A stretch of DNA of 39,020 nucleotides from Haloquadratum walsbyi J07HQW2 (GTDB lineage Archaea; Halobacteriota; Halobacteria; Halobacteriales; Haloferacaceae), in the NCBI RefSeq assembly GCF_000415985.1, contig NZ_KE356561.1:2806930-2845949 (forward strand), given 5' to 3'. Shown piece after piece: positions 1 to 39,020 of the stretch; the stretch's first letter is position 1; every line of letters begins with the position of its first letter. The translations under genes and the position numbers were made by a program. The notes below the pieces were generated by a model. It had not been told where the DNA came from. It ran no database searches and was given only the letters and a program-made list of their open reading frames with translations.

Positions 1-1
1 C

Positions 2-97
2 GACAGCGTCAGCATCTTTGCTGAGCTTGACGACACTGCTGACCCAGAGTTGTCCGATATCAGCGCTGCAGTCAATCCACCAAGTACTGATATCTAA
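2..97 (+). CDS. C-terminal fragment of an unknown protein
   Basis: An open frame enters from the left edge and ends at TAA 95-97. The visible 31 residues are acidic and rich in Asp, Ser and Ala (for example FAELDDTADPELSDISAAV), typical of the tail of a soluble haloarchaeal protein. No domain is visible, so no function can be given. The frame is plausible because its composition is haloarchaeal and no stop interrupts it, but the evidence is thin. Confidence 0.45.
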   Translation, partial: DSVSIFAELDDTADPELSDISAAVNPPSTDI

Positions 98-245
98 TCA
101 TAATTCGATTTAACTTGACTATTCGATTTACCGATTGATGTTATATGCCTGAAATCCGTTCAAATCTCCTGTCAGCACCTCTGAATGCCAATAATGGGTT
201 AATAAAAATATCATGTTTGGCGACACGGACACGCTGAATCAATAA

Positions 246-1151
246 TCACCGGAGCAATACCCCTATTCCAACAATCACTGTTATCAACAACAGTGCGTTC
301 AATCCTAACCGTATGGGATTCGTCTCACCCGATGGCGTCGACGCCGAGGTAGGTGTGGATGTCTGCGACTCCCCTATCATCGTCGTTGCTGCTGGCGTGG
401 CGGTCAGAGTTGTTGTTGTCGGGGACGTATCTGTAGATGTAGACGCAGTAGGTGTGGTACTCGGGGTCGGTGTGGTTACACTTGTAGTCTTGTTGATCGG
501 CACCGTCACCGTGCGGGTATTGTCCGCCCGGTCCTCAAGGGTGATTGTCAGATTTTTTTGAGTGCGTGGGATTGTCAGCGTGCGCTCAAACTCGGCGGAT
601 GTGCGACGGATATTAAACCCGCCCAGCGTTTGGCGACCGTTATCTAATCTCCGAACATTGAGTATTTCTTGTCCAGGTGACGCTTGAAATCGGACGAAAT
701 GCGGTTGGGTTGCATCATACACGACTCCCTCAACAGCAATCGTCGTATTATCAATTCGCGTCGTATCGAACTCTCTGAGCGTAGGCGCTGTTGCGTCGTT
801 TACTATTAATTCAAATTCAGTAACATCAATCCCTCTGGACTTCCCAAACGCCCGAACTCGTACTTGTGTGACATTTTTTGTGCCTGCATGTATCGTTTGA
901 TTTTTGAGATTTTCCACCCGGAATATGTCACGATCATCGGTCTGTTGATCTTTATACTCCCGCTCAATCTCAACGTAGTCAACGGACCCACGAATCGTTG
1001 CATTGAGTCGTACCGTACCATTTGACACCTCCACTGTCTCTCCGTCGAGATTGGACTCCGGCGCCTGCCACTCAACCCAAAATGGCGCTCCCGATGTTGA
1101 GGTCACAATGAGGAGTAGCACACACAATACAATGAGTATCCGGCTACTCAT
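246..1151 (-). CDS. Secreted, membrane-anchored surface protein with Thr-rich stalk (hypothetical)
   Basis: A 301-residue protein of no recognised family. Residues 1-22 form a hydrophobic signal sequence (ILIVLCVLLLIV) ending near TSGAP. Residues about 23-215 are a polar, beta-rich ectodomain with several N-x-S/T sequons. Residues about 220-275 are a Thr/Ser/Pro stalk of the kind that is O-glycosylated in haloarchaeal S-layer proteins. The last 22 residues (ALLLITVIVGIGVLLR region) form one membrane segment. It has no PGF motif before that segment, so it does not look like a substrate of the archaeosortase encoded at 18669-19592. It stands alone between AT-rich spacers. A cell-surface role is inferred only from architecture. 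Confidence 0.75.
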   Translation of the reverse strand: MSSRILIVLCVLLLIVTSTSGAPFWVEWQAPESNLDGETVEVSNGTVRLNATIRGSVDYVEIEREYKDQQTDDRDIFRVENLKNQTIHAGTKNVTQVRVRAFGKSRGIDVTEFELIVNDATAPTLREFDTTRIDNTTIAVEGVVYDATQPHFVRFQASPGQEILNVRRLDNGRQTLGGFNIRRTSAEFERTLTIPRTQKNLTITLEDRADNTRTVTVPINKTTSVTTPTPSTTPTASTSTDTSPTTTTLTATPAATTMIGESQTSTPTSASTPSGETNPIRLGLNALLLITVIVGIGVLLR

Positions 1152-1556
1152 GAGTTCGTATCACCGCGACAACCAGAAGTTGTCACTTATACATACTCAG
1201 TTTTATTCTTTGAGACTCTCTGTCAGAACGACTCACACTGATACCGATAGCTCACTGTCTTGATCATAGATACTCACCAGTTCAGATATCAAAGAGCCGT
1301 ATTATACTTAGATATGTAGTATAGTCGTCTACTTATTAATAATTAGTATGCTGCACAATACAGAGTAAACTGATTCATCTGAATATTGAGTATATGCGAT
1401 CGTCACGATGTATCATTTTTATTATTCGATACATGATACTCTTCTTAATTTTGTGATGCCATTATTTCGATTAAACTAGCGACTATCTTTTATTCGCATA
1501 TTGTACATATTGTCTTAATCACGCTTGAGTTATCCATGCACCTACTTATAAATAGT
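1152..1556. other. AT-rich spacer without visible gene
   Basis: About 400 bases between the surface protein, transcribed leftward, and the end of the PLD pseudogene. The stretch is very AT-rich with frequent stops in every frame. I see no tRNA, hairpin or conserved reading frame. The promoter of the surface-protein gene should lie in its left part (about 1152-1220), but no clear TATA element can be singled out. Confidence 0.5.
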
Positions 1557-2790
1557 CTAGCAACGATCCGAGAGAACAGCTGAGTACAATGCGTATCCCG
1601 CGATAATGACCGTTGCAAAGGCACATAGTGCGAGTATCAGCGGTACATACTCCGGCTCTTCTCAAGTATTGACTCCTCTGCGAGATATCGTATCAGTTTG
1701 CTCATACCCTTGCCAGTCGGCTGCGAAAACACGACTGTATTATGTTGCTGGGTCATCCACAATGAGTTTGAGCACGACTTCGCGGTTTTCAGTTTCTGCA
1801 TGCTCATTTCAATTAAGACTTCCAACAAGAGAGACGTGATCGTCGGTAATTGCACCTTTTGCATGGATCTTCCCGAAGTGATCACCGGAGTCAACAATCT
1901 GTGCACGAATTGGAAGTCCAGTTGCATTCAACTCAGACGTGCGACTCACGACAGCGCGATCTTTATCAGTATCATGCCATCCCCATGAGAGCAACAATCG
2001 TACATGGATTCTACGTTTCGTCGCATCAACAAGTACATAAAAATAGGGTCCTGGCATGTTCACTCGCGGGCTAACAACGTCAATATCCTTTCCAGTGGGG
2101 TATCAATACGATTTCGAACAGCCTCACCCGCACCTGGCGCAGTGAGGACACGAACTTCATCGACAGTAATCATCTCTGCATCGAACTATGTTGGATACTG
2201 TCCGGTCGTCGGAAGTACCTCATCGAATACAATATCTGTCCGCGCTTGAGATCATAGGACTACATCATAGCCTGTACTGTCGTGTTCAAAATAGATATTA
2301 GCTCGGTTGCAGTACCACCTGAATCAACATGCACTCCCCATCCACAGCTATTGTGACCACCGGTCCCGGCTAGTTTCTAGTTTTCCGAAAGCACAATAAC
2401 AGTGTTATCGATAACGGCGTACTTCGGGGGATGATGTGCAAACCGTGCCGGCGTGCCAGTGAGTAATTGAACCACTATCCCATCATGACTTAGTCGATTA
2501 AGCTGGGTCTGTTGTGCGGTTGAGAGTCCACCAACTGGTAACCCTTCAACAAGATCTGGACGCGTACCCCGGGATCTGTAGCCGCGAGAAGCGCGTCAGT
2601 TACATCTGGTGACGCATACGTGTATCCCGCTAACAGAATCCGCCCATTTGCTGATTAAATCGCACTCAATGGTGCATCCGGTGCATCTGGAAGAACGAGT
2701 GCTGTTACTTCAGCGGATTCCTGTCAGAGTGACTGATCGAAGCTCAACACCACGCGGTAGCTATTCCGTGCTCGTCGTGTTGAGTCGCTC
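1557..2790 (-). pseudogene. Decayed phospholipase D-family (HKD) envelope nuclease
   Basis: Read leftward and allowing at least two frame changes (near 2100 and 2540), the region reconstructs most of a haloarchaeal two-HKD PLD-superfamily protein. In order: a linker segment (EVTALVLPDAPDAP), ILLAGYTYASPDVTDALL, VEGLPVGG, a first HKD-like motif (HHPPKYAVIDN), WGVHVDSGG, then ITVDEVRVLTAPGAGEAV, LLLSWGWHDTDKDRAVVS, and a second HKD motif (IHAKGAITDDHVSLVGSLN). The C-terminus is a membrane segment (YVPLILALCAFATVIIAGY) ending at TAG 1559-1557. At least six in-frame stops interrupt it, for example after GSLN where family members have Trp (TGG to TGA). Family members are predicted nucleases or phosphodiesterases anchored outside the cell. 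The 5' limit is uncertain because the N-terminal part is too eroded to define. Confidence 0.8.
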
Positions 2791-2825
2791 ACCCTCCGCC
2801 GCATTCGAACATGTTACCTCATGAA

Positions 2826-3176
2826 CACGCTCAGGATTTCTCCGCGTTTGCGCGGAGGAGGATGTTAAGAGGTAATGATGAGGTAGTAGCATTCGTCGAT
2901 AGCTTGGCGGTATGTAGATACGTGCTGGTCTCATTTCCGCAAATGGACACGAGGTTTTACATATTATCTGTATGAGTGAGGGCAAGACTGAGATTCAACC
3001 ATGAGACCTATGATAGTAGTTCTCAAATAGATATCCAGATCATTCTTAAAGTAACTCAGCAGTAATGACTCCGTGGGCACACTGCTCATATCTGTCGAGT
3101 GATGGTACATTTTATATCGATGAGATCATATATTCGCCCGATGCCGTGGAGACCTGATTGGCGGCTCAGTTGGCAC
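2826..3176. other. Spacer with orphan transposon end
   Basis: About 350 bases between the upstream end of the PLD pseudogene and the stop of the HEAT-repeat gene. Apart from the hairpin structure at 2828-2868, which is listed separately, I see no coding signal. Short frames here have no haloarchaeal composition. Confidence 0.5.
2828..2868 (+). mobile_element. Orphan IS200/IS605 (IS1341-type) right-end hairpin
   Basis: A perfect 7-bp stem CTCCGCG (2840-2846) / CGCGGAG (2851-2857) with a TTTG loop is followed directly by GAGGATGTTAAG. A GC-rich hairpin followed by GAGGATGTCAA-like sequence is what I know as the right end of haloarchaeal tnpB-type elements. No tnpB reading frame is recognisable to its left, where the DNA instead reads as the PLD pseudogene on the other strand. 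It is therefore an orphan end, either a remnant or a small non-autonomous derivative. Confidence 0.5.
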
Positions 3177-4505
3177 TCAGCCAGAGGCGGTATCGAGTGC
3201 ATCTGCGGCCCGTTTAGCTTCATGTTGAATAAGATATGATCGCTCATCGATGTGCTCTGCAGCTGTTTGAAGCGCACGTTGTGTTCCAATCTGTCGGAGC
3301 GCCCACGCAGCAGCAGCACGGACATCATCGCTTTCGTCGGTGTGAAGAGCTTTCCCAAGTGGCTGGATAGCTCGCGTATCTCCAATGAGTCCGAGTGCAC
3401 GTGCAGCGTATGGTCTAACATTTTCATTTTCCATCATGAGCTTGTTCGCGAGCGGCTGTGTTGCCTCCGGTGAGCCGATCTCACCAAGCGCCTGGAACGT
3501 TACCTTTTGTAGTCCTGGGTCAGAGTCTTCATCAATATACTCTCTTAGCGTCTCAACAGCATCTGTTGCTCCAGACCCCATTCGACCAAGTGCTTTGACA
3601 GCTGCTTCCTCACGCCGCTGTGCGAGTTCATGCATTTCATCGAATGCGGCAGGATCAGCCATTCGAGTAAGCGCGTCCATACAATGATTCTGCATGAACT
3701 CCGACTGAAGATTGTCTTTGGCGAGAAGAATCATATCTACGCGCCCTCTGCTTTCCCACTCTTTGAGTGCAGACCACTCCGGTGGAAAGTCCTTGTAATG
3801 TCCGAGCACGTCATAATATCCCTCAGCCATTAGCTTCTCATTTACGTCGAGATCATCCCATTCTTCAGCATTTTCAAGATTCTCACTGATCGTCTCGGCG
3901 GTCTCAATCAATGCTTCAATCGTCGCTGCATCCTCATCAGCATCAAGACCCTCATCAGCAATCGCACTCGCGCAACCGTTGAGCTGCGCAATGAGTTCCA
4001 CCTCTCCATCACTGCTATGCTCATCTTCATCGACACTCGTGTCTGTGTTCTCCGATGGTGTCTCGACACTGATTGAACCTGAGATTGTCTCAGCAATATC
4101 CTCACGTGTTTCATCAACAGCGTCAGTGACCGTGCTCAAGCCAGTTGCAGTCCAGCGTGTTTCCTCAATTGTTTTCATGACTTCCTCAAGCTGTTCGAGT
4201 ATATCACTTGCGTATGGACCGCGCTGGGTATCGAGTGCTGACTCAAGATCTTCGATCCGACTCTCAAGCTCATCAGTCGGATCCTCTTCATCATTATCAG
4301 GCTTCGGGAGCGTCGACGCCTCAAGATCATCTGTGACTGCGGTGAGTGTTGTCTCAATTTCATCAAGTGCTGATTCGGTCTCAGCAGCCTCAAGTGTGGA
4401 CTCGACATCATCAAGACGACTCATCACACTCTCAGGTGTCACAGATATCGACCCATTGGAGTCGGGAGTATCATCAGTAACTGTTTCGTCATCCTCATCA
4501 CTCAT
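3177..4505 (-). CDS. HEAT-repeat protein with acidic coiled-coil N-terminal region
   Basis: A 442-residue cytoplasmic protein. Residues 1 to about 215 are very acidic, Ser/Thr-rich and heptad-like (VMSRLDDVESTLEAAETES; ESRIEDLESALD), suggesting coiled coils. Residues about 255-440 contain at least four HEAT/PBS-lyase-type repeats, recognised by the pattern A-x-x-A-L-x-x-IG (AVKALGRMGS, TFQALGEIGS, AARALGLIGD, AAWALRQIGT). Such repeats form helical solenoids that bind other proteins. No catalytic residues are evident, and a phycobilin lyase role is excluded by the organism. It is monocistronic, with its ATG at 4505. The specific partner is unknown. Confidence 0.8.
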   Translation of the reverse strand: MSDEDDETVTDDTPDSNGSISVTPESVMSRLDDVESTLEAAETESALDEIETTLTAVTDDLEASTLPKPDNDEEDPTDELESRIEDLESALDTQRGPYASDILEQLEEVMKTIEETRWTATGLSTVTDAVDETREDIAETISGSISVETPSENTDTSVDEDEHSSDGEVELIAQLNGCASAIADEGLDADEDAATIEALIETAETISENLENAEEWDDLDVNEKLMAEGYYDVLGHYKDFPPEWSALKEWESRGRVDMILLAKDNLQSEFMQNHCMDALTRMADPAAFDEMHELAQRREEAAVKALGRMGSGATDAVETLREYIDEDSDPGLQKVTFQALGEIGSPEATQPLANKLMMENENVRPYAARALGLIGDTRAIQPLGKALHTDESDDVRAAAAWALRQIGTQRALQTAAEHIDERSYLIQHEAKRAADALDTASG

Positions 4506-4560
4506 ATATCGAGTTATCTATTTGTACTCAAAAAGAGCGTTTCCCTTCTGTCCGCAGTCT

Positions 4561-5013
4561 TTACACATCATCCAGTGACTTCGCAATCGAGAGATTAGGT
4601 ATATCAAACGCTGTTGGACGACATACTCCAACAATAACTTCGAGTGTGTCAACGAATCGCAAACCCGGGTAGTTGACATATCCGTTGTCATCAATGGCGG
4701 CAGCAACAGCCCCATGCACAGCAGTTGAATCAATAGCACATGCTTCACATGTGTCCTGAGTGATGATCAAATCCGGACTGAATGTCGCAAGTGTGTCGAT
4801 ATCGAGATCATACGCACTTCCCTCAATTGACTGCATCTGTGAATCAATCTCGCTAGCAGACTGATCGGGACCACGCTCAAATGGTGTGCTCGTGAGCGAT
4901 GGTAACTCATGCACTGATGGTAGATGATCATAATTACGTGAAATATCAACAGGCTCGACACTGAGCGAAGTGAGCATCTCCGTTGCCGACAGAGGAAGTG
5001 AAATAATGCACAC
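4561..5013 (-). pseudogene. BtuF-like cobalamin/metal-chelate binding protein with central deletion
   Basis: A 150-residue open frame from GTG 5013. Its first ~100 residues match the N-terminal lobe of the haloarchaeal BtuF/FepB-type helical-backbone binding proteins (ISLPLSATEMLTSLSVEP, DLDIDTLATFSPDLIITQ, CEACAIDSTAV). The last ~45 residues (YVNYPGLRFVDTLEVIVG, RPTAFDIP) match the extreme C-terminus of the same family. Family members are roughly 300 residues, so the middle (the rest of the N lobe, the backbone helix and most of the C lobe) is missing, with both ends in frame. No transporter genes adjoin. It is probably a deleted pseudogene that happens to have stayed open. A functional mini-protein is possible but unlikely, because the ligand cleft would be lost. 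It is divergent from dpsA, 133 bases away. Confidence 0.75.
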
Positions 5014-5146
5014 ACATCATTGGGATACATCTGTCGGAAAATATGCACTGAATAGTGATATAAAATTGATACTTGTTTCGATAACAGAAAATGATTTTAT
5101 CGATGCCAAAAACATTAAGTTGGTCGCAGTCCAATATATATATACA

Positions 5147-5695
5147 ATGAGCACGCAACAGACGGTTCGACTACAAGCTGACGAGGTTGAGGGTAGTGAG
5201 GCACTTCGAATTGATTCAGAACGTGCATCACAATTAGTTGATGCGCTGAATACGGATCTTGCGGCAACGCAAATGCTGTATCATCAGCTCAAAAAGCATC
5301 ACTGGAACGTCGAGGGTGCAGAATTCCGTGATCTGCATTTATTCCTTGGCGAAGCTGCTGATGAGGCTGAGGAGTTCGCTGATGAACTTGCAGAACGTGC
5401 GCAAGCACTCGGTGGTGCACCGGTCTCAAGTCCATCAGCTATTTCAGAGCAATCACCAGTCGAAGCTGAGGATGAGAATGTCTACGACATTCGGACATCG
5501 CTCGCAAACGATATGCAGATGTACGGTGACATGATTGAGATGCTTCGGGATCATGTTGCACTCGCAGAACGGCTTAATGATCCAACGACAGCACACATGC
5601 TGAGAGAAAATCTTATCGAAGTCGAAGACGCTGCCCACCACATCGAACACTATCTCGAAGATGATACACTTGTTGTCGAATCAGCGATGCAGTAA
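5147..5695 (+). CDS. dpsA: DpsA, DNA-protecting ferritin-like protein
   Basis: Dps-family iron-storage and DNA-protection protein: it oxidises Fe(II) with peroxide and stores iron in a dodecameric shell, limiting Fenton damage. The chosen ATG at 5147 gives 182 residues, the length I know for Halobacterium DpsA. Starting further upstream would add about 59 residues of non-homologous sequence. Ferritin-like helices are clear: LYHQLKKHHWNVEG (residues about 44-57, with the ferroxidase-site His-Trp region), then the acidic helix GEAADEAEEFADELAERAQ, the loop LGGAPVSSPSAI, and C-terminal HIEHYLEDD. A TATA-like ATATATATA lies just before the ATG, too close to act as the TATA box of a leaderless message. 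Iron- or peroxide-dependent control is expected from the family but not visible here. Confidence 0.93.
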   Translation: MSTQQTVRLQADEVEGSEALRIDSERASQLVDALNTDLAATQMLYHQLKKHHWNVEGAEFRDLHLFLGEAADEAEEFADELAERAQALGGAPVSSPSAISEQSPVEAEDENVYDIRTSLANDMQMYGDMIEMLRDHVALAERLNDPTTAHMLRENLIEVEDAAHHIEHYLEDDTLVVESAMQ

Positions 5696-5858
5696 GCTGC
5701 ATTCATTTCGATACTTCTGTAAACCTCTTCAGCGACCGTTGGAGTGACCGTATACTACACTTATTCTCTTGTTTTATTATCTGGGTAGTGACGAGTATAC
5801 GCTGAAGAAACCAATTAAGAAATCAATCAAAAGATCAATTATTTACTGTCACAATCGA

Positions 5859-6041
5859 CTACCGCTCGAGTGATTCGGTGAGTGTCGCATCGCACGCGAT
5901 CCATGCATCAGCATACCCATCTTCGGCAAACACGAATCGATCAGGTGACGTTTGGTGTGCTGACACACGGTTAGTTGCTGATTCAATATTCTCATCCTCG
6001 TTTCGTTCTCTACTACTGTCCGGTGACTCCGACTGACTCAT
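5859..6041 (-). CDS. Small acidic haloarchaeal protein (hypothetical)
   Basis: A 60-residue protein with a low-complexity polar N-terminal half (about 1-28) and a more ordered C-terminal half reading FVFAEDGYADAWIACDATL. The latter resembles a short motif found in small haloarchaeal proteins of unknown function that end in a Trp-containing strand. It has no Cys pair and no membrane segment. It stands alone between dpsA and the next hypothetical gene. The start ATG at 6041 is the only sensible one. No function can be given. Confidence 0.6.
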   Translation of the reverse strand: MSQSESPDSSRERNEDENIESATNRVSAHQTSPDRFVFAEDGYADAWIACDATLTESLER

Positions 6042-6298
6042 GTACCATCTTATGATATTCGGGGCGATTAAACGCTTTTGGTCAGCCTAAAAAATATGTC
6101 TCGATAAGCCCCACGACGTGATTGATATACTACTGCTATCACTTCCAATGGAGTGAATAATCAATTTCTGATGACATTGGTGGCTAAACGATGTACTATC
6201 GACGATGTCCCACAACCTCACGATACCTGAGTGGTCGAATATATTCCATTGTATCAGACGGCGCAAGTTTTTGTCGCTTCGGACGCTAATACAGGTAT

Positions 6299-7303
6299 AT
6301 GTCGGATCGCAAGCCTAGGAATAAAGATGACACAGATGACCTCGCTGTGCTTCTTGATGATCTCAATGCAACCCTTTCAGCACTTGAAGAGGCGGTAGAT
6401 GATGAGGAATCATCAACTCGCTCGTCACAGGCAGGTCAGAATCGAAACAACACCTCTCGTGACTCTCAGGTCCGAAGAACGGACACCCCGCAGACAGACA
6501 GTACCCGCGGTGATGATGATGGACAGTCATCAATTGGCAATGTCTTTCGATTTACAGAGGAATACACGCTCCCGGCGCTGATTTCGGTGCTTGAAACAAC
6601 AATTGAATCACTTGAGTTACTTCGTGGTGTGCTTCGATTCGTTGATCCTGAACAATCGGCGTTTAGTCAGCAAAACCGAAGACAAAATAGACAGAGGCGA
6701 GGGCAATCTCCTCGTCGCGACCCAGTTTCGGCAGTCGGTCGTGAAGCACTCTCTGGGCTTGATCGCGCGCTTTCAGAAATAGAGGAGACACTCGCGGCTG
6801 ACAATGACCAATCACTCTCAAGTGATCGCGTCCCGCGTGATCTGCTTGCTGACGCACGTGATCTCTCCGCAGAGGTTGCTGACCGGCTTGGCGATGCTCA
6901 AAATGGATCTGAACGCCGACGTGAGAGAACAAATCGTGGGACTTCTCGTAATCGTCCGGATGCTACAACAAGACAGGAGCCTCAGCAGAGCAGAGACACG
7001 ACAACGACTACTGACGATGGAACTCAACGTAACGATACTGCTGTAACAATCAATGTCGACAGTCCTCGTGAGGATGATGGTAACAAAAACACCGACCCTT
7101 CTAGCACCACTCATCCGGATTCAACAACAATGGATGAGAACTCTTCATCTGACTCTGAGTCTGGTTCAGTTGACGTTGATGTTGAGTCAGAACTAGCATC
7201 AATCAAGGATACTGTTGACCCGGATGAGCGGTTTATTGACACCGATGCCGACAGTGACGCCGCGAGTGATAATGACGATGACGACAGCAGCGATAATATA
7301 TAA
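6299..7303 (+). CDS. DUF7547-like haloarchaeal protein with helical core and acidic tails
   Basis: A 334-residue soluble protein. It has a conserved N-terminal helix (DDLAVLLDDLNATLSALEE, residues 12-30), a disordered Arg/Asp/Gln linker, and a conserved hydrophobic helical segment at residues about 80-120 (FTEEYTLPALISVLETTI, LELLRGVLRFVDP). A further helical region follows (SALDRALSEIEETLA type; RDLLADARDLSAEVADRL). The tail is a very long Asp/Ser/Thr run ending in DVDVESELASIKDTVD and poly-Asp. The core matches what I recall as a haloarchaea-only family (DUF7547); its function is unknown. The extended low-complexity parts are longer than usual for the family. Monocistronic, ATG 6299. Confidence 0.75.
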   Translation: MSDRKPRNKDDTDDLAVLLDDLNATLSALEEAVDDEESSTRSSQAGQNRNNTSRDSQVRRTDTPQTDSTRGDDDGQSSIGNVFRFTEEYTLPALISVLETTIESLELLRGVLRFVDPEQSAFSQQNRRQNRQRRGQSPRRDPVSAVGREALSGLDRALSEIEETLAADNDQSLSSDRVPRDLLADARDLSAEVADRLGDAQNGSERRRERTNRGTSRNRPDATTRQEPQQSRDTTTTTDDGTQRNDTAVTINVDSPREDDGNKNTDPSSTTHPDSTTMDENSSSDSESGSVDVDVESELASIKDTVDPDERFIDTDADSDAASDNDDDDSSDNI

Positions 7304-7523
7304 CCTAAATGAATGCTGAAGGCTGAGTGATCCAAAGTCTACTTGTGAGCGATTGTCTCTATACAGACTATTTGCTGATATACCGGATATATCTGTTTAC
7401 TTTCTCAGAACTCTGGGTCTGATGTAGATCACCATATACAAGATTTCACGATTCAGAGGAGTATCAGTTAGTCTAGATAGTATAATATATTCCACTCACT
7501 GTGTATATCTTAGTTATCACCAC

Positions 7524-7946
7524 TCAGGTTGGCTTGAATCGATACCCACCACATGTCCGTGAGTATGGTTCACGGATCCCAGCAGTCGCGTCACGTAATT
7601 CTGAAACGTAGACTGGCTCCACGCGATCGCCAGTCGTTATTTCGGCTGTCGTCACCTGCCCGATTGCCCGTACTGACTCATCATCACTCTCAAATTCGAC
7701 AATCGTGAGAGCGTTTGGCTCGCGAGCACCAGGTGGTGTTGCCGTTGCTTTCGTCCATGTAACTACCTCTGCAGTACACTCGAGTAAATTAACCGTATCT
7801 ACCGGCTCATTACCCAGCCCCAACGTGTGTTCAGGGTACTACAGACTCCCATCAGCGTGTTTGACAGCTGTCAACTCTGATTGATCTCTCTCAGCGCTGA
7901 TCGCATCCATGTCTACATCTGAATCAGCGTCGTTCTCACCACTCAC
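7524..7946 (-). pseudogene. Broken OB-fold (DUF35-type) acyl-CoA-associated protein
   Basis: The frame begins at GTG 7946, which overlaps the thiolase stop (GTGA), and runs 141 codons to 7524 with one in-frame TAG at about codon 30. After the stop it reads as a DUF35 OB-fold domain: CTAEVVTWTKATATPPGARE, ALTIVEFESDDESVRAIGQV, GDRVEPVYVSELRD, ending GGYRFKPT. The family partners thiolase-like acyl-CoA enzymes, and its N-terminal zinc ribbon is absent here. The single stop and overlap with a thiolase carrying two stops show that the pair died together. Re-initiation downstream of the stop could still make the OB-fold part (about 99 residues from 7823), but no start signal supports that. Confidence 0.75.
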
Positions 7947-8870
7947 TGTGCATCCTCTAAGCTTGTTGTTGTCACACAGTTCCCGAATCCACCACCATTA
8001 GATGCAAGTCCAGTTTCAGTCTTAAGTTGTCGAGCTCCAGCATCGCCGGTTACCTGTTGATAAATCTCATATACCTGTGCAACCCCGGAGGCACCGAGTG
8101 GATGTCCTTTTAATTTCAATCCGCTAGACGTGTTGATTGGCAATGCACCACCATGTGTGGTCACTCCATCACCAACCGCTTTCCAGCCAGTCCCTTTCTC
8201 AAAGAATCCGAGATCCTCTAGTTGGAGAAAATCAAGAATAGTGAACATATCATGTAACTCGGCGACATCAACGTCCTCAGACGTAATCTCAACCATTTCA
8301 TACGCGTCGTTTGATGAGTCAACAACACCACCCATCGTTGTCGGGTCATCGCGTTCATGTACAACATGGGTATCAGTATCAGTTGCACCTCCGATCCCAC
8401 TTACGACAACGTATGTGTCGGTGTGCTCCTCGGCGACCGACCCTGGGCAGGATAATAACCCAGCAGATCCCTCGGTAATTGGACAAAAGTCGTACAGACG
8501 GAGGGGGTCGGCAACAATCGACGATTCAAAAACTGTCTCAAGATGAACCTTTTCACGAAACTACGCGTGTGGATTATCGACACCGTTGCGATAGTTTTTG
8601 ACTGCCACCTTGCCAAGTGAGTCTCGAGGTGCGTCATACATTTCAAGATACAACCAAGCCGTTAGACCAGCGAATGATGGAAGTGTTACTCCATGTTTCT
8701 ATTCAACAGGATGTTAGTGGTGCAATCACATCTGTTGCCTCAGCAGTTGTGCGATGTGTCATCTTCTCACCACCAACAAGCAATGTTAATGCTGGTGCAT
8801 CGGAAGCAATGGACTGCCATACAACATAACTGCCACACGTTCCATGCTACAACCGGAACCGGCGGTCATA
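7943..8870 (-). pseudogene. Broken thiolase (acetyl-CoA C-acyltransferase family)
   Basis: Read leftward, one continuous frame from about 8720 to TGA 7945-7943 reconstructs the C-terminal two thirds of an archaeal thiolase: HGVTLPSFAGLTAWLYLE, GKVAVKNYRNGVDNPHA, PLRLYDFCPITEGSAGLL, VVVSGIGGATDT, then DVDVAELHDMFTILDFLQLE, the active-site loop GHPLGASGVAQVYE and FGNCVTT. Two in-frame TAG codons replace expected residues (before KHGVTL and after NPHA), and a frameshift near 8715 separates the upstream part (LLVGGEKMTHRTTAEATDVI and a degenerate active-site Cys region). The N-terminal ~80 residues are not recognisable. The enzyme would have condensed or cleaved acyl-CoA with the OB-fold partner. 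The 5' limit is approximate. Confidence 0.85.
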
Positions 8871-9090
8871 CATTCGTTGTCCTCTGTGTGACGTTTCTTA
8901 CCCAATCTCACTACTATCATTTCGAGCGTTGGCTGGTTCTCTCATCATTATGTCGTGGTTTGGAGCATACTCCTGTTAATTTATTTTATCCTACTCACGT
9001 TGTGGGTGAATCTCTCCTCAACTCGATTTATTATGATGACTTTTTGTATTATCTCGAAGCGTTTACACATATGTCGGTCACACAGCCGAT

Positions 9091-9507
9091 ATGCGTCTTA
9101 AATCCACTATGCCGACCATCGGCGCATTTAGCTGTCTTATTCTTGCCGGGGCAGTCTTTACTCCGGCAGTGATCATCACTACTCCAGGGGGGAGTGTTGG
9201 AGATTACTATGCCGCTGGTCCATTCGGCATCTCTGTCGTTGGCTTTCTAGCACTACTCAATGTTGTTGTATTTCTAGCCGGTAAGCAAGGTCGGACTGAC
9301 CCAGTGACTGTTGCTGGTATAACATTGGTATCTGGGATTACGATGGTCGGATTTGGCATTCTTTGGGCGGTTTCGATCACATCGACATTGTTGTATGGGT
9401 TTCCGAGTGAGTATGCGTGGATTGTGAATCATCGCTGGGTCATTATTGGACTTGCGAGCACAACAGCACTCGCTGGAAGTGGCTATGCGACTGCTGTTCT
9501 TCGCTAA
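9091..9507 (+). CDS. Four-helix membrane protein, DUF7548-like (hypothetical)
   Basis: A 138-residue integral membrane protein with four predicted helices: about 7-29 (IGAFSCLILAGAVFTPAVII), 44-63, 75-98 (VAGITLVSGITMVGFGILW) and 112-136 (WVIIGLASTTALAGSGYATAV). The loop between helices 1 and 2 contains GDYYAAGPFG, a motif I recall from a haloarchaea-only membrane family (DUF7548). Function is unknown. The second Met (codon 7) is an alternative start. Transcribed on the plus strand, away from the thiolase pseudogene and toward the SRP RNA region. Confidence 0.7.
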   Translation: MRLKSTMPTIGAFSCLILAGAVFTPAVIITTPGGSVGDYYAAGPFGISVVGFLALLNVVVFLAGKQGRTDPVTVAGITLVSGITMVGFGILWAVSITSTLLYGFPSEYAWIVNHRWVIIGLASTTALAGSGYATAVLR

Positions 9508-9511
9508 TCAT

Positions 9512-9665
9512 CTATATAATGTCCATCTCAATATCAATATGATCAGAAAGACACGCTGAACTCATCCGTGCATGCCTGACATTTAGAATATCCTCAGCAC
9601 TGTCATGAGTGAGGTCCTGATGCGGATCCTATGTATTCGAAACAAGCTTAGTATTACCAATGTCG
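9512..9665 (-). pseudogene. Possible coding remnant upstream of the SRP RNA
   Basis: On the minus strand a frame ending at TAG 9514-9512 has a coding-like composition (DLTHDSAEDILNVRHARM, then SDHIDIEMDI) and is interrupted by one TAG further upstream. The acidic, helix-forming sequence looks like haloarchaeal protein rather than spacer, but I do not recognise a family. No start codon precedes it in frame before the SRP promoter. I treat it as a likely gene remnant. Confidence 0.3.
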
Positions 9666-9692
9666 CCGCCGTCGGTCGATATTTGAGTCGAA

Positions 9693-9704
9693 AGTTCCTT
9701 ATAT
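9693..9704 (+). promoter_or_regulatory. Archaeal promoter (BRE/TATA) of the SRP RNA
   Basis: TTATAT at 9699-9704 lies 22-27 bases before the predicted 5' end of the SRP RNA (9726), the standard archaeal TATA spacing. The preceding CGAAAG is a plausible TFB-recognition (BRE) element. The position fits well, but the transcription start is inferred from the RNA helix. Confidence 0.6.
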
Positions 9705-9725
9705 CCACCTCGTATACGATTTTAT

Positions 9726-10028
9726 GGACTAGGTTGGGCAGTTAGGCCCTGCTCTTTTACCCACGATTTAGGTCTTAAGTGGGGACCAAACCCGGGTGCG
9801 TTCGGTAGACTAATGCAGGCCTCAGGAGCCAACTAAGAAACCTCGTCCTTCGGGGACGGCGGTCCGTTGACGCTAACCGCAGGGTCAGTCCGATGCGGTT
9901 CGTCGCCGGCATCCCGTCAGGCGCGGAAGCGAGCAGCGAACCGGTGAACGTTCGTCGCTCGAAGGGCCGCGGGGTGGAGAAGGCAACTGAGACTCCCTGT
10001 ATTGGAACGCTGAGCAACCCTGTCGTCC
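9726..10028 (+). ncRNA. 7S / signal recognition particle RNA
   Basis: A GC-rich island of about 303 bases, the usual length of haloarchaeal 7S RNA. The archaeal closing helix (helix 1) is visible: GGAC (9726-9729) pairs with GTCC (10025-10028), and GGTTG near the start pairs with CAACC near the end. Helix 8 carries the SRP54-binding signature: GTCAGGCGCGGAAGCGAGCAG in the second half reads as the conserved GUCAGG...GGAAG...AGCAG. The segment GTGGGGACCAAACCCGGGTGCG matches what I know of haloarchaeal 7S RNA. It acts with SRP19 and SRP54 to target membrane and secreted proteins. Boundaries come from helix 1 and are good to a few bases. Confidence 0.9.
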
Positions 10029-10208
10029 GCTATTCACACTACATTCATCACTCATTATTCATGCGTATCGCCTGATGTCTTCATATAGAGCATATGCCGT
10101 TCACTCTAGATCATCCATCCAGCGATCTTAGTGATATCATATCGAGGATGATTCTAATCCATATCTGTGATGGCAATTATCCCGAATCCAGTGAAAAGAT
10201 ATGATGTA
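10029..10208. other. Spacer between SRP RNA and tRNA-Gly
   Basis: AT-rich spacer of about 180 bases separating the end of the plus-strand SRP RNA from the 3' end of the minus-strand tRNA-Gly. No reading frame or hairpin stands out. Confidence 0.4.
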
Positions 10209-10279
10209 TGCGCCGGCCGGGATTTGAACCCGGGTCATGAGCTTGGAAGGCTCAGGTCATACCACTAGACCACCAGCGC
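10209..10279 (-). tRNA. tRNA-Gly (anticodon UCC)
   Basis: The cloverleaf reads on the minus strand. The acceptor stem is GCGCTGG / CCGGCGC (one G-U pair) with discriminator A at 10209. The D arm is GTC-TAGTGGTAT-GAC. The anticodon stem TGAGC / GCTCA encloses the loop CTTCCAA, so the anticodon is UCC, decoding GGA. The T arm is CCGGG-TTCAAAT-CCCGG. Length is 71 bases with a four-base variable loop. No intron and no encoded CCA. It points toward, and is convergent with, the SRP RNA. Confidence 0.95.
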
Positions 10280-10501
10280 ATGTTGTCGTGTCACGCCACG
10301 TGTATGACGTTACAGTAGAATGAATTGGTGCCTGGAATAAGGATGTTTCTTTTTATCGCTCTTATTTCGACACAGTGTATCGAATTCATTCGGGTTGAGA
10401 ACTCAATCTTGGATTTTATTGGTTATATTACAATCACTACAGGTTGCGATATCAGTAAATAAAATACAGAAACGCTAGCGATAACTAGAAAAGACGCTCA
10501 G

Positions 10502-11593
10502 TTAGTCGTCGCTCGGTGGCTCGATAGCTTCGGCATCAGCGGTAGCCTCTGGTGTTGGTGCCTCAATCGGCGGTGCTTGTGCTTCTTCAAATGATGCGGC
10601 TGCATCTCGAACACGATCACTCACGCCTGGGACCTCTGTCTCTGTGACCGGACCCTCAGCACGGATCTCATCAAGATCACGTGGGAACTCACGGAGTTGA
10701 TAGTGAATATCGATTCCTGCTTGTGCGCCTTTGCCCATTGCAACAGGAATCTGATTGTGACCATCGGTAATATCGCCGACTGCATACACACCGTCAACGG
10801 TCGTTTCCATGCTCTCATCGACAATGACCGTTCCATCATCATCAAGTTCACAACCGACTGTTTCGAATAATGCCGTATTGTAATCGGAGCCATACATCGC
10901 GAATCCACCGCGATACTGACGAATACTCCCGTCTTCGAACTCGAATGATTCCAACCACCCGTTATCGCTTTTATTCATTCCATCAATATCAGAGTCAACA
11001 ATATCGATCGGGTGTGCTCGTAGTTGTTCGTCGGTTTCATCGCTCCATTCCGGTTCATCACCACGAAGTAACACATCTACATCATCAGTGAAATTGAGCA
11101 TGATCATCGCAACGTGTGCAGTTGCTTCACCGGTACCCATCACATAGACAGGTCGATCGACGAACATGTATGCATCGCAATGAAGACAGTAGTGTAGACC
11201 TTTGCCTGTGCGTGGCACCGGTGGCTCAGGGTGTTTGTCACTAAATCCGACGCCAAGGACAACTCGGTCAGCACGGAATGCATTCGAGTTCCCTTCAAGA
11301 TAGAATCGACCGTCATCAGTCTGTTCAATATCAGTGATGAGATCACGAACCACATCCCCACCATATGACTCGACTTGTTCAGTCCCAGTCGCAAGGAATT
11401 CATTACCGGAGGTGTCTTCGGTCACACCAATAACATTGTGAGTATCAAGCATCATTGCCGCACGACCACCACCACGGTCAACAAGTGCGGTATCATGACC
11501 TAATCGCGTCGTATACAGCGCTGATTGGAGACCCGCCGGTCCGCCTCCTACGACAACGACTTCATAATCGGATACGTCATCACTGGTACTCAT
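10502..11593 (-). CDS. Thioredoxin reductase-like FAD/NAD(P) oxidoreductase
   Basis: A 363-residue flavoprotein of the thioredoxin-reductase fold. The FAD-binding Rossmann motif is VVVVGGGPAG (residues about 12-21), the redox pair is C136-L-H-C139, and the second nucleotide motif is VMGTGEATAH (about 151-160). The C-terminal FAD motif is VDGVYAVGDITDGHNQIPVA with a GKGAQAG helix. Compared with bacterial TrxB the CxxC is LHC rather than ATC, and a Pro/Ala/Glu-rich tail of about 40 residues follows residue 320. The family transfers electrons from NAD(P)H to thioredoxins, but haloarchaea carry several paralogues and some act on other partners, so the substrate is uncertain. No operon partner is evident. 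ATG 11593. Confidence 0.85.
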   Translation of the reverse strand: MSTSDDVSDYEVVVVGGGPAGLQSALYTTRLGHDTALVDRGGGRAAMMLDTHNVIGVTEDTSGNEFLATGTEQVESYGGDVVRDLITDIEQTDDGRFYLEGNSNAFRADRVVLGVGFSDKHPEPPVPRTGKGLHYCLHCDAYMFVDRPVYVMGTGEATAHVAMIMLNFTDDVDVLLRGDEPEWSDETDEQLRAHPIDIVDSDIDGMNKSDNGWLESFEFEDGSIRQYRGGFAMYGSDYNTALFETVGCELDDDGTVIVDESMETTVDGVYAVGDITDGHNQIPVAMGKGAQAGIDIHYQLREFPRDLDEIRAEGPVTETEVPGVSDRVRDAAASFEEAQAPPIEAPTPEATADAEAIEPPSDD

Positions 11594-11689
11594 TCATATT
11601 ATTGTATGGACTGGATGAACTTAAACTCAGAGCACATGTGTGCTATTCATACAATGACGGACAACATTGTAGATTAAAATGCTTCTACG

Positions 11690-13279
11690 TCACCCTGATA
11701 TGTTCTCGGCAGTACCGTCTTCGGCATCCTCATTTTCTCCTGTTGTATCATCCTTGTCAGCTCTTGTTTGTCCCTCATTGGCTGGTGGTTCGTCCTCGTC
11801 GTTGTTTTCTGCGCTGTCTGTAAGCTTAGGGCTAACATCTGTGAAATCCTGGCTATGCTGTGATGTTTCAGCAGATGATGATAATATATCCTTGGATGCA
11901 TCTCTGTCGGTGTCAGCATTTACAGTAGTATCACTCTGATCATGCGTCTCGCCATCACCTTCTTCATGATCACCGCCACGCGACCCACTCAATCGCGATC
12001 GGACTAAGCTGAGTATTCCATTTTCAGCTTTATTTTCATTCTCCTCTCCCGTTGTGTCTACCGTATCAGTACTGCTATCATCAGCTATATGAGCCGATGA
12101 ATCGTTACTTTGTTGTTCACCAGTCTTCGACTGAGAGGTCTGAGGCGGCTCTTCATCAGGAGTTTCTTCATCGGCGACCGTTGCGTCATCGTATGCATGT
12201 ATTGGCGGCCAACAGACGTAGTTATACTGCTCGCCCGGTGTTGTGTAGCAGTCTTGAGTTGGATCAGATAATACACGTCCACCGGTATCTGCAGCGACGT
12301 CGACAAGATCAATTAATGTTTGTAGTTCAACGATGTCAGTACCATCCGGCTTAATCGAGTCCGTGAGCGTTCCTTCCGAGAGCCACCCACCATACATATC
12401 TTTGGAACTGTATCAAGTTCGTTGTCTGTTGGTTCGATTAATTGCCGGTATCGCGCGAATCCAAATGATAGAGCAAAAATAACGCCACCACCAGTGAGTG
12501 CTAGTCCACCAATTCGTCTGAATGTTGAATATTCTCGCTGTGCCTGAATTGTCTGTGTCCGGGTTGTGCTGTTTGTCAGTTCACCTGGATCACGAACTCG
12601 AAACGCATTACGATCAGGGATGAGTCGAAGATAATCAGTGTATTGTCTATCAATTACACAACCGTTCACGTCACTCATGATCTGTGTATTTGCACGGATA
12701 ATAATAACTAGCTCACCCGGTACGTCACCAAACGTTTCTTCGACCTGTTCAATTTGAAGACGCGTTTGATTGATGTTGAATTGATACTCGACAGTTGTCG
12801 TTGAGCCTGGAGTAACGTCGGTGACAGTAGTTTCACTGAGTGCGCTCGAAGATCCCCAAAGAACTGTCTGATCACTTTGACCCTGCACGAGTAATTGGAG
12901 TTCAGTTCGTACTTCTGTTGATCCCTCAGAACTGGCATCATAACTCACGTCATACTCTCCTGAGACGACACGCTGGATTCGTGGGAAGTATGCACGCTGC
13001 TCAGATAACCGTCTTCCAAGGTCATAAACCGGGTTTTCACCTGTAACTGTCGCTCCATGTGCGAATGTCGCCGTGCGTGACCAAGTTGAAACCGTTTGTT
13101 GCTCTTCTGTCACACCTGGTTCAACATGCGTAGTGTATGTGAGATATCCGCCGACAGCGGTGATTGCCAAGAGTAAGAGAATAACGACCGCTGCACTTTC
13201 AGCAAGCGCATGACCGAATTCTAATCATTGGGATAGAATCCTCTTGTTCGCTGTCGTCGTCTGACGATTGCTTACTCAC
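11690..13279 (-). pseudogene. Frameshifted DUF5305-type membrane protein (second copy)
   Basis: GTG 13279 overlaps the stop of the upstream paralogue. The first 20 codons (SKQSSDDDSEQED) run in one frame, and a frameshift near 13220 leads into EFGHALAESAAVVILLLLAI, a signal-anchor helix. A long ectodomain follows (TYTTHVEPGVTEEQQTVSTW, SGEYDVSYDASSEGS, FNINQTRLQIEQVEETFGD), then a second helix (IGGLALTGGGVIFALSFGF). A second frameshift near 12400 joins the intracellular part (YGGWLSEGTL, VVELQTL-like and LIDLVDVAADTGGRVLSDP) and a long Asp/Glu/Ser tail to 11690. That two-helix order with a cytoplasmic ligand-like domain matches DUF5305 proteins encoded beside a signal peptidase in haloarchaea. 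The role of the family is unknown; an envelope role is inferred. Confidence 0.75.
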
Positions 13280-14270
13280 CGTTGCCCCCAAGTTGCTCAA
13301 ATGTTTCAGGCTGTGCGTGACTGAAACAGTTGTTGAACGACGACGTCCGATACTTAAATTCTCGAAAAATTCGCTCGATGGCGTTCCGATTTCTATTTCG
13401 TTCAGTTTGAAATGTCACAAAGCTTCTTTCTGCATCTGAGATACTGAGCAGTTCTGTTCCAACTTGGACATATGTAATACCTATCAATCCAAGTAGATCA
13501 AAGATGATGGTAGTCGGACCGCCAAGACGCCAGAGTGGTACATATGTTTGTTGTCTAGTAATCTGTCTCGTTGTTGAATCTGAGAGGGCTGACCCCTGCA
13601 TACTGGCGGGTTCGAACACTGCCTCATCAACCTCAATCGGTAGACGGTACTGTGCTGCTTCCGTAACTGGTTGATTATCGATCGCTCCGTCTGTTTTAAC
13701 CGTTGATACTACAAGTAACCGTGTCGAATCAGGTGAATCATTAAGCCGCTCCGAGATGTTCTCTACACGGAGATATTGTTCACTGACGTTCCACTCAAAT
13801 AATGTTGTCATGGTCTCGCGGACTAATTTCACGCACACGCTGTTGACCTATTGTACTGGTCGTCCGCCAGTACTCGATTGTCTCTTCTCCGTCCTCACCG
13901 ACTGATCGAAGCACCAATGTCTGTTCGGCGGTCATCGTTACTGACCCATCATCAGTTGCGTCATATCTAAATTGAAATTCTCCATCAATAATTGAACTTG
14001 CTGTTATGAAGTACGCTGGACCGCCTTGCAGTGTCGTTCTAACGGAATACAATAGATTCGGTTCGGTAACTCGCGCAGCTGTGGTATACGTTCCACTAGC
14101 TTCCCATGAAGACACCTGCTCGATTTTAATCGTCGTTCCAGGATTCTCATACGCGGTGTATGTCATATACCACCAACCGCAGCGAGGGAAGCATGAGGAA
14201 GAAAACAGCAACTATCTATTCGCTCAGCACTGGTCGGAGACGGATGTGGAATGCAGAATCCATTATGTGG
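13272..14270 (-). pseudogene. Frameshifted DUF5305-type membrane protein (first copy)
   Basis: Two overlapping frames make one protein. The first (from about 14211) carries TYTAYENPGTTIKIEQVSSW and SIIDGEFQFRYDATDDGS. The second, after a frameshift near 13805, carries TTLFEWNVSEQYLRVENISE, a membrane helix (TIIFDLLGLIGITYVQVG), and ends GGNGE at TAA 13274-13272. The parts align in order with the paralogue downstream (TYTTHVEPG, SGEYDVSYDASSEGS, FNINQTRLQIEQVEE). The N-terminal signal helix is garbled, with a stop around 14215. The C-terminal part after the second helix is much shorter than in the paralogue. Both copies appear inactive. Confidence 0.7.
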
Positions 14271-14347
14271 CTGTGTAATAATATCTGATTTGGTGTGGTG
14301 TGTAATCGTGTAGCTGAGCGACTGATTAAGAAATAATCATTGTCAAA

Positions 14348-14810
14348 TTAACTATATTTATTGGGGATACGCTGGAACGTAGAAATCCCATCCCGTGAAC
14401 GCGAACGCGGTCTTCCATCATCAGATAGTATCCTGCCGAATATGTAGAATGGAATACAAACAGCTAAATCAATCATAATAATCGGGATCCATGGATGTAG
14501 TTGATACGCGGAATCGATGACAGGTATTGGAAGTAACGCGAGGTATCGGTATTCTCTAATAAAACGATAATAAACGCCAGTTTCTGGCGCGCAGATAACC
14601 TTACTGTTATGACTTCTACTGACTACCCGCTTACATAGAGCTGTTTTGATTGCACTCCAATAGCATCACTTCCTAGTTACATATATGTTACTACCGGCAC
14701 CATACCACTATTCGGCAATTTATATTCCAGCGATCCGGTCGTTCCTTTCTCGATGACTGTTGGATGTCCAGAATCGAAATCTGCACTGACGACACAAACC
14801 ACCTGAATTA
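14348..14810 (-). pseudogene. C-terminal remnant of a haloarchaeal signal peptidase
   Basis: Read leftward from about 14810, one frame gives DFDSGHPTVIEKGTTGSLEY, NSGMVPVVTYM, then a TAA, LGSDAIGVQSKQLYVSG and a TAG. After a frameshift the sequence continues APETGVYYRFIREYRYLALL, HPWIPIIMIDLAVCIPFYIF and ends RIPNKYS at TAA 14350-14348. This beta-domain followed by a YRFIREYRYLALLP-type segment and a helix is the C-terminal extension I recall from haloarchaeal type I signal peptidases of the SipW-like sort. The catalytic Ser/His domain is missing altogether. It lies directly upstream of the two DUF5305 copies on the same strand, which supports the identification. Family assignment is from memory. 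Confidence 0.6.
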
Positions 14811-14958
14811 TTGATAAATGGAGAAATACGAGATTTCAGACCTACTATTACTCATAATGAGTGTTCATCGAGTGAAGATAATAGAAATGTTTAATGACTG
14901 ATATTATTCTCTCAATATGATATTTGTGAACTATTGAGTAACAGCCAGCGATGATATA

Positions 14959-15630
14959 TCATCGATTATCTTCAACCACTGCATAACAGTTCCCACTCGA
15001 TATTTCTGTCTCAATGACTGACAACGCACTTGTATTGAGATCAGAACGAAACTCATCTGGGTCGTAGATATGATAGTATCGAGGGACAGACGTACCATCA
15101 CGAAGTGTCCACTCGACGGTTGTATCGAATCCTCTGTCGCGATCAAATCGATCATGTTCGGTTGACCATGCACTAATTAATGCCTGCCCGTTGGATTCAA
15201 GCACTCGAGCTACCTCAGAAAGACTCGCTACCCGCTGATCACGTGGTTGAAGATGATGCAGTGTTGCAACGTATACCGCAATCGAGACGGTATTTGACTG
15301 CAGTGGGATTGACCCAGCATCACCGTGAATAAGTTCAAGATTATCTATGAATCCTCGATTTGTCGCCCGCGTCCGTGCTGTCTGAAGTAATCCTTGACTG
15401 AGATCAATCCCAACTATACTATCGAGTGACATCTTCTCAGAGAGTGTCTCGACATGCCGTCCGTTTCCGCAGCCAAGATCAAGTCCAATCTCCTTGCTAT
15501 CGGTGGAGCTCTGCTGTTGTGAAGCACAGAATGACTCCACTTCCGGCCATGCGTACTCACGTGTCGCCGCAAAGTGTTTGGCGATAGTATCGTATGTCGC
15601 CTCGACTGAGTCCTGAGGTGTCTCTGTCAT
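14959..15630 (-). CDS. Class I SAM methyltransferase, Trm9-like
   Basis: A 223-residue SAM-dependent methyltransferase. The N-terminal segment ATYDTIAKHFAATREYAWPE (about 11-30) matches the signature of the Trm9/ALKBH8 methyltransferase domain, which in eukaryotes methylates carboxymethyluridine at the tRNA wobble base. Motif I is GLDLGCGNGRHV (49-60), the acidic post-I residue sits in VGIDLSQG, and motif IV is VYVATLHHL. The C-terminus ends near AVVEDNR without the extra strand region of some methyltransferases. A tRNA wobble-modifying role is inferred from family. It is divergent from the zinc-ribbon gene at 15857. ATG 15630. Confidence 0.75.
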   Translation of the reverse strand: MTETPQDSVEATYDTIAKHFAATREYAWPEVESFCASQQQSSTDSKEIGLDLGCGNGRHVETLSEKMSLDSIVGIDLSQGLLQTARTRATNRGFIDNLELIHGDAGSIPLQSNTVSIAVYVATLHHLQPRDQRVASLSEVARVLESNGQALISAWSTEHDRFDRDRGFDTTVEWTLRDGTSVPRYYHIYDPDEFRSDLNTSALSVIETEISSGNCYAVVEDNR

Positions 15631-15856
15631 GTCTCTTTGTTCAACTTACTCAATATCTGCCGTTAGTACTGCTGGTTTTGCTTTTGTTATTACTCATCTG
15701 AGTCCACATTCACAATCGCAAATACCACCGTTGGCACTATTCTCGTCGCGAGATCGATTGTTGTTAGTCAATACACTGGTGTATAGTACGTCTGTTTCTA
15801 AATATGCAATCTTCAACATATCCCTTTATACATCACTCAATAATTCATTGATATCA

Positions 15857-16066
15857 ATGGATGAGCGTCGTTGTCCAGACTGTGATGTTCAAATGGAAAA
15901 GACACGAGTATCCGCAGAAGGAATCAGTAACCTGTATGTTGAAACGGACAGAGATGATGGTATGCTCAGTCGTCTCGGGATTGGATCGCAAAATCCACTT
16001 CATGCCTTCCTCTGTCCGGAGTGTGGCGTTACCAAACTCTATGCCGACGTTTCCTCAGATAGCTAA
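15857..16066 (+). CDS. Small zinc-ribbon protein
   Basis: A 69-residue protein with two CPxC knuckles, C6-P-D-C9 and C53-P-E-C56, separated by a strand-rich middle (NLYVETDRDDGM). This is a treble-clef or zinc-ribbon arrangement, and haloarchaea encode many such tiny zinc proteins. The ATG at 15857 is chosen because the open frame upstream of it lacks haloarchaeal composition and runs into the divergent methyltransferase promoter. A nucleic-acid- or protein-binding role is likely, but no partner is evident. Confidence 0.7.
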   Translation: MDERRCPDCDVQMEKTRVSAEGISNLYVETDRDDGMLSRLGIGSQNPLHAFLCPECGVTKLYADVSSDS

Positions 16067-16193
16067 AAATAAAATAAGGAATGATACGACTATCACATGA
16101 TCATGAGATACTCAGATTCTCATAGCACCAATCCAAGAGTATAGGCTACATAGAACCGGGTCCATTTTATCCATCTGTACCGACTGTCGGCGT

Positions 16194-16412
16194 ATGAGTG
16201 ATGACGACCCAACTGTTCCAATCGTCTGTGAGGACTGTGGCACAGACACTCGCGTTCCAATTTCAGACCTCCGTGAGACACTTGACCGTCACAATGAAAA
16301 TCAACACGACGGTGACGATGTCGCTCAGGTAGCCCCACGTATTGCAAATGAACTCGCGAACGTTGTTGCCGAGGATATGAACCTCGATCTTGGCTCAACT
16401 GACGATGAGTAA
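16194..16412 (+). CDS. Small C2H2-type zinc protein
   Basis: A 72-residue acidic protein with C12-E-D-C15 and H33-x4-H38, the spacing of a single C2H2 finger (C-x2-C-x17-H-x4-H). The finger reads VCEDCGTDTRVPISDLRET and continues into DRHNENQHDG. The C-terminal half forms an acidic helix (QVAPRIANELANVVAEDM). A possible DNA-, RNA- or protein-binding adaptor; no further function can be given. It lies 48 bases before dphB on the same strand, so co-transcription is possible. Confidence 0.7.
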   Translation: MSDDDPTVPIVCEDCGTDTRVPISDLRETLDRHNENQHDGDDVAQVAPRIANELANVVAEDMNLDLGSTDDE

Positions 16413-16460
16413 CAATTCACTCATGAGCGACTGAACTACAACAGAAGGATTTCATATAGT

Positions 16461-17243
16461 ATGCTCACATTCATTGGTCTTGGATTATACGACGAACGCT
16501 CTATCAGTATTGCTGGACGTGATGCATTGCAAGCCGCTGACTATGTTGCGGCTGAGTTCTACACAAGCTATCTTGTTGATGCAACTATCTCAGAACTTGA
16601 GACAACTCATAATATCACCATTGACATACGCGATCGTGAGGGTGTTGAACAGCACCCAGAAGACATTCTCACGAAGGCTCAATCTGAAGATGTGGCGTTT
16701 TTGACAGCGGGTGATACGATGATCTCAACGACACATACGGACCTTCGATTGCGGGCGATTGACCGTGGTATTGACACTCGCATTATTCATGGTGTGACCG
16801 CCCAAACAGCAGCAAGTGGACTCACAGGACTCCAGAACTATCGCTTCGGCAAGTCTGTCACACTCCCATTCCCATACGCACATGGGGCAGACGGCGTCCC
16901 AACGAGTGTGACTGATTCAATCGTAGCGAACCGCAAACGTGGACTCCATACCATCGTATATCTCGATATCAAAGCCGAGCGTGAAGAATACTTACGTGCA
17001 AGCGATGCCGCTGCGATGTTGGCTTCGGATTTCCAGGATGTGCTTGCTGTCGTTGTTGCTCGCGCCGGGAGCCCAGACCCGACTGTCCGTGCCAATCGAC
17101 TCTCCGAACTTGCTGAGAACGACTTCGGTGACCCGCTCCATTTGCTCGTGATCCCCGGTGAGTTACACCATCTTGAGATAGAAGCACTTGATGCATTGGC
17201 TGATGCACCAGCAGATCTACTTGACACGACTGAACCTCGATGA
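16461..17243 (+). CDS. dphB: DphB, diphthine synthase
   Basis: SAM-dependent methyltransferase that makes diphthine on the conserved His of elongation factor aEF-2, the second step of diphthamide synthesis. Its 260 residues match the family length. The tetrapyrrole-methylase-like fold shows in LTFIGLGLYDERSISIAGRD (2-21) and ADYVAAEFYTS. SAM contacts appear in FLTAGDTMISTTHTDLRLRA, then GVTAQTAASGLTGLQNYRFG and SVTLPFPY. The C-terminal end is HLLVIPGELHHLEIEAL. The ATG at 16461 starts right at the conserved strand. The gene is intact despite the many broken genes around it, as expected for a core function. Confidence 0.93.
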   Translation: MLTFIGLGLYDERSISIAGRDALQAADYVAAEFYTSYLVDATISELETTHNITIDIRDREGVEQHPEDILTKAQSEDVAFLTAGDTMISTTHTDLRLRAIDRGIDTRIIHGVTAQTAASGLTGLQNYRFGKSVTLPFPYAHGADGVPTSVTDSIVANRKRGLHTIVYLDIKAEREEYLRASDAAAMLASDFQDVLAVVVARAGSPDPTVRANRLSELAENDFGDPLHLLVIPGELHHLEIEALDALADAPADLLDTTEPR

Positions 17244-17365
17244 TCGTTTTCACTACGAGTACCCAGTGACGCTAGTCCCACTCTCTACCATATCACCCCT
17301 CAGAATTCACTCACAACTTTGCCTCAAATTACTGTGTGATATATTAGAAAGTATCAGGTGAACTA

Positions 17366-17409
17366 CCCCACCCTACTCGCCAGCAGTAGCTGGCTCCTTG
17401 AGGGTGGGG
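17366..17409 (-). ncRNA. Right-end hairpin / omega-RNA guide scaffold end of the tnpB element
   Basis: A nested palindrome: the outer stem is CCCCACCCT (17366-17374) with AGGGTGGGG (17401-17409), nine perfect pairs. The inner stem is GCCAGC (17379-17384) with GCTGGC (17389-17394), six perfect pairs around a four-base loop. It overlaps the canonical tnpB stop (17375-17373). In active elements this region forms the 3' part of the omega-RNA that guides TnpB. Whether it is transcribed here is unknown. Confidence 0.6.
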
Positions 17410-18667
17410 CTTCCTGTTTCGATGACGCGCTTTCCATCCCATCCACAACATCAGAACAACCCGATGAGGTGAACATAGGAAGCGCGGTCTCCACAGGCGT
17501 TGTATCTTCGGACTGCCCCAGTCCTAGTCCTAGACTTTCAAATCCGCGAGACAGAATATTGAGCGCCGCATTCGCGTCTCTATCCATCTCGAACCCACAT
17601 GCTGGACACGAGTGTTTACGAACCCACAACGGCTTATCCGGCTCAACACCACACGAAGCACACTCTTTAGTAGTGCCCGCTGGCTCTACTTCTACAAAAT
17701 GCGTCCCTTCGCGCTTGCACTTGTATTCAAGCAGTGTGGTGAACGTATTCCACGCTGCTGATGCTGTGTTCTGTTCTGGCTATTGCCAGACGACTCCAGC
17801 ATCGACTTCACGTTCAAATCCTCAACAGCTACCAAGTCATATTCGGTGGCGTAGTAGTTCGAGAGCTTGTGCAGGAAGTCTCGCCGCTTCCGTCTGAGTT
17901 GCTGGTGATACTCGGCTACTCTCAGCCGGTGTTTCTCCCAGTTGTTCGAACCCTGCTGTTTTCGTGAGAGCGACCGTTGCTCACGCTTGAGGCGCTCTCG
18001 CCCATTTTCGAGGTCAAGAGAACCAACAGCACGCCCGTCCGTGTCGTGAGCGTACTTGAGAATCCCAACGTCAATGCCAATACAACGGTCTGGGTTCTCA
18101 GGCTTTGGTGTTTCTTGTTTGCCCTCAACAGCGAAAGAAGCGTACCATTCACCTGTCCGCTCTTTCTTAATACAAACCTCTTTGACGGACACATCATCGG
18201 GAATTTCACGGTGAATGGTGATTGGAATATCAGCGAGTTTCGAAAATGAGAGTGAAAGAACAGTCTGACCGTTCTTGTTGTCGAACTCGAAGCCAGACTG
18301 TACGTAAATGAAGCTCCTGAACTCGCTTGGCACTTTCTAATTGAGACTTCCAACGTTTACCCGTTCCGTTTGAGTTCACTGAGGGATTTCACACTGTCCT
18401 CGATGCGCATCACAGCAGCCTGTGCAACAGTCGAGTACAACTCGGAGTCGGTGAGTTCAGCCCACCAGTCTTTGAGGTCTGGAAGCTGGTCACGGACCTG
18501 TCTGACTCGCTGGTTGAGCGTTCCTGCTGATGCTGAGTTGTGTATCTGCTCGAACTCGTTGAGCGCGTGATTGTACAGTTGCCGACAGGTATCTCTGCAA
18601 TAGTTCAGCCTCTCCCGCTGGCTGTCGGTCGGGTGCAGTGGAGTCGGTACCTGTAGGCGTAGTGCAT
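17373..18667 (-). pseudogene. tnpB: Broken tnpB (RNA-guided RuvC-like nuclease)
   Basis: The reconstruction from ATG 18667 gives HYAYRYRLH, then after a frameshift DSQRERLNYCRDTCRQLYN, LNQRVRQVRDQLPDLKDWW and STVAQAAVMRIEDSVKSLSE. After a TAA and another shift (near 18350) it gives EFRSFIYVQSGFEFD. The RuvC nuclease core survives: GIDVGILKYAHD (first Asp) and YDLVAVEDLNVKSMLE (Glu). After a frameshift near 17765 come TASAAWNTFTTLLEYKCKRE, the zinc finger CASC/CPAC and CGFEMDRDANAALNIL (third Asp). A final shift near 17430 restores the canonical end KRVIETGSPTLKEPATAGE at TAG 17375. At least four lesions make it inactive, although the catalytic residues persist. Confidence 0.85.
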
Positions 18668-18668
18668 G

Positions 18669-19592
18669 TCAAACACTCTCACGCTGAAGTCCAAGTTCTT
18701 GAGCAAGATTGTATTCATCCCCAGTGAGCATATACAATACATCCTCAATCACTGTCAGTAGCTCAGGCAGCTCACGAACAACAAGATAGGTAATTCCAAC
18801 AAGAACAGCAACCGCAAGTAGTTGGCTAATGATCCGATCAGAGATAAAGAATGAAACCATGTACGGGTCGGACGAGCCGAATAAAAATAGTATTTCTTGA
18901 ACAAACCACTGCATGTGCTGCTTGCCGAAGGCAATCGTGATGAACGTCGTTCGAAGTATATTCAATGCATAGATAATCGGCACAGCAACAGTCATCGCTT
19001 TCATTTTCCGCCGAAGTGGTGCCTCAACTGCAGCTATCAATCCACCGAAAATCGCGATACTCCCTAATCCAGTGCAGGCGAGAACAACCGAGACAGTCAA
19101 CTCATGCTCCCCATCGAAGAACTGGAACGTATTCAAATAGCCTTGTTCACCAACAATCATCGCTGGTTCATACCCGAATGCACTCACCAACATTCCAGTC
19201 TGGGCGGCGACTATCTCCATCAGCATGCCGCGGGGTGCAGGAAATGAAACCCCAAACGCCATAATTGCAGGAATCGTCTCGAATGGGAGATAGATCAACC
19301 CCATCGCAGCAACCGCTCGTGAAAGAATAAAAAGCGAATCGCGTCCTCGCCAAAGGAGTAATCCAGTATATAATGATGCCGGCACAGCCGCAACTGAGAG
19401 AATCCCTTCGACATAGCTCTTATGAGTAAACGCAAAATGTGGGACGAGTTGCATCCAAAAGACTGCAAATCCGACCCAGGCAGTAACAGTCAATGTTCTA
19501 CCAACACGGTCGTTGCGTCCTCTAGATAGCGTCCCGGCGGCGAACGTTATAATGACGACCCACGCGAGCACGTCAGAGAACACGCCAGGCAT
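18669..19592 (-). CDS. artA: ArtA, archaeosortase A
   Basis: Membrane cysteine peptidase-transpeptidase that removes the PGF-CTERM segment of S-layer and other surface proteins and enables their lipid anchoring. The 307 residues hold about eight membrane helices. The catalytic residues known for Haloferax volcanii ArtA (C173, R214, R253) fall at exactly the same positions here: VLACTGLGSI (C173), NILRTTFI (R214) and FISDRIIS (R253). The N-terminal FSDVLAWVVIITFAAG starts the first helix, supporting the ATG at 19592. The gene is intact, and its stop TGA is one base from the start of the tnpB relic. No PGF-CTERM protein is visible in the window. Confidence 0.95.
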   Translation of the reverse strand: MPGVFSDVLAWVVIITFAAGTLSRGRNDRVGRTLTVTAWVGFAVFWMQLVPHFAFTHKSYVEGILSVAAVPASLYTGLLLWRGRDSLFILSRAVAAMGLIYLPFETIPAIMAFGVSFPAPRGMLMEIVAAQTGMLVSAFGYEPAMIVGEQGYLNTFQFFDGEHELTVSVVLACTGLGSIAIFGGLIAAVEAPLRRKMKAMTVAVPIIYALNILRTTFITIAFGKQHMQWFVQEILFLFGSSDPYMVSFFISDRIISQLLAVAVLVGITYLVVRELPELLTVIEDVLYMLTGDEYNLAQELGLQRESV

Positions 19593-19664
19593 AAGCGGAT
19601 AAATGTGGGTAGTAAATAAATCCCTTATTATTGGGCGTGGATAGCCGACGTCTATTGATTCAAT

Positions 19665-20435
19665 TTAGCTTGCTTCAAGAATCTCGATCTCGTGACCGTC
19701 CTGATCTGTGGTGAACGCATATCGGTGATTACACGATTCAGGATCACGATAATTCTCAGCATCGCGCTGCATGAGTGTCGCCCAGTCTGTTTGAAGATCA
19801 TCAGCACGGACACAGAGATGTCCCCATGAGTCACCAAGGTCATAGCTCCGGCCGTCATAATTATACGTCAGTTCGACAGCCATCGCAGCGTCGGATGCCC
19901 CCTCGGGCTTCATAAAGTAATTTGCGAACGTATCAGACTCCCAACGTCCGGTGTGTTCATATTCGAACTTCCGTGTCCAGAATCCAAGTGCCTCATCAGC
20001 GTCTTCAACCCGGATCATCGTATGATCAATGCCCCACATCGGTCCCTCATCAGGGTCACGCTTGACAATCTCAATTTCATGCCCATCTGGATCCTTGACA
20101 AACGCATACCGGCCATTGCAGGACTCTGGATCGCGGTAATCCTCGACACCTTCGTCCATTAATTGCTGATATGCAGCCTCAAGTTCGCCATTCGGGACGC
20201 GAACAGCAATATGACCCCAGCCGTCACCCATCTCATAGCTTCGGTCATCGTGATTATAGGTGATCTCAAGCATCGCTTCGTCGTCATGCATTTCTGCGGG
20301 TCCAAGATAGACATTCGTGAATGTATCTGCCTCCCAGCGATCCTTCTCCTCGTAATTAAGATGCGTCTGATACCATTCAAGTGAGGCTTCAAGGTCTTCG
20401 ACACGAATCATTACATGGTCAATTACGTCAGCCAT
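19665..20435 (-). CDS. Tandem VOC (glyoxalase-fold) protein
   Basis: A 256-residue protein made of two VOC modules joined by a short linker: residues 1 to about 130 and about 135-256. Each starts with an IDH-x-MIRVED strand (IDHVMIRVED and IDHTMIRVED) and ends with a D(P/Q)DGHEIEI strand (KDPDGHEIEIVK, TDQDGHEIEILE). In between, each repeats a Trp-Gly-His segment (GWGHIAVRV, SWGHLCVRA) and RDPESCN-x-RYAF. His and Glu at the first and last strands are the usual metal ligands, so a glyoxalase I or dioxygenase-like activity is likely. The paired-module form resembles fused glyoxalase I enzymes. Substrate is unproven. ATG 20435. Confidence 0.85.
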   Translation of the reverse strand: MADVIDHVMIRVEDLEASLEWYQTHLNYEEKDRWEADTFTNVYLGPAEMHDDEAMLEITYNHDDRSYEMGDGWGHIAVRVPNGELEAAYQQLMDEGVEDYRDPESCNGRYAFVKDPDGHEIEIVKRDPDEGPMWGIDHTMIRVEDADEALGFWTRKFEYEHTGRWESDTFANYFMKPEGASDAAMAVELTYNYDGRSYDLGDSWGHLCVRADDLQTDWATLMQRDAENYRDPESCNHRYAFTTDQDGHEIEILEAS

Positions 20436-20687
20436 ATCTGATTTGTTGACCGGAGTGTCGAAAAGAGTACCGACCGTAACTCATAGTAGGTATCATTCGT
20501 CGAATATGTGCAGTTAGCCGCGCCATTGGTCGCATAGATAATGTCTAGTCAAGTCCTCGTTCTCTGCTGGATATATCCCCACAGGTGTGCAGGTATATAC
20601 TCTCAGGCCGAAATCAGATTATCTACTATCCTCTGTTGAGGATCAATACATATGTTAATATATACACTTGATCAGAACACCAATTGG

Positions 20688-21182
20688 CTACTCAGCAGAA
20701 TCATCGAGTGAATATCCACGTTCTCGTGTGCGTACACGCGGCCAGTAAAACCACCATGCAATGAGTAGACAACATGCGCTTGCGATTGGCCATGCTGTCC
20801 GATACGGCTGAAATGAGAATCCCCATGCCAGTCGAAGTTGCGCGACTGCCATAATCAATAATAATCCACCGGTAACACGCGGATCCTCTCGATCGAAAAT
20901 CACACCACTAACTGCACTGGTGAGCGTGCCAGCGTATGCAAGTACCGAAAGTGGCCATGCTAGGATATATTTGGGCAATCCCTGTGTATAAACTAATAAG
21001 AAATCTGGTAGTGGTGTTACCATCGGCGGATTTGTGTTCACAAGTCCCCACGCAAACAGGAAGGTTGCATCACGAGCATCGAATATCTGAATCGACCATG
21101 GAAGCGCCACCAGCGCGAGTATGACTAGTGGTGCAACCCAGTGTCGGTCACGCGCGGTCTTGATTGCTGAAGTATCAAACAT
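20688..21182 (-). CDS. TIGR04206-type membrane protein (hypothetical)
   Basis: A 164-residue haloarchaeal membrane protein with about four to five helices: VAPLVILALVALPWSIQIF (16-34), PLPDFLLVYTQGLP, ILAWPLSVLAYAGTLTSAVS, VTGGLLLIMAVAQLRLAW and IASACCLLIAWWFYWPR. The segment FLFAWGLVNTNPP and the closing WWFYWPRVRTRERG match a conserved haloarchaea-only family that I recall as TIGR04206. Function is unknown. It lies on the same strand 40 bases downstream of the DRG gene, which suggests co-transcription. Confidence 0.75.
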   Translation of the reverse strand: MFDTSAIKTARDRHWVAPLVILALVALPWSIQIFDARDATFLFAWGLVNTNPPMVTPLPDFLLVYTQGLPKYILAWPLSVLAYAGTLTSAVSGVIFDREDPRVTGGLLLIMAVAQLRLAWGFSFQPYRTAWPIASACCLLIAWWFYWPRVRTRERGYSLDDSAE

Positions 21183-21221
21183 AAAACTGGGATTTCAGAA
21201 TAACTTCATGCCATCTTTCCA

Positions 21222-22334
21222 TTATTTTCGTGCCACAACTCGCAGTACATCCTCATCCGCGAGTTCATGATCACGCCCGACCTGTTGTTCGTCATGCTTG
21301 GCACTCACTCCTGTGACCCGCGCGAACCGAAAGCGCTCATTGAGTGTTCCACCAAGTCTGTTGAGTGCATCTTCAACGGTATTTTCACCCTGACGTAACA
21401 CGAGCGGTTCCTCATAATCGATGCCACGACCAGGCTTGTCCATATAGACACGAATCAACTCCAGCGCATCCCACATTTTCGACTTGAGTGCATCAAGCCC
21501 TTTATTGGCTTCAGCGCTGATGAATATCGCCTCTTCAGGATCAACACCGACATCACGAAGGTCTGACTTCACCGTTGGCAGATATTCACGATCGATCAGA
21601 TCTGCTTTATTCACGGTGACGATTGAGGGGAGATACACCCGATTATCCATGATTGCATCGATGAGTTCGTCAATTGAAACATCTCCACGAACAGTCACGG
21701 TTGCATTGGCATACCCATGTTCACGAAGAACAGATGAAATAGTATCCTCATCGATCGAGACATCATCTGCCCTGGTTACCTGGATCCCACCCTTTCCACG
21801 CCGCCCGATTGAGACGCTTGGAGGTGTCGTGTCAAGTCGGATCTTATTATTGTACAACTCCTGGCTTAAGCGCTCATATCGTTCAATTTCGAACACTGAA
21901 AGCATAAACACAACAAGATCTGCCGTACGTACAACTGATAGCACCTCTTTTCCACCTCCTCGTCCACCGGCAGCGCCCTCAATAAGCCCTGGAACATCGA
22001 GCATCTGAATGTTTGCCCCATTATACTGCAACATCCCTGGGTTGACATCGAGTGTTGTGAACTCATATGCCCCAACTTCACTATCAGCATTCGTCATTGA
22101 GTTTATGAGCGTTGACTTTCCGACACTCGGGAATCCAACAAGTGCAACGGTTACATCGCCCGTTTTCTCAACTGCATACCCATAACCGCCGCCACTTGAG
22201 GACTGTTGTTCGAGTTTCTCCTTCTTTTCCGCAAGCTTCGCTTTTAATCGACCAATGTGCTCTTCGGTCGACTTATTGTACGGCGTGTTAGCGATCTCCT
22301 CACGGAGGTCCTCAATCTCGTCCTCCAGTCCCAT
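21222..22334 (-). CDS. DRG-family GTPase
   Basis: Obg-related GTPase of the DRG (developmentally regulated GTP-binding) family, conserved in archaea and eukaryotes and associated with ribosomes. The ATG at 22334 gives 370 residues and the normal start MGLEDEIEDLREEI; an upstream frame would add 30 unrelated residues. A helical hairpin (about 1-45) is followed by G1 GFPSVGKST (67-75), G3 LDVPGLIEGAAGGRGGG, and G4 NKAD with a separate SAE motif. An inserted S5D2L-like segment (RRGKGGIQV) comes before a C-terminal TGS domain (VLRQGENTVEDA to DEDVLRVVARK), which is the RNA/ribosome-contact domain. All G motifs are intact. It is the first gene of a pair with 20688-21182. Confidence 0.92.
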   Translation of the reverse strand: MGLEDEIEDLREEIANTPYNKSTEEHIGRLKAKLAEKKEKLEQQSSSGGGYGYAVEKTGDVTVALVGFPSVGKSTLINSMTNADSEVGAYEFTTLDVNPGMLQYNGANIQMLDVPGLIEGAAGGRGGGKEVLSVVRTADLVVFMLSVFEIERYERLSQELYNNKIRLDTTPPSVSIGRRGKGGIQVTRADDVSIDEDTISSVLREHGYANATVTVRGDVSIDELIDAIMDNRVYLPSIVTVNKADLIDREYLPTVKSDLRDVGVDPEEAIFISAEANKGLDALKSKMWDALELIRVYMDKPGRGIDYEEPLVLRQGENTVEDALNRLGGTLNERFRFARVTGVSAKHDEQQVGRDHELADEDVLRVVARK

Positions 22335-22454
22335 CAACGCTATTTCGATTGTCGGTATCGAAAAATGTGTGCTTTCTAGACTCAACCCTCCGTCTGATAT
22401 AATTCCGATAAGATTATATTCCACACATCTAATTATGATATATAGGATTTGAGG

Positions 22455-22655
22455 ATGAGTACGCCAGCTACCTACCGAGACAGCACCCAGCTATGTCTTC
22501 CGTGTGAAACCGTTGCCGAATTCCGAGAGTCACTAAATGAGCAGTTCGTCATTACTGTCGTGACAGGTGATGATGACTGTTGTATTATTGGAAGTCCGGT
22601 TGAGATTGAGTCTGTAACTCGATTTCTGGTCCGTCGTGGCGTACTTACACAGTGA
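22455..22655 (+). CDS. VNG_1110C-family small protein
   Basis: A 66-residue acidic protein: a DSTQLCLPCETVAEFRESL helix, a strand pair around FVITVVTGDDDCCIIGSPVE, then VTRFLVRRGV. The order strand-helix-strand with GSPVEIESVTRFL matches a short haloarchaea-only family that I recall by the Halobacterium locus VNG_1110C. The ATG at 22455 is preferred to TTG 22449. Function is unknown. It is divergent from the DRG gene. Confidence 0.7.
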   Translation: MSTPATYRDSTQLCLPCETVAEFRESLNEQFVITVVTGDDDCCIIGSPVEIESVTRFLVRRGVLTQ

Positions 22656-22698
22656 CATCCTCACCATCTTGCCGTCTGTAGAATATGAATGTCAGAAG

Positions 22699-22745
22699 GT
22701 GATGATGTACACATCACGAGTCACGGTGATCCCCAGCTGATCACC
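22699..22745. promoter_or_regulatory. Tandem palindromes between two small genes
   Basis: Two perfect inverted repeats sit side by side: GTGATG (22699-22704) / CATCAC (22712-22717) and GGTGATC (22725-22731) / GATCACC (22739-22745), each around a seven-base spacer. All four arms share the GTGAT core, so this could be a paired operator for a dimeric regulator of the downstream gene at 22884, or an RNA double hairpin at the 3' end of the upstream message. No T-run follows, which argues against a simple terminator. Confidence 0.4.
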
Positions 22746-22883
22746 TGATAGAGCTAATAATTATCACTAATGTCGAGTGTGTCAAAAGCGTATGAGTATC
22801 AACTATTTTAAGAAGATCGTGTAAAGACTGATATATCAGTTCGAAGGGAAGCACTTTGTACTCTGCCGTATCTACGTAGCAGC

Positions 22884-23249
22884 ATGGAAGATACACCGGG
22901 ACTCTCCGAACAGTACCGGAAAGCAAGCCCATGGCCATTATTTGTTGCTCTGGGTATTCCTCTCTCTGAACTTGGGATTTTATTTGGATTATTTCCCGTC
23001 GCTGTCGGAGGACTATTATTATTCGGTGGCAGTGCAGCTGGAATGGCAGCCGAATCAGGCTATGCACAGACGGCATGGCGTGGTATGGCTGGAGTCGCAG
23101 CTATACTCGTTGTGCTTGGTCTCAGTTTTGTATTCACCACGCTTGATCTCCCAGACCGTGGAACAGCCATTCTTGCTGCCGCAACCATCCTTGTTGCTGC
23201 CGCTATCGCTGGAGAACTTTTTGCCCGCGATGTCGAACCAACATACTGA
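22884..23249 (+). CDS. DUF7541-like membrane protein of the cox cluster
   Basis: A 121-residue membrane protein. After a polar head (EDTPGLSEQYRKASPWPLFV) come four helices: about 19-36 (PLFVALGIPLSELGIL), 37-57 (LFPVAVGGLLLFGGSAAG), 66-86 (MAGVAAILVVLGLSFVF) and 94-113 (AILAAATILVAAAIAGELF). The start motif and size match a haloarchaea-only family (DUF7541 as I recall) found near cytochrome oxidase genes. Its position upstream of coxA supports that. A role in oxidase assembly or stability is inference. The ATG at 22884 is the natural start. Confidence 0.75.
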   Translation: MEDTPGLSEQYRKASPWPLFVALGIPLSELGILFGLFPVAVGGLLLFGGSAAGMAAESGYAQTAWRGMAGVAAILVVLGLSFVFTTLDLPDRGTAILAAATILVAAAIAGELFARDVEPTY

Positions 23250-23329
23250 GTATCGGAGTGCGATCCGTATCGATTATGACAGCGAGGGTAATTTTTCGAT
23301 CCATTTAGCAAGTAAAAAACAGAGACACT

Positions 23330-23362
23330 ACTAGCTAATAACTAATAGCTACTAGCTATACT
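23330..23362. repeat. Short TAGCTA-rich palindromic cluster
   Basis: The stretch contains several copies of the self-complementary hexamer TAGCTA plus AGCTA-C-TAGCT, an 11-base palindrome, within about 33 AT-rich bases. It lies between the DUF7541- and DUF6684-like genes. It may be a local operator or a chance feature of AT-rich spacer. Confidence 0.3.
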
Positions 23363-23472
23363 TCGACATCTGATCCTAATACCAGAATTTATCTTGATAA
23401 TTATACTCAGCCCAGAAATCTGCCGATGAGAAACCGATAAACTATTTGATTCTCTCACCATATCAATTAGAT

Positions 23473-23883
23473 ATGGTCGCGAAGCTATTTGATCAAGATA
23501 CATTACTGGACCTCACGGTTAATATCATCCCTCTGGTGATCATCGCGTTCTTTGTCGTTGCTTATGTCTTCATGAGCCCATTTGAGACCGACCCACTGAC
23601 TACCGCCGTTCAGTTTGGATTATTGATTATTCCATTTGTCTTACTTGCAGTATTGACCTACATCGCTGGACGGGCGATCGTTAATAGTGAAGAGAACGTT
23701 GATCAATACCTCCCCGGACAAGCTAGTATGGCTGACGCCGAGCCAGTTGAAAGGGCTCCAGAAAACTCAAAAGAGGTTAATGCAGATGCCGAACTTGAAT
23801 CCGCGAGCTCACCATCGGAGCAAGCACCTGATGCAGTCGCCGAAGCGGAATTGGATCCAAGCACAGCTCAAGATACATCGTAA
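23473..23883 (+). CDS. DUF6684-like membrane protein of the cox cluster
   Basis: A 136-residue protein from ATG 23473 (an upstream start adds nine unrelated residues). Two membrane helices, VNIIPLVIIAFFVVAYVFMS (about 16-35) and FGLLIIPFVLLAVLTYIAG (about 48-66), follow the head FDQDTLLDLT. The rest is a long Glu/Ala/Ser-rich cytoplasmic tail. The two-helix core is a haloarchaea-only family (DUF6684 as I recall) usually encoded beside cytochrome c oxidase subunit I. The tail is not conserved. It is transcribed toward coxA 155 bases downstream. Function is unknown; assembly or stabilisation of the oxidase is inferred from context. Confidence 0.75.
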   Translation: MVAKLFDQDTLLDLTVNIIPLVIIAFFVVAYVFMSPFETDPLTTAVQFGLLIIPFVLLAVLTYIAGRAIVNSEENVDQYLPGQASMADAEPVERAPENSKEVNADAELESASSPSEQAPDAVAEAELDPSTAQDTS

Positions 23884-24038
23884 CGCCGGGCTCATTCCTT
23901 AGATATATTCTGTCACGGCTGTGATTCAGTTTACTCTGTCCGACGCTACTCATATCTGATCGGTTCATCTAAGAGATATATACACACGTTTAGCTTCGAT
24001 TCTATAACATCACTTCCGGCTATCCCGAATCTTTCATA

Positions 24039-25859
24039 ATGCCTGGCTTCCTGGGTCACCCTATGGAGGTCACTGGACAACTGGTGTTGACGGCTCTAAT
24101 GGGGATTTTCCTCATTGGCGTTACCGCGTGGCTTGCGCGGATCGAAAACTGGCGTTCATATACGCCCATTGCAGGTGGTGGCGGTGGCTACGGACAAAAT
24201 GATAATTATATTTCAGAAGAAAAGCCATCTGGAATCATCCGATGGCTGACAACTGTTGATCACAAAGATATTGGACTTCTTTACGGTGCCTTTGGATTAA
24301 CGGCATTTGCTGTTGGCGGGTTGATGGTCGTCTTGATGCGAATCGAACTCGCAGACCCTGGGATGACCCTCATCTCAAACACATTTTATAATTCACTACT
24401 AACCAGCCACGGAATTACGATGTTGTTCCTTTTCGGAACCCCAATTATCGCAGCGTTCTCTAATTATCTTATTCCGCTGCTTATTGGTGCCGACGACATG
24501 GCGTTTCCACGGATTAACGCGATTGCATTCTGGCTGCTACCGCCTGCCGCATTATTGATCTGGGCAGGATTCTTCCCGATTCCTGAAGTCATTCCAGCGC
24601 AGACAGGATGGACCATGTATGCGCCGCTATCAGTCGGTGAGGGAATGGGTAATCAAGCCAACGCTGGTGTTGATCTGATGTTGCTCGGATTGCATCTTTC
24701 AGGTGTTTCCGCAACAATGGGAGCGATTAATTTCATTGCAACAATCTTCACCGAACGTGGCGAGAATGTCTCATGGGCAAATCTCGATATTTTCTCATGG
24801 ACAATCCTCACGCAATCAGGATTGATTCTGTTTGCATTCCCGCTTCTTGGCAGTGCAATTATGATGTTGCTTTTTGATCGAAACTTCGGGACTGCGTTCT
24901 TTGCCGGTGAAGGTGGTGCTATTCTCTGGCAGCATCTATTCTGGTTCTTTGGACACCCTGAGGTGTACATCCTCGTGCTTCCACCGATGGGGATCATTAG
25001 CCTCATTCTTCCGCGATTCTCAGGTCGACGCCTGTTTGGATTCAAATTTGTTGTGTACTCAACACTAGCAATTGGAGTACTCTCATTTGGTGTATGGGCA
25101 CACCACATGTTCGCTACAGGTCTTGACCCTCGCCTTCGCGCATCATTTATGGCTGTCTCACTCGCAATTGCCGTTCCAAGTGCGGTGAAGACGTTCAATT
25201 GGATCACCACGATGTGGAATGGAAGTATCAGATTGACAACGCCGATGTTATTCTCAGTCGGGTTTGTTTCAAACTTCATTCTCGGTGGCGTGACTGGTGT
25301 ATTCCTTGCCTCAATCCCAGTTGACCTTGTCCTACACGCGACATACTATGTGGTCGGGCATTTCCACTATATCGTCATGGGTGCAATCGCATTTGCTGGC
25401 TTCGCCGGCATTTATTATTGGTTCCCATTGTACACTGGTCGAATGTATCAGCGGACACTTGGAAAGATGCATTTCTGGTTATCAATGATTGGAACGAATA
25501 TTACGTTCTTCGCGATGATTCTGCTCGGATACGGCGGAATGCCACGTCGATATGCAACGTATCTGCCACAGTTTGCAACCTTACATCAAGTCGCTACTCT
25601 CGGCGCGCTCATTCTCTTGGCTGGACAGATAGTCTTTGTCTGGAATTTCGTCCAATCATGGCTTGAAGGTCCGAAGGTCGAAGATGGAGACCCATGGGAT
25701 CTTGATGATGATGGGCTTTACACCGCTGAGTGGGACTGGTACGACCAGAAACTCACGACTGCCATTGCTGATGGTGGTGACGAGGAAACAGAAGAGAAAG
25801 TACTGACAGATGGCGGCGATGTCGACGACGATACTATAAACACCAATTCAGAAACATAA
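24039..25859 (+). CDS. coxA: Cytochrome c oxidase-type heme-copper oxidase subunit I
   Basis: Catalytic subunit of the terminal oxidase: it reduces O2 to water and pumps protons across the membrane. The 606 residues include all ligands: the low-spin heme His at about 124 (LTSHGITML), CuB H306 in FFGHPEVYI with the cross-linked Y310, CuB His pair 355/356 (VWAHHMF), and the heme a3 and a ligands H441 and H443 (VVGHFHYIV). GHPEVY with its Glu marks an A1-type oxidase. An extra N-terminal helix (about 10-35, LVLTALMGIFLIGVTAW) precedes the usual twelve, as in other haloarchaea, and the C-terminus is an acidic tail. Subunit II is not in the window, so it must be encoded elsewhere. ATG 24039. Confidence 0.95.
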   Translation: MPGFLGHPMEVTGQLVLTALMGIFLIGVTAWLARIENWRSYTPIAGGGGGYGQNDNYISEEKPSGIIRWLTTVDHKDIGLLYGAFGLTAFAVGGLMVVLMRIELADPGMTLISNTFYNSLLTSHGITMLFLFGTPIIAAFSNYLIPLLIGADDMAFPRINAIAFWLLPPAALLIWAGFFPIPEVIPAQTGWTMYAPLSVGEGMGNQANAGVDLMLLGLHLSGVSATMGAINFIATIFTERGENVSWANLDIFSWTILTQSGLILFAFPLLGSAIMMLLFDRNFGTAFFAGEGGAILWQHLFWFFGHPEVYILVLPPMGIISLILPRFSGRRLFGFKFVVYSTLAIGVLSFGVWAHHMFATGLDPRLRASFMAVSLAIAVPSAVKTFNWITTMWNGSIRLTTPMLFSVGFVSNFILGGVTGVFLASIPVDLVLHATYYVVGHFHYIVMGAIAFAGFAGIYYWFPLYTGRMYQRTLGKMHFWLSMIGTNITFFAMILLGYGGMPRRYATYLPQFATLHQVATLGALILLAGQIVFVWNFVQSWLEGPKVEDGDPWDLDDDGLYTAEWDWYDQKLTTAIADGGDEETEEKVLTDGGDVDDDTINTNSET

Positions 25860-26096
25860 CACGTCTATTGGGTTTTTACATCCGATAATAATTCGATTTC
25901 ATTTATAATCTGTTGACGGTTAAATACCAATATTTTAACAGTATTTTGATACCGAATAAGAGATATAGCAATTCAGACTCACACCTGCAGTACTTGCAAC
26001 CGCTAAGGTAACTATGCGTTGTGAGAACTAATATAAATCTAACAATAATATAAATGATCTAAGATTTTATACAGCAAGATGTGGACTCAAAGAACG

Positions 26097-26180
26097 CTAA
26101 ATTGCAAGCATAAGTCCCGTTGCAAACATCAACATCGCAATAGCCCCAAGCACGATACCCAGGAGATCTCCGTCACTCAT
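26097..26180 (-). CDS. 27-residue single-helix membrane peptide
   Basis: A tiny frame on the minus strand from ATG 26180 to TAG 26099-26097. The start is polar (MSDGDLLG) and the remainder is one hydrophobic helix (IVLGAIAMLMFATGLMLAI), enough to span the membrane once. Its charge pattern and low-complexity helix look like a single-spanning accessory subunit of the type found with respiratory complexes. It sits between coxA and the DUF7520-like gene in an otherwise AT-rich spacer and has a clean start and stop. Coding status is inferred from composition and position, not from a known family. Confidence 0.5.
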   Translation of the reverse strand: MSDGDLLGIVLGAIAMLMFATGLMLAI

Positions 26181-26299
26181 AGCCACTGATATATTATCTG
26201 TCCTCAAAGATGCATCGGGTCTCTCCGTCTCTCGTCTTCCATGAATCGTTTCTCGCCTTCAGTCGACAGAATCAGGATGGTGCCAATTAAATCGTCTCT

Positions 26300-26728
26300 G
26301 TGAGTGAATCAGACGCCCCAGAGACCACATCAGGACATAATAACTCACAGAGCGGTGAGAAGAGCACAAAAGATGAATCAGGGTCACTCGATAATGTCGA
26401 CCGTCCGGATCAGGATGACGTTCAGGATTATGTGGATACTCAAAACCAGCCAAAAAATGATGAACAACCTCAGACACGCGGACGAAGCGGTCGACAGTTT
26501 GTAATTATACTTTATTTTGCACTCGCTGGTGCTGCAAGTGCCGCAGGATATCTTACTGGGTATTTTGTTGACGGGCTTTCCGCGCCTGCATTTTTATTTA
26601 TTATCCCGTTTCCCCCAACACCATTCGGGTTTGCTGCATACGGTGGATTGACGATTGCAATTGTTATTGGGATTCCACTAGCTCTTGTTATCTACGTCTC
26701 AGAATACACAGATTCAATTGAACCCTAA
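26300..26728 (+). CDS. DUF7520-like membrane protein of the cox cluster
   Basis: A 142-residue protein from GTG 26300. About 65 disordered, polar N-terminal residues precede two to three helices: FVIILYFALAGAASAAGYLT (about 68-87), FLFIIPFPPTPFGFAAYGGL and LTIAIVIGIPLALVIYVSEY. The FPPTPFGFAAYG turn between helices matches a haloarchaea-only family (DUF7520 as I recall) placed after coxA. The N-terminal disordered region is longer than usual. Function is unknown. Confidence 0.7.
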   Translation: MSESDAPETTSGHNNSQSGEKSTKDESGSLDNVDRPDQDDVQDYVDTQNQPKNDEQPQTRGRSGRQFVIILYFALAGAASAAGYLTGYFVDGLSAPAFLFIIPFPPTPFGFAAYGGLTIAIVIGIPLALVIYVSEYTDSIEP

Positions 26729-27006
26729 TTCGACATGAGTGAACTCAGAAATCAGAACACAAAGACTACAATACCTCTGAAAACGACGACCTAGAGCGAC
26801 AGACTGGCGATACGAATTCTCTGCGTAGCTACCGTGGATGCTGTCTACATTGGTATTGAAGGGATTCATTCCACAGACATCATCTGAACAAAATTGAGAC
26901 GAATCTTAGTACCATGCTGATGAGCTATATATGATTAATTTTACACACTAAGTTCGTATCTGTTGAGAAATGTCTGAAAAATATTAAGCCGTGGGGCTGC
27001 GCAGTT

Positions 27007-27411
27007 GTGAGTATGTACCATATTGTGGCTGGTATTGATGATGATGAATCGCATGCAACGCGATGTGCGGAAGCAGCAGCTGATCTCCCTGGTGGATCTA
27101 CGGAAAAACGAGTGACACTTATTCACAGTTTTGATGATAATCCAAGCGGAGCCTCAGCATCACAACTGCAGTCGGTTCGAGCAGCAGTAGAGATTCTTGA
27201 AGAACACGATGTCGATACAGATATTCAAGAATCGAGTGGCGATCCCGCGGACGCAATCATTGATACCGCAGTCCGCAGTGAGGCTGATCTTATTCTTATC
27301 GGTGGTCGCAAGCGATCACCCGCTGGAAAAGCACTATTTGGAAGCGTGACACAGTCCGTAATACTTGGATCAAGTCGACCTGTAATGGTCACCGGCGTCG
27401 ATGAGACATAA
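27007..27411 (+). CDS. UspA-type universal stress protein
   Basis: A 134-residue single-domain Usp protein. The first strand is HIVAGIDDDES (about 4-14). The ATP-binding motif is GGRKRSPAGKALFGSVTQSVI (G-x2-G-x9-G-S/T pattern, near residues 99-119), intact, so it is of the nucleotide-binding type. The C-terminal strand is PVMVTGVD. GTG 27007 and ATG 27013 are both possible starts; the family usually begins one to three residues before the first strand, which fits either. Monocistronic, tail-to-tail with the thioredoxin-fold gene. Stress physiology in general is the expected role. Confidence 0.88.
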   Translation: MSMYHIVAGIDDDESHATRCAEAAADLPGGSTEKRVTLIHSFDDNPSGASASQLQSVRAAVEILEEHDVDTDIQESSGDPADAIIDTAVRSEADLILIGGRKRSPAGKALFGSVTQSVILGSSRPVMVTGVDET

Positions 27412-27550
27412 ATACGAATACTAATTTTTACTAGACAAATAGCGCGAATGGGGTGTTCAATATTTACAGAACCACGCGGCGAATGCCACGAGGCAGTTCA
27501 CTCCTATTGCATTCACAGAAGAGTAATAGACCCGAGCCCGAGCGGAGTCG

Positions 27551-28279
27551 TTACGTATCGGTGAACATTTCAGCAATCGCATCAGGCGACTGTCGACCGG
27601 TTTTGACAGCGGATTGTTCGCCGTTTTTATACTGAATAAACGCTGGTGCTGTCGTTATCTCGGCTTCGCGGCGAAATGAAGCTGCATTCTCACCGTCAAT
27701 TCCAGCAACAACAACATCTGATGGGACACCTGCAAGAATATCATCAAGATCGGCCTTGACGGACCGGCATGGGTCGCAGTGCCGTTTCCAGACGGTCACC
27801 AACGCGTCCGGGTGTTCTGTGATGAATGAATCATATGACTCATCTGTGAGTTCAGTGACTACGTTTGGAACTGGTGATTCAGGATCGATTTTGTTCAAGA
27901 TCTCAACCATCATCGCATGTAATGCCGGGTCAAGTGATGCATCAACATAAGAGTCGATCGCAAGATACGTGATAAGATCTGTCCGTGATACAACACCCTC
28001 CTCAAGTTGGGTTATTGCATTTGACCTCTCAATATCGAATACATCCGTCATTGTCGTGATGATCTGCTCATGAGAAGCCTCAATATAGGTATCATGATAT
28101 ATTCGACGAACATCTTCATACTCAATCGTCGTCGCAAGTGTGCCATCATCATCCTCGACGACAGCATCAAATTGAATAAGTTGATTCAGTGCCGTCTCAG
28201 GGTCCGCTCGCTCAATAGTCTGTGTTGTTTCTGTGTGATCCTGATTTGTGGTATTCGCATTGTCTGTCTCTTGGGTCAT
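27551..28279 (-). CDS. Two-part thioredoxin-fold protein
   Basis: A 242-residue protein. After a polar leader (about 1-20) comes a helical domain of unknown type (about 26-125, ETALNQLIQFDAVVEDDD to ALHAMMVEILNKI). From about 140 a thioredoxin domain follows: strand ALVTVWKRHCDPCRSVKADL with C168-D-P-C171 as the redox pair, strand VVVAGIDGENA, and the cis-Pro turn TTAPAFIQYKNGE (cis-Pro in APA). CDPC differs from the classical CGPC and suggests a distinct redox potential or partner. It has no signal peptide, so it acts in the cytoplasm. The helical N-terminal domain may choose the partner. ATG 28279. Confidence 0.8.
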   Translation of the reverse strand: MTQETDNANTTNQDHTETTQTIERADPETALNQLIQFDAVVEDDDGTLATTIEYEDVRRIYHDTYIEASHEQIITTMTDVFDIERSNAITQLEEGVVSRTDLITYLAIDSYVDASLDPALHAMMVEILNKIDPESPVPNVVTELTDESYDSFITEHPDALVTVWKRHCDPCRSVKADLDDILAGVPSDVVVAGIDGENAASFRREAEITTAPAFIQYKNGEQSAVKTGRQSPDAIAEMFTDT

Positions 28280-28346
28280 TGTATATCGCCACTCATCCGA
28301 TGTTCACTATGTGTATGTGTACTCATATTTGATTGTTTCACGGGCT

Positions 28347-29159
28347 TCACACTCCGAGATACCGCTCACGTGTTTCTTCATCTGCCCGAAGCTCTGCTGC
28401 AGTTCCATTGAACACTATCTGCCCATGGTCAATGACGTATGCACGGTCAGCAAGGTTGATAGCCGCAGCTGCATTTTGCTCGACGAGCAGAATCGTTGTT
28501 CCCGCATCATTGATCCGCTCGATGGCATCCTCGACATCTTCGATGATCTGTGGTGCGAGCCCCTCATATGGCTCATCTAACAACATCAAATCAGTATTTT
28601 GTTTCAGTGCCCGTGCAATGGCGAGCATTTGCTGTTCACCACCGGAAAGCGTTCCCGCCTGTTGATTCCGCCGTTCATCGAGTCGTGGGAACTGATTGTA
28701 CACCTCATCAGTCGTCATTCCCTCACCACCAGCCTCCACGTCCCGACCCCATGTGTTCGATGCGTTATTCACAACCTCAGCCAGATGCAGATTTTCTGCG
28801 ACTGAGAGATTTGGGAAGATACGTCGTTCTTCAGGGACAAGTGAGATGCCACGAATCGAGACATCTTCGGCGGTGACTCCCGTCACGTCAGTCTGATTAA
28901 ATTCAATTGATCCTGAGCGAACAGCTGGTGGTGTTGCGCCGGCGATTGATCGAAGTGTGGTCGTTTTTCCAGCCCCATTCCGACCGAGGAGAGTACAGAT
29001 TTCACCTTCTTTTACGATCATTGAGAGATTTCGGAGGATATGACTCTCACCATAGTAGGCATCGACATCATTCAACTGAAGAAGTTCACGACCACTATCA
29101 TCGCTACGAGTAGTAGCGCTTGACTCGCCTACCGTCTCGTCATCTTCAATCGTACTCAT
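28347..29159 (-). CDS. livF: Branched-chain amino acid-type ABC importer ATPase (LivF)
   Basis: One of the two ATPases that drive a HAAT-type importer. In the 270-residue protein the ABC core has Walker A GRNGAGKTTTLRSI, Q-loop region NQTDVTGVTAEDVSIRGIS, signature LSGGEQQMLAIARAL and Walker B LMLLDEPYEGLAP, with the switch His in VEQNAA near the end. LEEEP-type tail variations are not seen. The start overlaps the stop of livG by four bases (ATGA), typical of tight coupling, and it is the last gene of the operon. Substrate: amino acids or a related amide or urea compound; the ATPase cannot tell which. Confidence 0.93.
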   Translation of the reverse strand: MSTIEDDETVGESSATTRSDDSGRELLQLNDVDAYYGESHILRNLSMIVKEGEICTLLGRNGAGKTTTLRSIAGATPPAVRSGSIEFNQTDVTGVTAEDVSIRGISLVPEERRIFPNLSVAENLHLAEVVNNASNTWGRDVEAGGEGMTTDEVYNQFPRLDERRNQQAGTLSGGEQQMLAIARALKQNTDLMLLDEPYEGLAPQIIEDVEDAIERINDAGTTILLVEQNAAAAINLADRAYVIDHGQIVFNGTAAELRADEETRERYLGV

Positions 29160-30013
29160 AGATCAGCACCACCCAAGTACGCCTCTTGAACGGCAGGATT
29201 CCCCCGAATCTCCTCTGGCGCTCCCTCCGCGATTACTCGTCCGCGATTTAATACGATAATCCGATCTGAGATACTAAAGACAATCTCCATATCATGCTCG
29301 ACAAGCATGAACGTAAGATCAAGTGCTTGTTTTACTTCTTCAATTAATTCGACTGTTGCATTTGTTTCCTCAGGTGACATTCCAGCCGTTGGCTCATCCA
29401 TTAACAACAGGTCTGGCTCCGCAGCCAATGCAATCCCGATCTCAAGACGCCGCTTATCGCCATATGGGAGGTCAGCCGCTGTCTCATCAGCACTGTCAAG
29501 CAATCCAACTGCCTCAAGTGTATCTCGTGCACGTTGATGGACGTCAGTGAGACTGTCGCGATGTGTAAGGAGCTGAAAATCAAACGCACCGTTTTCAGCA
29601 GCAAGTCCAGCGATTTCCGCGTTCTCACGAACAGTTAAATCTGGAAATATTGAGGCTGTCTGGAAAGATTTTGAAACACCGCGCTGAACGACTTCATATG
29701 GATCTAATCCAACGATTGAGTTATTTTTGAACCGAATATCACCTGACGTTGGCTCAAGACGCCGGGTAATCAGGTTGATTAATGTTGATTTTCCGGCTCC
29801 ATTTGGTCCAATAAGTGAAACCTGTTCGCCACGATTAATCTGAATATTAACATCATCGGTGGCGACGAGCCCGCCGAATTCCTTGCTAAGACCTTTTGTT
29901 TCAAGCAACGCATCGCCGTCTTGGACTGCTGATGTGCGTGTATTCGATACATCTCTGGATTCAATATCTGTGTCTGTGTCTGTGTCTGTATTTGAGTCAG
30001 TATCTATACTCAT
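29156..30013 (-). CDS. livG: Branched-chain amino acid-type ABC importer ATPase (LivG)
   Basis: Partner ATPase of the importer; 285 residues. A Thr/Asp repeat leader (about 1-20) precedes the ABC core: Walker A GPNGAGKSTLINLI, the LivG-type signature YGDKRRLEIGIALA, which replaces the usual LSGGQ, and Walker B LLLMDEPTAGMSP. The C-terminal RGNPAVQEAYLGG is the characteristic end of LivG proteins. It overlaps livM by four bases upstream and livF by four bases downstream. The leader is encoded by a short GTGTCTGTGTCT-like simple repeat (about 29965-29995) and probably varies between strains. Confidence 0.93.
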   Translation of the reverse strand: MSIDTDSNTDTDTDTDIESRDVSNTRTSAVQDGDALLETKGLSKEFGGLVATDDVNIQINRGEQVSLIGPNGAGKSTLINLITRRLEPTSGDIRFKNNSIVGLDPYEVVQRGVSKSFQTASIFPDLTVRENAEIAGLAAENGAFDFQLLTHRDSLTDVHQRARDTLEAVGLLDSADETAADLPYGDKRRLEIGIALAAEPDLLLMDEPTAGMSPEETNATVELIEEVKQALDLTFMLVEHDMEIVFSISDRIIVLNRGRVIAEGAPEEIRGNPAVQEAYLGGADL

Positions 30014-31164
30014 CGGTTCTCACCTCGAAGTCGGGATTCAATTGCCACACGGAGATCTGAAAGTCCGCCCCACAGTCCACGCGGGGCTGTCCAGATAACA
30101 ACAACAAAAATCACTCCTAACAGAAGATGCCAGTATGTTCCAAAATCATTAATCAGAACGATATCAGTAAGCGGTAATTGTAACTGTTGAATCCCACTCA
30201 CGATATTTTCAATATAAAGATACAATCCAGCTCCGAGTATTGGACCAAATAATGAGGCGGTTCCACCAAGAACCACCATGATAACAATCTCACCGGATTC
30301 TGTCCAAAACAGCGACTGTAGTGGAACGTATGACCCATGGATTGTGAATAGGCTGCCAGCAACGCCTGCAAATCCTGCAGAGACGATGAACGCCATGAGC
30401 TTATATCGCCAGACATTCAGCCCAATAAATTTCGCTCGTTGCTCATTCTCACGGATTGCTCGAAACACCATCCCGTATGGTGAATTCAGAATACGGTAGG
30501 CAATCCCAACAGCAGCAATGGTGATCACGCCAACAAATGCGTACATCCACGTTCCGAGCAGTTCTCCGGCGAGCATCGGTAGTTCCGAATCAAGATGGAA
30601 ACTCCCGAATAAGGGGCTTACATCGATGCCGGTGAGACCGTTCTCACCACCCGTTAACGACGCTAGCGGGGCAGCTGACATGTAATATAACATCTGTGCG
30701 AACGCAAGTGTGAGGACACTGAAATAGATCCCACCACGGCGAAGTGAGAGATATCCGAGCACCCATGCGAACAGCACCGCGAATATCGTTCCTGCAGCGA
30801 CCATCACAATCGGGTCACTTGATACACGGAGCGACACAATGCCAGCTACATACGCGCCGCCACCCCAAAATGCGGCATGTCCAAATGAGAGTAATCCGGT
30901 GTATCCCAATAGGAGATCAAATCCAATTGCAAAGATTGCCCAAATGAGCATCAAAGCAGCGAGATTCTGATATCCAAGTAGAATGTCACTGATTATGGGT
31001 GCTCGTGCGAATATCCATGGAAAGAGTGCAACTGCAATTGTAGTCAACCCGATTACCGTTGCCTCTCGCTCGCGAAACTGCTGTAGACGTTCAACCAGTG
31101 ATGGAGCCTGTGGATCATCAACGACTGTCGCCCCCTCTCCGCCTGTCGCATCAGAGTCACTCAC
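30010..31164 (-). CDS. livM: Branched-chain amino acid-type ABC importer permease (LivM)
   Basis: Membrane permease subunit; 384 residues from GTG 31164 (GTGA overlaps the livH stop). After a cytoplasmic head (about 1-35) there are about nine to ten helices, with LLLGYTGLLSFGHAAFWGGG (the conserved LivM loop with S-F-G-H), FFSVLTLAFAQMLYY-like segment (YFSVLTLAFAQML), and the ATPase-contact region FRAIRENEQRAKFIGLNVWR (EAA-like loop). It forms the pore with LivH. Confidence 0.92.
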   Translation of the reverse strand: MSDSDATGGEGATVVDDPQAPSLVERLQQFREREATVIGLTTIAVALFPWIFARAPIISDILLGYQNLAALMLIWAIFAIGFDLLLGYTGLLSFGHAAFWGGGAYVAGIVSLRVSSDPIVMVAAGTIFAVLFAWVLGYLSLRRGGIYFSVLTLAFAQMLYYMSAAPLASLTGGENGLTGIDVSPLFGSFHLDSELPMLAGELLGTWMYAFVGVITIAAVGIAYRILNSPYGMVFRAIRENEQRAKFIGLNVWRYKLMAFIVSAGFAGVAGSLFTIHGSYVPLQSLFWTESGEIVIMVVLGGTASLFGPILGAGLYLYIENIVSGIQQLQLPLTDIVLINDFGTYWHLLLGVIFVVVIWTAPRGLWGGLSDLRVAIESRLRGENR

Positions 31165-32183
31165 GGCGCCACCTCCTCACTACCAAGGATTCCCTGCGGA
31201 CGTAACAGTAGCACAATTGCTGCAATCGCATACAATCCAACCTGTGACCACGGAGAGAAATTGAGTGTAAATGTGCCAAGCGTCACTGATGGAAGACCGA
31301 TAAGTGTCGCCTGAACGAGTCCAATAAGCAGCCCCCCGGCGACAGCCCCAGTGATGCTTCCAACGCCGCCAATAACAACGGTAAGAATCGCTGGAACAAG
31401 AATATTCGTTCCCACTGTTGGATTAACAACACTGAGTGGTCCGCCAACCACACCGGCAACGCCTGCAAGAGCAGCTCCAATCCCGAATACAATCAAATAT
31501 GGTCGATCAATTTTCACACCAAGGAGTCTGACCATCTCAGCATCTCGGGTTCCAGCTCGAACGATAAGTCCAAAGTCAGTGTACTCAACAAGCGCGTAGA
31601 CAATACCGACAAGCACAGCAGTGATGGCAATAACCCACAGTCGCCATCGAGGGAAGTTACCGACTATCGGAAGTGCGATCGGACCTGAGACAGGAACTCC
31701 TCCGAATCCACCGATTGCAAGCACATTTTTTGGCTGATTAAACGGTAGACTGTTGCTGCCGAACAGAACGCGAAACAGCTCTTGAACGACAATTGCAATC
31801 CCGAATGTCACAAGAATCTGGTCGGTATCAGGGCGGTCATAAAACGACTGCGCAAGGAACCGCTCCATTGCAATTCCAATGACGAATACAACGACTGGCA
31901 CAAACACCAATGCAGCAAAAAACCCAAGATCTAATCCAAGTGTGTCAAATCCCCAGTCGCGAAGCTTTCCAGAGGTAAGTGAGACTTCAAGAGCAATGAA
32001 CAATCCAGCATAAGTCCCAATAACGTACAACGCACCATGAGCGAAATTGACGAATTTTAACGTTCCAAGAATAATCGACAGACCAACTGCAAGAAGAACA
32101 TATATCGCTCCCTGCTGAAGGCCATTGAGCAGTATGGTCATTACGTCTGCAAGAAGACTCACGACCTCCCCCCATGGTACCAC
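31161..32183 (-). CDS. livH: Branched-chain amino acid-type ABC importer permease (LivH)
   Basis: Membrane permease subunit; 340 residues and about eight helices. The LivH features include LQQGAIYVLLAVGLSIILGT (about 21-40), NFAHGALYVIGTYAG, and the EAA-like contact loop RAGTRDAEMVRLLGVKIDRP. The second half ends GGVGSITGAVAGGLLIGLVQ. It overlaps livM by four bases and starts 108 bases downstream of the stop of the first binding-protein gene. ATG/GTG choice is not critical: the start chosen (32183) fits the first helix. Confidence 0.92.
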   Translation of the reverse strand: MVPWGEVVSLLADVMTILLNGLQQGAIYVLLAVGLSIILGTLKFVNFAHGALYVIGTYAGLFIALEVSLTSGKLRDWGFDTLGLDLGFFAALVFVPVVVFVIGIAMERFLAQSFYDRPDTDQILVTFGIAIVVQELFRVLFGSNSLPFNQPKNVLAIGGFGGVPVSGPIALPIVGNFPRWRLWVIAITAVLVGIVYALVEYTDFGLIVRAGTRDAEMVRLLGVKIDRPYLIVFGIGAALAGVAGVVGGPLSVVNPTVGTNILVPAILTVVIGGVGSITGAVAGGLLIGLVQATLIGLPSVTLGTFTLNFSPWSQVGLYAIAAIVLLLRPQGILGSEEVAP

Positions 32184-32290
32184 CTAATAATGCCATTGGT
32201 ACATGTTATTCTTTGTCTAATCATATCTGTACTAATTGTTGATTATTACTTAAAGACTATGATGAAATATATACGTGTTACAGGGATCGA

Positions 32291-33676
32291 TTATTCGTAG
32301 CTACCGAGGTCACACTCCGCTGAGGGACCAGCATCGCATGCATACCCAACATCATCTCGACTGGTGACGGTGACGACCTCGTAGTAGGTTCCTTCCGACT
32401 GATCACTCTCAGGCAGACCACGGACAACAGGTACATCTCGTTGTGCTTGATGATCGCACGCACGCATCAACTCCTTACCCATGCCAATATTGTTATATTC
32501 GTATCCTTCGAGTTGTTTGATTACTTCGACTGGATAGAACGTGCCAGCACGTTCAACCGCAGCAGCATATTGTAGTGTCTGCGCGTATGCCAACTGTGCA
32601 GCTCCTGATGGGATACGGTCGTATTCATTTTGAAAAGTTCTGGTGAATTCATTTGACGGTGCATTATCAATCTGTGCTGTCCATACGACTGTTCCAAAGA
32701 CATCCTCAATAGCCCCGCCCGCAGCCTGTGCCATTGGGCGGTTATATAGTGGAATCATAATTTCCATGTCCTCATCGAGACCGGCATCAACAGCTTGCTG
32801 GATTGAATTTGCACCATCAAGCCCGTAATGATTCAAAATAAGCACATCAGGGTTTTCGCTTGCGGCTCCTGAGAGATAATTTGAGAAGTCAGTTGTTCCC
32901 AGCGGTGTCGCCACGCTATCAATCTGTGACCATCCAGCGACATCTGTCATGAACCGCTCCATGGATGATTGTTGGGTTTGTCCCCAACTGTAATCGGCAT
33001 ATAACTGATAGAAATCGAGATCTGTTCCGTATTCGTCTCTGACAACCGGTGCAAGCGCCTGCCCAGTCATGTACGCGTTGAATTGTTCTTTAAACCCGTA
33101 TCGAACACAATCTTTTCCCGTTGTGTCATTCGAGTGCGCGAGACATGCCATGAACATTACATTCTCATTCTGACACAGTCCCTGAACAGCAATAGCTGCC
33201 GCAGAAGATGATCCACCACTCACCATCATAGCACCGTCGCGCTGGATCATTCGCGAAGCCGACTGTCGGGCCGTATCGGCGTCTGTTGCAGTGTCTCCAT
33301 CAACATAATCAATCGTGAAGTCAAGTACCCCGTCACCAGAGAGATCATCGAACTGTGAGTCAACCCAACCGCCGCCGTTATTTAGATGCTTGACAGCAAG
33401 TTCATATGCCCGAAGCTCATCCTGCCCCTCTGAGGCATACGGTCCTGATTGTGGGACATTAAATCCGAACGTTGCGGTGTCACCATCAATTGGGAAATTT
33501 CCGAGTGGGGGATACTCTTCGGTATCACTGCCAGTTGAGGCGTCATCAGATCCTGATTCACCACCACCATCACCACTGCCACCGGAGCATCCAGCAAGTC
33601 CAGCAATCCCGACAGTACCCGCACCCGCTACTTTCAATACATCACGCCGACGGAGAGAATCATCATCTCGCAGCAT
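32291..33676 (-). CDS. ABC importer substrate-binding lipoprotein, copy 1
   Basis: Extracytoplasmic binding protein of the HAAT (LivJ/K-like) type; 461 residues from ATG 33676 (an upstream frame would add 21 residues without a signal). Tat signal RRRDVLK at about 9-15, hydrophobic stretch, and lipobox LAGC with C30 as the lipid-modified residue. A Gly/Ser/Asp linker precedes the Leu/Ile/Val-binding fold: TATFGFNVPQSGPYASEGQD, the ligand-cleft region MMVSGGSSSAAAIAVQ, and NENVMFMACLAHSND. The end (GYACDAGPSAECDLGSYE) has two Cys. It is adjacent to livH and very similar to the copy upstream. Confidence 0.9.
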   Translation of the reverse strand: MLRDDDSLRRRDVLKVAGAGTVGIAGLAGCSGGSGDGGGESGSDDASTGSDTEEYPPLGNFPIDGDTATFGFNVPQSGPYASEGQDELRAYELAVKHLNNGGGWVDSQFDDLSGDGVLDFTIDYVDGDTATDADTARQSASRMIQRDGAMMVSGGSSSAAAIAVQGLCQNENVMFMACLAHSNDTTGKDCVRYGFKEQFNAYMTGQALAPVVRDEYGTDLDFYQLYADYSWGQTQQSSMERFMTDVAGWSQIDSVATPLGTTDFSNYLSGAASENPDVLILNHYGLDGANSIQQAVDAGLDEDMEIMIPLYNRPMAQAAGGAIEDVFGTVVWTAQIDNAPSNEFTRTFQNEYDRIPSGAAQLAYAQTLQYAAAVERAGTFYPVEVIKQLEGYEYNNIGMGKELMRACDHQAQRDVPVVRGLPESDQSEGTYYEVVTVTSRDDVGYACDAGPSAECDLGSYE

Positions 33677-33768
33677 GATATTTATGCGATGATATATCTT
33701 TGATAACTGCTTCGAATTACATATAATATTTAAAAACAATTATAAATATATCGCATTACGAGAACTAG
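33677..33768 (-). promoter_or_regulatory. AT-rich inter-copy region, probable promoter or processing site
   Basis: Ninety-two bases between the two binding-protein genes, strongly AT-rich (ATATAATATTTAAAAAC-like). It could hold a separate promoter for copy 1 and the permease genes, or an RNA-processing site that raises binding-protein messages over permease messages. No single TATA box can be chosen with confidence. Confidence 0.35.
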
Positions 33769-35166
33769 TTATTCGTAGCTACCGAGATCACACTCTGCTG
33801 ACGGACCAGCATCACACGCGTATCCAATATCTTCCCGACTTGTGATTGTAGCGATTTCATAGTAATTTCCTTCTGATTGGTCGCTCTCGGGCAGACCGCG
33901 GACAACAGGTACATCTCGTTGTGCCTGGTGATCGCACGCACGCATCAATTCCTCACCCATCCCAATATTATCATACTCGTACCCTTCGAGCTGATTGATC
34001 ACTTCGACTGGGTAGAACGTGCCGGCACGTTCAACCGCAGCAGCATACTGCAGTGTTTGTGCATATGCTAATTGGGCAACGCCTGATGGAATACGGTCAT
34101 ATTCGTTTTGGAAGGCTTGCGTGAATTCATTTGACGGTCCATTATCGATCTGTGCTGTCCATGCGACCGTTCCGAAGACATCCTCGATAGCACCGCCTGC
34201 AGCTTGTGCCATCGGACGATTATACACTGGTAACATAATTTCCATATCCTCATCGAGTCCAGCGTCAACGGCTTGCTGGACTGAATTTGCGCCATCGAGC
34301 CCGTAATGATTCAGAATAAGCACATCAGGGTTCTCGCTTGCGGCTCCTGAGAGATAATTCGAAAAGTCAGTCGTTCCCAGCGGTGTCGCCACACTGTCAA
34401 TCTGTGACCATCCAGCGACATCTGTCATGAACTGCTCCATCGATGACTGCTGAGTTTGTCCCCAGCTGTAATCGGCATACAGCTGATAAAAATCAAGATC
34501 TGTTCCGTATTCTTCTCTGACAACCGGCGCAAGCGCCTGTCCAGTCATGTACGCGTTGAACACTTCACGGAAACCATATCGAGCACAGTCCTTTCCAGTC
34601 GTGTCGTTTGAGTGTGTGAGACATGCCATAAACATTACATTCTCATTTTGACACAGTCCTTGAACGGCAATAGCCACCGCAGAGGATGACCCACCGCTCA
34701 CCATCACAGCACCGTCACGCTGGATCATTCGCGAAGCCGACTGTCGAGCCGTATCGGCGTCGGTTGCAGTATCCCCGTCAACATAATCAATCGTGAAGTC
34801 AAGGACCCCATCACCAGAGAGATCATCAAATCGTGAATCAACCCAGCCACCGCCGTTGTTTAAATGTTTGACAGCAAGTTCATATGCTCGCAGTTCGTCT
34901 TGTCCCTCTGAAGCATATGGTCCTGACTGTGGGACATTGAACCCGAATGTTGCGGTGTCACCATCAATTGGGAAATTTCCAAGTGAGGGATACTCCTCAG
35001 TATCGCTGCCACTTGAGGCGTCATCGGATCCTGATCCACCCCCACCGTCACCACCACCATCACTACCGCCACCGGAACACCCAGCGAGTCCGGCAATTCC
35101 AACAGTACCTGCACCTGCTACTTTCAATACATCACGCCGATGGAGAGAATCATTATCTCGCACCAT
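33769..35166 (-). CDS. ABC importer substrate-binding lipoprotein, copy 2
   Basis: A tandem paralogue of the adjacent binding protein; 465 residues. The signal has HRRDVLK (Tat) and lipobox LAGC (C30), followed by a longer Gly-rich linker than in copy 1. By eye about nine residues in ten are identical to copy 1 across the mature domain, with differences scattered (for example RDEYGT versus REEYGT, EIMIPLYNRP versus EIMLPVYNRP, GKELM versus GEELM). Most DNA differences fall at third codon positions, so both copies have been under protein-level selection since duplication. It is the first gene of the operon, and its promoter should lie in 35167-35398. Confidence 0.9.
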   Translation of the reverse strand: MVRDNDSLHRRDVLKVAGAGTVGIAGLAGCSGGGSDGGGDGGGGSGSDDASSGSDTEEYPSLGNFPIDGDTATFGFNVPQSGPYASEGQDELRAYELAVKHLNNGGGWVDSRFDDLSGDGVLDFTIDYVDGDTATDADTARQSASRMIQRDGAVMVSGGSSSAVAIAVQGLCQNENVMFMACLTHSNDTTGKDCARYGFREVFNAYMTGQALAPVVREEYGTDLDFYQLYADYSWGQTQQSSMEQFMTDVAGWSQIDSVATPLGTTDFSNYLSGAASENPDVLILNHYGLDGANSVQQAVDAGLDEDMEIMLPVYNRPMAQAAGGAIEDVFGTVAWTAQIDNGPSNEFTQAFQNEYDRIPSGVAQLAYAQTLQYAAAVERAGTFYPVEVINQLEGYEYDNIGMGEELMRACDHQAQRDVPVVRGLPESDQSEGNYYEIATITSREDIGYACDAGPSAECDLGSYE

Positions 35167-35398
35167 GATACTTATGCGAGGTTGTATCTTTAATAATTGT
35201 TTTGTCTAAATATGATGCGCACGTGTTAATATTTGTTAAAATAATTATAACGTATGGTTGTGTAATGATACCATTTTAGGTTGCCACTTTTTCTGGTAAT
35301 ACTATCTTGTATATGCCCAGTTTGAAAATGTGAAGTGCATAAATAATCAGAGTTTTTTGTCCACTGGACTGAAGTACCGGTCTATCGAACAGTCTTGT

Positions 35399-36151
35399 AT
35401 GGACATTCGTAATGCAGCTATTGAAGATATTGAGGCGATTCGCAGCGTGGCGCGTGAATCACTTGCCGCCTCATACGGACATGTAATTGATGATGAAACG
35501 ATTGATGCTGCAATCGAAGAGTGGTACAGCGAGGATGCGCTTGAAGAGACGCTCGTCGATGATGAATCGACTTTTGTCCTAGCTGTCGATGATGGTGGAC
35601 CGATTGGGTTTGCGCAAAGTGACTTGATTACCGGTCGTGAGGCAATCGGATACATCGATTGGCTTCATGTTGGACCGGATCATCGTGGTGTGGGTATCGG
35701 TTCACAACTTCTCTCTCGACTTCGACAGGCACTCATGAACGCCGGTGCAGATCGACTTGAGGGTCGTGTTCTAACCGAAAACGAAACTGGGCTTGGTTTC
35801 TATGAGGATCAGGGATTCAGCGTTGCTGGTAAGCGAACAGTCAGTATCAACGATGAAATATTCACCGAGCGCATATATTCATTATTCGTTGATTCAGCAG
35901 AAGAACCTGCAGCGAACAGACAGGAAACTGAAGCGGGTGACACAGTGTATATTGCATATGATGAGACTGTTCGTGGGTCAGAAGCCCCGTTTTTCGCCGC
36001 TTATCTTGATGAAGATCATGAAGAACGCTATGGGTGGTTCTGTGGTGCTGATGAAAGTCTTGATGTTGCAATGGATACAATGGAACGTATCGAATGTACC
36101 GCCTGTGGAAATCAACGTCGACCAGTCCGTTGGGACGCTGCATATCTATAA
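35399..36151 (+). CDS. GNAT N-acetyltransferase with C-terminal DUF5816-like domain
   Basis: A 250-residue protein from ATG 35399; upstream codons are not family-like. The N-terminal GNAT domain (about 1-155) has RNAAIEDIEAIRSVARESLA, IDWLHVGPDHRGVGIGSQLL (motif A with R-G-V-G-I-G, the acetyl-CoA pyrophosphate loop) and LGFYEDQGFSVAGKRTV. A linker rich in Glu and Ala leads to a second domain (about 175-250) reading TVYIAYDETVRGSEAPFFAA, RYGWFCGADES, and ECTACGNQRRPVRWDAAYL. This has a C-x2-C pair plus an extra Cys and resembles a haloarchaeal domain I recall as DUF5816. The acetylated substrate is unknown. Confidence 0.82.
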   Translation: MDIRNAAIEDIEAIRSVARESLAASYGHVIDDETIDAAIEEWYSEDALEETLVDDESTFVLAVDDGGPIGFAQSDLITGREAIGYIDWLHVGPDHRGVGIGSQLLSRLRQALMNAGADRLEGRVLTENETGLGFYEDQGFSVAGKRTVSINDEIFTERIYSLFVDSAEEPAANRQETEAGDTVYIAYDETVRGSEAPFFAAYLDEDHEERYGWFCGADESLDVAMDTMERIECTACGNQRRPVRWDAAYL

Positions 36152-36256
36152 TCTATAATTCATCAATCTCACGTAACTATCGACAGAGAATACTAGTCTA
36201 CATATAACATCCGAAATTCGTCTATTTTCCTTATTTCTCACTCTCACGATATTTGT

Positions 36257-36679
36257 ATGATTAGCAACCTTGCACTCGAATACACACCAGACGGTAGAAG
36301 GGTTACGGTAACCCGCGAAATACCAGTACGAAGAGATGCTGCATGGAATCTTCTGAAAAATACTCGGCGATGGTCTGAGTGGGGTCCTTCTGTACGTGCC
36401 GTTGAGTGCGATCAACAATTTATCGATGCAGGCACAACTGGTCGTGTTCAGACAGTTGGTGGTCTCTGGGTACCATTTGAGATAACCACCTGTATGTCAT
36501 ATCGTTGGAGTTGGCGTGTCATGGGAGTTCCTGCCACCGGTCATCGTGTTGATTGTCCGTCAACTGGATCGCCCGATGATGGCTGTCAAGCACTGTTTGA
36601 GCTACCAATATTTGCAGCATGGTACACGTCAGTGTGTTCTCGGGCACTTGACCGAATTGAGTCAATATTAGTGCGATAA
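36257..36679 (+). CDS. SRPBCC (START-like) family protein
   Basis: A 140-residue protein with a helix-grip fold signature: a first strand RVTVTREIPVRRDAAWNLLK, then WSEWGPSVRAVECDQQFI, TTGRVQTVGGLWVPFEITT, and the strand SYRWSWRVMGVPATGHRV. The C-terminal helix is AAWYTSVCSRALDRIES. SRPBCC proteins bind hydrophobic ligands in a cavity; some act as cyclases or lipid carriers. No partner is evident. ATG 36257 lies soon after the GNAT gene on the same strand. Confidence 0.78.
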   Translation: MISNLALEYTPDGRRVTVTREIPVRRDAAWNLLKNTRRWSEWGPSVRAVECDQQFIDAGTTGRVQTVGGLWVPFEITTCMSYRWSWRVMGVPATGHRVDCPSTGSPDDGCQALFELPIFAAWYTSVCSRALDRIESILVR

Positions 36680-37040
36680 TCAGAGTAATATTGTGAGTAT
36701 CTTCATAGTAAAAAATAATCCAACTAGAAGCTGCTTGAGATCCTCTCCACCCGTCGGCGAAGCTTTCAATTACTAATCTATAGTCAGGACTACTGTTAAT
36801 CGTATTTGCCGGGTTATAGTGTACGGTCGTATCCTATCCCCTACTTACTCGTTCCCTGCGGTCACTCCTTGAGAAAGGGGACTTAGCCTGTAAAAGTTAA
36901 ATTAGCCCAAGTCCACTGGCGGAGCAGAATAAAATCTGTTACTCTCAGCGGACTCTTAGCGCTTTTTAAATTTTCGCACTTCATGTAGTAACTTTACACA
37001 TGAGAACAACAGATATCATAATGTAGATGTTTGATGATAT
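36680..37040. other. Spacer with orphan IS605-type end
   Basis: About 360 bases without a gene between the SRPBCC gene and the DsbA-like gene. Most is AT-rich, but 36837-36881 carries a GC-richer hairpin region, listed separately. The right part (about 36975-37035) should contain the promoter of the DsbA-like gene. I see no reading frame. Confidence 0.5.
36837..36881 (-). mobile_element. Orphan IS1341-type right-end-like hairpin
   Basis: On the minus strand, TCCCCT (36881-36876 side) pairs with AGGGGA (36842-36837 side), enclosing CTCAAGGAGTGACCGCAGG and then GAACGAGTAAGT. The layout matches the right end of the tnpB relic at 17366-17409 (CCCCACCCT, CTCAAGGAG, GCGAGTAGGG), including the shared CTCAAGGAG. 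No tnpB is recognisable next to it. It is therefore most likely the remaining end of a lost insertion. Confidence 0.5.
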
Positions 37041-37730
37041 ATGGATAGACGAGTATTCCTTGCGAGCACCGGTGCGACGATGGTCTCACTCACTGGGTGC
37101 ATCGGTGGAAATAATGAAACAGGCTCACCTGACGGTCCCACGGACTCAAGTAGTGGTCAATCAATCGATTCACATCCAGGAGCGACTAATCTCGCTGCAC
37201 AGCCACGGTTAGGAAATCTTGATGAATCTCAACATACGATTATTGCATTCAAAGATCCATCCTGCCCGCGATGTCGGGCATTCAAAGAATCAACCGTTCC
37301 AGAGATCCAACGCCAACTCATCAATCCGAATATAGGGGCATACGTGCTTCGTAATTATCCTGTCGTTTATCCATGGGGAAAGCCCGCAACACAGGCGTTG
37401 GAAGCAACGCTTGATCGGTCAGAAACTGCTCATTGGAAGTTACAGAATTACTATTATGATATGCAAGACGACTTCTCAACTGAGAATGTGCAGATGAAAA
37501 CACGAACATTTCTTGAATCAAACACCGAAGTCACTGCAGATGCTGTAATTAATGATGTTGACTCAGATGCATACAGCAATGCTGTCACAGCAGATATTAA
37601 TGCCGCTGAAGAAGCTGGTCTCGGCGGGACAACACCATCAATTCTACTTTTTAACGATGGACAGTATGTGACGAAAGCAACCGGAAGCATCAGTTATGAC
37701 GTCATTGCAACAGCGCTTGGAGAAAAATAA
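37041..37730 (+). CDS. DsbA-like thioredoxin-fold lipoprotein
   Basis: An extracytoplasmic thiol-redox protein; 229 residues. The N-terminus is a signal with RR and lipobox LTGC (C20), so the protein is lipid-anchored outside the cell. A Ser/Gly/Asp linker (about 21-55) precedes the thioredoxin-like strand HTIIAFKDPSCPRCRAFKES, with the redox pair C75-P-R-C78. A helical insertion (about 115-175, AHWKLQNYYYDMQDDFSTEN) is typical of DsbA and DsbG-like proteins. The cis-Pro motif GTTPSILLFNDGQ is in place. It is followed after two bases by a membrane protein with its own CxxC, strongly suggesting a donor-acceptor pair. Confidence 0.85.
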   Translation: MDRRVFLASTGATMVSLTGCIGGNNETGSPDGPTDSSSGQSIDSHPGATNLAAQPRLGNLDESQHTIIAFKDPSCPRCRAFKESTVPEIQRQLINPNIGAYVLRNYPVVYPWGKPATQALEATLDRSETAHWKLQNYYYDMQDDFSTENVQMKTRTFLESNTEVTADAVINDVDSDAYSNAVTADINAAEEAGLGGTTPSILLFNDGQYVTKATGSISYDVIATALGEK

Positions 37731-37732
37731 CA

Positions 37733-38344
37733 ATGAGTGTCAAAGGGTTTCAATCTATTCAGACACGCCTTCCAACGACTCGAGAAGACTGGCATCTCAT
37801 GGGACGAACAATTCGACTTGTGCTTACAATCCCACTGTACACGATTGCTGCTATTATCGCAGCAGTCACAGCACTTACCGTATTTGTCATGTCACTCAAT
37901 GTGCAATTAGTCAGTGATCTTATTATCGGTGGGGCACTCCCCCCAACTGACCGACTGACGGTCCTTGTTGAGCTATATCCATTTATTGGAACATCTTTCG
38001 GACCGTTGAGTGGAGTTTTATTACTCATTGTCTCAATACTGACAGGCGTCAACGTCGCAATGGCAGGATACCACGTTCGTGAACATGAGCTAACAGTCGC
38101 CGGTGGAGGTGCGAGTATGCTTGGTGTCGTGTTCGGAACACTTGGCGCTGGATGTGCTGCATGTGGATCTGCAGTGTTACTCAGCGTGCTTGGATTATTC
38201 GGTATTTCAACGTCATTATTATTCTTACCCCTTGATGGATTGGAGTTCGCACTACTCGCACTCGTCGTAATCACTCTATCGATCCATTGGCTTGCAGATG
38301 GAATGCGTGGTGGAATGGTCAATGGATGCCCAGTCGACATTTAA
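37733..38344 (+). CDS. Membrane protein with intramembrane CxxC, probable redox partner
   Basis: A 203-residue integral membrane protein of no family I can name. Helices: about 27-55 (IRLVLTIPLYTIAAIIAAVT), 90-113 (GPLSGVLLLIVSILTGVNVA), 124-160 with C141-A-A-C144 in GTLGAGCAACGSAVLLSVLG, and 162-190 (LLFLPLDGLEFALLALVVI). A lone Cys lies near the end (C199). The CxxC lies in a Gly-rich helix, reminiscent of the Cys pairs of DsbB/CcdA-type electron carriers or of MerT-like metal carriers, but neither family fits in detail. Because its start follows the DsbA-like stop by two bases, a shared thiol-redox job is likely. Confidence 0.75.
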   Translation: MSVKGFQSIQTRLPTTREDWHLMGRTIRLVLTIPLYTIAAIIAAVTALTVFVMSLNVQLVSDLIIGGALPPTDRLTVLVELYPFIGTSFGPLSGVLLLIVSILTGVNVAMAGYHVREHELTVAGGGASMLGVVFGTLGAGCAACGSAVLLSVLGLFGISTSLLFLPLDGLEFALLALVVITLSIHWLADGMRGGMVNGCPVDI

Positions 38345-38840
38345 TCTAATCTGTCGAATCTAGATTAAATCACAGTAAGGTATGACCGCCCAGACTTGAC
38401 ACTACAATAGATATCTAGGACAACATATTTCAATAATTACCTCATACGCGTGTGGAACCTGATATAATTATTAATATTATGAGACAAAATACATGTTAGA
38501 GACCGGAAGAGGTCAATCATAAGACTGTGGAAAAAGCGGCGAGAAGATACACCGCTTTGTGATGGTAGCGTAGTAGTGGTAGTTCCCCTATGACCAGGGG
38601 GAAAGGTCGAGCGGGAATCGAACCCACACACCGACACTTACTCATCAGTGGTACCCATGATATCGACCCACACGAAACACTAAATGATAAGATCGTCTCA
38701 GTAATTAATATTATGCCAGACTGCACTGAATTTGATTTGTTTCAGTATATTACACATTTATCTGGGTATGAGATGCAGCACACGACATAGGTCGGGGTCA
38801 GGATAGCTATCTCTGACGATGAGTTTAGCTAGCCGATTTC
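38345..38840. other. Spacer with tRNA-like remnant and hairpin
   Basis: About 500 bases between the CxxC membrane protein and the leftward gene at the right edge. It holds the tRNA-like sequence at 38604-38669 and, next to it, a hairpin TTCCCCT (38583-38589) / AGGGGGAA (38596-38603) with one bulge. Short reading frames in the stretch overlap these structures and do not look coding. Confidence 0.5.
38604..38669 (-). other. tRNA-like remnant without anticodon arm
   Basis: On the minus strand, GGGTCGA (38669-38663) pairs with TCGACCT (38610-38604) as a seven-base acceptor stem with one G-U pair. A perfect T arm GTGGG-TTCGATT-CCCGC abuts the 3' strand. A short D-like arm (TCA-TGGGTACCAC-TGA) follows the 5' strand. 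What lies between (about 17 bases) is too short for an anticodon arm plus variable loop. This is either a decayed tRNA or the attachment-site half of one left by an integrated element. Confidence 0.45.
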
Positions 38841-39020
38841 CTATGATTCATCCACTGAATCGAGCACCTCGACATTACCCGAATTCGAGAATCGATATTG
38901 ACGACCAGTCCATTCAAACGTCTCGACAAACAGGGCAATATAGCTCATAATGGGTAGCAGTAGCAGCCCTGGATAGGTATATATGAAATTCCTGCGTCCA
39001 AGATCTAGATAAACATAGAT
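38841..39020 (-). CDS. C-terminal part of a membrane protein (possibly a glycosyltransferase)
   Basis: An uninterrupted 59-residue frame enters from the right edge and ends at TAG 38843-38841. It reads RRNFIYTYPGLLLLPIMSYI, a membrane helix, then ALFVETFEWTGRQYRFSNSG and a short polar tail (VEVLDSVDES). The segment VETFEWTGR-x-YRF recalls the C-terminal end of membrane glycosyltransferase family 2 proteins in haloarchaea, but so short a piece cannot prove it. Most of the gene lies outside the window. Confidence 0.5.
   Translation of the reverse strand: MYVYLDLGRRNFIYTYPGLLLLPIMSYIALFVETFEWTGRQYRFSNSGNVEVLDSVDES

Follow-up and report, generated by a model that had tools for sequence, protein, structure and literature searches.

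Do a DsbA-like lipoprotein and the membrane protein encoded directly behind it in Haloquadratum walsbyi J07HQW2 exchange thiols, and if so, in which direction would the electrons run? We addressed this question for two adjacent genes in a window of 39,020 nucleotides (the whole stretch of DNA analyzed, from contig NZ_KE356561.1). A DsbA-like protein with a membrane thiol partner is an already known kind of pairing, and among the open-access papers searched we did not find any describing this particular one. The known routes for thiol electrons through the cell membrane are few, and the pair would add another if our reading is right. It would then explain how thiols are managed on the outside of cells without recognisable DsbB, VKOR or DsbD, the host being an example; as a small genetic module, it is testable in culturable Haloarcula strains.

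The gene pair and its DsbA-like member

The upstream gene, P1 (37041–37730, plus strand), encodes 229 amino acids, and the downstream gene, P2 (37733–38344, plus strand), encodes 203. The gap between them is of 2 bases (37731–37732), confirming to the base the spacing and common strand given by the first-pass annotation. Overlaps of 1–4 bases between the corresponding genes were frequent in relatives, as expected for an operon.

P1 had been described as a lipid-anchored DsbA-like protein with C75-P-R-C78 and a cis-Pro loop, and this description held in every respect. The protein has a lipobox (LTGC20), the loop G-T-T198-P199-S, and a match to PF13462 (Thioredoxin_4; E=6e-15, 56.2 bits against a curated cut-off of 23.2). 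Its best PDB sequence match is Bacillus subtilis BdbD (3eu3, E=2e-8), and BdbD is also the best PDB fold for its AF2 model (pLDDT 89.5; E=1e-10), followed by DsbA proteins and ScsC. With a profile match above the cut-off and a thioredoxin fold carrying both CxxC and the cis-Pro loop, P1 belongs to the DsbA/BdbD type. Among 34 partners of family A (the close haloarchaeal relatives of P2, see below), C75, C78, R104, T198, P199 and G215 are invariant, and the residues between the two cysteines vary (CPRC, CPTC, CSRC, CERC and others). P1 shares with BdbD the fold, the CxxC and the Thr-cisPro; it differs in being a lipoprotein and in being paired with a membrane protein outside the DsbB family, to which BdbC, the partner of BdbD, belongs.

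The first-pass annotation held that neighbours changing in most genomes would argue against a redox pair. A search with P2 alone retrieved 43 relatives, and the P1-like gene is kept at all 43 loci, directly upstream on the same strand in 41 of them; at L022 (Haladaptatus) and L034 it lies near the P2 homologue on the opposite strand. The pairing is real and not a product of chance. The distance matrices of P1 and P2 correlated with r=0.84 (permutation maximum 0.41), a value that shared ancestry alone could produce. No third conserved neighbour gene was found in the haloarchaeal loci beyond close relatives. DsbB and VKOR were also considered as alternative neighbours of P1-like genes and rejected: only one of 48 haloarchaeal DsbB/VKOR loci (the DsbB locus L164) had a clear DsbA-like neighbour, suggesting that DsbA-like adjacency is special to the P2 family. 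Two loci show possible decay, with a broken family-A reading frame at L040 (6001–6563) and a P1 partner carrying CPSS in place of CxxC at L036 (5276–5917).

A membrane protein of unnamed family

P2 has exactly three cysteines, as read earlier from its letters: the pair C141-A-A-C144 (38153–38164, plus strand), in predicted TM3 and inside the family signature GxGCxxCG, and C199 (38327–38329, plus strand), just after TM4. Homologues lacking the pair, regarded beforehand as evidence against a redox function, did not appear: G138, G140, C141, A142, C144, G145, P166, G169 and C199 are invariant in 41 family-A homologues, and G105, C141, C144 and G145 in 24 diverse members. C199 is invariant in the alignments of family A and of the more distant family B, and conserved at 90% or more in alignment A4. 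The alignment signature of P2 reads LGAGCAACG...LPLDGLEF...GCP, from which all branches of the family keep GCxxCG, LPxxG and the tail Cys. Nearly all members space the three cysteines at 0, +3 and +48 to +58, and most have just these three.

The suspicion that P2 fits no named family was borne out. P2 alone had no match in Pfam or NCBIfam, scans of 41 and 24 relatives gave nothing worth noting, and no PDB sequence matched the family; the plasmid annotation in public records labels relatives “hypothetical protein”. The AF2 model (pLDDT 74.7) spans the membrane with four long helices, of which TM3, the CxxC-bearing one, is modelled at low confidence. With this model, Foldseek gave no hit with E<0.5, and no VIA-align score exceeded Z 5.4; these absences prove little given the uncertain TM3. 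As regards a DsbB-like four-helix fold, the model has four TMs, with no confident PDB match. Topology was instead approached through the bacterial members, which are not acidic halophile proteins. These average 3.3 Lys plus Arg in loop 2, 3.3 in the tail and 0.4 in loop 3, a positive-inside pattern that would place loop 2, the tail and both termini inside, with C199 predicted to be cytosolic and the CxxC within TM3.

Like DsbB and BdbC, P2 is predicted to have four TM helices and is the membrane partner of a DsbA-like protein; it differs from DsbB in having its CxxC in TM3 and an extra, predicted cytosolic Cys, in lacking a second extracytoplasmic Cys pair, and in lacking a profile match (no PF02600 when A1 and A4 members were scanned against Pfam). 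With VKOR it shares a CxxC inside a TM helix and a DsbA-type partner, and its three cysteines differ from the set of four conserved Cys plus Ser/Thr of that family (PF07884; PMC4555120). By hhalign, the P2 family reached a probability below 1% with DsbB, 0.1–0.5% with VKOR and at most 2.7% with CcdA/DsbD_TM (PF02683), the last two also without Pfam match; the test is blunt, as VKOR against DsbB itself gives only 7.8%. CcdA has six TMs, with a single Cys in TM1 and in TM4, unlike P2 with its four TMs, one CxxC in TM3 and one tail Cys.

P2 might instead serve P1, or a substrate common to both, as anchor in the membrane, as chaperone or as assembly factor, with purely structural cysteines; such a role would suit two plasmid copies (L049 and L051) that have no annotated DsbA-like gene adjacent, and the L036 partner that has lost one active-site Cys. 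We regard it as very improbable, given that no part of the family is better conserved than the CxxC, even between distant members, and that P1 is already lipid-anchored by itself.

We then surveyed 391 haloarchaeal genomes, with membership of family A set at E<1e-20. Family A was found in 95 and family B in 104 genomes, and one or the other in 181 (about 46%). Family B is a distant haloarchaeal branch with GCASCG, LPFxG and the tail Cys, whose copies adjoin DsbA-like genes matching PF13462. Relatives were also found in 11 of 145 genomes, mostly of 0.5–1.4 Mb, from a bacterial phylum reached via L042; there, a DsbA-like gene lies directly upstream of eight copies and directly downstream of one. 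Profile-profile comparison joined family A, family B and the bacterial set with a probability of 98–99.9%. The P2 family appears to be a new membrane family, found in archaea and bacteria. Of the earlier proposal of a haloarchaeal system, the presence in haloarchaea stands and the restriction to them falls, since relatives sit beside DsbA-like genes in small-genome bacteria as well.

Several observations were made around these loci. Beside family-B loci, an HTH regulator recurs at nine and a DUF7521 membrane protein at eight, and superoxide dismutase is encoded near four pairs (L087, L097, L098 and L125; by eye). Three bacterial proteins of about 500 amino acids (L110 550–2199, L111 448–1956 and L114 529–2028) combine a GxxCPVCG membrane domain with a C-terminal CCxNSTxFxDCNHG domain, and at L110 and L114 a Cys-rich protein of 198–199 amino acids without Pfam match adjoins this fusion. 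At L103 (2096–3277) and L108 (2025–3215), a second DsbA-like protein (CEAC) directly behind the pair has a His/Cys-rich C-terminal domain, HEHADF...HLHDGNGDVTHKH.

Possible direction of electron flow

Thiol exchange between P1 and P2, in one direction or the other, is likely. As to direction, we tentatively favour a reductive one, in which P2 may be a dedicated transmembrane relay carrying electrons outward to P1, in the manner of CcdA or ScsB. Electrons would come from cytosolic thioredoxin and enter P2 through the tail Cys, the TM3 CxxC, or both; at the outer face, the TM3 CxxC and the CxxC of P1 would exchange a disulfide, and P2 would thereby reduce P1. Reduced P1 could then reduce or isomerise disulfides in exported proteins, or keep their metal-binding cysteines reduced. 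What P2 would share with CcdA, DsbD and ScsB is this proposed role, the passage of cytosolic electrons to an outer thioredoxin-fold protein, here performed with a DsbA-like partner by a protein from a different family, with four TMs and three cysteines. On the same footing, P2 could be the founder of a new class of transmembrane thiol relay, a possibility we put forward with reserve: the class would be unrelated to DsbB, VKOR and CcdA and comprise at least three branches (haloarchaeal A, haloarchaeal B and small-genome bacteria). Every branch would have a DsbA-like protein of its own as partner, with a link to copper handling in the bacterial one.

The lean towards reduction comes from the third Cys, predicted cytosolic, from thioredoxin or thioredoxin reductase genes near some copies, and from coexistence with DsbB or VKOR. 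A thioredoxin of cytosolic type (WCGPC, no signal peptide seen) is encoded close to the pair in four family-B loci of four genera, and a thioredoxin-reductase-like gene lies 4 bases behind one bacterial P2-family gene (L109). Thioredoxin genes are near a minority of the pairs, and are adjacent to no family-A locus. A lone cytosolic Cys is also an unusual entry point for electrons and counts against the reductive relay, as does the low AF2 confidence of TM3, by which the model does not fix how deep or on which side the CxxC lies.

The opposite direction would make P2 a quinone-linked oxidase of P1, functionally analogous to DsbB or VKOR, passing electrons from P1 via the TM3 CxxC to menaquinone while P1 makes disulfides in exported proteins. 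We did not find any DsbB, VKOR or DsbD_TM match in the host genome, which nevertheless holds two further DsbA-like lipoprotein genes besides P1. The lack of DsbB and VKOR matches, together with the closeness of P1 to BdbD, an oxidase, speaks for this direction and against the reductive relay; the lack of a DsbD_TM match also suits the relay. The distribution across genomes pointed both ways, avoidance of DsbB or VKOR towards the oxidase and coexistence with them towards reduction. Among the 13 genomes of the host genus, three have family A, eight have DsbB and none has both (Fisher p=0.035; uncorrected for phylogeny). In the 391 haloarchaeal genomes, family A avoids VKOR (2 genomes with both, 19.4 expected) and family B avoids DsbB (20 against 43.6), but family A and DsbB occur together more often than expected (53 against 39.8), all these figures being uncorrected for shared ancestry. 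Neither DsbB nor VKOR was found in 89 of the 181 genomes with A or B; VKOR is present, however, in 7 of the 11 bacterial genomes with the P2 family. A clean replacement of DsbB/VKOR is ruled out as a general rule by the 53 genomes with A and DsbB and by these seven with VKOR, and the same coexistence suggests that the P2 family is not simply another copy of an oxidase. In many genomes of the genus g29 (e.g., G083, G102, G169 and G270), family A and DsbB lie about 9–29 kb apart on the same contig.

The architecture of P2 also speaks against the oxidase, as it lacks a second extracytoplasmic Cys pair and its third Cys is predicted to be cytosolic. A single pair could nonetheless suffice, since the haloarchaeal VKORs that we sampled mostly have just one membrane CxxC (L127–L146; they show the membrane CPFC but lack the two loop cysteines of classical VKOR). 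Overall we consider an oxidase unlikely, though well worth keeping in view.

Metal genes beside the bacterial relatives, and other features of the window

The bacterial members of the family are found amid metal genes, in neighbourhoods listed here raw, uncorrected for a background rate: a multicopper oxidase, a cupredoxin-like gene and Nramp; P-ATPases carrying, or lying with, heavy-metal domains (L181, L186 and L187); a metal-sensing repressor, FUR, ZIP, DUF302 and DUF305; and, in four loci, a BlaI-type repressor with an M56 peptidase. The copper surroundings fit an Scs-like thiol system serving copper proteins, or direct metal transport. ScsC pairs with ScsB, a DsbD-type protein. Like P1, ScsC is DsbA-like, and it is among the fold matches of P1. 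It is described as trimeric (PMC5524982, PMC8900818), and for the Caulobacter protein the affinity for Cu(I) is subpicomolar (PMC8900818).

Direct transport would have P2 move a soft metal, copper or perhaps one like Hg, over the membrane by its Cys ligands, with P1 handling metal or thiols on the outside. MerT and MerC, both small proteins of the membrane, have two paired cysteines within a TM and another one facing the cytosol. P2 resembles them in size and in its TM pair and predicted cytosolic Cys, a relay that suits metal hand-over, and the Cu(I)-binding ScsC lends P1 a precedent. On the other hand, the partner of P2 is DsbA-like and not an HMA protein of MerP type, Pfam scans of P2 family members gave no MerT or MerC match, and no metal gene is conserved beside the haloarchaeal copies. 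P1 moreover retains a full redox site (C75, C78 and T198-P199), beyond the needs of a metal carrier. We hold metal transport to be improbable.

Elsewhere in the window, a stretch on the minus strand at about 38600–38640 resembles the 3' half of a tRNA (GGTCGAGCGGGAATCGAACCC); ARAGORN finds no tRNA there. Upstream of the pair, 35330–36151 (plus strand) encodes a fusion of a GNAT acetyltransferase with DUF5816. Two tandem genes on the minus strand (32291–33739 and 33769–35166) encode substrate-binding lipoproteins (Peripla_BP_6) that are 92% identical over 453 amino acids, suggesting a recent duplication.
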